64,000 bases of DNA, taken from positions 2,786,868 through 2,850,867 of the forward strand of contig NZ_KB235914.1 of the NCBI RefSeq assembly GCF_000332175.1. Direction: 5' to 3'. The notes beneath the pieces are model-generated. The model was given only the letters and a program-made list of their open reading frames with translations. It was not told the origin of the DNA and searched no databases. The first letter of the stretch is position 1, and each line of letters starts with the position of its first letter. The translations under genes were made by a program, and so were the position numbers. Of the stretch, positions 1 through 64,000 are shown in pieces. The DNA is from Pseudanabaena sp. PCC 6802. Lineage in GTDB: Bacteria; Cyanobacteriota; Cyanobacteriia; Pseudanabaenales; Pseudanabaenaceae.

Positions 1-228
1 CTTGGCTCCAAAGAGATTGGCACGACTGAGGTTAGCGTCAGTCAGATCTGAGCCAGTCAGATCGACCCCCTTGAGGTTCGCCAGCACCAAACCAGATCCA
101 GAGAGATCGCATTTTTGGCACTCTCCTGATGACATGGCGCGGCTGAGATGCTGAAGATTCTCAGCATGCGCCGTACTAGCGATTGTCAAGGATAACAGCG
201 CGATCGGAGCAAGGATTCGCAATTGCAT
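1..228 (-). CDS. Pentapeptide-repeat protein, N-terminal part (runs off the window)
   Basis: Reading leftward from an ATG at 228, the 76 visible codons begin with a hydrophobic signal peptide (LAPIALLSLTIASTAHA). A short Cys-containing stretch (GECQKCDL) follows, then tandem pentapeptide repeats of the A(D/N)Lxx type (ANLKG, VDLTG, SDLTD, ANLSR, ANLFG). Repeats of this kind fold as a right-handed quadrilateral beta-helix. The signal peptide implies export to the periplasm. The C-terminus lies outside the window, so length and any fused domain are unknown. Exported proteins of this type with a CxxC before the repeats are common in cyanobacteria, mostly without known function. Confidence 0.8.
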   Translation of the reverse strand, partial: MQLRILAPIALLSLTIASTAHAENLQHLSRAMSSGECQKCDLSGSGLVLANLKGVDLTGSDLTDANLSRANLFGAK

Positions 229-323
229 GGCTTTTGAGAAAGGCAATAATGCCAGCCAATTTAGCAGATTTTTTACAAAATGCAATACTTTTAAACGGCT
301 AATAGCTGTTAGCTGTTAGCTAT

Positions 324-1685
324 TTAAATGCCTGGGCTAGGACTGGGCGAGTTGGTAACTGAGGGTTGAGGGCTAGGGGAGTTGACGGTGCGATCGCTAG
401 ACTGAGATTCCGGTGTTTTCGCTGCCGCACGTTCCTGCTGCAATACTCTTTGGGCTGACAGTCCGTCGGTGAGAGTACCAAAATACCATAATGCTGCCGC
501 TGCTTCCGCACGGGTTACTGGTTTCTGGGGTTGAAACACGATCGTATAGCCAAAACTACGTCGAATATTGGAGAGATCGCCCGAGGCAAAGTCAGCCAGA
601 ACTGCTCTTAATGCATCAGGAGAAATGCGATCGCTGTCTTGAAACCCCCAAGCTTGCTTGACTGCTTCGACGGTTGCCGTAGGCAAAGGGCGGCGTAAAT
701 CGAGCGGTACTTTCCATAAAACTAAGGTCTCGCGGGTCAGAGGGTCGTCAGGTTTAAACAGGTTCTTGGCCGGATCGGGACTGGCGCTAATTAAGCCAGC
801 GTTGACCAGCGCTTGAATCGCACTAAAGTCCGGATCTTTAACCGGAACGTCAGCAAAGATCGGTCGATCGGGTGCTGCCTGAGGTAGGCGGATCTGGCGA
901 CTGGGATTATTGCTGTAGATGCGGTTATTGGTCGCAACTAACCAGGCGACGTACTGGCGACGGGTGACCGATATATTAGGTTCAAACTGGCTCCCTTGTT
1001 TTGGTTGGAGAATACCCAGTTCAGTTAAATCCTGAATAAAAGCATGCAAAGGGGCAGGAACGCTATCAAAATCGCTGAATTTACCTGAAAACGGCTGTGA
1101 TGGAAGTTCGGAGCGCGATCTTATTTGCAACCCAGGATTGCTAAAGATACCAGGATTTGTCGTGCTGGATGACGGAGAATTTGAATTAGGATCGGTGGGA
1201 TTGCCAGAGGCATTACTGCTAAGTAGTTGAGGCGACTTTACATACTGCATCAAAATATCAGTTCGATCGGCTTCGGGTTGGATCGAAACCGTCACTAGCA
1301 GATCGCGATTTTGCCCTAAGAAAGTGCCGCGATCGCTCTCGGTGGGGTTGAGCAACATGCGCCAGTTATTTTGCGCTAGGCGATCGCGGTAAAACCGCAC
1401 CACCAGATTGGCACTATCTTTGCTAGACCAGCGCGCCGCGACATTCGTAGGATTGTTCAGCGGCGATCGCTGCAAATCCTTGAGGATAGTGGGGCGATAA
1501 ATCGGGATAATATCGGGAAAATCCTGCGGCAGAGAAACATTACTAGACTCAACCGATCTAGGGGCAACGGCACTCTCTACAGACAAACCCAAGCCGGTAT
1601 TTTGGCAACCTGCAAGAACCACTAGGAGCAAACAAGCGAAGGCATGCCCCGCATATTGCAATAACTTTCTAATCGATATATGCAT
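324..1685 (-). CDS. SLH-domain lipoprotein
   Basis: 453 aa. The N-terminus has a basic start, a hydrophobic stretch and a lipobox (VVLAGC, Cys near residue 27), so it is probably a lipoprotein. Residues about 45-150 contain an uncharacterised globular region. After a Ser/Pro/Asn-rich linker come S-layer-homology-like segments: FSDFDSVPAPLHAFIQDL with LGILQ, FADVPVKDPDF with AGLIS, and a later one with PVTRAEAAAALWYF. The C-terminal tail is Pro/Ser-rich and probably disordered. SLH modules normally bind cell-wall polymers, so a role at the cell wall or outer membrane is likely; the exact function is unknown. The ATG at 1685 gives the complete signal sequence. Confidence 0.8.
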   Translation of the reverse strand: MHISIRKLLQYAGHAFACLLLVVLAGCQNTGLGLSVESAVAPRSVESSNVSLPQDFPDIIPIYRPTILKDLQRSPLNNPTNVAARWSSKDSANLVVRFYRDRLAQNNWRMLLNPTESDRGTFLGQNRDLLVTVSIQPEADRTDILMQYVKSPQLLSSNASGNPTDPNSNSPSSSTTNPGIFSNPGLQIRSRSELPSQPFSGKFSDFDSVPAPLHAFIQDLTELGILQPKQGSQFEPNISVTRRQYVAWLVATNNRIYSNNPSRQIRLPQAAPDRPIFADVPVKDPDFSAIQALVNAGLISASPDPAKNLFKPDDPLTRETLVLWKVPLDLRRPLPTATVEAVKQAWGFQDSDRISPDALRAVLADFASGDLSNIRRSFGYTIVFQPQKPVTRAEAAAALWYFGTLTDGLSAQRVLQQERAAAKTPESQSSDRTVNSPSPQPSVTNSPSPSPGI

Positions 1686-1743
1686 GGTTTTTCAACTGCG
1701 TAAAATTTCGCCCTTAGTTATGTTATGATAATTCTCCTGTTGA

Positions 1744-1825
1744 GGGTCGATGCCCGAGTGGTTAATGGGGGCGGACTGTAAATCCGCTGGCTACGCCTAC
1801 GCTGGTTCAAATCCAGCTCGGCCCA
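1744..1825 (+). tRNA. tRNA-Tyr (GTA anticodon)
   Basis: An 82-nt cloverleaf. The acceptor arm GGGTCGA pairs with TCGGCCC (one G-T pair) and is followed by discriminator A. The anticodon stem-loop GGCGGACTGTAAATCCGC presents GTA. A long variable arm (GGCTACGCC) marks it as class II, as bacterial tRNA-Tyr is. The T-arm is CTGGTTCAAATCCAG. CCA is not encoded. It sits between the divergent lipoprotein gene and the convergent ispE. Confidence 0.95.
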
Positions 1826-1925
1826 TCAAAAATTTGGTAGTAATCTTGAAGTAAGACCCGAAGTGGTTTTGTGGGCGCATAGACCCTAGAGTTTATTTGG
1901 TATAGTGCGGGTTGCTTGGAACTGC

Positions 1926-2837
1926 TTAAATTGCTTCAATTCCGCTCACAGATGTATCTGTTACCCATACATCGACATCCTCATAGGTTGAGGCAACTAA
2001 AGCTTCAAGGCGTTCGGCATGGGAGCGATCTTGAGCGATCGCAAATACAGTGGAACCAGAGCCGGACATCAACGCCCCAAAGCTATCCTGTTGCAGTAAT
2101 GCTTTTAGTTCCGCAATTTGAGGATAGGCGGGCAAAACTACTCTTTCTAAATCGTTGTAGAGCAACCGCCCAATCCGTACGTAGTTAGCATCCTCATTGG
2201 CAGCGATCGCCGCTAGCATCTGACTGGAGTAGTGCTGGTCTTTAACAGGGCTAGTCGAGAGTAAATTCTCGGCACGGAACGTTTGATATGCCCAGATGGT
2301 GGAAATAGATATTTGACGGTGCTTGCAGATTACCAACGCCATGCGATCTAGATCTGGTAAGGGGGACAGTACTTCCCCTCTACCAACTGCCAGCGCGGTA
2401 CCGCCGCTAATACAAAACGGAACGTCGGAACCCAACTGTGCTGCTAATTCCTGAAGTTCGGGCAGGGTCAGACCCAAATCCCACAGGCGATCTAACCCCA
2501 CCAGGACGGCGGCGGCATTAGTCGATCCGCCTGCCAAACCTGCTCCCATAGGAATGTGCTTATCAATTGCTATGTCAACGCCACCATGCCCAGGGTACTT
2601 TTGTTGCAGTAGTAAAGCTGCTCGTACCGCTAAGTTAGTCCCATCTGTTGGTACTTGGGGATTGTTACAACTTATTTGCACCGAGTCGTTGGTATGGGCA
2701 TGCAAATGCACGAAGTCGCACAAGCCAATACTTTGTAATACCATCACCAACTCATGGTAGCCATCCGGGCGATTGCCTCTAATTTCCAGGTAGAGGTTGA
2801 TTTTAGCAGGTGCTCTCAGAGACAGACTGGAGGTCAT
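1926..2837 (-). CDS. ispE: 4-diphosphocytidyl-2-C-methyl-D-erythritol kinase
   Basis: 303 aa, the usual length. This GHMP-family kinase phosphorylates the 2-hydroxyl of CDP-methylerythritol in the plastid-type MEP pathway to isoprenoids (carotenoids, phytol and quinone tails in a cyanobacterium). Visible family marks are the N-terminal APAKINLYLEIRGNRPDGYHE, the ATP-binding PMGAGLAGGSTNAAA (residues about 95-109) and the C-terminal LMSGSGSTVFA. Its ATG overlaps the stop codon of pipX (ATGA), so the two are probably translationally coupled. Confidence 0.95.
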   Translation of the reverse strand: MTSSLSLRAPAKINLYLEIRGNRPDGYHELVMVLQSIGLCDFVHLHAHTNDSVQISCNNPQVPTDGTNLAVRAALLLQQKYPGHGGVDIAIDKHIPMGAGLAGGSTNAAAVLVGLDRLWDLGLTLPELQELAAQLGSDVPFCISGGTALAVGRGEVLSPLPDLDRMALVICKHRQISISTIWAYQTFRAENLLSTSPVKDQHYSSQMLAAIAANEDANYVRIGRLLYNDLERVVLPAYPQIAELKALLQQDSFGALMSGSGSTVFAIAQDRSHAERLEALVASTYEDVDVWVTDTSVSGIEAI

Positions 2838-3100
2838 AGAAAAGTGCGCTTGTAAACAGCCTGCAAATAATTTTGTTCGTCTAACGTACCAGTACGGCGC
2901 ACCGCTCTCAAGCGGTTTTCCACTAATAGTCTGGCATCGGCGCGGGTAACGGGTTCAAATTGCACGCCACCAGGGCCAGTTACGATCAGGAAAAACAGCC
3001 GCTGGGCGTAAAGAGTAGTGAATAGACTGCGGTACTCATCGATCGTGCAGACACGCGAGAGCAAGCCAAAAGTAGGATGGTTAAGGTAAGTTTCTGACAT
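2834..3100 (-). CDS. pipX: PII-interacting protein PipX (NtcA co-activator)
   Basis: 88 aa, matching the family in length and motifs. It has the N-terminal ETYLNHPTFGLLSRVC, the core LFTTLYAQRLFFLIV and FEPVTRADARLLVENRLR. In cyanobacteria PipX swaps between the signal protein PII and the nitrogen regulator NtcA according to 2-oxoglutarate and ADP/ATP, and co-activates NtcA when nitrogen is limiting. The fold is an N-terminal Tudor-like domain followed by helices; the conserved Tyr and Arg of the first half are present. It overlaps ispE by four bases, which ties nitrogen signalling and isoprenoid synthesis into one transcript. I saw no convincing GTA-N8-TAC box upstream. Confidence 0.93.
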   Translation of the reverse strand: MSETYLNHPTFGLLSRVCTIDEYRSLFTTLYAQRLFFLIVTGPGGVQFEPVTRADARLLVENRLRAVRRTGTLDEQNYLQAVYKRTFL

Positions 3101-3451
3101 TTGGCGTGCTGAACAGTAAGTCTAGTTGAGGCAAAACCGCAGAAAGGCTCATATAGCTATATGTTGCGTTCAAAGATTACCAATTCTCCTAAGTCTAGGT
3201 TTACGAGGAAGTGTATGCTTGCACAAAAGCTCTGACATAACCTTACCCATTAATCGCCTACACGCTTAACCGTATAGGCCAAATGTATTACCTCAGGGTA
3301 ATTTGCTCTGAGGCAACTTTTGAGATAATAGGACAAAAGCAGCAACAATAACGAAACTTAATCTAAGTCAATATTTTTTATGCGCGTATAGCAACTTCTC
3401 AAACCTTTCACCCCAACTACCACCAATCCTCACCCTTAACCCTTAAAAACA
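3101..3451. other. Divergent intergenic region, pipX / sppA
   Basis: This 351-bp spacer must carry the promoters of the leftward pipX-ispE unit and the rightward sppA-aroK unit. It is AT-rich and holds a short palindrome (ATATAGCTATAT near 3152-3163). No open frame, RNA gene or repeat stands out, and no clear NtcA operator was found. Confidence 0.4.
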
Positions 3452-4246
3452 ATGATCTGGCCGTTCAGTCGTAAAAAAAAGTCTATTGCCCGTATTGAAA
3501 TTACTGGAGCGATCGCCTCGTCAGCCCGCAACCGTATCTTGGAAGCCTTAGAATTCATTAAGCAAAAACGATTCCCCGCTTTGGTACTGCGGATTGATAG
3601 CCCTGGTGGCACTGTGGGAGATTCTCAGGAAATTTACAACGCGCTCCAAAAAGCAAGAGAGAAGCTAAAAATTGTAGCTAGTTTTGGTAATATTTCTGCC
3701 TCTGGTGGCGTTTACATCGGCATGGGAGCCGAAAAAATTGTGGCTAATCCCGGCACGATTACGGGCAGCATTGGCGTGATCTTGCGTGGTAATAATCTAG
3801 AACGCCTGCTAGATAAAGTCGGTGTCTCGTTTAAGGTAATTAAGTCTGGCCCATACAAGGATATTCTTTCCTTCGATCGCCCCATGACAGATGAAGAGAA
3901 GCACATCTTACAATCGCTGATTGACTCTAGCTACAGTCAATTCGTGCAGACTGTGGCTGAGGGGCGCAACCTCAGCCCTGAGGCAGTGCGAGCCTTTGCG
4001 GATGGCCGGGTGTTTACGGGCGAGCAAGCTCTCGAACTAGGACTGGTCGATCGCCTGGGTACAGAAGACGATGCCAGACGTTTGGCAGCGGAACTAGCGG
4101 GTTTAGATCCGGAACAAGCCAAGTTCTATACCATCAAGCCACCCAAAACTCTAGCCAGCCGCTTACTACCTGCTGGCGATGCTTTGATGAGCCGCATGCA
4201 ATTTGAGTTAGAAACCAATGGCGTGCCTTTATGGATGTGGCGGTAA
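3452..4246 (+). CDS. sppA: Signal peptide peptidase SppA, short form
   Basis: 264 aa, the size of the single-domain (36K-type) SppA of cyanobacteria and Gram-positives rather than the double-domain E. coli form. The ClpP/crotonase-fold serine peptidase core shows LRIDSPGGTVGDSQE (residues 46-60), the nucleophile Ser84 in ISASGGVY and the general-base Lys136 in KSGPYKD, followed by TDEE and GRVFTGEQALELGLVD. The family degrades cleaved signal peptides in the membrane; cyanobacterial homologues have also been linked to light acclimation. No classical transmembrane helix is seen here, only a basic N-terminus (MIWPFSRKKK). aroK starts four bases after its stop. Confidence 0.93.
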   Translation: MIWPFSRKKKSIARIEITGAIASSARNRILEALEFIKQKRFPALVLRIDSPGGTVGDSQEIYNALQKAREKLKIVASFGNISASGGVYIGMGAEKIVANPGTITGSIGVILRGNNLERLLDKVGVSFKVIKSGPYKDILSFDRPMTDEEKHILQSLIDSSYSQFVQTVAEGRNLSPEAVRAFADGRVFTGEQALELGLVDRLGTEDDARRLAAELAGLDPEQAKFYTIKPPKTLASRLLPAGDALMSRMQFELETNGVPLWMWR

Positions 4247-4250
4247 CTTG

Positions 4251-4805
4251 ATGCTGGACGGGACTAATGTATTTTTAATTGGCATGATGGGGGCGGGCAA
4301 AAGCACTGTAGGGAAATTCCTCGCCCAGCGCCTGCAATATCATTTTTTTGACACTGATGACCTGGTGGAGCGTTCGACGGGACGGCGGATTCCTGAAATT
4401 TTTGCCAATGCGGGAGAAGCAGCATTCCGCGAGATCGAGCATCAGGTTCTGGCGGAGGTGTCTGCTTACACGCGCCTGGTAGTAGCTACAGGTGGGGGCA
4501 TCGTCTTGAGTCAGATGAACTGGTCGTACCTGCGACATGGCATTGTGGTGTGGCTCGATGTCCCCGTAGACGTGTTGCATCAAAGACTATCGCAGAGCGA
4601 TGTGAAGCGTCCGTTGCTGAATGCGCCAGACCCCAAAGCAGTACTAACAGAGATCTACACCAAGCGGCGCGATCGCTACGCTCAGGCAGATATTCATTTA
4701 GCTGTAACTGCAATCGACCAGCCGCAGACAGTATGCGATCGCCTTATTGCCTTAATGGGCGAAGCGATCGAGCCAGATCGCCTCAAACGACCGAAAACCA
4801 CATAG
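4251..4805 (+). CDS. aroK: Shikimate kinase
   Basis: 184 aa from the ATG at 4251. An upstream in-frame ATG (4218) lies inside sppA and would add a non-conserved leader, so the later start is preferred. The protein phosphorylates shikimate on the route to chorismate and the aromatic amino acids. Motifs are the P-loop GMMGAGKSTVG, DTDDLVE (shikimate/Mg binding), EAAFREIE, ATGGGIVL (substrate-binding GGG) and RPLL in the lid region. It is in an apparent operon with sppA. Confidence 0.94.
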   Translation: MLDGTNVFLIGMMGAGKSTVGKFLAQRLQYHFFDTDDLVERSTGRRIPEIFANAGEAAFREIEHQVLAEVSAYTRLVVATGGGIVLSQMNWSYLRHGIVVWLDVPVDVLHQRLSQSDVKRPLLNAPDPKAVLTEIYTKRRDRYAQADIHLAVTAIDQPQTVCDRLIALMGEAIEPDRLKRPKTT

Positions 4806-5087
4806 TTTGAAATTTTCACAGTCATATATTGCTCGAACTTCGTTACCGCGATCGCCGTTTCCCTTTTCCCGATCGCCCGTCCGCCTATCCGTCGTTGCTG
4901 CGCTGCTTTTTCTCTTTTAACCTTTTTCCTTGCCTCAATGCTGCACATTTCACGGTCTGCGATGGTGGCGTTGGGATTGGTGGTGAGATAGTCGGGCGAT
5001 CGCTCGCAACCCTTCTCCTCCAGATCGTCGTAAAATTACGATTTGGGTATAATGATGGGAATTCTTGTTGCACCTCTTTTCTAGGAT

Positions 5088-5200
5088 TATAGCGTTTTTC
5101 AATTGAGAACAGGTTTTATTGACGGGGTGAAGGGGTGGAACCCCTTCTTGGGGGCAACGCCCCCAAACCCCCTTCTCGTTTTCATCTGAAAACCGCTATA
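5088..5200. repeat. MITE family A, copy 1 (113 bp)
   Basis: An imperfect inverted-repeat unit bounded by TATAGCGTTTTTCA and TGAAAACCGCTATA. Its inner hairpins are built from GGGGTGAAGGGG and CTTGGGGGCAACGCCCCCAA. It encodes no protein. It ends one base from the stop codon of the TumE-like toxin remnant. The preceding stretch 4806-5087 after aroK is HIP1-containing spacer with nothing recognisable. Further copies lie at 13242, 33647, 36361, 36757, 41777, 43924 and 48127. Confidence 0.8.
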
Positions 5201-5201
5201 C

Positions 5202-5604
5202 TTAGGTTGACTGTATTCTGGCAGTAATTTCCTGAAGGACTTCTAAAAGATTTGGAGCGGAGGACAAGATTACGTTTTCTTCACTGCTGTCATGTTTGTG
5301 ATGGGGATAGGTTGGGAGGTTCAGCTTTTTATGATGTGGAGTGTTATCGTAGCGAAAAATTAAGGTATTCATGGCATCCATGTACTGATAAGCGTACATA
5401 TCACGACTGATGATTGTTTCGACACTGACAAACTCTCGGATCTCGGATACGCAAAATTGAGCTGTCAGCAAATATAATTTCGGCTCGAATAAATCCTTCA
5501 TAGATGTCGCGCTTTTCGCAATCCAGCGTAAAAGAGATGACTACTGAACAGGTTGAGATGGTCGTTTGAAATTGTTGAAAATACTCTTCAATTAACAAAT
5601 TCAA
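5202..5604 (-). pseudogene. TumE-like toxin gene broken by a 7-bp tandem duplication
   Basis: Two overlapping reading frames together spell one TumE/DUF6516-type toxin. The upstream frame encodes MNLLIEEYFQQF (from a TTG at 5604) and runs to SSILRIR. The downstream frame continues EFVSVETIISRDMYAYQYM to the stop at 5202. The break falls exactly where CTCGGAT occurs twice in tandem (5435-5441 and 5442-5448, plus-strand reading). Deleting one unit restores ILRIREFVSVET and a 131-residue protein. The toxin start overlaps the end of the TumA-like antitoxin, as in intact loci of this type. Family assignment is from motif recognition; the frameshift is directly visible. Confidence 0.75.
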
Positions 5605-5875
5605 TCCCTCTGAGTCTTTCTGCTTTTTCCTGTAGGCGTTGAAGCATTCGTGATTCGCCAATCCACTCATCAAGTTCCAGGGTTTCCTGAAATTCGTCGT
5701 TTTCGTAGCGGTGCAGAAATTCTGCTGTGGACAGGTGATATTTGTCCTCAAATTCTTGGAGTCGTTGCTCGGTAAGCTGGATCCCCGCTTCGGTGGAGCG
5801 CAGGGCTTCGGCGATCGCGCCTTCAATTAGGGGCTTGAGGGAGTCGTGGTGAGAGATGAGTTTGAGTTCATTCAT
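5588..5875 (-). CDS. TumA-like antitoxin
   Basis: 95 aa, helical and charged. The C-terminal half contains KYHLSTAEFLHRYENDEFQETLELDEWIGESRML, in short overlapping pieces the pattern typical of small antitoxins encoded just before DUF6516/TumE toxins. It is probably the cognate antidote of the frameshifted toxin that overlaps its 3' end. Its ATG overlaps the stop of the upstream DUF2281-like gene (ATGA), so three small genes form one leftward unit. With the toxin broken, it is no longer under selection to neutralise it and may be drifting. Confidence 0.65.
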   Translation of the reverse strand: MNELKLISHHDSLKPLIEGAIAEALRSTEAGIQLTEQRLQEFEDKYHLSTAEFLHRYENDEFQETLELDEWIGESRMLQRLQEKAERLRGIEFVN

Positions 5876-6252
5876 AATGGGAAATCCTGACAGAATCTAT
5901 AGGAATTGCAGGGCGGTGTTACAAATCTGTTGACGATTGATGTAGACCACCCTGTAGTCATTTGCCAAAGGGTACAGCAATAGCTGAGGGTTAGTAGCAA
6001 CAGATCTAAAACACTACCCTTTTTGAGTTCATGCTTTTGGAGTGAAAGATCGCCGCCGACTTCTAAAGCACCAATCAGATCGCCTGCTAGTTCTAATGCG
6101 GATATTGGCTCGCTGTCAGATTGCAAAGTTTCTTTAGGTTTAGTTTGGCTGTAAATAAATTCAGCAAAATCTAAAATCTGTTTCTGCTGAGCCAAGGGTA
6201 AATTTCGTATAAGCTCAATAACTCTTTGTTCAATAGTTAGTATCGCTTTCAT
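5872..6252 (-). CDS. DUF2281-like antitoxin with a replaced C-terminus
   Basis: 126 aa. Residues 1-80 look like a DUF2281-type VapB-like antitoxin: IRNLPLAQQKQILDFAEFI, a linker, then ALELAGDLIGALEVGGDLS. After KHELKKG the frame enters GGTAGTGTTTTAGATCTG (minus strand from 6018), the terminus shared by the IS1 remnants in this window, and the rest looks out of frame. A different frame of the same DNA (ending near 5887) reads LYPLANDYRVVYINRQQ, which looks like genuine coding sequence of some other protein. I infer an insertion/deletion scar that fused an antitoxin head to foreign sequence. The C-terminal 45 residues are unlikely to be functional. Confidence 0.55.
   Translation of the reverse strand: MKAILTIEQRVIELIRNLPLAQQKQILDFAEFIYSQTKPKETLQSDSEPISALELAGDLIGALEVGGDLSLQKHELKKGSVLDLLLLTLSYCCTLWQMTTGWSTSIVNRFVTPPCNSYRFCQDFPL
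5994..6018 (-). repeat. IS1-type terminus fragment inside an antitoxin gene
   Basis: The minus-strand string GGTAGTGTTTTAGATCTGTTG matches, with few changes, the ends of the IS1 remnants at 49851-49857 and 58117-58123 (GGTAGTGTTC(C/T)AGATCTGTGG). Only about 25 bp are present, so this is a scar rather than an element. Confidence 0.55.
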
Positions 6253-6291
6253 CGTTTTGCCTTTTTGCCTATCCTCTAGCTTAATCCTAAC

Positions 6292-6450
6292 CTAGCTGCA
6301 AAATTCTGAGATCGCAGTTTCCCCATCGATACCTTCGCCGCGATCGAGCTGGGCAGCAGCAATGTCGATTTTGGCGCGAAGGTCTTCGACCCAGCGATTG
6401 GCTCCACCACGCAAGCTAACGTATTGGTTGCGTTTCTCCAGAAGGTGTCA
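6292..6450 (-). pseudogene. ParD-like antitoxin, 3' fragment cut by the IS630 element
   Basis: The minus strand reads LLEKRNQYVSLRG, RWVEDLRAKIDIAAAQLD and RGEGIDGETAISEF to a stop at 6292. This matches the C-terminal pattern of ParD/CopG-type antitoxins (E..R...L...I..G...L..GE.VDGE). The 5' part is missing: the frame ends at the IS630 border (6451-6452), and the DNA beyond the IS belongs to an unrelated transposase fragment. It is the fourth small TA-type gene in a row on this strand. Confidence 0.5.
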
Positions 6451-6452
6451 TA

Positions 6453-7619
6453 CCAAATCCGGTATTTCTACCCCCTTTAAGAAGATATCAATTATCCAGT
6501 TTTTAGAGCGACAGGATCGGGCCACCAATGGAAATTGGTCAGCACCTGAATCTGAGGTTGCATCTGGTGGAGAATGCAACAGCGTTGGGCAAGGGTCTCT
6601 TCTAAATGCGCTATTGCATCAAAACTCTTGTTAACTAAAGGTTCATCTGCTAATGCCCATAGCCGCTCTGCCGGTTGGAGTTCAGGAGAATAGGCAGGTA
6701 GAGGAGCCAGGTAAATCCCCTCAGGCAACTCGACTTTTGCACTCATATGCCAGCCCGCCTGGTCAACCACTAATAAAATAATTTTGGTTGGTCCGGCACC
6801 TACAGATGCGGCAAATGATTGTAGTGCCAAGTTAAACCACTCAATATTGACTCTGGGCAAGATCGACCATACAGTGTCTCCCGTTTGCGGATGTACATAG
6901 CCATACAAATACGTCCATTCATAGCGGTGACAAACCACAGCGTTGGGTCGCTCGCCAATTGGTGCCCATACTCGGCGCAGGATGGGCTTTAGGTCAACCC
7001 GATGCTCGTCAAATGCCCACACTTCTATAAGGGCATGTGGGTATTGTCTCTGGAGTTCCTGCACCCGTGCTCTCAGGATGTGTGGGAACTCGGCCTGTGC
7101 TGCTTTATCTGCCTTCTGGTGGTGTGGTCGTGGAATTTGCAGCGAATACCGACACTTTTTTAGATACTCCCACCCCCTTTGCGCCCATACTTTTTCTCTA
7201 CCCGTCCTCAGGGCGATCCATTCTGCTACTTTTGGCCCTGTCCATAGTCCTCGATCCGGCGGTGGTGTTTTGAGGCGAACACTGAGTTCGGCTATTTGCT
7301 CGCCATTGAGTAACGCTTTCCCTCGTTTAATCTTGCTGTCTTTGCGCCTGTTCCGCATTGCCGCTATGCCACATCGGTTGTATTTCTGCACCAGTTCTTT
7401 GGCGTAATCGTAGTTAATGCCTACTACCTCTGCTGCTTGTTCGATCGTCCACTGCTCGCTCACCAGCCACAATAAATGCCACCGTCGCGACTCGACTTTA
7501 TCGCTGGTGCTCTGGTATCGCTGCTTGAGTTCGCTATTTGTTAAATGCTGTTCTAGGTGGGCTTTTCTTGTCATTCTCCAACTTTATCATCTTAAAGGGG
7601 GTAATTAATGCGGATTTGG
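6453..7619 (-). mobile_element. IS630-type element, 1167 bp, complete
   Basis: The termini are inverted: CCAAATCCGGTATTTCTACCCCC at the left, and at the right, read in reverse, CCAAATCCGCATTAATTACC followed by CCC. The element is flanked by TA on both sides (6451-6452 and 7620-7621), the target duplication expected for IS630/Tc1-mariner relatives. It carries a single intact transposase. The left flank is the ParD-like fragment and the right flank an IS1595-type fragment, so it landed in, or later rearranged with, already decayed DNA. The MITE at 51685-51798 shares its ends. Confidence 0.88.
6492..7574 (-). CDS. IS630 family transposase
   Basis: 360 aa, apparently intact. There is an N-terminal HTH region (EQAAEVVGINYDYAKELVQKY), a second winged-HTH region with LWTGPKVAEWIA and a DDE catalytic domain. 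The catalytic residues lie in EVWAFDEHRVDL, ILLVVDQAGWHMS and the YSPELQPAERLW block, whose Glu completes the triad. It fills the IS630-type element, with about 40 bp to each terminus. Confidence 0.92.
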   Translation of the reverse strand: MTRKAHLEQHLTNSELKQRYQSTSDKVESRRWHLLWLVSEQWTIEQAAEVVGINYDYAKELVQKYNRCGIAAMRNRRKDSKIKRGKALLNGEQIAELSVRLKTPPPDRGLWTGPKVAEWIALRTGREKVWAQRGWEYLKKCRYSLQIPRPHHQKADKAAQAEFPHILRARVQELQRQYPHALIEVWAFDEHRVDLKPILRRVWAPIGERPNAVVCHRYEWTYLYGYVHPQTGDTVWSILPRVNIEWFNLALQSFAASVGAGPTKIILLVVDQAGWHMSAKVELPEGIYLAPLPAYSPELQPAERLWALADEPLVNKSFDAIAHLEETLAQRCCILHQMQPQIQVLTNFHWWPDPVALKTG

Positions 7620-7621
7620 TA

Positions 7622-7862
7622 TCACTCGCTAGGGGAATATGCCCGAGATGCGGATGGGAATGGCTTTTGCGAAGTGCATTGCAATACTATGGAGGGAATT
7701 TGGGTTGGGTTGCGCAATTTCCTGCGTCCGTTTCGAGGTATTCACAAAAAGTATTTGCACTTATATGTAGGCATATTCGAGTGGTCATACAATCTACGTT
7801 GGATTGATTCTGACTTCCTCCGTCGTCTTCTCATGACTCCTTCCACCTATTTACCTAGATGA
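7622..7862 (+). pseudogene. IS1595 family transposase, C-terminal fragment
   Basis: The frame reads YHSLGEYARDADGNGFCEVHCN, TMEGIWVGLRNFLRPFRG, and then HKKYLHLYVGIFEWSYN. These are hallmarks of the C-terminal end of ISXO2-like (IS1595) transposases, including the HCNTMEG segment around the last catalytic residue. Everything upstream is missing at the IS630 border. No terminal repeat is recognisable downstream. Confidence 0.75.
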
Positions 7863-7921
7863 GCGAACTTAGAACGAGCTAAACTAAATCCTAGCTGTTA
7901 TGTGTAAGTGAAAAAAGCGTC

Positions 7922-8275
7922 ATGAATAAGTTATTGTTAGTGCTGGTAGGTGCAGGTGCGATCGCCGCGGTGATGGGTTTTACAAATCCGCAAAAGGAAA
8001 AATACCTGGACTATGCCTCGACCAAGCTAGCCGAAGAAGCAAAAGAGTCTGTCTGCAAAACTCAAAACTCGCCCGACGTGCTGAAAAAACTGAACGATCT
8101 GGTTTCTGATGCCTGTAAGTCCGGGATAGATAAACACAAAGATCTCGCCAGAGGAGCAATAGATAGCGTCACCAGTCAGGAAAACATGGTGATTTTCAGC
8201 ATCTATACAACCGATTTACCCAACAGGAAATATAAAACCCTGGGGATTTTGGGCAATTTCTTTACATTTAGCTAG
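7922..8275 (+). CDS. DUF4359 protein
   Basis: 117 aa. A short N-terminal hydrophobic segment (LLLVLVGAGAIAAVMGF) acts as a signal or anchor. The family signature FTNPQKEKYLDYAS follows, then a pair of cysteines (SVCKT, DACKS) that could form a disulphide outside the membrane, and a beta-rich end (MVIFSIYTTDL, YKTLGILGNFFTF). DUF4359 proteins occur across cyanobacteria; their function is not known. The next gene starts 18 bases downstream on the same strand. Confidence 0.8.
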   Translation: MNKLLLVLVGAGAIAAVMGFTNPQKEKYLDYASTKLAEEAKESVCKTQNSPDVLKKLNDLVSDACKSGIDKHKDLARGAIDSVTSQENMVIFSIYTTDLPNRKYKTLGILGNFFTFS

Positions 8276-8293
8276 GATACAAAAATCAAAATT

Positions 8294-8482
8294 ATGAACT
8301 CGGAGAATTCAGATACAGAATTAGGGCAGTGGTATATCATCAAGCAATCTTCCGGTACCTGCGCGATCGCGACTGAAATTCCCCAAGATGCTTTGGAGTC
8401 ATGGGGGCCATTTGCTTCTCAGAATGATGCGATCGCCCGCCGCATCGGCCTAATTCGATCTGGCAAGTGTCAACCAGCCTGA
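8294..8482 (+). CDS. Small conserved cyanobacterial protein, unknown function
   Basis: 62 aa with the pattern WYIIKQSSGTCAI, WGPFASQNDAIARRIGLIR and GKCQP at the C-terminus. I recognise this as a short protein widespread in cyanobacteria and annotated only as hypothetical. It is probably a single small alpha/beta domain. It follows the DUF4359 gene closely and ends just before the convergent hydrolase gene. Confidence 0.7.
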   Translation: MNSENSDTELGQWYIIKQSSGTCAIATEIPQDALESWGPFASQNDAIARRIGLIRSGKCQPA

Positions 8483-9727
8483 TTAATCTGAAGTAGTGCG
8501 CAAAGCTGCCGTGGGAAATAGAGTTTGGAAGCCGGATTGCCTTTGGGCAACTGGTTCGGGGCCGTAGTCCCAAAGGCTGTTGTAGTAGAAAAATGACACG
8601 CCGAGATTGCGGCTTTGGGCTGCCTGTACCTGTGACTGAATTTGTGCCAGAGAGGCTGGATTATTCCGCAGTCCGGTCAGGATGCCGATCCCCGTGGGAA
8701 TCTTTTTCTGCGATTCCTGAATTTCGGGACTGGAAATTCGATCGACAAAACTCTGGAGGTCGGAGCGATAGACCTGTACGATCAACTCATCGACAATGTC
8801 CTTTCTAATCCAGGTGAGCCAATCCTGGAGGTGAAATTTGTAGGCAAAGTCATAATAATTCGGCGCAACGGAGAAAATTGCCTTCGGTTTCTTTTCCTTG
8901 ACGGCTTTGTTGAGCTTTGCCATAAATGCAGTGATTTTATTGGCTCTCCAACTGACCCAGGCTGGATTTTGAAAATCGCTGGGAGGTTCTTTTTTAGTTT
9001 CTTTTCTATATAAGTCTATGGTGTAGCGATCGTAGCCAAACTCGTTGGGCAAACTCATGTGATCGTCGAATTGAATCCCATCTGCATCGTATTTAGTCAC
9101 GACTTCTAAGACGAGATCGGTAATAAACTGCTGTACTTCAGGGCGCAAGGGGTTCAGCCATGCCACTTCGCCATCAGTCTCAACTGAACTTTGGCTGCTA
9201 TCTTGACGTTGTGTGAGCCAATGGGCATATTTCAGGGCTAGTTCGGATGTGGGGGGAGCCATAAACCCAAACTCAAACCACGGGATTGCCAGCAATCCCT
9301 GACGGTGAGCCTGGTCGATCGCATCGGCTAAAATATCTTGCCCATCATCACCCTTATAGACAAAGGGTTGGATCCCGGCTTGCTGAGCGACATCGCTAGG
9401 ATACAGAGCATAGCCAGAATTCCATACGACAGGATAAATCGTGTTGAAATTGAGGCGCTTCAGGTGTCCGATCGCTTCCTGTAATTTCGCCCGATTTCTC
9501 ATTACATCCAGGTCGTTGTTAGTCATCCAGACACCGCGAATTTCGGGGCGGGATGTTTGGGCGATCGCCCAATCTCCGTTGAGGTGCTCTCCTGGGGCAA
9601 TTATCGGGGCAATTATCGGTATGAAGCTATCTAGCAATAGCGTCAACGTCAATGACAGGATAAAGCAAACCACAGGAAGCCGCCGCCACGATCGCTGCCA
9701 CCCTTGAGAAATGAAACGTAATTTCAT
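8483..9727 (-). CDS. Family 10-like glycosyl hydrolase (GHL10/DUF187)
   Basis: 414 aa from the ATG at 9727; a TTG two codons upstream is less likely. An N-terminal hydrophobic segment (VCFILSLTLTLLLDSFIPIIAPII) directs export. The catalytic TIM barrel begins at EIRGVWMTNNDLDV and shows FNTIYPVVWNSGY, IPWFEFGF, WLNPLRPEVQQFI and DGIQFDDHMSLPNEFGYD, where the acidic residues expected for catalysis lie. Members act on cell-surface polysaccharides or peptidoglycan-like substrates; the substrate here is unknown. Confidence 0.87.
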   Translation of the reverse strand: MKLRFISQGWQRSWRRLPVVCFILSLTLTLLLDSFIPIIAPIIAPGEHLNGDWAIAQTSRPEIRGVWMTNNDLDVMRNRAKLQEAIGHLKRLNFNTIYPVVWNSGYALYPSDVAQQAGIQPFVYKGDDGQDILADAIDQAHRQGLLAIPWFEFGFMAPPTSELALKYAHWLTQRQDSSQSSVETDGEVAWLNPLRPEVQQFITDLVLEVVTKYDADGIQFDDHMSLPNEFGYDRYTIDLYRKETKKEPPSDFQNPAWVSWRANKITAFMAKLNKAVKEKKPKAIFSVAPNYYDFAYKFHLQDWLTWIRKDIVDELIVQVYRSDLQSFVDRISSPEIQESQKKIPTGIGILTGLRNNPASLAQIQSQVQAAQSRNLGVSFFYYNSLWDYGPEPVAQRQSGFQTLFPTAALRTTSD

Positions 9728-9741
9728 AGGCAAATTTACAG

Positions 9742-10119
9742 TTAATTTGGTTCTGGTCTAGATTTTCGTTTCTGCTTGACTTTAGCACGATGCCCCGCAG
9801 CGATCGCTTTTTCCACCCATACTGCCAGAGTTTCTAAATCGTTAAAAACTGACTCGGGCACCTGATAGTAGGACATCTGGATCGGCTTGTGCTTACCCAT
9901 GTAAGTAAAAGGCGACATGTCTAAGTTGACGTAATCTCCCCGATTATGTTCGTCCACTTTGAAATACAGGATATCGTAAGCAATCAGTCCAAAAATCGTC
10001 TCGTCCGCAAATAAACCGTAGCCGCCAAACATAGCACGCGGGATCGCGGGACAAACCAGTGACAGTTGTGCCACCACGCGATCGACAAACGAGTTTTGTT
10101 TTGGCTTGCTTCGAGCCAT
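9742..10119 (-). CDS. TfoX N-terminal domain protein
   Basis: 125 aa. It has the TfoX_N pattern: IPRAMFGGYGLFADETIFGLIAYDILYFKVD, then YMGKHKPIQMSYYQVPESV and a Lys/Arg-rich tail. TfoX/Sxy controls competence genes in gamma-proteobacteria, but short stand-alone TfoX_N proteins are common elsewhere and mostly uncharacterised. It follows the hydrolase gene in the same direction only by neighbourhood; the 14-bp spacer between it and the hydrolase start makes co-transcription plausible. Confidence 0.82.
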   Translation of the reverse strand: MARSKPKQNSFVDRVVAQLSLVCPAIPRAMFGGYGLFADETIFGLIAYDILYFKVDEHNRGDYVNLDMSPFTYMGKHKPIQMSYYQVPESVFNDLETLAVWVEKAIAAGHRAKVKQKRKSRPEPN

Positions 10120-10247
10120 TTTGCTTTGTCATAGCTAACTAGTGGTCTATCAACATTGATTTTGTGTATAAAGGAAGTTTGAAAGCATTGCTGACAAACG
10201 TTTATAAAATCTTATGACTCACAATTTTAAGCTTGACAGACCGCTAG

Positions 10248-10883
10248 TTAAAGAGGATGAATCACGTTTGTAACCACGCCCCAAATGTGAAATTCAGTTT
10301 CGGGATAGATTTGAATTGGTTCGTAGCTGTCATTTTCAGGCATTAGTAACAGCTTGCCCCTGGTTTTACGAATGCGCTTCACCGTCAGTTCGCCATTTAC
10401 AACAGCAATAATCACTTTATTGTTAGTTGGCTCCAGGGAGCGATCGACAATCAAAAGATCGCCTGGATGAATACCGGCATCGATCATCGAGTAACCAGTT
10501 ACGCGCACCATGAAACTAGCTTCGGGATGTTTGATCAGGTGTTTGTTCAGATCGAGTTTGGCTTCGACATAATCTTCCGTAGGTGCAGGGAACCCGGCTG
10601 CCACGGGATTCATATACAGCGGTACCCTATACCTCGTGCTTAGATCGGGTTTGTAAATACTCTCAACCAGGGTGAGAGTGACAGTTTGAGGTTGAGGTGC
10701 TGGTTCCGGCTCTGCTATACTGAGCGCGCCTAAAACATCATGACCAGCCTGTAATGATGCTAGAATTTTATCGGCAATCCGTACGGGTAAGCGCACTGCT
10801 TTAGTTTCTTCACCATATTTACCCGTACCCTTAGGGCGACCTGCCCCTACTCTTTTTCCACCGCGTGCCATAAGCTTCACCAT
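10248..10883 (-). CDS. umuD: UmuD-like S24 peptidase (DNA polymerase V accessory)
   Basis: 211 aa. The C-terminal S24 domain has the self-cleavage site around Ala96-Gly97 in VAAGFPAP, the nucleophile Ser132 in TGYSMIDAG and the general-base Lys169 in GELTVKRIR. The N-terminus has MARGGKRVGAGRPKGTG, a basic AT-hook-like extension seen in cyanobacterial UmuD-type proteins. UmuD is cleaved with RecA filament help and then partners UmuC for lesion bypass. No umuC is next to it: the IS at 11164 sits on its promoter side and tfoX downstream. A second ATG at 10871 is a possible start. It could alternatively be a regulator of the same peptidase family. Confidence 0.8.
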   Translation of the reverse strand: MVKLMARGGKRVGAGRPKGTGKYGEETKAVRLPVRIADKILASLQAGHDVLGALSIAEPEPAPQPQTVTLTLVESIYKPDLSTRYRVPLYMNPVAAGFPAPTEDYVEAKLDLNKHLIKHPEASFMVRVTGYSMIDAGIHPGDLLIVDRSLEPTNNKVIIAVVNGELTVKRIRKTRGKLLLMPENDSYEPIQIYPETEFHIWGVVTNVIHPL

Positions 10884-11163
10884 TGCGATATACGTACATT
10901 TATCAAATCACAATTGCATGCATAAATGCAATAGATTTGGCAATAAATAAGGTTTTGGGTATAAAGACTCCATGCTAATTTGCCTTGCTGTACGTACTGA
11001 AGCCTGGCTTTTCCCGTTATCTTCTTGTTCCAGCAAAAGCACTGATAGCCCGATCTCACAAACCTGATTCCACCGTTACTCATTGTCATTAAATTGAAGT
11101 TATTGACAACAGATCTTCGGGCAAAGCCCTTGCCTGAAAGGGCTTTCAGAGATGCCGTAAAAA

Positions 11164-12647
11164 CTGGAGTTTAGACTAAAAGGCAACAAGAAGCATCTCG
11201 CTAGATAGAAACTAGCGAGAGAGAGGATAAAAGGGAAGAAGTTGAGCTAAGCAGTTGCAGCGGAAGCTTTTTTGAGGGGCTTGGCATAGCGTTTTTTGAC
11301 AGTAGGATAACGAATCCGTTGGGTTCGTTTTTTCCCAAGAGGCCAACCTGGAGACTTACCGCGAGGTTTAGGGTCAGGGGAAGGAGAGCCAATCCTGACC
11401 AAAACTAAAGCAAAAGCATTTGCAACTCGACCAGGAGACAATTTAGTCATCGGTTTCTGCCAAGGCAGAGGAGAGTCTTGGACAAGTTCACGAGCGAGCC
11501 ACAATTGCCAAGTAAGTAAAGGCATCAAGTCCGACCAAGTCTCCATCTGAGCAGGGGTAGAAAGCTGAGGGATTGTCCAATGGAGACGTTGACGCACCAA
11601 GCGATACCAATGCTCAATGGCAAATCTGCGCAGATATTTTTGCCATACCTCACTCAAGATTGGCTCGTCTTTAGCGACCCAAATCAACCACAGGGGTTTC
11701 GATTCAGGCATATCAAGACGTTCGACCAGAATGAGTGTAAAGGGATGGTCTGCGGCTTGCTTTAAGTGCAGGTTTGGCCATCGACGAATTTGCAATCGTC
11801 CCAGTTTAGGCTCTGCAATTGTGATGTCTGCTTGGGGAATAGACCAAGTGTCAGAGTCTTTGAGGCTAAATTTCTCTCCATGCTTATGGGGTCGCCCATG
11901 CCCCTCGTAATCCTTTGGGGCATGATACAGAACCCGGTTGGGGCGTAGCCTGAGCAGCTTGATACACGGGATGTCTGCTGTTTGCTGCAAAAATGGTGCG
12001 CACCCATACTCGCCATCCCCCAGGAAAAGCACAGTCCCAGGAATTTCCGCACAAACCAAGCGTAACTGACTAGCGGCTTTCTGAATCGGGTTCTCGAAAC
12101 TGGTGATCCGCTCATGCCGCAACGGTAAGGCAAAACTCCCTTCTGACTCTGGAATCCAGGCAATTGTGCTGTATCCTTGCCCCACCGTAACAGGTTTGCT
12201 TCCTACTCCCGGTTGAGGTTGATGTTCGTAGGTGCGTTCTTGTAATGTCACCGCATAGGGACGCGACCAGGCTGTATGGTCGCCCGCCAATATCGTCACC
12301 TCTGCTGCCGGCATTTGCTGTATGTATTGCTTCATCAAGTCTTCACGTGGAGGATGACTATCTTGCAGTGCTTCATAGATACTCGACCACTCCCTCCGAA
12401 ATAATGGGCTTAACGAAAGTTCCACAAACGATGAAACACTCCGACTCGTCAGTACCGCATCCATCAAGTCGAACAGCGCATCTCTCCCGTTCCCTATAAT
12501 TTCGTACGTGTACTTGCGAAATTGCTCAAGTTTATCCAAACTAATCATGATGAAGCTGTTGATTTTATAGTCTTTTCAGCTTCCATCATCAAGCGGTCAG
12601 TCTGCAATGGCTGGCTGCTTTTTACCACTTTTTAGTCTAAACTCCAG
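11164..12647 (-). mobile_element. 1484-bp IS (NF041680-type transposase), copy 1
   Basis: The termini are CTGGAGTTTAGACTAAAA and its inverse TTTTAGTCTAAACTCCAG. The element is flanked by the direct 6-bp duplication TAAAAA (11158-11163 and 12648-12653). Copies at 30795-32278 and 52226-53709 have the same length and encode identical proteins, so transposition was recent. This copy lies in the region upstream of umuD; no interrupted gene is obvious. Confidence 0.9.
11247..12548 (-). CDS. DDE transposase of the 1484-bp IS (copy 1)
   Basis: 433 aa, identical in all three copies. The fold resembles IS4/IS701-type DDE transposases: EVTILAGDHTAWSRP (first Asp), TVLFLGDGEYGCAPF (second Asp) and RRFAIEHWYRLVRQRL (Glu in the YREK-like region). 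The C-terminus is rich in Lys/Arg. I recognise the group as the cyanobacterial NF041680-type putative transposases; placement in a classical IS family is uncertain. Confidence 0.88.
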   Translation of the reverse strand: MISLDKLEQFRKYTYEIIGNGRDALFDLMDAVLTSRSVSSFVELSLSPLFRREWSSIYEALQDSHPPREDLMKQYIQQMPAAEVTILAGDHTAWSRPYAVTLQERTYEHQPQPGVGSKPVTVGQGYSTIAWIPESEGSFALPLRHERITSFENPIQKAASQLRLVCAEIPGTVLFLGDGEYGCAPFLQQTADIPCIKLLRLRPNRVLYHAPKDYEGHGRPHKHGEKFSLKDSDTWSIPQADITIAEPKLGRLQIRRWPNLHLKQAADHPFTLILVERLDMPESKPLWLIWVAKDEPILSEVWQKYLRRFAIEHWYRLVRQRLHWTIPQLSTPAQMETWSDLMPLLTWQLWLARELVQDSPLPWQKPMTKLSPGRVANAFALVLVRIGSPSPDPKPRGKSPGWPLGKKRTQRIRYPTVKKRYAKPLKKASAATA

Positions 12648-12791
12648 TAAAAAGTAAGCCCAGTAAAGTGCTCCCCACCTACACGAGTGAAGTCCATAAC
12701 TTTTCCGAACTTTTCTATACTGACGAGTACAACTAAACCTTATAGATTAAGAATGAGCGAGCAGACTATAGATGAATGTCACTGACATAGG

Positions 12792-12815
12792 AGCCTTGAA
12801 ATCAATTTCAAGGCT
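12792..12815. repeat. Perfect-looking palindrome, copy 1
   Basis: A 24-bp palindrome with arms AGCCTTGAAAT and ATTTCAAGGCT. A near-identical palindrome occurs at 36481-36504, there directly downstream of a MITE. It could act as a hairpin in RNA or be a small interspersed repeat. Confidence 0.6.
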
Positions 12816-13241
12816 AAAAGCTAAAACCTGTTAACACAGGTTGAACCCTTGTCAGTTAAACGTTATTAGTTAGTTTTAACTGACTTGAGCTTTTAGCCAA
12901 GAACTTGAGTGCTTGGCTTATATCCATTCAACTATAGATGGACATTGAAGGGACAACCGTATGGAAATTGTGGCTGCGATCGCATAAATCCGAAGTTTGA
13001 GAGCGACGAACGTTCAGATCGATCGTTATATTCTCATCTAGATGTAGAGCATGGCAAAGGCTTCATCTTCATCTTCAACAAATACGTTTGCATATTCTAT
13101 AAACTAAATTCCCTTAAGTTTCAATTTTACTGCTCCGGCAACCTGAGATATTACAGGAGATACCGTTGTTTCAAGGAACACTGCTCAAAAAATGTAGGTT
13201 CTATTATTGCCGGAGCAATAAGTCAGCTTGGAGATCTGAGA

Positions 13242-13340
13242 TATAGCGGTTTTCAAATTGGTAGTGAGTAGGGGGTTCTAAGAAGGGGAGGCAGGGCGTT
13301 CTTGGGGGTTCCCCGCCAGAACCACTGCCGTGTGGAACCC
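13242..13340. repeat. MITE family A, degenerate copy
   Basis: It starts with TATAGCGGTTTTCAAATTGG and contains GTAGGGGGTTCT, AAGAAGGGG, TTCTTGGGGG and GGAACCCCTTCACCCCGTC, matching the family A interior. The expected right terminus (CGCTATA) is gone; the match fades after about 13345. Confidence 0.55.
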
Positions 13341-13918
13341 CTTCACCCCGTCCATTATTCTGTATCTAAAATAGCAGTTCGCAAATTAGGCATCGCAAAA
13401 AGTGTATTAAATCTCTTTATTAAACCTATCGATTAAATCGCTCCTTTTTAAGAATTGGCAAATCTAAATACTCACCTAAAGCTACAGAAGGTAGTAATAT
13501 TTAAATTTGAAGATCTAAGTTAATATTAGATTTGTCTAGTAATATCTGCGGACTTAATTAGAGTATCTTGTATCCTTTGATACATTATATTTGAAGGCTG
13601 TAGAAACGTTTAAAAGTTTGACAAGAAATCGATAAAATTTGTATCTGTAACTACAGATTTTTGGCGTTTAAGGATATTAGCTTTATGAGTTCAGCCATCA
13701 TTAGGGCAAGTATGTCACCTGAATTTACAATACCAAATAGTAGCAAATAGCTACAATCAGCTAATTTAAAATATCTCTAATAATTGCTCCAGCATTACTT
13801 TCAATTGTCGTTTAATTCTTTATTCCTAGAGCGTCAGAAGCATCGAGTTTTCTAATTGCAAAACATGACTAAGGAGTTGCAAACGTAAGTGCAAACAAGC
13901 GCCAGTCTCTTATCCTCC

Positions 13919-14914
13919 ATGTCTTCTCAAGAAGATCGTTTCCCCACCGTTTACTCAACGCTTGCTTGTGATGCATTGATGTCCAGAGTGCTGCCTCACT
14001 ATAAGATTGCCCGAGTAACTGGCTGTCAGTTGTGGAATCGAGGGTTGAGTGATATTTACATTGTAGAAACAGTAGCACAGCCATATATCCTGAGGATCTC
14101 TCATTGTCATTGGCGATCGAAGTCAGATGTTTATTTTGAGATGGAACTGCTGGATTTCTTGCGGCAACGACAACTTCCCGTTGCCTACCCTTTAAGAACA
14201 AAAGAAAATCGCTTGTCTATTGAGATAAATGCACCGGAAGGCAGGCGTTATGCGTCTTTATTCACCTATGCACCAGGGAAAGTTGCACTGGGAGATCTCA
14301 ATCAAGCTCAAAGTTTCAAGTTGGGTGAAGTAGTAGCATCCATTCATCAGGCAGGCGTAGATTTTCACTCTAGCTACTACCGCCAACCGCTGACTTTAAG
14401 CTATTTGCTGGATGATTCTTTGGAAGCGATCGCTCCATTTTTGCGCCATCGAGACGAGGATCTGCAATTTTTGCTGGAGGTTGTTACTCTCATCAAACAC
14501 AGACTGCAAGACTTTCCCCAAGAACCTCCTTTCTGGGGAATTTGTTGGGGCGATCCTCATAGTGGTAACGCTCATTTCACCTCAGACAATCAGGTTACCC
14601 TGTTTGATTTCGATCAGTGCGGTTACGGCTGGCGAGCATTTGAACTGGGCAAGTTTTTACAGGTTGCCATACGAACGGGAATTGCTCATAACGTCAGGGA
14701 AGCGTTTTTGCGTGGATATCAATCTGTCCAGCCGATCTCTAAACGGGAACTCGACTCTTTGCAAACCTTTACCCAAATGGCTCATATTTGGATGTGGGCG
14801 ATCAATCTCAGCACTGCCAAAATACACAGTTATAATAGGCTAGATGAAAGTTACTTTACCCATCGCCTGTCACAGCTAAAAATGCTGCGATCGCATGAGT
14901 GGCAGCTTTTCTAG
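13919..14914 (+). CDS. APH/choline-kinase-fold phosphotransferase
   Basis: 331 aa from the ATG at 13919; a GTG ten codons upstream is the alternative. This is a protein-kinase-like small-molecule kinase. The ATP-binding N-lobe has YILRISH and an acidic residue in FEMELLDFLRQRQLPVAYPL. The catalytic loop is ICWGDPHSGNAHF (Asp and Asn) and the metal-binding segment is TLFDFDQCGYGWRAFELGKFL. It is close to the SrkA/homoserine-kinase-II-like phosphotransferase group. The substrate is not predictable; it is alone in a long AT-rich neighbourhood, with the next gene 36 bases on. Confidence 0.85.
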   Translation: MSSQEDRFPTVYSTLACDALMSRVLPHYKIARVTGCQLWNRGLSDIYIVETVAQPYILRISHCHWRSKSDVYFEMELLDFLRQRQLPVAYPLRTKENRLSIEINAPEGRRYASLFTYAPGKVALGDLNQAQSFKLGEVVASIHQAGVDFHSSYYRQPLTLSYLLDDSLEAIAPFLRHRDEDLQFLLEVVTLIKHRLQDFPQEPPFWGICWGDPHSGNAHFTSDNQVTLFDFDQCGYGWRAFELGKFLQVAIRTGIAHNVREAFLRGYQSVQPISKRELDSLQTFTQMAHIWMWAINLSTAKIHSYNRLDESYFTHRLSQLKMLRSHEWQLF

Positions 14915-14950
14915 AAAATATCGATAACTACTAGTCGTAGCCAATTGCGA

Positions 14951-15238
14951 ATGAACAACTCCGTAGCACAACAGCTAGAGTCCTACACGGTCAAGTTTCC
15001 CACAGAGGTCTTACTGGTGAGAGTAGAGGTTGAGAACGAACTGGATGAGATTATGATTTTTAAGGGGTTTTCCAGTTCGCTCGTGCGTGCTACGGCATTT
15101 GACCCAGATGTGCCGGTCATTCCAGACAATGCCAAGATCGTCGGTATCGATCGCCTGGCCGCCCCATACAACTCTAGATCGCCGAATTATATCGAACAAA
15201 ATATCAGTTGGGAAAAATTCCAAGCTGCTCTGACTTGA
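14951..15238 (+). CDS. Small conserved protein (DUF7734-like)
   Basis: 95 aa from the ATG at 14951. Visible features are an alternating beta-rich first half (EVLLVRVEVENELDEIMIF), KGFSSSLVRATAFDPDVPVIP and IVGIDRLAAPYN. I recognise this as a small protein conserved in cyanobacteria and plastid-bearing eukaryotes, of unknown function. It follows the phosphotransferase gene by 36 bp in the same direction. Confidence 0.65.
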   Translation: MNNSVAQQLESYTVKFPTEVLLVRVEVENELDEIMIFKGFSSSLVRATAFDPDVPVIPDNAKIVGIDRLAAPYNSRSPNYIEQNISWEKFQAALT

Positions 15239-15266
15239 GTAATAGTAGGGACGGTAGGCAGCGGAA

Positions 15267-15695
15267 TTACAGATATGCTTCTATACCAAGGGGGTACAAA
15301 GTTAGCTCTCCACTGCGAAAGCGATCGCAATTTACCCACAGTGCCCGCTTTTTGCGTTTGCCTTCACTAAATTCAATACTCTCAATTTCGTAGAAATGGC
15401 GATCGCAAAAGTCACAGGCATAAAGCTGTATGACTTCATGTCCTGGTTTGCCATTGTACTCAAAAATATTTTCCAAGCAGCTAAGATAGCGAATATTAGT
15501 CAATTTTGCACCTAATTCTTCGTGGAATTCTCGCTCTAAGGCTTGGAGGCTGGTTTCGCCAAAGTCAACTCCTCCACCCAGCGATCTATAGTAGGTGCGA
15601 TTCTTTTTTGGGTCGTAGCCCTGTGAAACAAAAGTTCGCGTGCCATCGACGATCAGTCCTAATGCCAGTACGCGAATTTCTGAAGAAAAACCCAT
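15267..15695 (-). CDS. Nudix hydrolase
   Basis: 142 aa. The Nudix box is complete: GGGVDFGETSLQALEREF then HEELGA (GX5EX7REUXEEXGU pattern), so it should hydrolyse a nucleoside diphosphate linked to another group with Mg2+. The N-terminal strand RVLALGLIVDG and the YYRSLGGG lead-in are typical. The substrate cannot be read from sequence. A family B MITE lies just upstream of its start. Confidence 0.9.
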   Translation of the reverse strand: MGFSSEIRVLALGLIVDGTRTFVSQGYDPKKNRTYYRSLGGGVDFGETSLQALEREFHEELGAKLTNIRYLSCLENIFEYNGKPGHEVIQLYACDFCDRHFYEIESIEFSEGKRKKRALWVNCDRFRSGELTLYPLGIEAYL

Positions 15696-15751
15696 AGTTT
15701 ACCCCTTTGCACCACATTATAGCCACTAAGGGATTTACTCGCAAATATAAC

Positions 15752-15848
15752 TATAGCCAATAGGCTTAGGACGGGGTGCAGGGGTTCCACCCCTGCGTGG
15801 GGGCTACGCCCCACACCCCCTGTCCTAACAGATCTGTCTACGGCTATA
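15752..15848. repeat. MITE family B, copy 1 (97 bp)
   Basis: Inverted termini TATAGCC and GGCTATA enclose TAGGCTTAGGACGGGGTGCA and hairpins GGGGTTCCACCCC and GTGGGGGCTACGCCCCAC, followed by CCTGTCCTAACAGATCTGTC. A shorter copy lies inverted at 60319-60385. There is no coding content. It lies between the divergent Nudix and oxidoreductase genes. Confidence 0.7.
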
Positions 15849-15926
15849 AAATACCACTTGTGGCACGGCAGCGAATTGCCGCCAAAATCTAGTAGCATAG
15901 CTGCAACTCAGTGAGTTTACAAAATT

Positions 15927-16922
15927 ATGAAAGCAATTTTGATGACGGCTGCCGGGGAGCCAGAAGTTTTGCAAGTCGCCGAAGTTCCTGCGCCGCAGAT
16001 CCAATCGCCCAGGGAGATCTTGGTCGAGCTTAAAGCTGCTGGCGTAAATCCGATCGATACAAAATTAAGGAAGCGCGGCACATTTTACCCGGAGCGGATG
16101 CCAGCCATTTTAGGTTGCGATGGTGCGGGTGTGGTGGTCGCGATCGGCGCGGGCGTGCAGCACTTTGCTGTGGGCGATGAGGTCTATTTTTGCAATGGGG
16201 GATTGGGCGGACATCCCGGCAACTACGCCGAATATGCCACGGTTGACGAGCGCTTTGCCGCGCATAAACCGAGTTCCGTATCGTTTGCCGTGGCTGCTGC
16301 CGCGCCGCTAGTTTTAATTACCGCTTGGGAAGCACTCTACGATCGCGGTAGATTGGAAGCAGGCAGGCGGGTTTTAATTCATGCTGGTGCTGGTGGAGTT
16401 GGGCATGTTGCCATTCAATTGGCTAAGTTACAAGGAGCTGATGTTTGTACGACGGTCAGTACGGCTCAAAAAGCTGAGTTCGTTAGGAGTTTGGGTGCAG
16501 ATAAACCCATTCTCTACAAGCAGGAGGATTTTGTCGCCGCCGCCCTCGACTGGACGAATGGGGAAGGGGTCGAGCTAGCCTTTGATACGGTAGGCGGTAG
16601 CACGATCGCAGCAACTTTCCCGGCAGTGCAAATTGGTGGCGATCTCGTTACGCTATTAGAGCCAGACGCTACCACCAGTTGGAAGGTGGCAAGAACTCGC
16701 AATTTGCGCTTTAGTTTTGAGTTAATGCTCACGCCCATGTTGCAGGGTTTAGTGGACTTGCAGGAACACCAGGCGCACATTCTGTCGGAATGTGCCCGCC
16801 TCATTGACGAGAAAAAGCTCAAAGTCCATGTCAGTCAGGAATTTCCCCTGGTAGAGGCAGCTAACGCCCATCGCCTTTTGGAAACTGGTTCTGTTACAGG
16901 TAAGCTGGTCTTACAGATTTAG
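15927..16922 (+). CDS. Zinc-independent quinone oxidoreductase / MDR-type alcohol dehydrogenase
   Basis: 331 aa. A GroES-like N-terminal domain (ELKAAGVNPIDTKLRKRG, ILGCDGAGVVVAIGAGV) is followed by a Rossmann domain with the NADPH-binding LIHAGAGGVGHVAIQLAK and the C-terminal VTGKLVLQI. The zinc-ligand cysteines of classical alcohol dehydrogenases are absent, which points to the quinone-reductase (QOR/zeta-crystallin) branch. It probably reduces quinones or enones with NADPH in the cytosol. The DUF3611 gene begins five bases after it. Confidence 0.9.
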   Translation: MKAILMTAAGEPEVLQVAEVPAPQIQSPREILVELKAAGVNPIDTKLRKRGTFYPERMPAILGCDGAGVVVAIGAGVQHFAVGDEVYFCNGGLGGHPGNYAEYATVDERFAAHKPSSVSFAVAAAAPLVLITAWEALYDRGRLEAGRRVLIHAGAGGVGHVAIQLAKLQGADVCTTVSTAQKAEFVRSLGADKPILYKQEDFVAAALDWTNGEGVELAFDTVGGSTIAATFPAVQIGGDLVTLLEPDATTSWKVARTRNLRFSFELMLTPMLQGLVDLQEHQAHILSECARLIDEKKLKVHVSQEFPLVEAANAHRLLETGSVTGKLVLQI

Positions 16923-16926
16923 TCGC

Positions 16927-17517
16927 ATGTTAGTCAAATCGAGACACCCCGAACCACCTCCAGCTATCCGCAAAATCGCCAATGCTTTTCGCATCTTGGG
17001 TTGGGTAGCATTTTGGGTGCAGTTGGTAATGGCCTTTGTAGCTGGTATTGCTCTCATATTTACCGCTACGGGTCGCAGCTTTAGTCCCGACACTTCCGCT
17101 GGTACGGGTATTGGCATATTCTGGGCTGTTTGCGGCATTTTATTACTGGTAGCGGGCATTGTTTTTGACTTTCAGTACGTGCGCATTTCTAAAGGACTGC
17201 GGCACGAACCCGGTGCGGTGCTGCACCCCAAACGATTGGAGACAATTCAGTTCCTGCGACTCGGAGCCTTTATCGGCTTTAGCGGCATGTTGCTTTCTCT
17301 AATTGGTTCTGGGATTAGCGTGGGCGTTCTGGTTGCCAAAACTGTTTCCCAGCCCCCAGGCGTGGCAATTATCGATCCGAATAAAATCGTGCGCGCCCTG
17401 GATGTATTTGTAGTACTAGCTAACATCAATCTCACCGCAGCGCATCTAGTCGGGACGGTCGCTTCGTTCTGGTTGCTGGATCGCGTGCATCACTACCAGC
17501 ATCCGCCGCATCAATAA
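16927..17517 (+). CDS. DUF3611 membrane protein
   Basis: 196 aa with four hydrophobic segments: about residues 19-42, 55-78, 110-133 and 155-185. The motifs FRILGWVAFWVQLV and FSPDTSAGTGIGIFWA are characteristic of DUF3611, a family confined to cyanobacteria and plastids, probably thylakoid or inner-envelope. The function is not established. It is co-directional with the flanking oxidoreductase and UPF0182 genes. Confidence 0.88.
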   Translation: MLVKSRHPEPPPAIRKIANAFRILGWVAFWVQLVMAFVAGIALIFTATGRSFSPDTSAGTGIGIFWAVCGILLLVAGIVFDFQYVRISKGLRHEPGAVLHPKRLETIQFLRLGAFIGFSGMLLSLIGSGISVGVLVAKTVSQPPGVAIIDPNKIVRALDVFVVLANINLTAAHLVGTVASFWLLDRVHHYQHPPHQ

Positions 17518-17545
17518 AGAATTTAGGGAATCCCCCTCAAAAACT

Positions 17546-20344
17546 ATGAGACTCCGACAGAAATGCCTCACAACTATCATCCCGATCGCCGCGATCGCTT
17601 TGCTGTTGTCTAAATTTCTGGTGCATATTCTCACTGAGTCGTGGTGGTTTGAGGCGATCGGTTTCTCGGAAGTGTTTTGGACGCGGCTGACCTGGCAAAT
17701 TCTGGTTTGGGCTGCCACCTTTGTGCTTTACTCCCTATTTCTGTGGGGCAATTACCGAATTGCCCGGTACCAACGCCACAAGGGTAAGGGGCGACTCGTC
17801 CTCGTAGATCGCACGGTGCGCGCCGCTGACGCAAGCGGACTGAAAGTTTATGCCGGGAAGATTGCCAATTATGCCGTTCTGGGATTGATTTTTTTTCTAT
17901 CTATCAGCGCCGCATCGATTAGCAGTCCGAGTTGGGAGACGATTTTAAAGTTCCTGAATGCCACCAATTTCGGCAGTAGCGATCCGATCTTCCAGCAGGA
18001 CATCGGTTTTTATTGCTTTATCATGCCGCTCTACGAGGGCATGCGCAACTGGCTGGGTGCTCTGTTTGGTTGCGCAGCGATCGCGTCCGCTCTGGTTTAC
18101 GGCTTCGACAGCACGATTCCGCCACAGTGGAACTGGCAAAACGTTTTAACCGGCAGAGGCAAATTGCATTTGAGCCTTTTGCTGGCGGCGATCGCCGCGA
18201 TCTTCTGCTTCGACTTCTGGCTGAAGCGCTACGAGTTGCTGTACTCGGCAGGTGGGATTGTCTTCGGGGCTGGCTACACCGATGTCCACGCCAAGCTCTT
18301 TGCTTATAGCGCCTTGAGCGTTCTGCTATCGATCGTGGCTTTTCTGCTGGCGCTCTCAGCCTGGCAGCGCAGCTTTCGATTGCCGATGTTAGGAGTAGGG
18401 GTAACGGTAATTGCTTTAGTAACGCTCGATGGCATTTATCCCTGGTTTCAGCAACAATTCATCGTGTCGCCTAACGAATTGGCGAAAGAAAAGCCCTACA
18501 TCGAGCACAATATTCAATTCACGCAAGCTGCCTATCGCCTGAGCGACGTGCAAAGACAGAGCTATGCTGCCGAAGCAAAACTGAACCGACAGGTGTTGCA
18601 AAACAACCAGCCGACCGTGCGCAACGTCCGCCTGTGGGACTACCGACCCCTCCTCAGTACCTATCGCCAGCTCCAGGAAATTCGGCTTTACTACAAATTT
18701 GCAGGTGTAGATGTCGATCGCTACACCCTGAACGGCAATTACCAGCAGGTGATGCTAACGGCGCGGGAATTGTCCTTTGCCAAAGTGCCCCGCGAGGCAC
18801 AGACCTGGGTTAACCAGCGGCTGAAGTATACGCATGGTTACGGTTTGGTGATGAGTCCGGTCAATCAGATTACCAGCGATGGTTTGCCCGAACTTTATAT
18901 CAAAGATATTCCGCCCTCATCCAGCGTAGACGTACAGGTAAGCCAACCCGCAATTTACTACGGCGAAGAAACGGATGCGTATATTTTTACCGGCACCTCA
19001 ACCCCAGAGTTCGACTATCCGCTCGGCGATGCCAATGCCTTTACTCATTACAACGGCGCGGGCGGCGTACCGATGCCATCAATCTGGCACAGGCTGGCCT
19101 ATGCCTACGATCTGGGCAACATCGAGGTTCTGATTTCCAACTACTTCACCGATCGCTCGCGCATCCATTACTATCGCCAGATTAAGGAACGAGTGGAGCA
19201 TATCGCGCCGTTTTTGCGCTTTGACAGCGATCCTTACCCAGCAGTTATTAATGGCAAGCTGATGTGGCTTGTGGATGCTTATACGGTGAGCGATCGCTAT
19301 CCCTATTCCGAACCCATCGCTCGCTCCATTTCCCAAAGCAAAGATGCCGAGGGCATTCTCAAAGGAGGGAATCTCGATCGCATTTTACGAGGCAATATCA
19401 ACTACATCCGCAACTCCGTCAAAGTAGTAGTGGATGCTTACGATGGCACGGTGCGCTTCTTTGCGATCGACGAAACCGATCCGGTTCTCAAGACCTATGG
19501 CAAAATCTTTCCCCACCTGTTCGAGCCTCGTGCAGGAATTCCACCGGAAATCAAAGCTCATTTTCGCTACCCGCTCGATCTGTTTAAAATCCAGTCGCAA
19601 ATGTATCTGACCTACCACATGAACGATGCGGAGGTGTTCTACAACCGAGAAGATCTGTGGCGTTTCCCGCTCCAGACCTACGAAGGGGGCGAACAGATGA
19701 TGGAGCCTTATTACGCGATCGTGCAGCTACCGAACGAACCGAAAGAGGGATTTATTTTGATCCTGCCATTTACGCCTGCTAATAAGGACAACGCGATCGC
19801 CTGGCTGGCGGCGCGATCGAACGGTCAGGAATACGGCAAATTGTTGCTGTACGAGTTTCCCAAACAAAAACTGGTCTACGGCCCCCGTCAAATTGAGGCG
19901 CGCATCGATCAAGATCCGACGATTTCCCAACAGTTTACGCTCTGGAGTCAGGCAGGTTCCAAGGTGATTCGCGGCGATTTACTGGTGATTCCGATCGCGC
20001 AATCCTTACTTTATGCAGAACCCGTTTATCTGCGGGCGGAGCAGGGCGAATTGCCGGAGTTGAAGCGAGTAATCGTCGCCTATGACAAAGCGGTAGTCAT
20101 GGAGGAAACTTTAGATAAATCTCTGGCTGCTATCTTTGGCAGCGATCGCGGAGAGAAGGAAGCCCCCAGTCCGGTAACGGGCGTGAGTTCCACTCTAGTT
20201 AAATCTGCGCTGGAAACCTATCAGAAAGCGCAGGAAGCTCTGCGTCAGGGTAACTGGGCTGAGTACGGGCGCTATCAGCAAGAGTTAGAAGGTATTTTGT
20301 TAAAATTGAATCAGGAGACTGGAATTGGGAAAAAAGCAGGTTAA
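17546..20344 (+). CDS. UPF0182 family membrane protein
   Basis: 932 aa, the full family length. The N-terminal third carries about seven hydrophobic helices (for example TTIIPIAAIALLLSKFL, YAVLGLIFFLSIS, LLLAAIAAIFCFDFWL). The large remainder is soluble and extracytoplasmic with family motifs NVRLWDYRPLLSTYRQLQ, VMLTARELS, HGYGLVMSP and IYYGEETDAYIFTGT. The extreme C-terminus (ETYQKAQEALRQGNWAEYGRYQQEL) is a helical segment typical of the family. The function is unknown. It is rich in HIP1-type sites, unlike the methyltransferase operon that follows. Confidence 0.92.
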   Translation: MRLRQKCLTTIIPIAAIALLLSKFLVHILTESWWFEAIGFSEVFWTRLTWQILVWAATFVLYSLFLWGNYRIARYQRHKGKGRLVLVDRTVRAADASGLKVYAGKIANYAVLGLIFFLSISAASISSPSWETILKFLNATNFGSSDPIFQQDIGFYCFIMPLYEGMRNWLGALFGCAAIASALVYGFDSTIPPQWNWQNVLTGRGKLHLSLLLAAIAAIFCFDFWLKRYELLYSAGGIVFGAGYTDVHAKLFAYSALSVLLSIVAFLLALSAWQRSFRLPMLGVGVTVIALVTLDGIYPWFQQQFIVSPNELAKEKPYIEHNIQFTQAAYRLSDVQRQSYAAEAKLNRQVLQNNQPTVRNVRLWDYRPLLSTYRQLQEIRLYYKFAGVDVDRYTLNGNYQQVMLTARELSFAKVPREAQTWVNQRLKYTHGYGLVMSPVNQITSDGLPELYIKDIPPSSSVDVQVSQPAIYYGEETDAYIFTGTSTPEFDYPLGDANAFTHYNGAGGVPMPSIWHRLAYAYDLGNIEVLISNYFTDRSRIHYYRQIKERVEHIAPFLRFDSDPYPAVINGKLMWLVDAYTVSDRYPYSEPIARSISQSKDAEGILKGGNLDRILRGNINYIRNSVKVVVDAYDGTVRFFAIDETDPVLKTYGKIFPHLFEPRAGIPPEIKAHFRYPLDLFKIQSQMYLTYHMNDAEVFYNREDLWRFPLQTYEGGEQMMEPYYAIVQLPNEPKEGFILILPFTPANKDNAIAWLAARSNGQEYGKLLLYEFPKQKLVYGPRQIEARIDQDPTISQQFTLWSQAGSKVIRGDLLVIPIAQSLLYAEPVYLRAEQGELPELKRVIVAYDKAVVMEETLDKSLAAIFGSDRGEKEAPSPVTGVSSTLVKSALETYQKAQEALRQGNWAEYGRYQQELEGILLKLNQETGIGKKAG

Positions 20345-20460
20345 GCGAACAGTTGTCTATTACTGGTCTTTGTTGAGCACTTGTGAGTCCAATATCAAAC
20401 AGGTCATATAGGTTACCTTACTGCAGAGTAAAAACAATACTTTATGGGGTATCCTAAGTT

Positions 20461-20505
20461 AATCTCTCTGTTGAGAATGCTCAATTCTAAAACAGAGGGA
20501 GATGA
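20461..20505 (+). promoter_or_regulatory. Hairpin upstream of the methyltransferase operon
   Basis: ATCTCTCTGTT and AACAGAGGGAGAT can pair around GAGAATGCTCAATTCTA, about 30-75 bases before the methyltransferase ATG. It could be a terminator for the upstream gene, though it lacks a T-run, or an operator. Many restriction-type operons are controlled by palindromic sites here, but that is inference. Confidence 0.3.
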
Positions 20506-20537
20506 GCACACTGTAAGCCTTATTGTAGCATAAAGTA

Positions 20538-21563
20538 ATGACATTATTAACATCTATTGACGTTTTTGCTGGTGCAGGCGGACTTAGCTACGGGCTTACA
20601 GTAGAAGGATTCAAGGTGGTTGCTGCGGTAGAAATTGATCCGACATCAGCGAAGAGTTATAACCTTAACCACCCACACACAAATGTTATAGTCAACGATA
20701 TTCGCCAAGTGAGTGGTTCTCAGCTTCTTAAGCAGGCAGGCCTTGCCCCTGGTGAATTGGATTTGCTGACAGGATGCCCACCATGTCAGGCTTTTTCTAC
20801 ACTTCGTACGAGGCGTCGGATACAACAGTTAAACGATCCGAGTAAAGAACTCATTATCGAGATGCTCCGATTGGTACGTTCGATGCGGCCTCGTGCAGTC
20901 ATCGTAGAAAATGTTCCTGGTCTAGCAGGTGATAAGCGCTTTGCTGACTTCCTAATTGGTTTGAAACAAGCCGGATATCAATCTACATACGCAGTTCTCA
21001 ATGCATCTGACTTTGGTGTACCACAGCGGCGCAAGCGGTTAATTCTTATTGCATTGAAGGGAAGAGAGATACCTCCAGGCTGGTCAAGTTATCACTGTGA
21101 GGGTAGAACCGTTAGAGATGCAATCAGTCATCTCGCACCAGCAGGAACTAGTGGAGATATACTCCATGATATTCCTGAAAATCGAACGCCAGCTATGATG
21201 TCGAGAATCAGAGCAACACCTAAAAATGGCGGTAGCCGCAGTGATATACCTTCTGAGTTACAATGCGCCTGCCATGAACGCATTGACGGATTTAAGGATG
21301 TCTATAGTCGAATGGCATGGGATGATGTTTCCCCTACTATTACTAGTGGATGCAATAATCCTTCCCGAGGTCGTTTTCTTCATCCCGAAGAGAATAGAGC
21401 TATAACACTTCGGGAGGCTGCATTACTACAGGCATTCCCACAATGCTACCAGTTCTGTCTTGACCGAGGGAAGGAACATGTTGCGTCCCAAATTGGGAAT
21501 GCTTTCCCCCCAGATATGATTAGGCCAATTGCAAGAGTCATCCGCCACGAGCTATCAGTATGA
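20538..21563 (+). CDS. DNA (cytosine-5) methyltransferase
   Basis: 341 aa, all core m5C methyltransferase motifs present: I (DVFAGAGGLSYGL, residues 8-20, SAM binding), IV (TGCPPCQAFST, nucleophile Cys83), VI (ENVPGL, Glu124), VIII (VPQRRKRLILIA), IX (TVRDAISHL region and LREAALLQAFP) and X (ASQIGNAFPPDMIRPIAR). It should be active. The target-recognition region between VIII and IX is short, about 150 residues, so the recognition site may be small. The stop overlaps the next start (ATGA). The operon has no HIP1 octamer and is AT-richer than its neighbours, suggesting recent acquisition. No conventional restriction endonuclease is adjacent. Confidence 0.93.
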   Translation: MTLLTSIDVFAGAGGLSYGLTVEGFKVVAAVEIDPTSAKSYNLNHPHTNVIVNDIRQVSGSQLLKQAGLAPGELDLLTGCPPCQAFSTLRTRRRIQQLNDPSKELIIEMLRLVRSMRPRAVIVENVPGLAGDKRFADFLIGLKQAGYQSTYAVLNASDFGVPQRRKRLILIALKGREIPPGWSSYHCEGRTVRDAISHLAPAGTSGDILHDIPENRTPAMMSRIRATPKNGGSRSDIPSELQCACHERIDGFKDVYSRMAWDDVSPTITSGCNNPSRGRFLHPEENRAITLREAALLQAFPQCYQFCLDRGKEHVASQIGNAFPPDMIRPIARVIRHELSV

Positions 21564-23296
21564 GTAATAGGAAACCTGTAGATGATCTCTGTAAGAGTGT
21601 TAAAGCTCTTGAACATAAAAAATCCTATATTTGTAGCCTTCGCTTTCCTAACTATCGAAATCTTCGGGTTGACAGCGAGTTACCATTTGATTTCCCAATT
21701 ACAATCTTGCTTGGTCGAAATGGTACAAACAAGAGTTCTATACTTCATGCTCTTTACGGCAGTCCAAGTGGTCAAACTATCGCAGATTTCTGGTTTGAAA
21801 CTGAACTTGACGCAATTCCTACGGAGCGTAATGAACGTAAACAGAGCGTTGTTCATAGATATCGTGGAGATAACGATGAAATTGTTGAGTGTATTAAGGC
21901 TAGGGCTTCACGCGGAACTACAGACCCTGATTATTGGGAACCAATTGTACAAAGGCAGATATATGGTTTCCCATCTAGCGGCACTCGAATTAGTCCCATT
22001 AAACTTAAAGTTACACATTTAGATTTCCGAGGCGAGTTACCCGCTTTTGATAGATACTTCTACTTCCCCGATCCGAAGCATCTTGCAGATCGTGCCCGTT
22101 CCGCAAAAGAGAGTGGAAGGCTGCGCAGAGAGTATCGCAAGCAGGACTATCTTAGACAACGTTCAAGATTGCTAAAAAAAGCAATTGAGGAGGAGGGAAT
22201 TGCACTAACAAACCATGAGTTAGAAGTCTTAAAATATATTCTTGAGCGCGACTATCGTAGTGGAAAGATTCTGAGGCACTCACTATTTCACGGACATGAA
22301 GGATGGACAATACTATTTAAGACAAGTCATCTAAATGATGAGTATTCTGATGCATTTGCTGGCAGTGGTGAGTCAGCCGCTGCGTTGCTTGTACACAATA
22401 TATTTCAAGCTCCGGAAAGATCTTTGATTCTCCTAGACGAACCTGAAACGTCACTTCACCCCCGTGCCCAACAACGAATACTAGAGTTTATAGCTCATCA
22501 AGCTGTGCGGAAGTCACTTCAAGTCGTGATTGCGACACATTCTATCTATCTTGCAAAAAATCTTCCTCAGAATGCGATCCGAGTGCTTGTCCTTGAACAA
22601 GATGGTGCTGTAACAGTGAGAACAGACCTCTCTGCAGATGAAGCCTTACATGAGATTGGGACTCTTCCTGCCGGAAAAACTATTCTGGTTGAAGATGAGC
22701 GAGCAAAACACATTGTTGTTTCAGCTTTAAAGCTAGAGTCAAGTCATGCTTCAAAAGAGTTTCAGGTTTTGGTTCGAGAAGGTGGGACTTCACGGATATA
22801 CCGTGATATTCAAGCATATGTCAACAGTGACAGGAGAGATGTATTTGTTCTTTTTGATGGAGATAATAAGCCTAAAGAGCTTATTCCAGAAGATGGAGTA
22901 CTTCCCCAAGGGAAGAATGACCTATGTAAACTGATTCGGTTACTTACACGCGGAAATGATGAAAACGGTCCTAAGCTTGATTTTGTAGATGAAGACGAGA
23001 TGACACGCTATATTGGCTTTTTAAGAAGATATGTACATTTTTTGCCTGAGCTAACTCCTGAGGCACTTGTTTGGGATGACGATATAGCCAAAGAAATCTT
23101 TGGTGAAGATCTACCACAGGAAGTTTTACAAGAGCAAGATTTCAAAGAAAGAATTCGTATCCTTGCAGAGAAAACTCCGGGTTTGGATGATGATGCCATT
23201 TTCAAAAATCTTCTTAACAAATTATTGAAGGGCGAAAGCGAGCGTAAGTCAGCTCTCATAGAAGTTATTAGTAATATTCGATCTGCCAGTAGCTAA
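21560..23296 (+). CDS. OLD-type AAA ATPase with TOPRIM nuclease domain
   Basis: 578 aa. The N-terminal ABC/SMC-type ATPase half has the P-loop ILLGRNGTNKSS (residues 50-60), a signature-like GSGESAAALLVHN (268-280), Walker B LILLDEPETSLHPRAQQ (289-305) and the switch His327 in ATHSIYLA. The second half is a TOPRIM fold: ILVEDERAKHIVV (Glu378) and VLFDGDNKP (Asp433, Asp435). This is the domain order of OLD-family nucleases. The P-loop is odd: the Gly normally before Lys58 is Asn57. Its start overlaps the methyltransferase stop, so they form one translationally coupled unit, probably a defence module in which methylation or DNA state gates the nuclease. That role is inference. Confidence 0.85.
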   Translation: MSNRKPVDDLCKSVKALEHKKSYICSLRFPNYRNLRVDSELPFDFPITILLGRNGTNKSSILHALYGSPSGQTIADFWFETELDAIPTERNERKQSVVHRYRGDNDEIVECIKARASRGTTDPDYWEPIVQRQIYGFPSSGTRISPIKLKVTHLDFRGELPAFDRYFYFPDPKHLADRARSAKESGRLRREYRKQDYLRQRSRLLKKAIEEEGIALTNHELEVLKYILERDYRSGKILRHSLFHGHEGWTILFKTSHLNDEYSDAFAGSGESAAALLVHNIFQAPERSLILLDEPETSLHPRAQQRILEFIAHQAVRKSLQVVIATHSIYLAKNLPQNAIRVLVLEQDGAVTVRTDLSADEALHEIGTLPAGKTILVEDERAKHIVVSALKLESSHASKEFQVLVREGGTSRIYRDIQAYVNSDRRDVFVLFDGDNKPKELIPEDGVLPQGKNDLCKLIRLLTRGNDENGPKLDFVDEDEMTRYIGFLRRYVHFLPELTPEALVWDDDIAKEIFGEDLPQEVLQEQDFKERIRILAEKTPGLDDDAIFKNLLNKLLKGESERKSALIEVISNIRSASS

Positions 23297-23440
23297 TTGT
23301 CATTGCATATCTTGACACAATTTGGAAATCAAATTGAAGAAGCATCTTAGCCTGTTTGTCCACAGAAGCACGATCGCTTTCCTGGTAGTTTTTGGTATTG
23401 GCAAACGAGAGATCTCTCCAACGGTTACACAACTAGACAA

Positions 23441-23660
23441 CTAACCCGCCATCTTGAGCCATCCAAAAACTCGATCCGCTGTAAGTTCTAGTTCGATTTC
23501 TGCCATTGTTGGCAAGCGGCGGGACGCATCCCAAAGGGAATCGCTACCTTGAAATAATTCTGGTTGCTGATTTGGCAAGAAGACCAATATGCTGCAATCG
23601 TCCAATCGAGTAGCGCTCCAGCAAATCGGTCATAGAAAAGCTATCTAGTTCGGTAGTCAT
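23441..23660 (-). pseudogene. Decayed small gene, left direct-repeat copy
   Basis: The minus strand starts with ATG at 23660 (TTELDSFSMTDLLERYSIGR, which resembles a small DNA-binding head). After indels it ends with PTMAEIELELTADRVFGWLKMAG at 23441. The last 160 bp match 24441-24580 as a direct repeat, with this copy carrying an extra GC-rich insert (CCCTTTGGGATGCGTCCCGC). The two copies bracket the RelE/HigA-type pair. The rest of 23297-23440 shows nothing recognisable. Confidence 0.5.
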
Positions 23661-23734
23661 TGTCTTGGTTGTCCAGCGGACAATGGACGCTATGATTAAG
23701 ATGATATATTAATGTCGGATTTGACATAATAGTT

Positions 23735-24064
23735 ATGGCTGACACCAAGCCGCTGGTCTGGTTGAGTGGATCGGTAAAAACACCGCCTTTCTCAAAGGCC
23801 GCAAGGTTGGAGGCTGGCTTTTTACTACGGCAGTTGCAACGCGGTAGAAGTTTAGGACTACCATCTTCTCGCCCTATGCCTGGTATTGGCGCTCGCTGCC
23901 ACGAGCTGCGAATTAACGATGAAGATAAGACATGGCGAATTATCTACCGCATTGACGAAGATCGCATTGTTATTGTGGATGTATTTGCCAAGACAACCAA
24001 CAAAACGCCTAAGTCAGTTATTGATGTTTGTAAGCAACGGTTGAAGCGATATGACGAGGTATAG
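23735..24064 (+). CDS. RelE/HigB-type toxin
   Basis: 109 aa. The ParE/RelE-like fold is indicated by AARLEAGFLLRQLQRG, SRPMPGIGARCHELRI, TWRIIYRIDEDRIVIVDVF and the C-terminal KTTNKTPKSVIDVCKQRLKRYDE. This arrangement is typical of the HigB-type toxins encoded before their antitoxin; such toxins cut mRNA at the ribosome. The antitoxin gene starts three bases after its stop. Toxin-first order supports the HigBA class. Confidence 0.88.
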   Translation: MADTKPLVWLSGSVKTPPFSKAARLEAGFLLRQLQRGRSLGLPSSRPMPGIGARCHELRINDEDKTWRIIYRIDEDRIVIVDVFAKTTNKTPKSVIDVCKQRLKRYDEV

Positions 24065-24066
24065 GT

Positions 24067-24393
24067 ATGAACGATGACAAACTCGATCGCCTGGTGGCCG
24101 ATGGCTGGCAGGTGGGAACGGTAGCCGAATTTTTAGGATTATCTCCAGAGGAGGAGATGTTTATCGAATTGAAACTGATTCTAAGCGATCGCCTCAAACA
24201 GTTGCGGGAGAGTCAACATCTCACCCAAAAAGCCCTAGCGAAGCGCATTGAATCTAGCCAATCGCGGGTAGCAAAAATGGAAGCAGGCGATCCATCTGTA
24301 TCGATGGACTTATTGGTGCGATCGCTGCTGTCGTTAGGAGCTACACCCAAAGATATTGCTGAAGCGATCGCAATGGGTTCTTGTGATGAGTGA
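24067..24393 (+). CDS. HigA-type XRE antitoxin
   Basis: 108 aa. An N-terminal segment (VGTVAEFLGLSPEEEMFIELKLIL) is followed by a Cro/CI helix-turn-helix: RLKQLRESQHLTQKALAKRI, SSQSRVAKMEAGDPSVSMDLLVRSLLSLG in shorter overlapping pieces. It should bind the toxin and repress the operon through the HTH. Two HIP1 sites lie within the gene, so it is older in this genome than the methyltransferase operon. Confidence 0.9.
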   Translation: MNDDKLDRLVADGWQVGTVAEFLGLSPEEEMFIELKLILSDRLKQLRESQHLTQKALAKRIESSQSRVAKMEAGDPSVSMDLLVRSLLSLGATPKDIAEAIAMGSCDE

Positions 24394-24440
24394 AAGATTT
24401 ACTGTGACTGAGCGATCGCCTCTCGCACTTTACCAGAAAA

Positions 24441-24606
24441 CTAATCTGCCATCTTGAGCCATCCAAAAATTCGATCCGCTGTAAGTTCTAGTTCGATTTC
24501 TGCCATTGTTGGTAGGAGATCGCTGCCTTGAAATAATTCTGGTAGCTGGGTTTGGCAAGAAGAACAATATGCTGCGATCGCAATAATTAACACAATCGCG
24601 CAGTTC
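24441..24606 (-). pseudogene. Decayed small gene, right direct-repeat copy
   Basis: The minus strand gives an unbroken end AAYCSSCQTQLPELFQGSD, LLPTMAEIELELTADRIF, GWLKMAD then stop at 24441. Its last 140 bp correspond to 23441-23600. The 5' part is missing. The function is unknown; two close cysteines (CSSC) are the only notable feature. Confidence 0.45.
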
Positions 24607-24705
24607 TCTCAAGTCGCAGCGCAACGATAAAGTTATGAAGGCTGGCAAAGTTGAGATGCTTCCAGACTAGAATTATGGCATTGGTACATACTGGAAATAT
24701 CCGTA

Positions 24706-25365
24706 ATGCAAGGTTTAGCTGTTACTGAAACTATCAATACGATCGCTGAAGCGGAAAGACGATTTGGTCTGAGCCGCAGTACATTTAAGGATTTTTTTAC
24801 AGAATGGCGCGACCAATTGCCTGATATTAATTCTAGCGATCGCACCAACCTGGAAACCCTATGGCAGCGATACATTTACCATCGCTCTAGCGGTCAGTTA
24901 TTAGAAAGTACGGTAATGCTATTACTAGTTTCGCCACTACTGACCATTGCAGGCTTATACGATCCGCCCTTTTTGATTAAAGCGGAAGAATCCGTGCAGA
25001 TCGCAGTATCAGACAGCGAAGCAACTTTGCAAGGTCGTATAGATCTGCTGGTTTTATGCGATCGCCTTTGGGTAGTTGTTTTAGAGTCAAAGAAAACCAT
25101 GCTATCCGTCTGGTCGGCACTGCCACAAACTCTTGCCTACTTGATGGCTAATTCCAATAGCGACAGTACGCATCCCGCAGGGAATTGCCCTACTTTTGGA
25201 ATGTTGACTAATGGAGACGAAATAGTGTTTGTCAAACTAGAAGGCAAATGCTATGCCATGTCACAAGTATTTTCCCCTCTGGTTACACAGAGCGAACTAG
25301 AAGTTACCTGTCAAGTTCTGCGCAAAATTGCAGAATCAGTTGCATGTGACTTGCAGAAAGCATAG
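24706..25365 (+). CDS. Solitary HsdR-N-like PD-(D/E)XK protein
   Basis: 219 aa. The N-terminal 45 residues resemble a small HTH (AEAERRFGLSRSTFKDFF). The core resembles the N-terminal nuclease domain of type I restriction R subunits: a strand pair ending in GRIDLLVLCDRLWVVVLESKKT, where Asp (in GRID) and Glu-x-Lys (ESK) form a PD-(D/E)XK site, followed by ALPQTLAYLM and FGMLTNGDEIVFVKL. No helicase, M or S subunit is nearby. Such short proteins are frequent in cyanobacteria; a nuclease activity is likely but unproven. Confidence 0.7.
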   Translation: MQGLAVTETINTIAEAERRFGLSRSTFKDFFTEWRDQLPDINSSDRTNLETLWQRYIYHRSSGQLLESTVMLLLVSPLLTIAGLYDPPFLIKAEESVQIAVSDSEATLQGRIDLLVLCDRLWVVVLESKKTMLSVWSALPQTLAYLMANSNSDSTHPAGNCPTFGMLTNGDEIVFVKLEGKCYAMSQVFSPLVTQSELEVTCQVLRKIAESVACDLQKA

Positions 25366-25381
25366 AACCCTAGCTCTTTAG

Positions 25382-25546
25382 CTGGCGCAGCGCCGCCAGC
25401 AACTCACTATCTTAGCGCTTGAATGCAAGCAGGAACTCAATGTGCTTGTACGCAATGATGCTGTGGATATGGATAATGAAATAGGCGCGCTTACAATTAG
25501 CAATGGGTTTGAGTATAAGTCGATACCAGCAGGGTTAATCTGGTAG
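25382..25546 (+). other. Open frame without start, possible gene remnant
   Basis: 55 codons free of stops read QQLTILALECKQELNVLV, then RNDAVDMDNEIGALTISNGF and EYKSIPAGLIW before TAG. The composition looks protein-like, but no ATG or ribosome binding site precedes it and I do not recognise it. It lies between the nuclease-like gene and the STM4015-type gene. Confidence 0.25.
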
Positions 25547-26368
25547 GATTTGCACAGCTAAGTTTATACCAGAAACACTATGGCGCTTTACGAGAATGTT
25601 GAGCATTTCGCAGGTAAAACGGTTGAGAACTACGAGCTAGAACTTGGGATTGAAGATCCAGTCGGTAAAATTTATCGCCTTGCGATCGACTATGACTCGG
25701 AGGAGGGAATGGCCGATCTCATTGCCACATTTCTAGAGGATCCAAGAGTTAGGGAAATATCAGGTATCGTGATTGGATTGTGGGCTGATGCTTACGATCG
25801 CTCCAGTCAGGATATTGTAGAGGCTCTTGTTGCCGCCAGAGAGAAACTTCCACATCTGACCGCTATTTTCCTTGGTGATATTATTTCTGAGGAATGCGAA
25901 ATATCCTGGATCGTCCAAAGTGATGTTTCGCCGCTGCTAGCTGCATATCCACAACTCACGCATTTTAGAGTGCGCGGTAATGAAGGATTGAGCTTGGGTG
26001 CTTTGCGGCATGAAAAATTGCAATCTCTCATAATTGAAACTGGCGGTCTAAATCCTAATGTGGTTCGCGAGGTCTGTCAGTCTCAACTCCCAGAACTAGA
26101 ACACCTGGAGCTTTGGCTGGGTATACCCTACTATGGTGGTAATACAACCGTTGCAGACCTGCAACCGATTCTCTCTGGTCAGTTATTCCCCAAGTTGCGC
26201 TATTTGGGCTTGCGCGATAGTGAAATTGCTAACGATATAGCAGTGGCGATCGCCACCGCACCCATCCTCGATCGCATTAAGGTATTAGATCTATCACTTG
26301 GCCTATTAGGGGATGAGGGCGCGTCAGCCCTACTTGCCAGTCCTGCTGTTGCTAAGTTAGATAAATTA

Positions 26369-27243
26369 GAACCCATTTAGGAAGTCGCAGTTGCCAGATT
26401 TCTTAGCATTTTGCGGATTAAAGCCAAGTAAATAAACGATTCAGACATTTGCTCATAAAATTCATAATCCTTGCTTAGTCTACGACAATTACCTAACCAA
26501 GCAAAGGTTCGCTCTACCACCCAACGCTTTGACTCCACTACAAAACCTTTCTGATTGTCTGCCCGTTTGCTAACTTCCCAAAGCCATCCGAAGTTGTCGT
26601 TGACCCATTGTGTGATTTCATCACCAGAGAATCCAGCATCAACCAGAATTTTCTCTAATCGTGGTAATGGAGATGTGAGATTCTGTAACAACTGCTTAGC
26701 TCCTGCTCTTTCACCGATGTTAGCTGCACACACCAACACCTTTACAACTAAGCCCAAGGTGTCAACCATAGCGAAGCGTTTTCTGCCCTTGATTTGCTTA
26801 CCGCCATCAAAACCTCGACTGCCCGCACTTTCTGTTGTCTTCACACTCTGGCTATCGATACTCACCAAGCTTGGGGTCGCCTCTTTACTAACCTTTTCCC
26901 TAAATTGTTGGCTCAATTTGCGATTAATCTCCTCCAGTAGCCCAGTTCTTTCCCACCTTTGCCAGTAGAAATAGACCGTTGAGTAAGGCGGAAAGTCATG
27001 GGGTAGATTCTGCCATGTACAACCATTTTTGAGTATATAGAAAATGGCATTCAGTAACTCTCGCATATTTGTTTTGGGTGGCCTACCCCATTTTGATGGT
27101 TTGGGTAGCATGGGTGCGATAATTTCCCATTCTTGGTTGGATAAATCGGTATTATAGGATCGGCGCATCTCTTCAGGTTTATACTAGACTTCATCAGTAT
27201 TTATACCTGCTTTTGGTGCGCCTTTTACTTCCTAAATGGCTTC
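26369..27243 (-). mobile_element. IS5-type element, 875 bp, copy 1 (inside the STM4015-type gene)
   Basis: The inverted ends are GAACCCATTTAGGAAGT and, read in reverse at the right, GAAGCCATTTAGGAAGT. The target duplication is TTA (26366-26368 and 27244-27246), which fits the TNA-targeting IS1031 branch. An identical-length copy with an identical protein is at 43969-44843. Confidence 0.9.
26377..27168 (-). CDS. IS5 family transposase (copy 1)
   Basis: 263 aa. The N-terminal DUF4096-type domain has LSNQEWEIIAPMLPKP and LLNAIFYILKNGCTWQNLP. The DDE domain has SIDSQSVKTTESAG (first Asp), KILVDAGFSGDE (second Asp) and the Glu in RWVVERTFAWLGNCRRL. It is intact and identical to the copy at 43977-44768. 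Confidence 0.93.
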   Translation of the reverse strand: MRRSYNTDLSNQEWEIIAPMLPKPSKWGRPPKTNMRELLNAIFYILKNGCTWQNLPHDFPPYSTVYFYWQRWERTGLLEEINRKLSQQFREKVSKEATPSLVSIDSQSVKTTESAGSRGFDGGKQIKGRKRFAMVDTLGLVVKVLVCAANIGERAGAKQLLQNLTSPLPRLEKILVDAGFSGDEITQWVNDNFGWLWEVSKRADNQKGFVVESKRWVVERTFAWLGNCRRLSKDYEFYEQMSESFIYLALIRKMLRNLATATS

Positions 27244-27364
27244 TTAGACATCCACTATCATTTCATCTCTGAGGAATTGGTAGCCCAATTGCAGGCATTG
27301 GGAATAGAAGTAGATGTCAGCGATCGCCAGGAACCCGATGAATATGACGGGGAATCTTACCGCT

Positions 27365-28555
27365 ATGTTGCCGTCTCTGAATAGTCGCAAATATCGCACG
27401 CCGCCTCATTTCATTATTATTGGCAACCCCGGCAATCGGCGGGTCACTCTGTTTCAGTCAGCACTAGCCAAGCTGGGCTTGCCACCTGCAACTGAGATCG
27501 CTTACATAGATTTGCTATCGGGGCGCTGTCATTTAGGCGAAGTTGTGCGATCGCATAGCACGGTCAGAATCGAATCGCCAGGACGGGATTTTGAGGTGGA
27601 GAAAGCAATACTGGCAATAGGTGCGAATGCGGCAGCAGCGGAAGGTTCGCCCTGGATTAGCCGCGAGGCCGCACTGCAACTGGAGTACGATCGCGGTCGC
27701 ATCCTCTATCCCCGCCAGTGGTATCTGGGATATGGCATTGTATTGGCGCAGTTGCAACAGCAACTGGCTGAATGTGCGGCGCAAAATACACCGCATTACT
27801 TAATGAACTCGCCCTCCGATATTGCTGTGATGTTTGATAAGATCGAATGCCACGCGCTTTGTACGCAGCATTATGTCCCTGTGCCTCAGAGCCTCGGTGC
27901 GATCTCATCCTTCGACGAACTAGTGGTGCGGATGCAAGCAATGAAAACTCGGCGCGTCTTTGTGAAACTGGCGCATGGGTCTTCGGCATCGGGTGTAGTT
28001 GCCCTTGCCATCAATGGTGTGGCTTGGCAAGCGATGACCACGGTTGAGTTGGTACAAGCAGGATCGGAAGTGAGGCTTTACAATTCTCGCCACATCCGCT
28101 GCTATCGAGATCGATCTAGCATTGCCACGATTATCGATGCCCTGTGTCGCGATCGCGTGCAGGTGGAAGCTTGGGTACCGAAAGCAAGTATGAATAATCG
28201 CACTTTCGATCTACGGGTAGTGGCGATCGCGGGCAAAGCCCAGCATGTAGTTGTGCGCTTGAGTAAGAGTCCGATGACGAATTTGCATTTAAAAAATCAA
28301 CGCAGCGAACCCACAGCACTAATGGCTAAAATGGGACATGTGGCGTGGGATTCTGTATTGCAAACCTGCGAACGGGTTGCGCTCATTTTCCCTGAAAGTC
28401 TCTATCTGGGAATTGATTTGCTGATTCCAATTAGATTTAAGCAATCTTTAGTTTTAGAGGTAAATGCCTTTGGCGATCTACTGCCGGATATTACCCATAA
28501 TGGTCTCGATACTTATGCAACGGAGATCTTGTTTGGATTGGAACGATGGCATTAA
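27365..28555 (+). CDS. STM4014-family protein, ATP-grasp-like
   Basis: 396 aa from the ATG at 27365, which overlaps the end of the STM4015-type frame by 20 bases. A more upstream ATG would lie deeper in that gene. The protein begins with HFIIIGNPGNRRVTLFQ. The second half has features of an ATP-grasp fold: VFVKLAHGSSASGVVAL, FDLRVVAIAGKAQHVVVRLS and the metal-binding-like LVLEVNAFGDLLPD. ATP-grasp enzymes join a carboxylate to an amine; whether this one is active is not established. It overlaps the hydrolase gene by 10 bases. Confidence 0.82.
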   Translation: MLPSLNSRKYRTPPHFIIIGNPGNRRVTLFQSALAKLGLPPATEIAYIDLLSGRCHLGEVVRSHSTVRIESPGRDFEVEKAILAIGANAAAAEGSPWISREAALQLEYDRGRILYPRQWYLGYGIVLAQLQQQLAECAAQNTPHYLMNSPSDIAVMFDKIECHALCTQHYVPVPQSLGAISSFDELVVRMQAMKTRRVFVKLAHGSSASGVVALAINGVAWQAMTTVELVQAGSEVRLYNSRHIRCYRDRSSIATIIDALCRDRVQVEAWVPKASMNNRTFDLRVVAIAGKAQHVVVRLSKSPMTNLHLKNQRSEPTALMAKMGHVAWDSVLQTCERVALIFPESLYLGIDLLIPIRFKQSLVLEVNAFGDLLPDITHNGLDTYATEILFGLERWH

Positions 28556-29406
28556 TTGAGAATTCTACACATACGGCGATTGGATCTGCCACGCAAGCGA
28601 TCGCTGCCAATCAATTAGTCGGCTCCCATGACGTTCTATTCGTTACTTTCGACACGCTGCGCTATGATGTTGCCCAGGAGTGCTTGCAGCAGGGTCGCAC
28701 GCCCAACTTGGCACGGGTATTGCCAAACCAAACTTGGGAACAGCGCCACTCGCCTGCCAACTTCACCTATGCCGCCCATCACGCTTTCTTTGCGGGATTT
28801 CTGCCTACGCCTGTGGCACCGGGCAAGCACGCCCGCTTATTCGCTGTCGAGTTTCCTGGTAGCGAGACAATCGCTCCAAACACCTTTGTATTCGATGCAC
28901 CGGATATTATTTCTGGATTTGCCAGTCAGGGATACCACACCATCTGCATTGGCGGTGTGGGATTTTTTAACCAGCAAAGTCCCCTAGGGAAAGTCCTGCC
29001 AGGTCTATTTGCCGAAAGCCACTGGCATCCCACCCTCGGCGTTACCGATCCGCATTCCACCGAAAACCAGGTGACCTTGGCAGCAGAGATTCTCGATCGC
29101 CTGCCACCAGAGCAGCGCGTATTCATGTTCGTCAATATCTCGGCTTTACATCAACCCAACTGTATTTTCTTGCCGGGCGCGATCGCGGATTCGCGGCAAT
29201 CCCATGCGGCGGCTCTAGAATATGTGGATGGTCATTTGCCAAAACTGTTTGCGGCATTCCAACAGCGATCGTCTGTTCTGTGTATTTTATGTTCGGATCA
29301 TGGCACTGCCTATGGCGAGGATAATTATGTCGGCCACCGAGTCAGCCATCCTGTAGTCTGGACTGTGCCCTATGCTGAGTTTGTATTACCCGAGGAGCGC
29401 GCATGA
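28546..29406 (+). CDS. STM4013-family alkaline-phosphatase-superfamily hydrolase
   Basis: 286 aa. It shows the sulfatase/alkaline-phosphatase superfamily metal sites: VTFDTLRYDVA near the N-terminus, FTYAAHHAFFAGFLPTP where the nucleophile would sit, and CSDHGTAYGEDNYVGHR at the end, which supplies Asp and His ligands. It is likely to hydrolyse or transfer a phosphate or sulfate ester in a pathway with the neighbouring radical SAM enzymes. It has no signal peptide, so it should be cytosolic, unusual for secreted sulfatases. The stop overlaps the next start (ATGA). Confidence 0.83.
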   Translation: MALIENSTHTAIGSATQAIAANQLVGSHDVLFVTFDTLRYDVAQECLQQGRTPNLARVLPNQTWEQRHSPANFTYAAHHAFFAGFLPTPVAPGKHARLFAVEFPGSETIAPNTFVFDAPDIISGFASQGYHTICIGGVGFFNQQSPLGKVLPGLFAESHWHPTLGVTDPHSTENQVTLAAEILDRLPPEQRVFMFVNISALHQPNCIFLPGAIADSRQSHAAALEYVDGHLPKLFAAFQQRSSVLCILCSDHGTAYGEDNYVGHRVSHPVVWTVPYAEFVLPEERA

Positions 29407-30761
29407 GTAGTTTAAAAGCAATGCTGGTGGATTCTGCCTATCAAGCCTATGCCTACGCCTATCCGCATAAAACCGCCTATCGCCCCTTAGAGCAAGCGAT
29501 CGCGCTCGATCGGGTATGGTCTACCGAACGTCGCGATGCCCTGTTTCTATACGTGCATATTCCTTTCTGCGAAATGCGCTGTGGCTTCTGCAATTTATTC
29601 ACGCAGGCCATTCCCCAGGATCGGCTTGTGGCAGCGTACCTGGCCGCCCTGCAACGCCAAGCAATTAGAGTAAGAGCAAGTTTGGGTAAAGCCCGGTTTG
29701 CAAGATTGGCAATTGGTGGCGGCACCCCCACCTTTCTGGATGTGGCCGATCTGACAAATCTGTTTGACTTAATTGAGTCAACTATGGGAGCCGAACCACA
29801 TAAGATTCCGGTTTCTGTGGAAGTATCACCGCAGACTGCAACTGAGGCAAGATTAGCGCTCTTGCGATCGCGGGGTGTGGATAGAATCAGTATTGGCGTG
29901 CAGAGCTTTATTGCCGCTGAAACTGCTGCCGCCGGCAGACCCCAACAAGTAGCGACGGTTTATCGCGCCTTGGAGCAGATCCGGCACATGGATTTCCCAA
30001 CTCTGAACATCGACCTGATTTATGGACTGCCCGGACAAACCGTAGAAAGTTGGCTGGCATCGATTAAAACTGCGCTTGAGTTCGCTCCCGAAGAATTATA
30101 TCTGTATCCCCTTTACGTGCGACCTTTAACGGGATTGGGACGTTCTCAGAAAGAATGGAACGACGATCGCCCAAGCTTCTATCGCCAGGCTCGCGATCTG
30201 TTGTGCGATCGCGGTTACAACCAAATTTCCATGCGCATGTTTCGCGCTCAGCATGCACCAACGGCAACGGCGCCAATCTACTGCTGTCAAGATGACGGCA
30301 TGGTGGGTTTAGGTTGTGGCGCGCGCTCCTATACACAAAAGTTACATTACTCCAGCGAGTACGCGGTTGGGGCTAAGGGCGTAGCTGATATTCTGTCTGC
30401 CTACATTGCCAAATCCTCAGATGCGTTTGGCCTGGCTGATTATGGATTCCCACTCAATGCTGAAGAGCAACGCCGCCGCTATACAATTCAATCCCTGCTT
30501 CAGCAGGAAGGCTTATCTTTCGCTAATTACCAGCAGCGCTTTGGGAGTCATATCTTGAGCGATTTGCCAGAGCTATCCGAATTGGAAAGCCTGAATCTGG
30601 CTGTGGCTAACGCAACGCCTCCCGAAAGTTATGAAAGTCGTGAAAGACCGTGGCAACGATTGCAGTTAACTGCGATGGGCATGGAGCATTCCGATACAAT
30701 TGGACCCTGGCTATACTCCAATAAAGTTAAGCATCTCATGGAGACCTATACATGGCATTAG
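29403..30761 (+). CDS. STM4012-family radical SAM protein
   Basis: 452 aa, HemW-like architecture. The cluster motif is VHIPFCEMRCGFCNLF (Cys56, Cys60, Cys63, CxxxCxxC). Radical SAM landmarks follow: LAIGGGTPTFLD, VSVEVSPQTATE, GVDRISIGVQSF, LNIDLIYGLPGQT and LYLYPLYVRPLTG. The C-terminal winged region (RRYTIQSLLQQEGLSFANYQ) resembles HemW. HemW relatives chaperone haem, but the cluster context suggests a different, dedicated substrate. It overlaps the STM4011-type gene by 10 bases. Confidence 0.87.
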   Translation: MSSLKAMLVDSAYQAYAYAYPHKTAYRPLEQAIALDRVWSTERRDALFLYVHIPFCEMRCGFCNLFTQAIPQDRLVAAYLAALQRQAIRVRASLGKARFARLAIGGGTPTFLDVADLTNLFDLIESTMGAEPHKIPVSVEVSPQTATEARLALLRSRGVDRISIGVQSFIAAETAAAGRPQQVATVYRALEQIRHMDFPTLNIDLIYGLPGQTVESWLASIKTALEFAPEELYLYPLYVRPLTGLGRSQKEWNDDRPSFYRQARDLLCDRGYNQISMRMFRAQHAPTATAPIYCCQDDGMVGLGCGARSYTQKLHYSSEYAVGAKGVADILSAYIAKSSDAFGLADYGFPLNAEEQRRRYTIQSLLQQEGLSFANYQQRFGSHILSDLPELSELESLNLAVANATPPESYESRERPWQRLQLTAMGMEHSDTIGPWLYSNKVKHLMETYTWH

Positions 30762-30794
30762 ATCTCTCCATTCTTTACCGTGGCCCACTTTCTA

Positions 30795-32278
30795 CTGGAG
30801 TTTAGACTAAAAGGCAACAAGAAGCATCTCGCTAGATAGAAACTAGCGAGAGAGAGGATAAAAGGGAAGAAGTTGAGCTAAGCAGTTGCAGCGGAAGCTT
30901 TTTTGAGGGGCTTGGCATAGCGTTTTTTGACAGTAGGATAACGAATCCGTTGGGTTCGTTTTTTCCCAAGAGGCCAACCTGGAGACTTACCGCGAGGTTT
31001 AGGGTCAGGGGAAGGAGAGCCAATCCTGACCAAAACTAAAGCAAAAGCATTTGCAACTCGACCAGGAGACAATTTAGTCATCGGTTTCTGCCAAGGCAGA
31101 GGAGAGTCTTGGACAAGTTCACGAGCGAGCCACAATTGCCAAGTAAGTAAAGGCATCAAGTCCGACCAAGTCTCCATCTGAGCAGGGGTAGAAAGCTGAG
31201 GGATTGTCCAATGGAGACGTTGACGCACCAAGCGATACCAATGCTCAATGGCAAATCTGCGCAGATATTTTTGCCATACCTCACTCAAGATTGGCTCGTC
31301 TTTAGCGACCCAAATCAACCACAGGGGTTTCGATTCAGGCATATCAAGACGTTCGACCAGAATGAGTGTAAAGGGATGGTCTGCGGCTTGCTTTAAGTGC
31401 AGGTTTGGCCATCGACGAATTTGCAATCGTCCCAGTTTAGGCTCTGCAATTGTGATGTCTGCTTGGGGAATAGACCAAGTGTCAGAGTCTTTGAGGCTAA
31501 ATTTCTCTCCATGCTTATGGGGTCGCCCATGCCCCTCGTAATCCTTTGGGGCATGATACAGAACCCGGTTGGGGCGTAGCCTGAGCAGCTTGATACACGG
31601 GATGTCTGCTGTTTGCTGCAAAAATGGTGCGCACCCATACTCGCCATCCCCCAGGAAAAGCACAGTCCCAGGAATTTCCGCACAAACCAAGCGTAACTGA
31701 CTAGCGGCTTTCTGAATCGGGTTCTCGAAACTGGTGATCCGCTCATGCCGCAACGGTAAGGCAAAACTCCCTTCTGACTCTGGAATCCAGGCAATTGTGC
31801 TGTATCCTTGCCCCACCGTAACAGGTTTGCTTCCTACTCCCGGTTGAGGTTGATGTTCGTAGGTGCGTTCTTGTAATGTCACCGCATAGGGACGCGACCA
31901 GGCTGTATGGTCGCCCGCCAATATCGTCACCTCTGCTGCCGGCATTTGCTGTATGTATTGCTTCATCAAGTCTTCACGTGGAGGATGACTATCTTGCAGT
32001 GCTTCATAGATACTCGACCACTCCCTCCGAAATAATGGGCTTAACGAAAGTTCCACAAACGATGAAACACTCCGACTCGTCAGTACCGCATCCATCAAGT
32101 CGAACAGCGCATCTCTCCCGTTCCCTATAATTTCGTACGTGTACTTGCGAAATTGCTCAAGTTTATCCAAACTAATCATGATGAAGCTGTTGATTTTATA
32201 GTCTTTTCAGCTTCCATCATCAAGCGGTCAGTCTGCAATGGCTGGCTGCTTTTTACCACTTTTTAGTCTAAACTCCAG
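30795..32278 (-). mobile_element. 1484-bp IS, copy 2 (inside the STM4011-type gene)
   Basis: It has the same termini as copy 1. The target duplication is TTTCTA (30789-30794 and 32279-32284), and reconstruction of the host gene confirms the borders. The transposase is identical to copies 1 and 3. Confidence 0.93.
30878..32179 (-). CDS. DDE transposase of the 1484-bp IS (copy 2)
   Basis: 433 aa, residue-for-residue the same as the product at 11247-12548. It is transcribed against the interrupted radical SAM gene, so read-through from the host operon would run antisense to it. Confidence 0.88.
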   Translation of the reverse strand: MISLDKLEQFRKYTYEIIGNGRDALFDLMDAVLTSRSVSSFVELSLSPLFRREWSSIYEALQDSHPPREDLMKQYIQQMPAAEVTILAGDHTAWSRPYAVTLQERTYEHQPQPGVGSKPVTVGQGYSTIAWIPESEGSFALPLRHERITSFENPIQKAASQLRLVCAEIPGTVLFLGDGEYGCAPFLQQTADIPCIKLLRLRPNRVLYHAPKDYEGHGRPHKHGEKFSLKDSDTWSIPQADITIAEPKLGRLQIRRWPNLHLKQAADHPFTLILVERLDMPESKPLWLIWVAKDEPILSEVWQKYLRRFAIEHWYRLVRQRLHWTIPQLSTPAQMETWSDLMPLLTWQLWLARELVQDSPLPWQKPMTKLSPGRVANAFALVLVRIGSPSPDPKPRGKSPGWPLGKKRTQRIRYPTVKKRYAKPLKKASAATA

Positions 32279-33094
32279 TTTCTAGTTGCAACTACGGCTG
32301 CGAATATTGCCCCTTTGCGAAGCGCTCGGAAACTGCGGCTCAGCTTGCCACGGATCGTCAAGCTCTAGAACGTTTCGTTAATTGGGTAAGCGATCGCACT
32401 GGAGATCGCCTTGGCATCCTGTTTACGCCCTGGGGTGAAGCTCTGATCCATGACTATTACCAGGCGGCTTTAGCACAACTCTCTCATCTGCCCCAAGTTA
32501 CCAAAGTTGCAATTCAAACTAACCTCTCCTGTCGCTTAGATTGGGTGGAGCACTGCGACAAACAAAAGCTAGGTCTATGGACTACTTACCACCCCACCGA
32601 GGTGGAGCGCGATCGCTTCGTCAGTCAATGTTGGGAGCTAGATCGGCGTGGCGTGCGTTTCAGTGTCGGGATTGTCGGCTTAAAGGAGCACCAAGCTGAG
32701 GCTACTGCCCTCCGTCAAGAATTGCCTGCCCATATTTACCTGTGGGTGAATGCCTATAAACGCCAACCCAACTACTACTCACCCGCAGAACTGGAATACT
32801 TCACAGAGATCGATCCCCTATTCCCGATCGACAACCAGCATCATCCCAGTTTCGGCAAATCCTGTCGGGCTGGTCATACTGCCATTGCCATCGATGGTGA
32901 TGGCACTATCCGGCGTTGCCATTTCATCCCTGAAGCGATCGGTAATATCTACACCTTAGATTGGGAGAAAAGCTTAATCCCATCTACCTGTACAAACCAA
33001 ACCTGTCGATGTCACATTGGCTACATCCACATGCACGAACTCGGACTGTATGAAATCTTCAGCTCTGGGATTTTGGAGCGAATTCCGGTAATGT

Positions 33095-33564
33095 CCGTGA
33101 CGATAGACTGCAGGTATTGATTGCCATAGCTTCTTGGCGGAGCGACGAGAGCGATCGCCGATATAGGCCCCCACAATTTCGCGGGTATTAGCATCAAGAG
33201 CCAACCAAACCCATTTTTTGTGCTGTTTACTACCTACAAACGACCACATCTCATCTAACTGAATCGTCAGCTTTCCCACCGCTTTGGGCTTAACCTCAAC
33301 TTGCTGGGGGACATCTTTGTATTTGCGATTGACATAGAGTTGTAACCACCGCGCCGATACGCCTGTGATTCTGACGATTGCCGCGAGTGCTAGACGTTCG
33401 AGCAACAGTTTATCAATGAGAGCGCGGGTGGCTGCATCAATGGGTTGTTTTGTGGGATTTTCCACAAACTGCCGACCGCATTCTTGGCACTTGAATCTTG
33501 GTTTGCCATAGTGTGTTTTTCCGTATTTGATGATTTGTGGCGATCCGCATTTGGGGCAGTTCAT
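33095..33564 (-). pseudogene. IS1 family transposase, N-terminal two-thirds
   Basis: It starts with a zinc-ribbon (MNCPKCGSPQIIKYG, FKCQECGRQF), then an HTH segment (LERLALAAIVRITGVSARWL), then the catalytic start QLDEMWSFVGSKQHKKWVWLAL and GDRSRRSAKKLWQSIPAVYR. Beyond Arg the frame is antisense to the STM4011-type gene, so the C-terminal catalytic part is lost. Confidence 0.85.
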
Positions 33565-33627
33565 TTATATGCTTAAAATGATTGACTGTTATAGATTACA
33601 GGAGAAACATTACTTTGCATCACTACC
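33095..33627 (-). mobile_element. IS1-type element, truncated
   Basis: The outer end is visible as GGTAGTGATGCAAAG (minus strand from 33627), sharing GGTAGTG with the IS1 remnants elsewhere. The inner end is missing: the sequence runs into the 3' end of the STM4011-type gene between about 33087 and 33102. About two-thirds of a normal IS1-family element is present. Confidence 0.7.
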
Positions 33628-33646
33628 AGTCTGTTGACTATAGCTA

Positions 33647-33731
33647 TATAGCGGTTTTCAGATGAAAACGAGAAGGGGTTTCACCCCTGCACCCCGTCAA
33701 TAAAACCCGTTCTCAATTGAAAAACGCTATA
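33647..33731. repeat. MITE family A, copy 2 (85 bp, short)
   Basis: TATAGCGGTTTTCAGATGAA at the left and TCAATTGAAAAACGCTATA at the right, with a reduced interior (GGGGTTTCACCCCTGCACCCC). It lacks the GGGGGCAACGCCCCC hairpin of longer copies. It lies 60 bases from the stop of the response regulator gene. Confidence 0.8.
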
Positions 33732-33795
33732 AATCTTGAAAAGCTTCGATACTTCCATCCAGCGAAGGATGCCAAAACTGTCATCAATTGTGCTG

Positions 33796-34479
33796 CTATT
33801 TTGATGGCGGAGAGGAAGCATCCAGCCAGGCAGGAAATGCTTTGGCAATGAGGGCTGCTTGCGTGCGATCGCGGACGTTAAGCCGTGTCAAGATATGAGA
33901 AATGTGGTTTCTTATAGTTCCCTCTGAGAGAAAAAGGGTTTGAGCGATCTCGCGATTGCTGGCACCTGCAACAAGCATCCTCAATACCTCCCGTTCCCTA
34001 GCAGTCAGATCTAACAAACCTGGAGGTGGTTCTTCTAACTGGGGTTTGGGCGGTGCTTGGGTAACCATCTTTTCCAGGATACCGGGGCCAAACTGAGTAT
34101 AGCCGCGATGAATCGAGCGGATTGCCTCCGCCAGTTCCTCCGCCGGTGTATCTTTCAGGAGGTAACCTTTAGCTCCAAATTGGATTGCTTCGGCAATGTA
34201 CTTAGCATCGTTAAAGGTTGTCAGGACTAAAATCTTAGTGCCTGGGAACTGCTGGCAAATAAGTCGCGTAGCCTCTACTCCATCCATTACGGGCATGCGG
34301 ATATCCATTAGTATTACATCCGGCGGGGTGGATGCTGCATATAGTAATTCCACCTGCTGAACTGCTAGCTGACCGTTACCCGCTTCGCCGATTACCTGCA
34401 GATCTTTCTTTGTCTCCAGCAGGGTCTTTAAGCCCCGACGGACGATTTCCTGATCTTCAACTAACAACACCCGAATCAT
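33796..34479 (-). CDS. NarL/FixJ-type response regulator
   Basis: 227 aa from the ATG at 34479. The receiver has LLVEDQEIVRRGLK and the phospho-acceptor Asp59 in VILMDIRMPVMDG, with Lys in GYLLKDTP. The LuxR-type HTH is LTAREREVLRMLVAGASNRE, then IAQTLFLSEGTIRNHISHIL. The start overlaps the stop of the kinase gene by four bases (ATGA), so it is the cognate regulator. Its DNA targets may include the 43-bp motif at 36234 and 36913, which is inference from position only. Confidence 0.92.
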   Translation of the reverse strand: MIRVLLVEDQEIVRRGLKTLLETKKDLQVIGEAGNGQLAVQQVELLYAASTPPDVILMDIRMPVMDGVEATRLICQQFPGTKILVLTTFNDAKYIAEAIQFGAKGYLLKDTPAEELAEAIRSIHRGYTQFGPGILEKMVTQAPPKPQLEEPPPGLLDLTAREREVLRMLVAGASNREIAQTLFLSEGTIRNHISHILTRLNVRDRTQAALIAKAFPAWLDASSPPSK

Positions 34480-35552
34480 ACAGACGACCTCGGAAATCTG
34501 GCTGTAATGTGGCAACCACCCCCCACATCGCTGGTAATTTCTAGCTGTCCCCCCAAAGCAGTAGTCCGTTCTCTCATCCCTTGCAAACCGAACCCAGTTC
34601 TATTTTGAGAGATTTGAAAGCCATTGCCATTATCCTGGAGCGTTAGCAATAGACTGTCTGGGGTTGTTTGGATCGCAATGCTTACCTCTGTTGCCTTGGC
34701 ATGCTTGTAAATGTTAGTTAGCCCTTCCTGGATGATGCGATATAACACCGTATTTATTTGATTGCATAGTGGCTGAGATAGATTGATATGGCACTCTGGC
34801 AACACGCCCGTAGTGTGATGAAACTCTTGAACCAGTTTGGCGATCGCTTCCTCCAGCAACTGACCTTGTAACGGATTCGAGCTAATATCAGATCTGATGT
34901 CAGACACAGACTGGCGTACGGCTTGTAGAGCCTCGGAACCGAGTTGTTTTGCTTCTGTTAAAAAAGCATAGGCTCGTTCCGAGTCATCCTGCCACAAAGC
35001 GATCGCGGTTTCGATTTGAATATTGAGTGCTACCAGCGCGTGGCCTAGGGAGTCATGGATATCGCGGGCAATGCGATTGCGCTCTTCCAAGATCGCCATC
35101 TCCTCAATCCTTTGATTGAGCGATCGCTCCTGTTCTAATGCCTTGAGAAGCTGGGCTTGCAACCTGCGAACGGTTAATTGGTTTTCGATTCTGACCAGGA
35201 CTTCCTCCACTTGAAACGGCTTGGTAATATAGTCCACACCTCCAACTGCAAAGGCATTGACCTTATCAAATACTTCATTCAAAGCACTGATAAAAATGAT
35301 GGGAATCTCTTGGGTATTGGGATTAGCTTTTAAACGCTGGCAGACTTCGTAGCCCGTCATGACGGGCATGTTGATGTCGAGCAGGATCAGATCGGGGGGC
35401 TGAGCCTGTATGCCCATTAATGCTGTGGCACCATTGGTGACGCTTCGCACCTCATATCCCTTCTCTTCCAGCATTGTAGACAAAAGACGCAGGTTATCCG
35501 GCGTGTCGTCAACGATCAGTATGTCTCCCTTAGAGGGTTGACTGTAATTCAT
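34476..35552 (-). CDS. Receiver-HisKA_3 (NarX-like) histidine kinase
   Basis: 358 aa from the ATG at 35552. An N-terminal receiver (ILIVDDTPDNLRLL, Asp59 in LILLDINMPVMTG, Lys in ITKPFQ) is joined by a helical linker to a NarX-type dimerisation domain (EERNRIARDIHDSLGHAL, phospho-acceptor His166). A HATPase_c domain follows with RIIQEGLTNIYKHA (N box), LQDNGNGF (G1) and TGFGLQGMRERT (G2). There is no membrane segment, so it senses a cytosolic signal or acts as a relay through its own receiver. It pairs with the NarL-type regulator next door. Confidence 0.92.
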   Translation of the reverse strand: MNYSQPSKGDILIVDDTPDNLRLLSTMLEEKGYEVRSVTNGATALMGIQAQPPDLILLDINMPVMTGYEVCQRLKANPNTQEIPIIFISALNEVFDKVNAFAVGGVDYITKPFQVEEVLVRIENQLTVRRLQAQLLKALEQERSLNQRIEEMAILEERNRIARDIHDSLGHALVALNIQIETAIALWQDDSERAYAFLTEAKQLGSEALQAVRQSVSDIRSDISSNPLQGQLLEEAIAKLVQEFHHTTGVLPECHINLSQPLCNQINTVLYRIIQEGLTNIYKHAKATEVSIAIQTTPDSLLLTLQDNGNGFQISQNRTGFGLQGMRERTTALGGQLEITSDVGGGCHITARFPRSSV

Positions 35553-35622
35553 AAAGAGCAACCATAAGCCAGTGTTACATCTACATCTAAAGCGATTGTA
35601 CCAAATTTTGAATGCGTACTTG

Positions 35623-35784
35623 CTAGCGATCGCTCCCCAAAGCTAGCAGGCGTGTAGCAACTCCATGCAATTCAGTAGAAGTGGTGGTAGTGGTTTGCTC
35701 AAAATATATTTGAGCTGTCCCAGCAAATATAATTACCGCTGACATGAGCAAAGCGATGGAGAAGCAAGAATCGTATTCTTTCAC
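35623..35784 (-). CDS. Small single-span membrane protein, GTG start
   Basis: 53 aa starting at GTG 35784, where GTGA overlaps the stop of the DUF4278 gene. The product has one hydrophobic helix (CFSIALLMSAVIIFAGTAQI), then FEQTTTTTSTELHG and a short tail ending LLALGSDR. It is too short for routine gene finders, but the stop/start overlap, hydrophobic pattern and lack of any other gene in this interval support it. The function is unknown. It lies between DUF4278 and the NarX-like kinase, all transcribed leftward. Confidence 0.5.
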   Translation of the reverse strand: MKEYDSCFSIALLMSAVIIFAGTAQIYFEQTTTTTSTELHGVATRLLALGSDR

Positions 35785-36104
35785 GATTTGCCTCCTACGG
35801 GTAAAAGTGCATCTGGCGCTGTCTTCTCCAGATTAATCCGCGTAGATTTTACCGATTGGGGCGGTACCGTAATTTCTCCTTGGGCACTTCTGCTAGCAAA
35901 GTAATTCACTCCCCGATAGGTTAATTGATGGGATTCTACCGACACGGCAACTCGTTCGGATTGGACAATAGGATCGACTCGATAGGGAATCCCGCGATAA
36001 CTTAGTTCGCAAGCTGACTTGAGGTGCTCTCCCAGTTGTTTTAGCTGACTGAAAAGTTCGTAGAAACTGCGATCGTATGTAATGCCACGATAGATAAGTT
36101 GCAT
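35781..36104 (-). CDS. DUF4278 protein
   Basis: 107 aa from the ATG at 36104; upstream in-frame starts add unrelated sequence. DUF4278 proteins carry the motif (M)xLxYRGxxY, seen here three times: MQLIYRGITYDR, CELSYRGIPYRV and HQLTYRGVNYFA. The family is common in cyanobacteria and often appears among stress- or light-responsive genes; the molecular role is unknown. A 43-bp conserved element lies 130 bp upstream. Confidence 0.85.
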   Translation of the reverse strand: MQLIYRGITYDRSFYELFSQLKQLGEHLKSACELSYRGIPYRVDPIVQSERVAVSVESHQLTYRGVNYFASRSAQGEITVPPQSVKSTRINLEKTAPDALLPVGGKS

Positions 36105-36233
36105 TGTTTTAATCCTTGAAAGTATCAATTTGTGTGAAGTAAAGTAGAAGATTTTTCCCTGAATGAGGTTTTGAGGGTTCCCTCTCTTCGACAGTTTTAA
36201 TTTATAGGAAATACCAGATCTGTCGCATCTGAT

Positions 36234-36276
36234 AAATGTCATTGCCTAACCATTACATTTGTCACGACTCTATGCA
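36234..36276. promoter_or_regulatory. Shared 43-bp upstream element, copy A
   Basis: It shares 33 of 43 positions with 36913-36955 in the same orientation. The invariant parts are AAATGTCAT, TTACATTTGTCA, then GAC and TATGCA. The half-motif TGTCA occurs twice in each copy, 20 bases apart. It lies 130-172 bp upstream of the DUF4278 start. It could be a response-regulator binding site or a repeat remnant. Confidence 0.45.
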
Positions 36277-36360
36277 GCGATCGGCGATCGCAGACTACCC
36301 TATAGTGGAATGGCACTGAAATGGCTTATCGACAAGGATTCAACCTGTTTTTAGAGGTTT

Positions 36361-36474
36361 TATAGCGGTTTTCAGATCGGAAGAGGTAGGGGGTTTGGGG
36401 GCAAAGCCCCCAAGAAGGGATGGAACCCCTTCACCCCGATCGATAAAACCCGTTCTCAATTGCAAAGCGCTATA
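36361..36474. repeat. MITE family A, copy 3 (114 bp)
   Basis: TATAGCGGTTTTCAGATCGG to TCAATTGCAAAGCGCTATA, with the interior hairpin GGGGGCAAAGCCCCC and GGAACCCCTTCACCCC. It lies between copy A of the 43-bp element and the small membrane protein gene. Confidence 0.8.
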
Positions 36475-36480
36475 GCTCTT

Positions 36481-36504
36481 AGCCTTGAAATTGATTTCAA
36501 GGCT
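36481..36504. repeat. Palindrome, copy 2
   Basis: Arms AGCCTTGAAAT and ATTTCAAGGCT, as at 12792-12815 with one central change. It ends one base from the stop codon of the small membrane protein gene (36506), so it may serve as its terminator hairpin. Confidence 0.5.
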
Positions 36505-36505
36505 C

Positions 36506-36736
36506 TTATTTCAGTACCATTTGAGACTGCTGTAAGCTTCTGCGGGGGGTACTCAGGAGGACTACAGAGATGCTTGCCCCCCAAACTCCTGGAAATAATT
36601 GCGGCTTGAGAAGGAATTCGCCGTAGTCGGCAATGTTATCTAGCCCTGCAAGGTTGAGGACGATTTCGACAATTGCCCAGCCAGCTATTTTGAGTAGTAG
36701 GACTTTCCAGTAACCATTCATTTCCTTGGTCTCCAC
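36506..36736 (-). CDS. Small conserved membrane protein
   Basis: 76 aa from a GTG at 36736, which has AGAGGA five bases upstream; the ATG at 36721 (71 aa) is the alternative. One hydrophobic segment (WKVLLLKIAGWAIVEIVLNLAG) is followed by LDNIADYGEFLLKPQLFPGVWG and a second short hydrophobic stretch, in overlapping pieces. I do not recognise a named family. MITE copy 4 lies 20 bp upstream, between the gene and whatever promoter it once had. Confidence 0.6.
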   Translation of the reverse strand: METKEMNGYWKVLLLKIAGWAIVEIVLNLAGLDNIADYGEFLLKPQLFPGVWGASISVVLLSTPRRSLQQSQMVLK

Positions 36737-36756
36737 GCATATCCTCTTTCACCCGA

Positions 36757-36873
36757 TATAGCGTTTTTCAATTGAGAACAGGTTTTATCGATCGGGGTGA
36801 AGGGGTAGAACCATTCCCTTCTTTTGGGAAGTGCCCCACCCCTCTTGCTCTTTCCGAGCTGAAAACCGCTATA
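36757..36873. repeat. MITE family A, copy 4 (117 bp)
   Basis: TATAGCGTTTTTCAATTGAG to GAGCTGAAAACCGCTATA. The interior is diverged (CCCTTCTTTTGGGAAG in place of the GGGGGCAACGCCCCC hairpin). Confidence 0.8.
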
Positions 36874-36912
36874 GCATTACTTTATGGAAAGAGGGTTTCA
36901 AAAACATCATAT

Positions 36913-36955
36913 AAATGTCATGGTTTGCTCGTTACATTTGTCATGACATTATGCA
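36913..36955. promoter_or_regulatory. Shared 43-bp upstream element, copy B
   Basis: Second copy of the element at 36234-36276 (AAATGTCATGG, TTACATTTGTCATGAC, TATGCA). It lies about 200 bp upstream of the cytochrome c peroxidase/hybrid kinase operon. The inner TGTCATGACA is palindromic in this copy, as expected for a dimeric regulator. Confidence 0.45.
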
Positions 36956-37158
36956 TTTGTTATTTTGCTTGTTAAAGCCAAGCTGCTATCCTTGCTGGGG
37001 CAAGAACTACCAAGATATTGCCTCGTTCGCCCAAATTCTATTAGACTGAAATAGGGTGATATGGCTTTTCAGCACATGACCAGATCGCTAGTTGCCTTTA
37101 AAGTCTTAACTATTGCGATCTAATTACCTACCCTATCATCCAGGGAGAGACGTTGAAT

Positions 37159-38199
37159 ATGGGCTTCTTGTTTGCGCAACGACGAGTTAGGCAGTGGCTT
37201 TACCCGATTGCTTTAATTGCGATCGCCTTCCTGGTTGCGATCGGCTGCCAGCAATTCCAAATTCCTCAGCCATCGCAACCGCAAATCTTGGAATCGGGAA
37301 TAGTAAGTCAGTCGAAGGAAGCAATTCAGCCAATTCCATTGGAGATTGCCTTGGATCGCAACAAGGTTGGTTTGGGAGAGAAACTATTTGGAGATATCCG
37401 TCTCTCTGGCGATCGCCAGGTTTCCTGCCTTAGCTGTCACAATCTGGGTATGGGTGGAGTCGATCGCCGCACTCATTCTGTTGGCGTAAACGGAGCAATT
37501 GGAGAAGTTAACACTCCGACCGTGTTTAATGTTCGTTATAATTTCTATTTCAATTGGAATGGCAAGTTTGAGAATTTAACGGATCATCTCGAAGCACTCA
37601 TGACAAGCCCAAAGGTAATGGGTACGCAATGGGAAGCCTCGATCCGCGCGCTGCAACAAGACCCGGAGTACGTTCGAGGATTTACCCAGATTTACCCAGA
37701 TGGCTTGACACCAAATAATATCAAAGATGCGATCGTTACCTACGAACAGTCCCTCTTTACGCCTAATTCTCGCTTCGACCAATTTTTGCGGGGGAACAAA
37801 CAAGCGCTGACAGCCTCAGAACAGGAGGGATACCAGCTATTTAAAGCCTATGGGTGTGCGAACTGTCATCAGGGAGCGAACGTGGGTGGTAATATGTTTG
37901 CACGCTTCGGTAACTTGGGAGACTATTTCGCCGATCGAGGGAACCTTACCCAAGCCGATCTAGGTCGCTTCAACGTAACTCAGGATCGAGCAGATCGATT
38001 TGTGTTTCGCGTGCCCAGTCTTCGCAATGTGGCAATTACCCCACCCTATTTTCACGATGGGTCGGTTAAAACACTGGAGGAAGCGATCGCGATTATGGCG
38101 AAATATCAACTCGGGCGATCTCTTCCTCAAGAGAAGATCGCCCCGATCGCCCAGTTTCTACACGCGCTCACCGGAGAATATCGAGGACAGAAGCTATGA
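37159..38199 (+). CDS. Di-haem cytochrome c peroxidase / MauG-family protein
   Basis: 346 aa from the ATG at 37159; a TTG two codons earlier sits nearer the GGGAGAG ribosome binding site and is possible. A membrane segment ends in a lipobox (LVAIGC), so it is probably a periplasmic lipoprotein. There are two c-type haem sites: [15 protein letters not shown] and [13 protein letters not shown]. Family residues in [19 protein letters not shown] and [20 protein letters not shown] are present. The enzyme reduces H2O2 or, in MauG relatives, oxidises a protein substrate. The stop overlaps the start of the hybrid kinase (ATGA), suggesting a shared redox-sensing role. Confidence 0.9.
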
Positions 38200-41100
38200 A
38201 GTTTAACCTCTTCAACAGAATTCTAGCCGCACGCAGATCCTATGCTGGTGACAAGTCAGATCGAGCCCGTCGTTTTCCCAAGATTGTCTCCAGGGTAGGT
38301 GGTTATGCGCTCCTCACAGGTGTGACAGTACTGGCAATCTTGCTGTGGGTTTGGGCAAGAGCGATTGATTTTGAGCAGCACAATCGTTTTACAGCAAACC
38401 TGCGACGGATGAAAGAACTGGATGCTCGTATCAACCTGAATGTCTTGCAGGTAAGAGATGGTCTGCTTACCTACCAAGATCCGATAGTCAGCGATCTCGC
38501 AGAGCTGAAGTCATTACAAGCCAATCTGAAGCAGATCCCTAGCTTTATCGATCTCGCGGGCCGCGATGAACTGAACCAACTGCAGCAAGCATATCTAGCG
38601 GTTTGGCAAGAAAAGGAACGCAATATTCAGAGATTTCAAACGCAAAACGCGGTACGGAGAAACTCGCTCGTCTATTTCCCAATTGCGATCGCCGATCTGG
38701 TAGGCCAAAAGACAACCGATCTAGTTCTAGCAGCGCATTTAAATGCATTACTCCGACAAGTTCTGTTATTTAACCTCACCAACGATGCGGCGATCGTGCC
38801 GCAGATCGATCGTGAGATGCAACAAATCCTGAGAAGCGACAGCCCAATTGCGAATCGAGCGGACGTGAAGACGGCGATCGCCCATGCCAGGATTATTCTG
38901 AATAGCGATCCAGAGGTCAACGAGCTGGTTAAAACGATTCTGTCATTACCTACGTTCCAACGCAGCGAAAACCTGTTTCGAGCTTACGATGGTTATTACA
39001 ACAAAGCACTCGATCGCGCGCAAACCTATCGGCTCAGCCTTTATCTGCTATCCATTGTTGTTCTAATTGGAATTGCGATCTCAATTATTTACAGGATCAG
39101 AGCCTATGCGTTAGCTGCAAAGGAAGCGGAAGAAAAATACCGCAATATTTTTGAGAACTCTGTTGCAGGGATATTCCAAACCACCCCCGATGGGCATTAT
39201 CTAGGTGCTAACCCCATGCTGGCTAGCATTTACGGCTATGACTCTATTGAAGCACTCAGCCAAAACTTGACCGACATCGAGCATCAACTCTATGTTTCGC
39301 CAGAGCGCCGCCGAGAGTTCGTCGATCTGATGCAGAAACATGAAGCAATCGTAGACTTTGAATCTCAGATTTACCGTAGAGATGGTTCGGTTGTTTGGAT
39401 TTCAGAGAACGCGCGTTCGGTGCGCGATCGCGATGGCAATTTGCTGTATTACGAAGGTTCAGTCACGGATATTACCGCACGCAAACTAGCAGAGGAAGCC
39501 CTACAAAAATCTGAAGCGGAATTGAGACTGTTGTTTGCCGCCATGACTGACATCGTAATTATCTTTGACGCGGAGGGTCGCTACTTAAAGTCGATCGGAA
39601 CTCAGCTTACCGACTATAGACCTGGTATCAATCCAATCGGCCATACGGTTCGCGAAATCTTGTCAAGCGATCTGGCGGAGCAGTTTATCAATGCAATTGG
39701 ACAAGCACTGCAGTTGCGATCGGGAACTGACGATTCTGTAGGCGATCGCGCCAAAACCGCTGCCGAACGCCACAGCATTAGCGTAGAATACAGCTTACCG
39801 ATTCATGGTCAAAAAACGTGTTTTTCAGCTAGCGTTTCGCCCCTATCAGAGAATACGGTTCTCTGGGTTGCTCGCAACATCAGCGATCGCAAGCAGTTAG
39901 AAGAGGAACTGCAACAAAATGAAAAGCAGATGCGGGCACTTCTAGATGCCATTCCCGATCGGATGTTTCGCCATCGCCTCGATGGCACCTATCTAGACTA
40001 CAAGGCTAGACAAGACGATCTGATGTTTCCAATAGAGGTATCGCTCGGAACCAAACTAAGCGATTTACCTCTTCCTGAAACAGTTGTCCAAAATCTGTTA
40101 GAGAGGTTCCGGCTTGCGGTTGATAGTGGCGAACTGCAAACTTACGAACACGAGCTAGTCAGACCCAATGGGACATATTACTATGAGGCAAGGATCGTGA
40201 AGAGCGGAGCAGATGAAGTTGTCTGTATCGTGCGCGATATTACCGCACGCAAGCGAGCAGAGGAAGCTTTGCAAGAGGCTATGAAAGCAGCAGAAGTTGC
40301 AAATCTCGCTAAAAGTAGGTTTCTTTCCAATATGAGTCACGAACTGCGAACTCCCCTTAACGTCATCCTGGGCTTTACTCAGCTAATGACGCGTAACACC
40401 ACGCTGACAGGGCAGCAACAGGAGTATATGGATACTATTAACCGCAGCGGCGAACACCTGTTGAGATTGATTAATGACGTGCTGGAAATCTCTAAAATCG
40501 AAGCGGGAAAGATAGCCCTCAATGAAAGTAGTTTCGATCTCTACGCTCTGATGAGCTGGTTGCAGCAGATGCTGCGATTAAAAGCTGAATCTAAAGGACT
40601 GCAACTAATTTTCGATCTGGCAACCGACTTGCCTCGCTGCGTTTGTACGGATGAGAGCAAGCTGAGTCAGATTCTCATGAACCTGTTAAGTAATGCTATT
40701 AAATTTACGCAGAAAGGCAGCGTGACGCTACGCGCCAGTTCTCCTCGCTCACCGATTTTGCACTTTGAAATCGCAGATACGGGGCCTGGTATTGATGCCA
40801 CTGAAATAGATGCGATATTTGAACCATTTGTGCAAACAGAAATTGGCCGCAACTCCCATGAGGGAACTGGGTTGGGCTTACCCATTAGTAGGGAATTCAT
40901 TCGCCTTATGGGTGGAGAAATCGCAGTTGATAGTAAATTAGGTCAAGGTACCACTTTCAAGTTCGACATTCAGACAGCGCTAGTTCAGGAGAATTACGTT
41001 CAGACCCTCCAACCAAGTCGTCAAGTTATTGGGTTGGAAGCCGGACAACCACTCTATCGCATCCTGGTTGCAGAGGACAAATTGGAAAATCGTCATTTTC

Positions 41101-41711
41101 TAGTAGAGATACTCCGACCTGTGGGCTTTGAGGTGCGGGAAGCGACTAACGGCAAGGAAGCAATATCGCTCTGGCAAACCTGGACTCCTCATTTGATCTG
41201 GATGGATATGCAAATGCCGGTAATGGACGGTCACGAAGCAACCAGACAAATTAAAGCATCTGGCAGTCAGGCACCCATAATCATTGCCATAACTGGGAGC
41301 GCGTTTGAAAAGGATCGCATGGCAGCTCTATCCGCAGGCTGCGACGACTTCGTGCGCAAGCCGGTAAGAGCAGAAATAATTTTTGATAAAATGGCCGAAC
41401 ACCTCGGCATTCGTTACGTTTATAGTTCCAGACAATCGAGTAGCGATGTTACCGGAAACTTACAAGAGACCAGATCGCAGCTTAGTCCTAGCGAACTCAA
41501 GCAAGCATTGGCGGCGATGCCGACTGATTGGGTGGAGAAATTATCCCATGCAGCGATTAGAGTCAATGCCAAGCAAATTCTCGAATTAATTGCTCAAATG
41601 CCCCAACCCAGCGATCACCTGGCTAGTGCACTCGCTCACCTAGTTAATAACTATCGCTTTGAAGAAATTATCTCATCAACTCAACAACAGAACGCTAACT
41701 TCATGCTCTAG
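38196..41711 (+). CDS. DAHL-PAS hybrid sensor histidine kinase
   Basis: 1171 aa. TM1 (residues about 36-56) and TM2 (about 281-300) bound a helical extracytoplasmic region with the DAHL-like pattern ([20 protein letters not shown]). Three PAS domains follow (about 310-430, 435-570, 575-695), the first two linked by [12 protein letters not shown]. The HisKA domain has His715 in [15 protein letters not shown], and the HATPase has [24 protein letters not shown] and [12 protein letters not shown] receiver has Asp1004 in [11 protein letters not shown]. The helical tail after the receiver may be a cryptic phosphotransfer module without an obvious His. With the upstream peroxidase it probably senses a periplasmic redox ligand. 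No separate output regulator is encoded downstream. Confidence 0.92.
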
Positions 41712-41776
41712 TAAATTGCAGAGTTGTTTGCATGCCGTCCTGTCTTTTCCAGGCTCTTTGAATTACAATATAACGA

Positions 41777-41889
41777 TATAGCGGTTTTCAGATCGGAAAG
41801 AGTAGGGGGGGTGGGGGCATTGCCCCCAAGAAGGGATTCCACCCCTTCACCCCAAAAATAAAACCCGTTCTCAAGCGAAAACCGCTATA
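41777..41889. repeat. MITE family A, copy 5 (113 bp)
   Basis: TATAGCGGTTTTCAGATCGG to AAGCGAAAACCGCTATA, with the interior GGGGGCATTGCCCCC and CCACCCCTTCACCCC. It lies between the kinase and the ABC-F gene. Confidence 0.8.
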
Positions 41890-41931
41890 GACAAGTTCTT
41901 TTGAAATTCCTGAATCTATTTAGCAAAACCC

Positions 41932-43914
41932 ATGAGCATTTTTACACTGCAATCGGTCAAGAAAGATTTTGGGATTAAAGAAATTCTCAAGGATGCCAAT
42001 TTTAGCATTGATGCCACCGATAAAGTCGGTCTAATCGGCAGGAACGGATCGGGAAAGTCTACGTTACTGAAAATAATTGCGGGTTTAGAACCAATCGACG
42101 AGGGACAAATTTTAGTCAACTCTGGTGCCAAGATCGTCTATCTTCCCCAACAGCCCGATTTAGATGAAAATAGCACGGCGATCGAGCAAGTGTTTGCTAA
42201 CAGCGGCGATCGCATGGCACTGGTACGCGAGTACGAAGATTTATCTGAGAAATTAGCTCGCGTTCAGGCAGAAACCAGCCAGGATTCTAACAGTCATCAG
42301 CAAAACCAGCAGATTATGGTTCGACTATCCGAGGTGATGCATCAAATGGATGTTACTGAAGCGTGGGAATTAGAAACGCAAGCCAAGATTATCCTCACTA
42401 AGCTAGGTATTAGCGATTTTGATGCCAAAGTTGCAAATCTCTCCGGCGGCTATCGCAAGCGCATAGCCTTAGCAGCAGCACTCCTGTCCGAACCCGATGT
42501 CCTGCTGATGGACGAACCGACAAACCATCTCGATGCTGAGTCGGTGGAATGGCTGCAAAGTTATCTGAATCGCTATCGAGGAGCGTTATTACTAATCACC
42601 CACGATCGCTATTTTCTCGATTGCGTCACGAATCGCATTCTAGAAATTGATGGTGGGGAACTGTTCGCCTATTCTGGAAATTATTCCTACTACCTGGAGA
42701 AAAAAGCACTGGCGGAGGAATCTGAAGCCAGCAGTCAGCGCAAGCATCAAGGTGTTTTGCGCAAGGAGTTGGAATGGCTCAAGCGCGGCCCTAAAGCGCG
42801 CAGTACTAAGCAGAAAGCGAGGATCGATCGCATTCGAGCGATGCAGGCACAGCAATTTCGCACAGCACAGGGGAAGGTGGACATTTCCACTGCCGGTCGC
42901 CGGATTGGGAAAAAGGTAATCGAAGTCAATAATATTTCTAAGGGATATGGCGATCGCGTTTTAGTTCGAGACTTTTCGTATATTTTTAGTCCAGAGGATC
43001 GCGTTGGGATTATTGGTAGCAATGGTGTTGGTAAATCCACTCTGATTAATACGATTATCGGTAAAGTGGAGCCGGACAGCGGCACAGTTGAGATTGGCTC
43101 CACAATTCACATCGGCTATTTTGACCAGCATTCCGAAGATTTAATGGATGCTCTGAATCAGGAGCAACGTGTAATTGATTACATCAAGGAAGTGGGAGAG
43201 CTTGTAAAAACTGCGGATGGGACTCAGATTACTGCCTCGCAAATGCTGGAGCGTTTTTTGTTTAATGGCAATCAACAGTATGCACCTATTCATAAGCTAT
43301 CAGGTGGGGAAAAGCGGCGCTTGTTCTTGCTGCGCGTTCTGATGAGCGAGCCAAACGTCCTGATTCTGGACGAGCCAACTAACGACCTTGACATCCAAAC
43401 TCTTACAGTATTGGAAGATTATCTAGAAGACTTTAACGGTTGTGCGATCGTAGTTTCCCACGATCGCTATTTCCTAGATCGCGCGGTAGAGACCATCTTT
43501 GCCTTTGAGCCGGACGGAAATATACGTCAGTATCCAGGCAACTACTCTGTTTACCTGGATTACCAAAAAGCGAAGGAGGAAGCAGCAAGTCAGGATAGCA
43601 GCAATCTCAAAAACTCTAACAATAAATCCAGTTCGTCCAGCCCACAAAAGGATTCAGAACAATCGTCAGAAACATCCAAACCCGCATCCAGTAAACCGCG
43701 CAAATTATCTTTCAAAGAGAAGCGAGAACTGGAAGCCCTAGAAATCCAAATTCCTGAAATGGAAGCAGAGAAAGCTCAAATTGAGGCTACGCTTTACAAA
43801 AATCCTCCATCTGGCTTTAGCGAAGTGCAAAAGTTGTCAGAACGATTGGCAGAGCTGACGGCTGCGATCGAATCCAGCACTGAGCGCTGGCTGGAACTAG
43901 CTGAATTGAGCTAG
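41932..43914 (+). CDS. ABC-F family ATPase
   Basis: 660 aa, two tandem ABC domains and no membrane part. Domain 1: Walker A GLIGRNGSGKSTLLK, signature NLSGGYRKRIALA, Walker B VLLMDEPTNHLD. Domain 2: Walker A GIIGSNGVGKSTLI, signature KLSGGEKRRLFLL, Walker B VLILDEPTNDLD. The inter-domain linker (LRKELEWLKRGPKARSTKQKAR) is the P-site interaction motif, and the C-terminus ends in a Ser/Lys-rich linker plus coiled coil (EKRELEALEIQIPEMEAEKA). This is the Uup type, which acts on ribosomes. Confidence 0.94.
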   Translation: MSIFTLQSVKKDFGIKEILKDANFSIDATDKVGLIGRNGSGKSTLLKIIAGLEPIDEGQILVNSGAKIVYLPQQPDLDENSTAIEQVFANSGDRMALVREYEDLSEKLARVQAETSQDSNSHQQNQQIMVRLSEVMHQMDVTEAWELETQAKIILTKLGISDFDAKVANLSGGYRKRIALAAALLSEPDVLLMDEPTNHLDAESVEWLQSYLNRYRGALLLITHDRYFLDCVTNRILEIDGGELFAYSGNYSYYLEKKALAEESEASSQRKHQGVLRKELEWLKRGPKARSTKQKARIDRIRAMQAQQFRTAQGKVDISTAGRRIGKKVIEVNNISKGYGDRVLVRDFSYIFSPEDRVGIIGSNGVGKSTLINTIIGKVEPDSGTVEIGSTIHIGYFDQHSEDLMDALNQEQRVIDYIKEVGELVKTADGTQITASQMLERFLFNGNQQYAPIHKLSGGEKRRLFLLRVLMSEPNVLILDEPTNDLDIQTLTVLEDYLEDFNGCAIVVSHDRYFLDRAVETIFAFEPDGNIRQYPGNYSVYLDYQKAKEEAASQDSSNLKNSNNKSSSSSPQKDSEQSSETSKPASSKPRKLSFKEKRELEALEIQIPEMEAEKAQIEATLYKNPPSGFSEVQKLSERLAELTAAIESSTERWLELAELS

Positions 43915-43968
43915 GATAGAGTATATAGCGCTTTTCAATTGAGAAAGGGTTTAGTTTATGGGGTCTTA

Positions 43969-44843
43969 GAACCCATTTAGGAAGTCGCAGTTGCCAGATT
44001 TCTTAGCATTTTGCGGATTAAAGCCAAGTAAATAAACGATTCAGACATTTGCTCATAAAATTCATAATCCTTGCTTAGTCTACGACAATTACCTAACCAA
44101 GCAAAGGTTCGCTCTACCACCCAACGCTTTGACTCCACTACAAAACCTTTCTGATTGTCTGCCCGTTTGCTAACTTCCCAAAGCCATCCGAAGTTGTCGT
44201 TGACCCATTGTGTGATTTCATCACCAGAGAATCCAGCATCAACCAGAATTTTCTCTAATCGTGGTAATGGAGATGTGAGATTCTGTAACAACTGCTTAGC
44301 TCCTGCTCTTTCACCGATGTTAGCTGCACACACCAACACCTTTACAACTAAGCCCAAGGTGTCAACCATAGCGAAGCGTTTTCTGCCCTTGATTTGCTTA
44401 CCGCCATCAAAACCTCGACTGCCCGCACTTTCTGTTGTCTTCACACTCTGGCTATCGATACTCACCAAGCTTGGGGTCGCCTCTTTACTAACCTTTTCCC
44501 TAAATTGTTGGCTCAATTTGCGATTAATCTCCTCCAGTAGCCCAGTTCTTTCCCACCTTTGCCAGTAGAAATAGACCGTTGAGTAAGGCGGAAAGTCATG
44601 GGGTAGATTCTGCCATGTACAACCATTTTTGAGTATATAGAAAATGGCATTCAGTAACTCTCGCATATTTGTTTTGGGTGGCCTACCCCATTTTGATGGT
44701 TTGGGTAGCATGGGTGCGATAATTTCCCATTCTTGGTTGGATAAATCGGTATTATAGGATCGGCGCATCTCTTCAGGTTTATACTAGACTTCATCAGTAT
44801 TTATACCTGCTTTTGGTGCGCCTTTTACTTCCTAAATGGCTTC
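43969..44843 (-). mobile_element. IS5-type element, 875 bp, copy 2 (inside a MITE)
   Basis: Same ends and length as copy 1. The target duplication is TTA (43966-43968 and 44844-44846). Both insertions put the same orientation of the element against the plus-strand neighbours. Confidence 0.92.
43977..44768 (-). CDS. IS5 family transposase (copy 2)
   Basis: 263 aa, identical to the product at 26377-27168, including all DDE residues. Identity of two copies 17 kb apart indicates recent movement. Confidence 0.93.
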   Translation of the reverse strand: MRRSYNTDLSNQEWEIIAPMLPKPSKWGRPPKTNMRELLNAIFYILKNGCTWQNLPHDFPPYSTVYFYWQRWERTGLLEEINRKLSQQFREKVSKEATPSLVSIDSQSVKTTESAGSRGFDGGKQIKGRKRFAMVDTLGLVVKVLVCAANIGERAGAKQLLQNLTSPLPRLEKILVDAGFSGDEITQWVNDNFGWLWEVSKRADNQKGFVVESKRWVVERTFAWLGNCRRLSKDYEFYEQMSESFIYLALIRKMLRNLATATS

Positions 44844-44987
44844 TTAGGGGCAATGCCCCCAAACCCCCTTCTCGTTTTCATCTGAAAACCGCTATACCCA
44901 GGACACGTGAGGTTTACCTACTGAAAAACGCTATATTTCATAGATCGTTACAATGCCTTGCTTTGCGCCTAAACATTTTTCTCTCCG

Positions 44988-47453
44988 CTAAACTGATACA
45001 AAAGAGGCAAGAGTTGGAACATTCCCCTGCACCACGGCAACCAGATCGGTGCCGAGATAGAGCGCCGTGCCGGAAGCGATGCCAGATGGTAATGCTCCGC
45101 CAATCGTCAGCGTATCGCCAATACGAGTTTGAATTACATCGCCAGCGCCAAAGTCAGTTATGAGAGCATAGTCGGATGTCCCACCACCAAAGTAATAGGT
45201 TCTGGTGCTATCAGCCAGGATGAAGCGATCGCTACCGCTATTCCCCGTCAGCCTATCTATTTCGCCAGATCCAAAGCCACTAGCAGGATCGACACCCGTC
45301 AGCGTGTCGTTGTCGCCACCTCCCAACAGCGTATCGTTACCCAATCCACCCGTAAGGGAATCGTTACCTAAACCGCCGTCGAGAGAATCGTTGCCGCCTA
45401 GACCGGATAAGGTGTCCAGACCTGCCAGACCAGAAATCGTGTCGTTACCCACACTACCATTGAGAGAATCGTTTACTGCGGTGCCGAGGATGATATCGTC
45501 GTTGACAATCGCTCCCATCGCCGTGTCAGTTCCAGTTTCTATCAGTGCTCCATTCGTCGGGTTAGAGAGCGTAACCGTAAAGTTCTCGTCTAGTTCCACC
45601 ACGGCATCGCCCGCGACATTGATGGTGATATCCTTGCTGGTTTGCGATGCTGTAAAGCTGAGCGTACCCGACGGCAAAATACCACCGCCAAAATCTGTCG
45701 CACTAGCAGGATTCGTACCGCTACCCGTTACCGCCCAGTTTACGTTGTTCGCTCCAGTTGTATCGCCCGTGCGCGTCACTGTGAAGGTAAACGCCTTGTT
45801 GCTAGAATTCCCTTCAGTTTGATTGGCGTTCTTGGGTGCGATCGCAAAGGTAGGAACAGTATCGTCGTTGAGAATCCTACCTGTAGCAGTTGCTCCAGCG
45901 ATCGCCGCTCCACCGGAAGCACTGGTGAGCGTTACGGTGAAATCCTCATCTAGCTCGTTAACGATATCGCCTCGCACCTGGATATTCAGAACCTGGCTGG
46001 TTTGTCCTGCAAAGAAGGAAAGGGTGCCAGTGGGGAAGAAGCCGCCAAAATCTGCAACATCAGCAGGATTGGAGATCCTGCCATTAGCAACAGGGCTAGC
46101 AGCACTTGCTATGCCACCGTTGACGGCATAGTTCACCAGCGTAAAGTCGTTGATATTGGTATTACGGCTGACATTAAAAGTGAAGTTTTTGTAGCCACTA
46201 TGGCCTTCTGCTTGACTAGCATTGACAGGAGTGATGGTGAAGCCTGAGATATCATCATTTTGAATCGTACCTGTGGCGGTAGCTGTAGTAATGGAAGCTC
46301 CGCTAGATGGATTGGAGAGCGTCACAGTGAAATCCTCACTTGATTCCACCACCGCATCGCCGTTGACGCTGACCGTTATCGTTTTACTCGTCTCATTCGC
46401 ATCAAAGCTGACAATGCCGGAAGGAAGCTTGCCGCCAAAGTCTGTAGCATCAAGACCGCCACTACCGCTAACCGCCCAATCCGCCGTTGACGTGCCACTG
46501 GTATCCCCCGATCGCGTCACTGTGAAGGTGAAAGCTTTTGTACCGCTATTGCCTTCGGTTGCATTGGCGCTAGCATCGGCAGCGATCGCTAGAGCTGCAT
46601 CATCGTTTTGAATCGTACCCGTGGCAGTAGCAGTATTAACGATAGCTGAGCCAGAAGGATTGGAGAGAGTTACAGTGAAATTCTCATTGGTTTCCACCAC
46701 GGTGTCACCACTGACATCAACTGTAATCGTTTTACTCGTCTCATTCGCATTAAAGCTGACAGTACCCGACGGCAGCGTACCGCTAAAGTCTGCGGCATCA
46801 AGACCGCCACTGCCGCTGACTGCCCAATCTGCAGTTGTGGCAACACTGGTATCTCCTGACCGATTAACGGTAAACGTGAAAGTGTTTGTACCTGCATTTC
46901 CTTCAGCTTTAGTGGCATCAGTAGCAGCAATGTCTAAGGTTGGTGGTGCAAGTGTTGTAATGGAAAGCGACCAGCCGCCAGCAAAACTGCCAATATCTCC
47001 ACCGGTATCGTCAACAACGTACAGCGACCAGGTGCCATTTGGATCGTTGCCGTTAAAAAGGGATAGGGTACTTCCATAAGGGCCAGTTGGAGCTGGTGCT
47101 GCAAAGGGATCGCTTGCACCTATATTTGTAGGACGAAAGGTTCCAGATGTAAGCTGGCTAGCATCTGGCAAAGAGGAGGCAGCATCATCATCCAGCGTAA
47201 TGTTTAAATTGACAACGTCGAGTGAAGTACCTACATCTGAAAGGATAATCGCTTTTTGCCCTGTGGGACTTACCAGTAAAACATCCACATCATCGGGGAA
47301 AGTATGGTTGAAACCATTTAGAGTGACCGTAACCTTAGAGATCGAACCAGTTAAACCGCTGACATTAATTGGTGCCGGATATAGTGAAGCTGTCCCCGAA
47401 GTTATTCCCGAAGATGGGATTGAGATATTGTTTGTATTGCTAAACGTAGCCAT
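44988..47453 (-). CDS. Secreted Calx-beta / RTX repeat protein with P-domain
   Basis: 821 aa. The N-terminal 150 residues form a proprotein-convertase P-domain-like beta sandwich (LNGFNHTFPDDVDVLLVSP, GTWSLYVVDDTGGD). Four Calx-beta domains follow (about 170-280, 285-395, 398-530, 535-650), each with the pattern ATEGNSG, FTFTVTRSGD, TKTITV and ENFTVTLSNP. RTX nonapeptides (GGNDSLDGG, GLGNDTLLGG) at about 660-715 bind Ca2+, and a C-terminal region matches the type I secretion signal position. It has no Sec signal, so export by type I secretion is expected. It probably acts in the cell surface or biofilm matrix. Confidence 0.9.
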   Translation of the reverse strand: MATFSNTNNISIPSSGITSGTASLYPAPINVSGLTGSISKVTVTLNGFNHTFPDDVDVLLVSPTGQKAIILSDVGTSLDVVNLNITLDDDAASSLPDASQLTSGTFRPTNIGASDPFAAPAPTGPYGSTLSLFNGNDPNGTWSLYVVDDTGGDIGSFAGGWSLSITTLAPPTLDIAATDATKAEGNAGTNTFTFTVNRSGDTSVATTADWAVSGSGGLDAADFSGTLPSGTVSFNANETSKTITVDVSGDTVVETNENFTVTLSNPSGSAIVNTATATGTIQNDDAALAIAADASANATEGNSGTKAFTFTVTRSGDTSGTSTADWAVSGSGGLDATDFGGKLPSGIVSFDANETSKTITVSVNGDAVVESSEDFTVTLSNPSSGASITTATATGTIQNDDISGFTITPVNASQAEGHSGYKNFTFNVSRNTNINDFTLVNYAVNGGIASAASPVANGRISNPADVADFGGFFPTGTLSFFAGQTSQVLNIQVRGDIVNELDEDFTVTLTSASGGAAIAGATATGRILNDDTVPTFAIAPKNANQTEGNSSNKAFTFTVTRTGDTTGANNVNWAVTGSGTNPASATDFGGGILPSGTLSFTASQTSKDITINVAGDAVVELDENFTVTLSNPTNGALIETGTDTAMGAIVNDDIILGTAVNDSLNGSVGNDTISGLAGLDTLSGLGGNDSLDGGLGNDSLTGGLGNDTLLGGGDNDTLTGVDPASGFGSGEIDRLTGNSGSDRFILADSTRTYYFGGGTSDYALITDFGAGDVIQTRIGDTLTIGGALPSGIASGTALYLGTDLVAVVQGNVPTLASFVSV

Positions 47454-47658
47454 GAGAAAATAGATTCCTCCGATTTATGATGTGAGAAAGATTGCTAAGC
47501 GATCGCACGGTTAAACAGAAAAAAAGCGCAAACACCTCCCCCCGAACGGCGATCGTTCGTCAGTTTAAGTAACTGGTTTCAGTTAAGTCTTGCCTAGCCT
47601 TTACTATGTTGACTAAGGTTACCCGCATTTTTGTAAAAGCGATCGGTGTTAAGATTAA

Positions 47659-48177
47659 ATGACAAAGTCTGCCAATGGGACTATGAGCGACCCGACAAAT
47701 CAAGAATTAAAAGATATCATCTTGAGTCTAGACAAAAAATTTGAGACTCAGCTACTGCAACTTGACAACAGGATAATGCAACTCGACAAAAAAGTAGACG
47801 TTCAGTTTGCCGAACTCAAAGGCGAAATTCAGCGCGTCGAAGAAAAAGTTCAGCACGTCGAAGAAAAGTTGTCCGGTGAAATTCAGCGTGTAGATGAAAA
47901 GTTGTCCGGCGAAATCTTGCGCATCGAAGAGAAGCTATCGAGTGAAATTAAGCGTGGCTATGAAAAGCTGTCTGGCGAAATTAAGCTTGTTGATGAGAGA
48001 CTAAATGGCATGGAAAAACGAATAGGGAACGAAGAATTTATTAGCCGCAGTGCGTTTACGGTTCTATTTGCCAGCGCGATGGCAGGACTGACCAAATATC
48101 TATTTTTCTCATCTACACCTGGGTTGTATAGCGTTTTTCAATTGAGAACAGGTTTTATTGACGGGGTGAAGGGGTAG
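47659..48177 (+). CDS. Coiled-coil protein with C-terminal membrane anchor; last residues from a MITE
   Basis: 172 aa. Residues about 20-120 are a long charged coiled coil built of near-identical repeats (GEIQRVEEKVQHVEEKL, SGEIQRVDEKLSGEIL). A hydrophobic segment (SAFTVLFASAMAGLTKYLFF) follows. From codon 157 (YSVFQLRTGFIDGVKG) the sequence is translated from MITE family A copy 7, which starts at 48127 and supplies the stop codon. The family resembles cyanobacterial tail-anchored coiled-coil proteins of unknown function. A second possible start is the ATG at 47683. Confidence 0.7.
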   Translation: MTKSANGTMSDPTNQELKDIILSLDKKFETQLLQLDNRIMQLDKKVDVQFAELKGEIQRVEEKVQHVEEKLSGEIQRVDEKLSGEILRIEEKLSSEIKRGYEKLSGEIKLVDERLNGMEKRIGNEEFISRSAFTVLFASAMAGLTKYLFFSSTPGLYSVFQLRTGFIDGVKG

Positions 48178-48239
48178 AACCCCTTCTTGGGGGCAACGCC
48201 CCCAAACCCCCTTCTCGTTTTCATCTGAAACCCGCTATA
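48127..48239. repeat. MITE family A, copy 7 (113 bp), overlapping a coding region
   Basis: TATAGCGTTTTTCAATTGAG to TCTGAAACCCGCTATA, nearly identical to copy 1 at 5088, including GGGGGCAACGCCCCC. It overlaps the last 51 bases of the coiled-coil gene and lies 45 bp before cobU. Confidence 0.85.
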
Positions 48240-48283
48240 ATTGTGATTTTAGGCTTAGATTGTGCCCGCGAGATATCCTCACA

Positions 48284-48829
48284 ATGTTTACATTAGTTAT
48301 TGGTGCGGCAAAATCCGGCAAAAGCGAGTGGGCAGAAATCCTCGCCAGGCGATCGCAACAAAACGTTATCTACATCGCCACCGCTCGACACGATCCGGGA
48401 GATAAGGAATGGCAGGCAAAAATCGCTCTACACAAGCTCCGCCGCCCCCCAGAGTGGCAAACTTTGGAAGTTCCCTATACTTTAGCTGAGACCATTCAAC
48501 AATTTACTTCCAACCGTGAAGATCGCTATCTTCTGATCGATTCGTTGGGAACCTGGCTGGCAAACTGCCTCGATCGCGACGAGCCAACCTGGCACCAAAC
48601 AGCGAGCGAATTACTAGAAGCAGTCAAATCCTGCCCAGCTAGTATTACAATTGTGGCAGAAGAAGTGGGCTGGGGTGTAGTGCCAGCCTACGAGAGCGGT
48701 CGTCAATTTCGCGATCGCCTTGGCGCTCTCAGTCGCAACCTGGGCGCGATCGCCGATATCGTTTATTTAGTTACGGGCGGTCACGCTCTCAATCTCACTG
48801 CGATCGGCGATCGCCTGCCACCCAATTGA
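48284..48829 (+). CDS. cobU: Adenosylcobinamide kinase / guanylyltransferase
   Basis: 181 aa from the ATG at 48284; a TTG upstream is less likely. This bifunctional enzyme phosphorylates adenosylcobinamide and then transfers GMP, in the nucleotide-loop stage of cobalamin synthesis. Motifs are the P-loop LVIGAAKSGKSEWAE, ATARHDPGD with WQAKIALHKLRRP (the guanylylated His region), LLIDSLGTWLANCL (Walker B-like) and EEVGWGVVPAYESGRQFRD. The C-terminus DIVYLVTGGHALNL is typical. No cobalamin riboswitch is visible in the short leader. Confidence 0.93.
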   Translation: MFTLVIGAAKSGKSEWAEILARRSQQNVIYIATARHDPGDKEWQAKIALHKLRRPPEWQTLEVPYTLAETIQQFTSNREDRYLLIDSLGTWLANCLDRDEPTWHQTASELLEAVKSCPASITIVAEEVGWGVVPAYESGRQFRDRLGALSRNLGAIADIVYLVTGGHALNLTAIGDRLPPN

Positions 48830-48843
48830 ATATCTCATCTCAT

Positions 48844-49338
48844 ATGACGAACGCTCAGAAATCATCAGAGATTTTAGTCCGCCGCGTCCGCACCGAAGAT
48901 GCTGCAGCAGTTTGTCAGATTCATATCGATGCCGTACGCCAGTTGTGCGCTCCAGACTATCTCCCAGAATATATTGAAGCATGGGTAGGGAAACTCACGC
49001 CCGCAATTTACGAACGAGTAATTGCCGACTGGGGCGAGACCATGTTTGTTGCCGAGCAAGCCGGTAGAATTATTGGCTGTTCCGCTCTATCTGGCAATGA
49101 AGTGCGCGCCGTCTACGTAAATCCATTGCACGCACGGCAAGGAGTAGGCACGTTGCTCATGCGTTTTCTAGAGAAAGAAGCAGTAGCACGGTGCATTCCC
49201 AAACTGCGACTTACTGCCTCTTTGAATGCCGAGTTATTCTATCAAAAGCATGGATACAAAGTTGTAGAGCGATCGTGGCATATTTTGCCCTGCGGCACGA
49301 AAATCCCCTGTATTTTCATGGAGAAAAATCTGAGATAA
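48844..49338 (+). CDS. GNAT family N-acetyltransferase
   Basis: 164 aa from the ATG at 48844. The acetyl-CoA-binding segment is EVRAVYVNPLHARQGVGTLLM (motif A, with Q/RxxGxG/A), and the C-terminal RLTASLNAELFYQKHGYKVVE is motif B. The overall order (VRRVRTEDAAAVCQIH at the start) is standard. It closely follows cobU, but a functional link is not evident. The substrate is unknown. Confidence 0.9.
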   Translation: MTNAQKSSEILVRRVRTEDAAAVCQIHIDAVRQLCAPDYLPEYIEAWVGKLTPAIYERVIADWGETMFVAEQAGRIIGCSALSGNEVRAVYVNPLHARQGVGTLLMRFLEKEAVARCIPKLRLTASLNAELFYQKHGYKVVERSWHILPCGTKIPCIFMEKNLR

Positions 49339-49340
49339 TC

Positions 49341-49857
49341 ATGACTTGCATCCGTCCTAAACCTAGTCGCAAAAGTAGCGATGTCGTCAGACATGGTTCA
49401 TCTGGTGAGGGGAAACCACGCTATAAATGTCGTAATCCAGAGTGCGATCGTTGCACCTCGATCCTGAACTACACCTACCGAGGTCATTTAGCTGAGGTCA
49501 AACAACAGATTAGTGACATGACGAATTTTAGCCTACGTCTTAGCGTCCCATGCAGACGAAGCCTTTGTAAAGATCAAAACGTGGTTAGAACCTTTTGGCA
49601 TCAGCCAGTTTTACACAGATGGCTGGGGAGCCTACGAACGCCATCTTGACCCTGCTGAACTTACAGTGGCAAACAAAATACTCAAAAAATTGAGCGCAAA
49701 CATAGCAACGTTTCGTACCCGCATCAAGCGCTTAGTGCGCAAAACTATTTGCTTTTAAATCTATTGTGATGCACGATATTGTGATTGGTCTGTTCATCAA
49801 TCGATTTGAATTTAAGTGTGCTGTCTGAAATGATTGCCACAGATCTAGAACACTACC
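49341..49857 (+). pseudogene. IS1 family transposase remnant, deleted and frameshifted
   Basis: The N-terminal zinc-ribbon part is readable (RPKPSRKSSDVVRHGSSGEG, RYKCRNPECDRCTSILNY, HLAEVKQQISDM). A deletion then joins it out of frame to the catalytic end, read in another frame as LAYVLASHADEAFVKIKTWL, EPFGISQFYTDGWGAYERHL and TFRTRIKRLVRKTICF. The final segment SIVMHDIVIGLFINRFEF lies beyond a further stop. The element end GGTAGTGTTCTAGATCTGTGG (minus strand) closes it at 49857. The remaining spacer 49858-50077 before the next gene is AT-rich and holds nothing recognisable. Confidence 0.78.
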
Positions 49858-50077
49858 CCATCGCTTTTGGCAAAGGACTCGGGTATGAGATCGAGGGGTT
49901 GCTGGCAAAAGGCTGGTCGCTCCGATATTTACTTTTATTGTCCAGGCTGCCACTCTTGGTTAATTCTGAATTTGGAATTGCTTTGATTTGACTCAAATCT
50001 GCTCAATTGGGTAAGGTTATGGGTAAGGTTAATGTGCTAATCGAATCTTGAATATTTAAACCTAAATTTTAAAATTT

Positions 50078-51568
50078 ATGTCTGCAACTACAGGTATGCA
50101 ACCCCCTATTCACTTTGGTACCGATGGCTGGCGTGGTGTGATCGCGGATGAGTTTACGTTTGCGCGGCTGACCGCCATTGCGCCTGTAGCTGCACGAGTG
50201 CTGGCCGATACATTCGGTGCGTCTACATCCAGTAATACTGTAGTCGTTGGTTACGATCGCCGCTTCCTATCGCCAGAATTTGCGAAAAGCGTTGCCGACT
50301 CGCTCTGTGCGGCGGGGTTTGACGTGCAGTTAGCGCAATCTTTTGCTCCTACCCCCGCTTTTAGTTGGGCGGCCTATAACCAGAAGGCATTGGGTGCCTT
50401 AGTCATCACTGCCAGTCACAATCCGCCAGCCTATTCCGGTCTGAAAATTAAAGGTGCGTTCGGTGGCTCGGTGGCTCCTGCCATAACTAAGCAGGTGGAG
50501 TCCATTCTTAATAATGCCAATAGCAATGCACCTGAGGCGCGATCGCCAGGTAAGCTGACTGTATTCGATCCGTGGGCGAGCTACTGCGAGGAATTGCGCT
50601 CTAAGGTCGATCTGGCGGCAATTCGCAAGGCTATTCTCAATGGTGAGTTAGTCGTATTTACTGACGTGATGCACGGTGCAGCGGCAACTGGCCTGGAGCA
50701 GATTCTGGAAATACCATCCGATCGCAGTGGTGCCCCCAGTGGCTTGAAGGAAATTAATGCCAGCGCCGATCCGTTATTTGGCGGTAACTCGCCGGAGCCA
50801 TTACCGCGCTATATCCAGGAATTGCTGAGACAAATGAGGGCTTACCGCGCCGAACATCCCCAGCAGTTACTGGTCGGGTTCGTGTTTGATGGCGATAGCG
50901 ATCGCATAGCGGCTGTGGATGGCGATGGCAATTTCCTGAGCACGCAAAATCTCATTCCCATCCTGCTAGAGCATTTATCGCAGCGACGGGGCTTGCAGGG
51001 CGAGTTTATTAAAACGATTAGCGGCTCGGACTTGATGCCCAGGGTGGCGGCATTGTACGGCCTGCCAGTCTATGAAACTCCGGTGGGATTTAAGTACGTT
51101 GCCGATCGCATGTTGGCGGGTGACAAGGTGCTGCTAGGCGGCGAGGAGTCGGGTGGCATCGGCTACAGTACCCATATACCCGAGCGCGACGCACTGCTGT
51201 CGGCGTTGTATTTACTAGAAGCACTCGCTCTAACCAAGCAAGATCTGAGTCAGCTTTATCGAGATTTGCAGGTCAAAACAGGATTCTTTTCGCATTACGA
51301 TCGTATCGATAAGCATCTATCTAGTTTGGAAGCCAAAAACCGCCTCGTGCAGTATTTGCAAGCTACTCCTTTGCAGGAGATCGATGGGCGTAAGGTCGTG
51401 GATGTCAATGCGATCGACGGCTTTAAGTTCCGCCTGGAGGATGATAGCTGGCTGTTGGTGAGGTTTAGCGGCACCGAACCCGTATTGCGACTTTATTGCG
51501 AAGCGGCGACATCCGAGATCGTGGATCGCACTTTGGCATGGATATCTAATTGGGTGGAACAGTTTTAA
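50078..51568 (+). CDS. Phosphoglucomutase / phosphomannomutase family protein
   Basis: 496 aa, four-domain alpha-D-phosphohexomutase. The start IHFGTDGWRGVIADEF is typical. The phosphoserine is Ser113 in VITASHNPPAYSG, the Mg site is FVFDGDSDRIAA, the sugar-specificity loop is LGGEESGGIGY and the phosphate-binding loop is RFSGTEPVLRLY. It interconverts the 1- and 6-phosphates of glucose or mannose; which one is not decided by sequence. An alternative start is Met7. Its last 38 coding bases are duplicated at the far side of the NACHT island. Confidence 0.93.
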   Translation: MSATTGMQPPIHFGTDGWRGVIADEFTFARLTAIAPVAARVLADTFGASTSSNTVVVGYDRRFLSPEFAKSVADSLCAAGFDVQLAQSFAPTPAFSWAAYNQKALGALVITASHNPPAYSGLKIKGAFGGSVAPAITKQVESILNNANSNAPEARSPGKLTVFDPWASYCEELRSKVDLAAIRKAILNGELVVFTDVMHGAAATGLEQILEIPSDRSGAPSGLKEINASADPLFGGNSPEPLPRYIQELLRQMRAYRAEHPQQLLVGFVFDGDSDRIAAVDGDGNFLSTQNLIPILLEHLSQRRGLQGEFIKTISGSDLMPRVAALYGLPVYETPVGFKYVADRMLAGDKVLLGGEESGGIGYSTHIPERDALLSALYLLEALALTKQDLSQLYRDLQVKTGFFSHYDRIDKHLSSLEAKNRLVQYLQATPLQEIDGRKVVDVNAIDGFKFRLEDDSWLLVRFSGTEPVLRLYCEAATSEIVDRTLAWISNWVEQF

Positions 51569-51570
51569 TC
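51531..51570 (+). repeat. 40-bp direct repeat, left copy
   Basis: The segment begins CTTTGGCATGGATATC and ends GGAACAGTTTTAATC. It is identical over 40 bp to 56573-56612. It spans the 3' end of the phosphohexomutase gene, including its stop TAA (51566-51568). The flanking bases differ on both sides. Confidence 0.95.
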
Positions 51571-51593
51571 CCTCCCCTGATATCGAGATATAT

Positions 51594-51645
51594 TGCCTGG
51601 CGATTGAAATCGCGGCTATACAAACGAAGTCCGCCTGTGCGGACT
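51594..51645 (+). repeat. REP-like double hairpin, copy 1
   Basis: Two hairpins, GGCGATTGAAATCGC and AGTCCGCCTGTGCGGACT, joined by GGCTATACAAACGA. The following GGGATTTAGTAT resembles an IS630-type terminus, so this copy may sit in a truncated MITE of the kind seen at 51685. Confidence 0.75.
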
Positions 51646-51684
51646 GTCAGAAGAGGGGTTAACAGATCGGGATTTAGTATAATA

Positions 51685-51798
51685 CCAAATCCGCATTAAT
51701 TACCCCTCTAATTGCCTGGCGACTGGAAGTCGCTGCTACACAAACAAAGTCTGCCTGCGCAGACTCCAAGAAAAGGGGGGTAGGAAACCAGGATTTGG
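51685..51798. repeat. MITE with IS630-type ends and a REP hairpin core (114 bp)
   Basis: The left end CCAAATCCGCATTAATTACC is identical to the right terminus of the IS630-type element at 7612-7619 and inward. The right end (GTAGGAAACCAGGATTTGG) is its partial inverse. TA flanks both sides (51683-51684, 51799-51800). The interior is a REP hairpin pair at 51713-51765 (GGCGACTGGAAGTCGC, AGTCTGCCTGCGCAGACT). It is probably mobilised in trans by the IS630 transposase. Confidence 0.75.
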
Positions 51799-51864
51799 TA
51801 TAAAACCTATTGAGATAAATTGACCCGCAGTCCGTAGATTTACCTGCGGATTGCGGGCATATCG

Positions 51865-52023
51865 TTACTTGGCTCGTATTAGTTCCCTGATCGTTAGATA
51901 GATGAATAATAGAAGAAGCAAACCATCAGATGTGATGAGTTGGAAATTAGGAGGGATATTGCCCCCAGGAGGAGATGGCAACGATACGGTGTTTGTTACC
52001 TGGATGTAATTGTTTGTCTGCAT
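51865..52023 (-). CDS. Small membrane protein, 52 aa
   Basis: ATG at 52023 preceded by AAGGAG at good spacing. The product starts MQTNNYIQVTNTV, has a Pro/Gly-rich segment (LPSPPGGNIPPNF) and one hydrophobic helix (GLLLLLFIYLTI), and ends RELIRAK. It is divergent from the NACHT gene, about 155 bp away. I do not recognise it. The ribosome binding site and helix make it plausible; it could be a membrane-acting partner, which is speculation. Confidence 0.5.
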   Translation of the reverse strand: MQTNNYIQVTNTVSLPSPPGGNIPPNFQLITSDGLLLLLFIYLTIRELIRAK

Positions 52024-52225
52024 ATTTATGTTGCTCCTTTGCTTGACCAGGTTTAATCTAAGTCAAATCAATCTGAAGTACAGTCCCTGTCCTGTGCATA
52101 GAATGTTGGACTTGTGTGTAACTTTGTTGGACTTGTGTTGATGCGGTTAAAATAGACGTAACTTTTAGGGTTGGTTTATGGCAACAGGCAGGTCGCTCTC
52201 GGCAACAACAAGCGGTATTGAAAAA

Positions 52226-53709
52226 CTGGAGTTTAGACTAAAAAGTGGTAAAAAGCAGCCAGCCATTGCAGACTGACCGCTTGATGATGGAAGCTGAAAA
52301 GACTATAAAATCAACAGCTTCATCATGATTAGTTTGGATAAACTTGAGCAATTTCGCAAGTACACGTACGAAATTATAGGGAACGGGAGAGATGCGCTGT
52401 TCGACTTGATGGATGCGGTACTGACGAGTCGGAGTGTTTCATCGTTTGTGGAACTTTCGTTAAGCCCATTATTTCGGAGGGAGTGGTCGAGTATCTATGA
52501 AGCACTGCAAGATAGTCATCCTCCACGTGAAGACTTGATGAAGCAATACATACAGCAAATGCCGGCAGCAGAGGTGACGATATTGGCGGGCGACCATACA
52601 GCCTGGTCGCGTCCCTATGCGGTGACATTACAAGAACGCACCTACGAACATCAACCTCAACCGGGAGTAGGAAGCAAACCTGTTACGGTGGGGCAAGGAT
52701 ACAGCACAATTGCCTGGATTCCAGAGTCAGAAGGGAGTTTTGCCTTACCGTTGCGGCATGAGCGGATCACCAGTTTCGAGAACCCGATTCAGAAAGCCGC
52801 TAGTCAGTTACGCTTGGTTTGTGCGGAAATTCCTGGGACTGTGCTTTTCCTGGGGGATGGCGAGTATGGGTGCGCACCATTTTTGCAGCAAACAGCAGAC
52901 ATCCCGTGTATCAAGCTGCTCAGGCTACGCCCCAACCGGGTTCTGTATCATGCCCCAAAGGATTACGAGGGGCATGGGCGACCCCATAAGCATGGAGAGA
53001 AATTTAGCCTCAAAGACTCTGACACTTGGTCTATTCCCCAAGCAGACATCACAATTGCAGAGCCTAAACTGGGACGATTGCAAATTCGTCGATGGCCAAA
53101 CCTGCACTTAAAGCAAGCCGCAGACCATCCCTTTACACTCATTCTGGTCGAACGTCTTGATATGCCTGAATCGAAACCCCTGTGGTTGATTTGGGTCGCT
53201 AAAGACGAGCCAATCTTGAGTGAGGTATGGCAAAAATATCTGCGCAGATTTGCCATTGAGCATTGGTATCGCTTGGTGCGTCAACGTCTCCATTGGACAA
53301 TCCCTCAGCTTTCTACCCCTGCTCAGATGGAGACTTGGTCGGACTTGATGCCTTTACTTACTTGGCAATTGTGGCTCGCTCGTGAACTTGTCCAAGACTC
53401 TCCTCTGCCTTGGCAGAAACCGATGACTAAATTGTCTCCTGGTCGAGTTGCAAATGCTTTTGCTTTAGTTTTGGTCAGGATTGGCTCTCCTTCCCCTGAC
53501 CCTAAACCTCGCGGTAAGTCTCCAGGTTGGCCTCTTGGGAAAAAACGAACCCAACGGATTCGTTATCCTACTGTCAAAAAACGCTATGCCAAGCCCCTCA
53601 AAAAAGCTTCCGCTGCAACTGCTTAGCTCAACTTCTTCCCTTTTATCCTCTCTCTCGCTAGTTTCTATCTAGCGAGATGCTTCTTGTTGCCTTTTAGTCT
53701 AAACTCCAG
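52226..53709 (+). mobile_element. 1484-bp IS, copy 3 (inside the NACHT gene)
   Basis: Same ends as the other copies but inserted in the opposite orientation. The target duplication is GAAAAA (52220-52225 and 53710-53715). Of the three target sites two are T/G followed by A5. Confidence 0.93.
52325..53626 (+). CDS. DDE transposase of the 1484-bp IS (copy 3)
   Basis: 433 aa, identical to the products at 11247-12548 and 30878-32179. It is co-directional with the interrupted NACHT gene, so transcription from the IS could read into the downstream NACHT portion. Confidence 0.88.
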   Translation: MISLDKLEQFRKYTYEIIGNGRDALFDLMDAVLTSRSVSSFVELSLSPLFRREWSSIYEALQDSHPPREDLMKQYIQQMPAAEVTILAGDHTAWSRPYAVTLQERTYEHQPQPGVGSKPVTVGQGYSTIAWIPESEGSFALPLRHERITSFENPIQKAASQLRLVCAEIPGTVLFLGDGEYGCAPFLQQTADIPCIKLLRLRPNRVLYHAPKDYEGHGRPHKHGEKFSLKDSDTWSIPQADITIAEPKLGRLQIRRWPNLHLKQAADHPFTLILVERLDMPESKPLWLIWVAKDEPILSEVWQKYLRRFAIEHWYRLVRQRLHWTIPQLSTPAQMETWSDLMPLLTWQLWLARELVQDSPLPWQKPMTKLSPGRVANAFALVLVRIGSPSPDPKPRGKSPGWPLGKKRTQRIRYPTVKKRYAKPLKKASAATA

Positions 53710-55424
53710 GAAAAAGCTAGAGTAGCTTTAACTGATAAAGCCTGGAGTCAGGAACACTTAGCAGAGGAAGCCGATGTATCTCGCTCGACAGTAATTAATT
53801 TCTTTGGTGGTAAGGCCGTAGATCGCCAACTTTTCGTTAATATCTGCAAAGTGCTGGAGGTGGACTGGCAGGAAATCTGCGGGCAGAAGGAGGCTAATGC
53901 TCCGGTGATGGGCGATGGAGAAACACCTACTGAGATCGAGATCGAGGCGCTCGTGCGAGAGGTACGGCAGAAATGCGAAGGCGATATCCAGACGCGGTGT
54001 GGGACGATGCGGGTGCTGGATATGTCATGCCCGATTGGGTTGGGCGATATCTACACCAACGTCAATATCCTGGAGAAGATCTCGGCAAAAAGTCGTAAGA
54101 GTATTGAGGAAATGCTCCAAGGCTTCGACCTGGAGAATTTCGACCGCTTCGGTCTGGGCGGCATCCAAAAGACAATACCGGGGCTAGAAGCAGTTGCCGC
54201 GCACTCGAAGCTGATAATTTTGGGCAAGCCGGGGGCGGGTAAAACTACATTCTTGAAACATCTGGCGATGCAATGCCATGCCGGACGCTTGCAAGCGGAT
54301 CGCGTGCCTGTTTTTATTTCGCTGAAGGATTTTGCCGAAAGCCCAGGCCAACCGAGTTTGTTGGAGTTTATCGCCGCACGCTGGGCGGGATGCGGCGTTG
54401 GCGATCGGCAGGCAGCAGAAAAAATCTTGGCGGCGGGTAGAGCGTTAATTTTATTAGATGGTTTGGATGAGGTGCGGGAAGCCGATAGTAAGCGAGTCTT
54501 GACGGAGATAAGGGAAGAATCTATAAGATTTCGCAACAGTAACTTTGTCGTCACCTGCCGCATTGCTGCCAGGGAATACGCGTTCGAGCAGTTTACGGAG
54601 GTGGAGGTCGCGGATTTCAGCGACGAGCAGATCGCCGAATTTGCAGGGAAGTGGTTCGCCCAAAAACAAGTAACTGCTAAAAGCTTTATCGATAAGCTGA
54701 AAGAAAGCAAACCAATTAAAGAATTGGCGACCAACCCTCTATTACTGACGCTGCTTTGCCTCGTGTTTGAGGAATCGGGCAATTTCGCACCCAATCGTTC
54801 CGAACTGTATAAAGAGGGATTGGATATACTGCTAAAAAAATGGAGTGCCAAGCGCGGCATCGAACGCGACTGGGCTTACAAATCCCTTTCCGTGCAAAAG
54901 CGGGAGGATATGCTGAGTCAAATTGCCCTGACAACCTTCGCGGCGGGGGATTATTTCTTCAAGCAAAAACAGGTCGAAGGTTATATCAAAGACTATATCC
55001 GCAATACTCTCAATGCTAACACCGACGAAGAGTTGCTAAACCTTGATAGCGAAGGGGTATTGAAAGCGATCGAAGCACAACACGGTTTGTTGGTGGAAAG
55101 AGCCAGCGGCATTTATTCGTTTTCCCATTTGACGTTTCACGAGTATCTGACGGCAAGAGAAATTGTCAACAATCCGGATCCGCAGGAATTGGCGAAAGTT
55201 CAAATGGAACTGGTGAGCCATATTACTGAAAAGCGCTGGCGCGAAGTGTTTTTGCTGGCGGTGGGGATGTCGCGCAGTGCCGACTACCTGCTGCAACTGA
55301 TGAAACAGAAAATCGACAGTCTGTTAGCCACAGATCTTAAATTACAAGATTTTTTGGCATGGGTCTGGGAAAAGTCCAATTCGATAGAGAAATATAAACC
55401 TGCCGCCGTCAGAGCCTTCTACTT

Positions 55425-55555
<131 letters not shown>

Positions 55556-55915
55556 ATATCGAGCCAGGCTCTGAATTTTACCACGCGCTGCAAGCGCTAA
55601 GGGATCGGTTACCCGATCCCAAAGGAGATCGGAAAACCTTCAGACCATGGTGGGAGGGCGACGGAAAAGTTTGGATTGAGGAGTTCAGACAAGTGCTAAT
55701 TAAATATCGCAATATCGGCCACGACTGGCAGTTTAGCGATACCCAGAAGGATTTGCTGAAGCAGTATTACGATGCGAATAAGCTGCTGGTAGATTGTCTT
55801 AAAAGCGATTGTTATGTCAGCAAACCTGTGCGACGGAAGATTGAGGATACTTTGCTGTTACCGATCGCTATGATAGAAAAATACGAGGAACCGGGCGATT
55901 GAAATCTATACAAGG

Positions 55916-55967
55916 TGCCTGGCGATTGAAATCGCGACTATACAGACGAAGTCCGCCTGCGCGGACT
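55916..55967 (+). repeat. REP-like double hairpin, copy 3
   Basis: GGCGATTGAAATCGC and AGTCCGCCTGCGCGGACT joined by GACTATACAGACGA. A half-copy (GGGCGATTGAAATC) overlaps the NACHT stop codon just before it (55893 onward). Confidence 0.75.
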
Positions 55968-56003
55968 AGGAGGGATGGGGTGTTTTTGGATGGAAGATAG
56001 ATT

Positions 56004-56414
56004 CTATTTAGGGGGTAGTTCCCAGGTTGGAATAATCGATTTTTGCTGATGGTGGGATTCTTGGTTTCGGATATAATTTGCTATGCGATCGATGTCTGCA
56101 TAGCCAACAGTAAAAGCACCATAGCTGCCTTGCCATTTAAAAAAGCGATCGCATTGCGTTGCATTTATGAGGTGAGAAGAACTTCCTTTTATTTGTTTCA
56201 TCAAATCGGAAATGCTCAAGGTAGGCGGGAAATCGGTCAATAAATGGATATGGTCGGCAATCCCACCCACAGCGATCGCTTGACACCCTAACTGCTGGCA
56301 TTCTCAAATAATTACTGCGCAGGTTATTTCTCGAATCTCTGGCACGAGGAGAGGCAACCTATCCCATGTTGCCCAAACGCAATGAACGTACAACTTGGTA
56401 AAATTCGCTCTCAT
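56004..56414 (-). pseudogene. REP-associated tyrosine transposase (Y1/HUH), single nonsense codon
   Basis: 137 codons from ATG 56414. The start MRANFTKLYVHCVWATWDRL is typical of the family. The HUH motif is GGIADHIHLLTDFPPT, followed by LMKQIKGSSSHLIN, FFKWQGSYGAFTVG and IANYIRNQESHH. The frame is open except for TGA at 56304-56306, where a single C-to-T change of CGA would create it. REP hairpins in opposite orientation lie on both sides, as expected for this transposase type. Confidence 0.85.
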
Positions 56415-56453
56415 TATCCTACATATCCAACATAGATTTTACCCTATTCTACC

Positions 56454-56504
56454 AGTCCGCTCAGGCGAATTCCGCCTGCATAGCCACGATTTCAATCGCC
56501 AGCC
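56454..56504 (-). repeat. REP-like double hairpin, copy 4 (inverted, variant)
   Basis: Reverse-orientation unit: AGTCCGCTCAGGCGAATTCC, then GCCACGATTTCAATCGCC. The GC hairpin is imperfect in this copy. Confidence 0.65.
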
Positions 56505-56517
56505 ACCACCCCCACCT

Positions 56518-56569
56518 AGTCCGCGCAGGCGGACTTCGTTTGTATAGCCGCGATTTCAATCGCCAAGCA
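56518..56569 (-). repeat. REP-like double hairpin, copy 5 (inverted)
   Basis: AGTCCGCGCAGGCGGACTTC then GCGATTTCAATCGCC, the mirror of copies 1 and 3. It ends four bases before the right 40-bp repeat. Confidence 0.75.
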
Positions 56570-56572
56570 CTT

Positions 56573-56612
56573 CTTTGGCATGGATATCTAATTGGGTGGA
56601 ACAGTTTTAATC
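56573..56612 (+). repeat. 40-bp direct repeat, right copy
   Basis: Identical to 51531-51570. Here the segment supplies the stop codon of the leftward pRiA4-ORF3-like gene (56607-56609) and the adjoining bases. Confidence 0.95.
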
Positions 56613-57875
56613 TTCTGCATACTTACCCCATTCATCTTCTTCATCCCAATCAGGATATTGTTTTGGGGCTTTGCCATGCGACTCTAGAATCTTTGATTTC
56701 TTGACTTTAGGATTGGGTGGCTCGACTTGCTCCAGCACGACTTGAAATTCCCAGTCATCGCCAAAATCGAAGTGGAATATCATTGTACTCCCTGGATGTA
56801 AAGGCAGATCGCCAATTCTTACGTCATCAGTGCTGGGAGACTCTTCAAGATATGGATGTCCTACTCTTGCTTCAAGGCCAAAACGGTCTTTGTAGCGATA
56901 TTCATATAGATGATCGCTATCAAATTTAAAGGCATTAAGAATAGCATAACTCAAATCGTCTAAGCTAAGTTGGGAGGGAATGGCAATGCGTCGCCATGCT
57001 TTATGGAGCGTAACTTTAAACACGAAAATGCCTGTTTGGAATTCATGCTCTGCGATCGCGAGATTATTTTGCCATTCGGGGAAGTAGGGCTGAATAGCTT
57101 CCTGCCACTCCACGATCTTGGGTTCATTTTTCTCTATTGACAACATCAACTTCTCAAAATCAAAGTTGCTTGAGAGACTCGACAGCAATCCCATCATCGC
57201 GTTACCAAAGGGCAGACGTTTTATACGTTTAATGCGCCATCCTTTTCCTTCCTCTGTTTTTCCCCTTTCTATGGCAATAAATCCAAATAGTTCCAGGAGA
57301 GCGACGTTGTAGAGTTCAGGTAGCCTCAAGTCTTCCTGTCGTTGATAGTTTTCGTAGACTGCTCCTTTATCGGGAATCCGCGACCAAAAGAGGAGGATTT
57401 TCGTCAATATGCCGAGAGGTTCGTAATAGCCACCGATCGCTTCGGGATTAGCCCTCTGTAGCCAAATTCCCAAGAGGTTAAAATAGCGCTCTGTAGGATT
57501 GAGAGTTTCCCACAATCGCATCGCTTCTGGATCTAGCGTTAGAATTTGTTTTTTGCCTTGAGTAGCGAGCAATGCTAATCCCGACGATCTCAGGAGGAGA
57601 TATAAACCATTGATATATGGATATGACTTTAGAACTGGGCGACTGAGTTTGATATCAATGGGGTGAGAGAGTTTTTGATTGATATCGGCCAGCGATCGCA
57701 TTGGCAATAGATTTTTCACCCCACTGAGTGCTATGCCATTGGGTTGCAAAAGCTCCAGCAAGATCTGAAAATCGTGCAAGATGGCACCAGGACTATCTTC
57801 GGCGATCGCTTGTTGGTGCAATAGCTGTTTGTGCGCGTCTGTGAGGGGTTGGGATTTGATGAGCGGGCTAAACAT
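56607..57875 (-). CDS. pRiA4b ORF-3-like protein
   Basis: 422 aa. The C-terminal 130 residues match the plasmid pRiA4b ORF-3-like domain: VTLHKAWRRIAIPSQLSLDDL, SDHLYEYRYKDR, GSTMIFHFDFGDDWEFQVVL (in shorter runs) and an acidic tail (DWDEEDEWGKYAED). The first 290 residues are helical, with no domain I recognise. Such proteins are common in bacterial accessory DNA; the function is unknown. Its stop codon lies inside the 40-bp repeat, convergent with the phosphohexomutase gene in the inferred ancestral order. Confidence 0.83.
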   Translation of the reverse strand: MFSPLIKSQPLTDAHKQLLHQQAIAEDSPGAILHDFQILLELLQPNGIALSGVKNLLPMRSLADINQKLSHPIDIKLSRPVLKSYPYINGLYLLLRSSGLALLATQGKKQILTLDPEAMRLWETLNPTERYFNLLGIWLQRANPEAIGGYYEPLGILTKILLFWSRIPDKGAVYENYQRQEDLRLPELYNVALLELFGFIAIERGKTEEGKGWRIKRIKRLPFGNAMMGLLSSLSSNFDFEKLMLSIEKNEPKIVEWQEAIQPYFPEWQNNLAIAEHEFQTGIFVFKVTLHKAWRRIAIPSQLSLDDLSYAILNAFKFDSDHLYEYRYKDRFGLEARVGHPYLEESPSTDDVRIGDLPLHPGSTMIFHFDFGDDWEFQVVLEQVEPPNPKVKKSKILESHGKAPKQYPDWDEEDEWGKYAED

Positions 57876-57982
57876 ATGGGGTAACGCCTGGAAAACGCGA
57901 TCGATATTAAGTTTATGGCAATCCCGCTGGTAAGAGCAAAATTCGTATTAAAATTTCAGATTCCCAAGCAGCTCGAGCCGAG

Positions 57983-58123
57983 CATAGCTGCCTTGCCATT
58001 TAAAAAAGCGATTTGCTTTTCTAAATCAATTATGATGCACGATATTGCGCTCGCTCTGTTCATTAATCGATTTGAATTTAAGCTTGCTGTCTAAAATCAT
58101 TTCCACAGATCTGGAACACTACC
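57983..58123 (+). mobile_element. IS1 3' remnant fused to a REP-transposase shard
   Basis: 57983-58012 is a 30-bp exact match to 56120-56149, a piece of the REP-transposase gene. From about 58009 the sequence aligns with the end of the IS1 remnant at 49740-49857: it reads KAICFSKSIMMHDIALALFI, then NRFEFKLAV, then the IS1 terminus (GGTAGTGTTCCAGATCTGTGG on the minus strand, ending at 58123). Upstream 57876-57982 is spacer. Confidence 0.6.
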
Positions 58124-58288
58124 GTGATGCACTGCGATCGCACTTGAATCTGTGGTACCAAAGAAGATAATGCCTGCTAAACCTCCGAAAATAGGAGGAA
58201 TGCCAAACAGTAGCGCTAGAATCAACCCAGTATTAAGTTTAGCTTTGAGTTTTAGCACTGTAGCTGTTGTTTGCTCGACAATTTTCAC
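58097..58288 (-). pseudogene. Small membrane protein truncated by an IS1 end
   Basis: From a GTG at 58288 (with GGTGGGG upstream) the frame reads VKIVEQTTATVLKLKAKL, a hydrophobic segment (ILALLFGIPPIFGGLAGIIFF) in two pieces, and GTTDSSAIAVHH. At 58123 it enters the IS1 terminus and finishes as GSVPDLWK. The original C-terminus is lost. The N-terminus resembles short cyanobacterial membrane proteins that begin KIVEQT. Confidence 0.5.
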
Positions 58289-58381
58289 AATCCCCCACCT
58301 TAGGTTCAATTGTAAATATCATACTGCAATTGCCAGGTTTCAGCTATCCTAGAAACGTACCTTCATTGGGTAAATCGAGCT

Positions 58382-58969
58382 ATGGTTGCCACATCCGATC
58401 GCATCTTGATGACCGCCGAGGAATATCTGGCTTGGGAACCAACCCAGGAAGGCCGCCATGAATATTGGGATGGCGAAGTAGTCGCCATGAGTGGCGGTAC
58501 TCGCAACCACAATCGCGTTTCTGGAAATTTCTTTAATCTTCTAGATAATGCCCTTGTCGATCGCCCTTGTGATGTTTACATTGTTGATGTCAAAGTTCAA
58601 GTAGAACCAGGGCGGAAGTACTTTTATCCTGATGTCGTAGTTACTTGCGACGATCGCGATCGCGATACCCAGATCGTACAATTCCCGTGCTTGGTTGTGG
58701 AAGTTCTATCACCCTCTACTGAAGCGATCGACCGAGGCATCAAATTTGCTAAATATCGTCAATTTGCCACACTGCAAGAATATATCCTGGTGCAAGTCGA
58801 ACAACCAGGCGTGGAGGTTTTCCGACGTAACGAGCGAGGCCAGTGGGTACTGTCGGAGTATGCTTTAGGCGATCGCCTGCACCTCGAATCTGTAGGCGTA
58901 GAATTGGCGATCGCCGACCTGTATCGTCAAGTGCAGTTTGAGAACACTAATTTAGAATTCAGTGGATGA
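58382..58969 (+). CDS. Uma2 family (DUF820) putative endonuclease
   Basis: 195 aa. The PD-(D/E)XK-type Uma2 fold shows MTAEEYLAWEPTQEGRHEYW, GTRNHNRVSGNF, YPDVVVTCDDRD (Asp of the site) and PCLVVEVLSPST (Glu-Val, catalytic strand), then KFAKYRQFATLQEYILV. Uma2 proteins are strongly expanded in cyanobacteria; few have been tested biochemically. HIP1 sites are frequent inside the gene, so it is long resident. Confidence 0.92.
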   Translation: MVATSDRILMTAEEYLAWEPTQEGRHEYWDGEVVAMSGGTRNHNRVSGNFFNLLDNALVDRPCDVYIVDVKVQVEPGRKYFYPDVVVTCDDRDRDTQIVQFPCLVVEVLSPSTEAIDRGIKFAKYRQFATLQEYILVQVEQPGVEVFRRNERGQWVLSEYALGDRLHLESVGVELAIADLYRQVQFENTNLEFSG

Positions 58970-59115
58970 GATAGGGCTAAGATAAGGAAGCGAATGTACG
59001 ATGGGATCGGCGATATCTGGTTAATTAACGATCGCCCAAAAAACTGCCTAAATACTCCGCAGAACCGAAACCGACCAGCTAAGATTAAGTAGTGTTAAGT
59101 TTGTTAAACCTACCT

Positions 59116-60312
59116 ATGCCGCAAAGTTCGCCAAGCTACACTACTACCTGGATCGACAGTGTCAGCAAAGTTGCCCCCGAAGTTTGGAATGCTTTAGCCA
59201 AGCCCCTCAAAACCCCATTCTTTGAATGGGAATGGCTGACGAACCTGGAGTCCTCCGGTAGCGCCTCCGCCCAACAAGGCTGGCTGCCCCATCACCTGCT
59301 GGTGTGGGCGGGAAACGATCTTGCGGCGATCGCGCCGCTTTACCTCAAAGGCCATAGCTATGGCGAATTTGTCTTCGACCACCAGTGGGCAGATTTAGCC
59401 CATCGCCTCGGCATCGAATATTATCCCAAACTGCTTGGTATGGCTCCCTTTACGCCTGCTGAGGGTTATCGCTTTCTGATGCTACCCGATCGCCCTGATG
59501 AAGATAAACTAATCGATCTGATCGTGTCTGAAATCGATCGCTTTTGCGATCGGCAGAATATTTCTAGCTGTCACTTCCTCTACATCGATCCAGAATGGAA
59601 ATCTAAATTGGAGTCGCGCGGCTATACGGCATGGCTGCATCACAGTTACATTTGGGAAAATCAACGCTTTAGTAACTTCGACGACTATCTCAAAAATTTT
59701 AATGCGAATCAACGCCGCAATATCAAACGCGAGCGCAAGGCGGTTAATAACGCTGGCCTCACCATGCGCGTGTATACAGGCGATGGGATTCCACATCATC
59801 TATTTAGCTTTATGTACGACCTCTACAGCGATACCTGCGATAAGTTTGGCTGGTGGGGCAGCAAATATCTCAATCGCAAATTCTTTGAGCAGTTGGAGCA
59901 TTCCTTTCGCGATCGCGTCGTCTTTGTCGCCGCCGAAGCTGAGGGGATATCCAAACCAGTTGGCATGTCATTTTGCATTCGTAAAGGCGATCGGCTCTAC
60001 GGTCGTTACTGGGGTTGCATGCAGGAGATCGAGTGCTTGCACTTTGATGCTTGCTACTATACGCCTATTGACTGGGCGATCGCGGAGGGCATTCAGGTAT
60101 TCGATCCGGGGGCGGGTGGCAGGCACAAAAAGCGGCGCGGTTTTCCAGCCTTGCCCAATTACAGTCTGCATCGATTCTATCGCCCTCGACTGCGCCAAAT
60201 TCTACTGCCCCATATCCATGAAGTAAATGAATACGAGCGGCAGCAGATCGAAGCCATCAATCAAGATCTGCCGTTTGATTTTAACCCGCCCGCGCTAGAT
60301 TCCTGCGGCTAG
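59116..60312 (+). CDS. FemAB/GNAT-like acyltransferase (DUF482)
   Basis: 398 aa from the ATG at 59116; a GTG eight codons earlier is unlikely. The protein belongs to the peptidoglycan-biosynthesis-like GNAT group: FFEWEWLTNLESSGSA, DHQWADLAHRLGIEYYPKLL, YLKNFNANQRRNIKRERKAV, SDTCDKFGWWGSKYLNRKFF, RYWGCMQEIECLHFDACYY and FDPGAGGRHKKRRGF. The family is soluble; a transfer of an acyl or aminoacyl group is likely, and the substrate is unknown. Confidence 0.87.
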   Translation: MPQSSPSYTTTWIDSVSKVAPEVWNALAKPLKTPFFEWEWLTNLESSGSASAQQGWLPHHLLVWAGNDLAAIAPLYLKGHSYGEFVFDHQWADLAHRLGIEYYPKLLGMAPFTPAEGYRFLMLPDRPDEDKLIDLIVSEIDRFCDRQNISSCHFLYIDPEWKSKLESRGYTAWLHHSYIWENQRFSNFDDYLKNFNANQRRNIKRERKAVNNAGLTMRVYTGDGIPHHLFSFMYDLYSDTCDKFGWWGSKYLNRKFFEQLEHSFRDRVVFVAAEAEGISKPVGMSFCIRKGDRLYGRYWGCMQEIECLHFDACYYTPIDWAIAEGIQVFDPGAGGRHKKRRGFPALPNYSLHRFYRPRLRQILLPHIHEVNEYERQQIEAINQDLPFDFNPPALDSCG

Positions 60313-60318
60313 CGATAA

Positions 60319-60385
60319 GACAGATCTGTTAGGACGGGGTGCAGGGGTTCTACCCTTGCACCCCGTCCTAAGCCTATTGGCTATA
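60319..60385. repeat. MITE family B, copy 2 (short, inverted)
   Basis: GACAGATCTGTTAGGACGGG, GTGCAGGGGTTCTACCCTTG, CACCCCGTCCTAAGCCTATT, then GGCTATA. It is the inverse of parts of the unit at 15752-15848, with the central hairpin lost. It lies in the convergent gap between the acyltransferase and the S4 protein. Confidence 0.65.
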
Positions 60386-60398
60386 GCTATAATTCGTG

Positions 60399-61175
60399 CT
60401 ACACGAAGCGGCTGAGTTGGACGCGGTAGCGATTTTTCTTAGTTACGGCAATTTCACCGACGGTAAGCCGTCCTTTACCCCGAATCGCAATCAGATCGCC
60501 ACTTTTGAGCTGATAGCTGGGCTGAGAGACGGTTTTCCAATTGACGCGCACATCTTCGCCAGAGATCAGGTCAACCATCTTGCTGCGGGACATGCCAAAA
60601 CCGAACGAAGCGATCGCATCTAACCTTAATGATGCTTCTACGGTCGAGAGTTCTTTCTGCTGGGGCAGACGCACCTTTAAATCTGCCAGATCGATCGATC
60701 GCACTCGCACTGGTACCGTTCGCACCTGCGCGAGATTCATTTCCAAATACGGTACTAGTTCAGGTACCAGAATAGCTTGCGCGCCCTTTTCGCCAAGAAC
60801 AATCAAGTCGCCTACCTTCTGACGTTCGATTCCAGTGCCAAGCAGCGCACCCAAAAAATCTCTATGGGAAGCCGGATCGAATAGAAAATTACCTGATATA
60901 TCTACGGCAGCGAGTTCCACCGCATTCTGTTCTAATGGCAGCTCGGCTCTGGCGATCGCCACCCTTTGCCTTTCTGCTTGGGCGTAGCCACCCCAAGCCA
61001 GAAAATGTATCTCCGTTAGCTTGCTTAAAATTTGGGTTGCCTCTGCTAACTCAGGCGGTGAGAGAAAATCACTACAAACGATCTCCCACTTCTGCACGGC
61101 CCGATCGCCCCCATCGAGCAATCGAGCGATCGCTTCCCGATTTTCTACACCATTGAGCAAGTCCCGTGGCAGCAT
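60399..61175 (-). CDS. Photosystem-II-type S4 domain (YlmH-like) RNA-binding protein
   Basis: 258 aa. The first two-thirds match the YlmH family (QKWEIVCSDFLSPPE, FLAWGGYAQAERQRVAIAR, FLGALLGTGIERQKVGDLIV). The C-terminal S4 domain has RLDAIASFGFGMSRSKMVDL, VNWKTVSQPSYQLKSGD and RGKGRLTVGE. In cyanobacteria and plants this group is annotated as photosystem II S4 domain protein; Bacillus YlmH works in ribosome rescue, so RNA binding is the safe prediction. Confidence 0.9.
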   Translation of the reverse strand: MLPRDLLNGVENREAIARLLDGGDRAVQKWEIVCSDFLSPPELAEATQILSKLTEIHFLAWGGYAQAERQRVAIARAELPLEQNAVELAAVDISGNFLFDPASHRDFLGALLGTGIERQKVGDLIVLGEKGAQAILVPELVPYLEMNLAQVRTVPVRVRSIDLADLKVRLPQQKELSTVEASLRLDAIASFGFGMSRSKMVDLISGEDVRVNWKTVSQPSYQLKSGDLIAIRGKGRLTVGEIAVTKKNRYRVQLSRFV

Positions 61176-61248
61176 CTTTTATTTTCTTTCTCTAAAGCGA
61201 AACACCATTACATTCTAGCTGCAATGAGGGGAAGGAGTAGCGATCGCC

Positions 61249-61941
61249 CTAAATGCTGTCAGGATCGATACCGAGAGCTTTCAGGCGATCGGCCAATCTT
61301 TTAACCTTTGCTTCTGCGAGCGATCGCTCTCGTTCGGATTCTCCAAGCGATCGTAAAGTCTGACTTGACTTGGGGTCGTAAAAACGAAACCGCCGATCTG
61401 GATATAAGTGCAGATCTAATCCTAATGTCTCGCTATGCAGTGAAAAAACTCCATCAGGCAAAGTCCGAGATACAATCTCTACATACTTCCCATCCTCCAG
61501 CCGCAATCCTTTCAACGATGCTGGTTTCAAATACTCCCCCATCGGGTCATACTGAAAGTATTCTTTCACCCCTAAAGTTCGATAGAGCAATGGGTTATCA
61601 TCTCGGTCTTTGCTGACAGTCCCTTTAGAAGTGATTTCTAAAACAAAATCCGGTACTTTGTTGTTCTCTAGCCATAGCTTGTAACTGGTGCGATCTGACT
61701 TATTACTACCAAATACTACAAACGTGTCCGGTGCCACCTTTTTGTCAGGGTTGCCTTCTTCATAATAGATAAACAAATTGCCTGAAACATAGACATTCTC
61801 TTGTGACTCGAACCAAACTTTGAGTGATTCAGTTGTATAGCTGAGATTACGTCTTTGTTTATCGCCTTCTGGCATTGGCTCAAAGTCCTCTTCCAGGTAT
61901 TCTATTATAGGGTTTAGCTTGGGTTGACTAGAGACTGTCAT
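61249..61941 (-). CDS. Uma2 family (DUF820) putative endonuclease, long form
   Basis: 230 aa. The Uma2 core shows QENVYVSGNLFIYYEEGN, VAPDTFVVFG (Asp), VPDFVLEITSKGT (Glu-x-Thr in the catalytic strand), then LYRTLGVKEYFQYDP. A charged C-terminal coiled coil (LGESERERSLAEAKVKRLADRL) is typical of the long subgroup. It is not closely related in sequence to the Uma2 protein at 58382. Confidence 0.9.
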   Translation of the reverse strand: MTVSSQPKLNPIIEYLEEDFEPMPEGDKQRRNLSYTTESLKVWFESQENVYVSGNLFIYYEEGNPDKKVAPDTFVVFGSNKSDRTSYKLWLENNKVPDFVLEITSKGTVSKDRDDNPLLYRTLGVKEYFQYDPMGEYLKPASLKGLRLEDGKYVEIVSRTLPDGVFSLHSETLGLDLHLYPDRRFRFYDPKSSQTLRSLGESERERSLAEAKVKRLADRLKALGIDPDSI

Positions 61942-62131
61942 AGGGCTACTCCAGGACTCCTGCGATCTAGATCTAACTTAACATACGTAGCGACTGGGGC
62001 AGCACTGCCCATAACAGCTAGAGTGAAGCCTCTCTGCGATCGCCTTACCTACACTCCAGAATCAGGAAATCTCGTTGGCAATCTGCTATATAGTTGTCAC
62101 ATTAGATCCACAAGCGATCCCAACAACGTCT

Positions 62132-62536
62132 ATGAATACGCAGAACTACGAGTTCAATGACTCAGAAAACAGTATATTTGCTGATGTCGCTACCAAAATG
62201 AGAGCCGTTGGCTTTATCAGCATGTTCTTTGGCTCGGTGGGAGCTGTACTGAGCCTCTTTCTCTTGTCACAGGCTAAAGAACCCCGTGCCACTCACCAAG
62301 CCATCCTGGGAATCATCCAGGGAGGTTATTTTCTCTTGATTGGAACCTGGACGAGTAATGCTGGCTCGTCGTTTAAGCAAATTGTCGATAGTAGAGGGAA
62401 AGATATTAGTAACCTCATGGATGCTATGAGATCCCTCAGGAAACTGTATACGCTGCAATACTGGCTGCTGGCCTTGGCAATGGTGGTTGTTGTATTTGCT
62501 GCGATCGCCAGCTTTTTAGCAGGACTGAAAGTGTAG
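62132..62536 (+). CDS. Three-helix membrane protein, unknown
   Basis: 134 aa from the ATG at 62132. Three hydrophobic segments: GFISMFFGSVGAVLSLFLL, ILGIIQGGYFLLIGTW and WLLALAMVVVVFAAIASFL. Between the second and third is a polar loop (SFKQIVDSRGKDISNLMDAM). The order resembles small cyanobacterial membrane proteins of unknown function, with no motif that points to a role. It is divergent from the long Uma2 gene. Confidence 0.7.
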   Translation: MNTQNYEFNDSENSIFADVATKMRAVGFISMFFGSVGAVLSLFLLSQAKEPRATHQAILGIIQGGYFLLIGTWTSNAGSSFKQIVDSRGKDISNLMDAMRSLRKLYTLQYWLLALAMVVVVFAAIASFLAGLKV

Positions 62537-62728
62537 CTCGCAGTGCTTGCAACATAGGTTTTAAAAAAGCCGTCTCCCTGCCCCTCTGCCTCCTATAGCG
62601 CTAGGCAAATTCAAAGTTTTACGGTAAATTTTGAGGTTTGGCAACGCCGTGAGTTAATAATTCGGTGTTGTATTGGGTATTATATAAATATTAAGATATG
62701 TAAACTCCTACCCGATCGCACACAACTG

Positions 62729-63016
62729 ATGCAAACACTAATGCAAACAAAATCTATGACTGGAAATCCGCCTGCAAAGATTGGCAAACCGATGGAGGCT
62801 TTTGTTTTAGAGAAGGCGACATTACGTCATTGTCAACTACAACTTGAAGGTTTTGATAAACCCGTAGCAGGCATCGAGTACAAAGGCGAGTACTACAGTT
62901 TTTTCAGATTTTTGACCACATGGGATGAAGCTGAAAAAATTGCCAACCGTCTCAAAGGCACTTGCGTAATCACGCCAGTTAAAAAAGGTTGGGTAATTTG
63001 GGCTTACGAATATTAG
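62729..63016 (+). CDS. Conserved small cyanobacterial protein
   Basis: 95 aa; internal ATGs at codons 5 and 10 are alternative starts. The core pattern QLEGFDKPVAGIEYKGEYY, SFFRFLTTWDEAEKIANRL and GWVIWAYE is that of a small single-domain cyanobacterial protein that I have seen only as hypothetical. The strong alternation of charged and aromatic residues suggests a compact alpha/beta fold. It is convergent with thiG. Confidence 0.7.
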   Translation: MQTLMQTKSMTGNPPAKIGKPMEAFVLEKATLRHCQLQLEGFDKPVAGIEYKGEYYSFFRFLTTWDEAEKIANRLKGTCVITPVKKGWVIWAYEY

Positions 63017-63121
63017 TCAGTGTCTGGCGTGCTGTGGAGAATTTTTTGATGAGTTGGCAACCCTCAAAATACTTCCCAGCAATCGATATTTAAACTGGCC
63101 GACAACTCAACTTACCAGGTA

Positions 63122-63982
63122 TTAGCTATTAACGGTGCCAGTTAGGGGGGAACTGGCACTAGCGTAGGCTTTAATTGGAATGCGCCCAGCTAAATAAGCC
63201 ATTCTGCCCGCCTCCGCAGCCATTCTCATGCCAGTTGCCATACTTACCGGATCGCTAGCCTGGGCGATCGCCGTATTAATCAACAACGCATCTGCACCCA
63301 TTTCCATTGCTGCTGCCGCTTCGCTGGGCACCCCAATCCCAGCATCTACTACTACGGGAACTTGGGCGCGATCGATAATAATGGCGATATTGGCGGCATT
63401 TTTAATGCCCTGCCCCGATCCAATCGGCGAACCGAGCGGCATCACGGTCGCACAGCCAATTTCTTCTAAGGCTTTTGCTAAGAGCGGGTCAGCATTGATG
63501 TAAGGCAGAACGGCAAAACCTTCTTTGACTAGTTGTTCGGCAGCGCGATAAGTACCAATTGGATCTGGGAGTAAATACTTGGCATCGGGAATTACTTCCA
63601 GCTTCACGAAATTGTTGTCCTCCTGCCCGAGGATCTTAGCCATTTCTCTCCCCAGCCGCGCCACCCGCACTGCCTCCTCAGCAGTCTGGCATCCCGCCGT
63701 GTTTGGTAATAACCAGTATTTGCTCCAGTCCAGCGCTTCTGCTAAACCCTCGTGACCTGGTGCATTAGTTTGCACCCGCCGCACTGCTACCGTGACGATT
63801 TCGCTACCGCTAGCAGCGATCGCCGCTCGCATGACTTCAAAATTGGTATATTTACCCGTACCAGTCATTAAGCGCGAGTTAAACTTCCGTCCTGCAATTT
63901 CTAGCTGCTTAATTCCAAGATCGGAGCCAGAAGTAGGGGTGTTTTCAGGCGATATAGTGGTGGGCTGTAACTGTGTAGGCAT
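63122..63982 (-). CDS. thiG: Thiazole synthase
   Basis: 286 aa. ThiG condenses deoxyxylulose phosphate, dehydroglycine and ThiS thiocarboxylate to the thiazole phosphate of thiamin. The TIM barrel is recognisable from [42 protein letters not shown] and [17 protein letters not shown], whose Lys127 is the Schiff-base residue. [20 protein letters not shown] and [17 protein letters not shown] form the phosphate site. The first 25 residues are an extension over the usual start, so a later start is possible. No ThiS or ThiO is visible before the window ends. Confidence 0.95.
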
Positions 63983-64000
63983 GAATTTAAGCGCGATCGA

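Follow-up and report, generated by a model that had tools for sequence, protein, structure and literature searches.

A mobile gene pair for a C5-cytosine DNA methyltransferase and an OLD-type ATPase/TOPRIM protein, with a possible restriction-modification-like role

Do a C5-cytosine (m5C) DNA methyltransferase gene and the OLD-type ATPase/TOPRIM gene that overlaps it form one functional unit, and might the OLD protein stand there in place of a restriction endonuclease? OLD nucleases have been known for decades, and one question about them is how they discriminate between self and foreign DNA. The pair examined here lies in a stretch of 64,000 nucleotides from Pseudanabaena sp. PCC 6802 (the window), and an earlier note made from the sequence alone had described it as two genes overlapping by ATGA. 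The open reading frames, their lengths, and the overlap were confirmed, and the locus, in positions of the window, is as follows.

17546-20344: UPF0182 gene, the upstream neighbor of the pair
20538..21563 (stop codon included), + strand: C5-cytosine DNA methyltransferase, 341 amino acids (aa), PF00145
21560..21563, + strand: ATGA stop/start overlap, read from the sequence
21560..23296, + strand: OLD-type ABC-ATPase/TOPRIM protein, 578 aa, AAA_21/AAA_15
23735-24393: HigBA-like toxin-antitoxin pair, a HigB-like (Gp49/DUF891) toxin and then an HTH antitoxin, just downstream
24706-25365: solitary 219-aa nuclease-like protein with weak HSDR_N / PD-(D/E)xK similarity, downstream

The ATGA overlap would couple translation of the two genes, and the same -4 overlap was present at L008, L009, L013, L022, and L054. 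Toxin-antitoxin, HSDR_N-like, and transposase genes follow the pair. The adjoining defense-like genes pointed out earlier are indeed there, in that HigBA-like and HSDR_N-like genes lie nearby, but the association is weak and they fall outside the conserved unit; they were rejected as members of it because homology to other copies stops at 23288. The HigBA-like pair was absent beside other copies of the cassette.

The OLD protein matched the AAA_21/AAA_15 domains and carries the ABC-ATPase motifs GxNGxxKS (Walker A), GSGE (signature), and LLDEPETS (Walker B), together with a D-loop and H327. The Walker B and TOPRIM acidic motifs had been picked out earlier, and the ATPase and TOPRIM motifs proved to be invariant or nearly so in 70 homologs, variable x positions aside. 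Their positions, all on the + strand, are given below.

21704..21745, + strand: Walker A region, about aa 49-62, LLGRNGTNKSSIL; G52, N54, G55, and K58 invariant in 70 homologs
22349..22462, + strand: ABC signature AFAGSGE (from aa 265) to Walker B/D-loop LLDEPETSLHP (to aa 301)
22691..22696, + strand: TOPRIM acidic pair E378-D379, invariant (70/70)
22856..22864, + strand: TOPRIM DGD motif D433-G434-D435 (70/70, 70/70, and 69/70)
23060..23062, + strand: E501, candidate metal-B ligand by analogy to Bp OLD E508 (PMC7049728), invariant (70/70)
23144..23146, + strand: K529, candidate transition-state lysine by analogy to Bp OLD K562 (PMC7049728), invariant (70/70)

D293, E294, S298, and H300 were likewise invariant in the 70 homologs. 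Compared with Ts OLD, whose metal-A residues are E377/D431/D433, and with Bp OLD (PMC7049728), the TOPRIM metal-A site is complete (E378, D433, and D435). E501 and K529, matched to Bp OLD E508 and K562 by position and conservation rather than by superposition, may be the counterparts of those residues; T499, part of the S/T-x-E metal-B motif of OLD, was found in 37 of the 70 homologs. The acidic residue at the metal-B E+4 position (Ts OLD D381) is replaced by alanine, both here (A382) and in 68/70 homologs, and the invariant D379 may substitute for it. An AlphaFold model built on a 63-sequence alignment had a mean pLDDT of 91, and its best PDB fold matches in Foldseek were Thermus scotoductus OLD (6p74, E 5.8e-13) and GajA (8sm3, E 3.8e-11), at 13-17% sequence identity and a whole-chain TM of about 0.35, which is low probably because the domain orientation differs. 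The OLD gene is under purifying selection (dN/dS about 0.16-0.20), and the protein has no evident target-recognition domain. Its residues and predicted fold are those of an ATP-gated, metal-dependent TOPRIM nuclease, the activity that we infer for it.

The methyltransferase is a DNA_methylase (PF00145, E 2.8e-61; PADLOC MTase_II, E 1.3e-85) whose motifs FAGAGG, PPCQ (with the catalytic Cys83), ENV, QRR, and IGNA are all intact, and its dN/dS of about 0.1 against the nearest homologs also indicates purifying selection. Across 57 methyltransferases from many phyla, the putative target-recognition region (window residues about 216-285) was conserved like the catalytic half (mean majority frequency, 0.62 versus 0.53), which suggests that the family shares the same or a similar target site. 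When two Escherichia coli versions of the pair, A and B, were compared, no covarying specificity signal between methyltransferase and OLD was detected, because OLD diverges most in its C-terminal half and the target-recognition region of the methyltransferase is conserved. The methyltransferase subfamily is less faithful to the pairing than OLD is, and cyanobacterial relatives with 43% identity have other partners. Related cyanobacterial C5-methyltransferases were seen with a UvrD-helicase/PD(D/E)xK fusion (L116, 2815-6848) and with a GmrSD_N (DUF262) protein plus a 240-aa protein (L117 and L118). One kind of methyltransferase thus seems to recruit several different effectors.

The absence of the HIP1 octamer (GCGATCGC) had earlier been read as a sign that the pair was recently acquired. 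HIP1 is indeed absent: the window has 97 copies, compared to 1.35 expected by shuffling, which marks it as cyanobacterial, and the pair has 0, with about 4.2 expected in 2.76 kb at window density (Poisson P about 0.015). The weight given to HIP1 did not stand, since the window has one HIP1-free gap longer than that around the pair (20142-24185), and we rejected this absence as sole proof of acquisition. The longest gap (about 50898-56145) holds a 683-aa protein with a striking ARDLARARA... repeat, by eye resembling a NACHT NTPase, and a transposase identical to that at 30878-32179. Recent acquisition is better supported by other measurements. GC3 is 0.35 for the methyltransferase gene and 0.30 for the OLD gene versus 0.50 to 0.62 in most of the longer neighbors, and the maximum of tetranucleotide composition in the window falls at the pair. 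The pair has close homologs in named cyanobacteria. The copies in Kastovskya, Phormidesmis, and a Leptolyngbyaceae MAG match its DNA at 80-84% identity from 20526-20536 to 23287-23288, and the sequences on either side are unrelated. With homology confined to the two genes, the mobile unit is the two-gene cassette itself, and the earlier description of a stand-alone pair was borne out.

The pair was also found in 18 of 5,426 complete E. coli genomes, in two versions (8 genomes with L062 as the query and 10 with L103); a search of E. coli genomes with L065 gave no match. In E. coli it is carried by lambdoid prophages, in a slot flanked by holin and antiterminator Q, and runs opposite to the phage genes; other strains have different cargo there. 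The window protein had no match among INPHARED phages, and plasmids gave only partial matches of 25-44%, with a methyltransferase in 0 of the 3 examined.

Whether the two genes belong together was addressed by scanning with a profile of OLD only, which returned 54 loci from a GTDB-based genome collection and 27 from IMG/VR. Pairing was not selected for, since the profile contained no methyltransferase. Wherever there was DNA on the relevant side (78 loci), a C5-methyltransferase lay within 5 kb of OLD; the three other loci end at a contig edge. Further viral scans, run with subclade profiles, added 12 in-family loci, each with a methyltransferase, for a combined 90/90 checkable loci, in which the methyltransferase was usually adjacent, in either order. 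Among checkable loci, the ATPase family never occurred without a methyltransferase, routine occurrence without one being the possibility that the earlier note had set against its own reading. In 49 of 67 full-length cases, the two genes were separated by 150 nucleotides or less, 31 of them OLD first, 15 methyltransferase first, and 3 convergent; L059, counted as OLD first, fits the methyltransferase-first group better, given its second methyltransferase. The tree shows several switches of gene order. The search for the two genes in unrelated bacteria, proposed beforehand as a check, revealed conserved co-occurrence across at least 15 phyla, including Cyanobacteriota, Planctomycetota, Verrucomicrobiota, Gemmatimonadota, Bacteroidota, Bacillota, Pseudomonadota, Spirochaetota, Fibrobacterota, Acidobacteriota, and Patescibacteria.

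By comparison, none of 10 loci of the nearest OLD relatives outside the family (HEC-04-like cyanobacterial proteins, plasmid matches, and L007) had a methyltransferase in the 1 to 4 kb around each that were checked. These relatives scored 92 to 159 bits on the family HMM versus at least 560 bits for intact members, a gap of about 400 bits. Pairwise divergences of OLD and methyltransferase were correlated (Pearson r, 0.65; the highest of 2000 permutations was 0.14). Six loci (L015, L036, L057, L061, L088, and L182) had a broken OLD gene with an intact methyltransferase gene and none had the reverse, an asymmetry with a P of about 0.06 if breaks are proportional to gene length and with L015 a low-coverage contig; such a bias would be expected of an effector that is toxic when unaccompanied. 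At L036 and L182, the OLD gene is interrupted by an insert of roughly 0.7 to 0.9 kb and the methyltransferase is intact; the OLD gene of L047 is intact. Taken together, these results strongly support the conclusion that the two genes are one functional unit.

At 35 of 61 nonredundant loci, by reading of the gene lists, only the methyltransferase and OLD were present, with no other restriction genes. At the others, about 26/61, the pair was accompanied by additional genes, including HpaII, LlaJI-like, or Mrr endonucleases, Vsr, GHKL/MORC-like ATPases, and a UvrD-PD(D/E)xK protein, and because endonucleases are among them, OLD can be an addition to a restriction-modification (RM) system and not a substitute. 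One larger layout was methyltransferase-GHKL/Ymh-OLD-Vsr. The Bacteroidota variant (L019, L023, L026, L035, L037, L041, L042, L050, and L060) consisted of the methyltransferase, a double-GHKL HEF_HK protein of ~995 aa, a receiver-domain protein, OLD, and often Vsr, so that the RM-type operon seems to contain a two-component-like module. The layout in Clostridia was Vsr-methyltransferase-BsaWI-like-HpaII-OLD; at L052, L055, and L058, the operon of an HpaII-type endonuclease also encodes Vsr, two methyltransferases, a BsaWI-like protein, and OLD. Fibrobacter loci had LlaJI-like and Mrr neighbors, larger loci of Pseudomonadota had UvrD-PDDEXK, and at L044 an Mrr-type protein adjoins OLD.

Our first choice among the explanations for this unit, to which we give an even chance, is that it is a mobile two-gene RM-like defense cassette in which the m5C mark is a license for self and OLD is the effector. 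The methyltransferase would mark a fixed site in host DNA with m5C, and unmarked DNA, such as that of an incoming phage or plasmid, would be the target of OLD or the trigger for its attack. We infer that the nuclease depends on methylation in this way; modification would then be the self-license, and OLD would replace, or in larger loci supplement, the restriction endonuclease, a replacement that is plausible for the 35 loci with no other restriction genes. This RM-like explanation is favored by the pairing in every checkable locus and in none of the outside relatives, the correlated divergence, the limits of homology at the two genes, and the carriage as prophage cargo, as well as by the invariant motifs, the fold match to OLD and GajA, and purifying selection on both genes. 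It is also favored because the larger variants carry RM or RM-associated genes (HpaII, LlaJI-like, Mrr, Vsr, and GHKL/MORC-like ATPases) and because all six broken loci lost OLD and kept the methyltransferase. Conversely, OLD/TOPRIM effectors elsewhere may act by abortive infection or on RNA targets, as in PARIS, where AriB cleaves tRNA; this and the alanine at E+4 argue against the RM-like explanation, as do the want of an evident target-recognition domain in OLD and the retention of a true endonuclease at some loci. The more general proposal, a phylum-spanning RM type whose ATP-gated OLD/TOPRIM nuclease senses that its partner's m5C is missing and to which accreted forms add GHKL, receiver-domain, Vsr, and endonuclease genes, is put forward tentatively, at somewhat less than an even chance.

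The strongest rival, since OLD in the larger loci joins systems already equipped with nucleases or ATPases, is that OLD is a guard: it would be restrained while the methyltransferase, or the RM system to which it belongs, is working, and inhibition or bypass by a phage would release a suicidal TOPRIM effector acting on tRNA or host DNA. PARIS, in which AriA/AriB senses Ocr, provides a model for this. A backup role would explain the roughly 26/61 loci with a nuclease or ATPases of their own better than replacement does, TOPRIM-linked OLD-ABC ATPases have been proposed as backup suicidal effectors in BREX (PMC12839542), and the asymmetry of the broken genes fits a guard equally well. However, in 35 of the 61 loci the methyltransferase would be the only thing to guard, a C5 enzyme being the partner in every case; we regard a guard role as unlikely, if a serious contender. 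Distinctly more doubtful is the idea that a class-1-like OLD exclusion nuclease and a methyltransferase protecting the carrier, by an antirestriction or replication mark, are linked for mobility and functionally uncoupled. Solitary methyltransferases are common in prophages, where this pair too is carried, and the nearest relatives of OLD act alone, HEC-04 being reported as active as a single gene (PMC12111858). Such uncoupling is hard to reconcile with obligate pairing in chromosomes across many phyla, with the translational overlaps and the correlated divergence, and with the unpaired state of all 10 outside relatives.

A modification-dependent, type IV-like enzyme that attacks m5C or otherwise modified DNA, with the methyltransferase as a regulator or decoy, has the Mrr-type protein adjoining one relative (L044) in its favor and is very improbable, in that a resident m5C methyltransferase, intact at every locus examined, would make host DNA the target. 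The slightest chance of all goes to unrelated neighbors in a defense island, as the toxin-antitoxin, HSDR_N-like, and transposase genes downstream and the roughly 9-10 C5 methyltransferases of the host genome might suggest, since adjacency in every checkable family member (90/90) and in no sister family (0/10) rules this out.

If the RM-like explanation is right, the pair would represent RM logic with an ATP-driven TOPRIM effector and would explain some apparently orphan m5C methyltransferases. An OLD family that is apparently obligately coupled to a self-marking methyltransferase offers a testable answer to the self/foreign question for at least one OLD class, and its presence in E. coli prophages makes it accessible to standard phage assays.

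Among known systems, class 1 OLD (P2 Old and Thermus OLD) and GajA join an ABC ATPase to a TOPRIM domain as the window OLD does, with the metal-A residues (E378, D433, and D435) and the candidates E501 and K529 in common, and differ at the acidic E+4 residue, Ala here. The partners also differ: class 1 OLD has none, class 2 has GajB, and the family described here has an obligate C5-methyltransferase. A stand-alone class 1 OLD was thus ruled out by the methyltransferase at all 90 checkable loci, and Gabija was ruled out by the genes next downstream, which are HigB/HigA-like and not a UvrD-like GajB. UvrD-PDDEXK neighbors were found among the OLD loci only at L034 and L046, and upstream: there, a UvrD-helicase/PD(D/E)xK (AddB/Cas4-like) gene (3015-5924 in L034) lies directly upstream of OLD and the methyltransferase, an arrangement reminiscent of Gabija plus a methyltransferase. 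Retron I-B (class 3) was rejected, with no reverse transcriptase among the neighboring proteins scanned with Pfam, as was PARIS (class 4), since TOPRIM is fused here but AriAB matches the ATPase core only (47 bits, residues 283-352). PARIS (AriA/AriB), the retron I-B ATPase-TOPRIM, WonAB, and PD-T4-4 all use an OLD-like ABC ATPase and a nuclease module in phage defense, as may the pair; however, PARIS and WonAB have the nuclease on a separate gene, the retron needs a reverse transcriptase/noncoding RNA, and none has a described DNA methyltransferase partner.

PADLOC recognized no more of the pair than a generic MTase_II plus a partial HEC-04, and the best PHROGs family for OLD, phrog_3940, has no annotated function. 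HEC-04 / IbfA, the best PADLOC match of OLD (E 6e-32), shares the VED TOPRIM motif and the ATPase core, but only residues 214-442 align, and HEC-04 lacks both a neighboring methyltransferase and the family motifs DPDYWE and AFDxYFY. HEC-04 has been reported to defend against T4 and T5 (PMC12111858); membership of the window OLD in that family was ruled out by the partial match, the linkage to a methyltransferase here, and the distance of about 400 bits on the family HMM. The window methyltransferase resembles DruM2 of Druantia type II (E 9e-82), and that system was also ruled out, since only OLD stands beside the methyltransferase and DruF, DruG, and DruE are absent from the unit.

The pair resembles type II RM systems in its C5-methyltransferase with intact motifs, its small mobile operon, and, in relatives, a frequent Vsr, and differs from them in that the minimal unit has an ATP-dependent OLD protein and no recognizable restriction endonuclease. 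No cognate endonuclease was found within the homology-defined limits of the unit, and the E. coli copies are flanked by phage genes. MORC/paraMORC RM-like loci, with neighborhoods of a GHKL ATPase, cytosine methylase, and Vsr (Iyer, Abhiman and Aravind 2008, PMC2292703), resemble the larger loci here (methyltransferase, GHKL ATPase, OLD, and Vsr); that account, however, does not name OLD/TOPRIM as a component, and the minimal unit here has no GHKL gene. No methyltransferase partner is mentioned in the published accounts of OLD classes 1 to 4 and class 5, and the pair is named nowhere in the literature and databases covered, which did not extend to the likeliest prior art, Krishnan et al. 2020 (NAR gkaa726). 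The earlier note was right that this is not a standard RM type, but it was not the first to place such ATPases in that setting: OLD-ABC ATPases coupled to nucleases in RM-like conflict systems had been reported before, according to PMC12839542, citing Krishnan et al. 2020. The pair, best read as an RM-like or RM-guarding system, is effectively a methyltransferase-linked class of OLD beyond the five in those accounts, within a general idea of OLD in RM-like systems that is already known.
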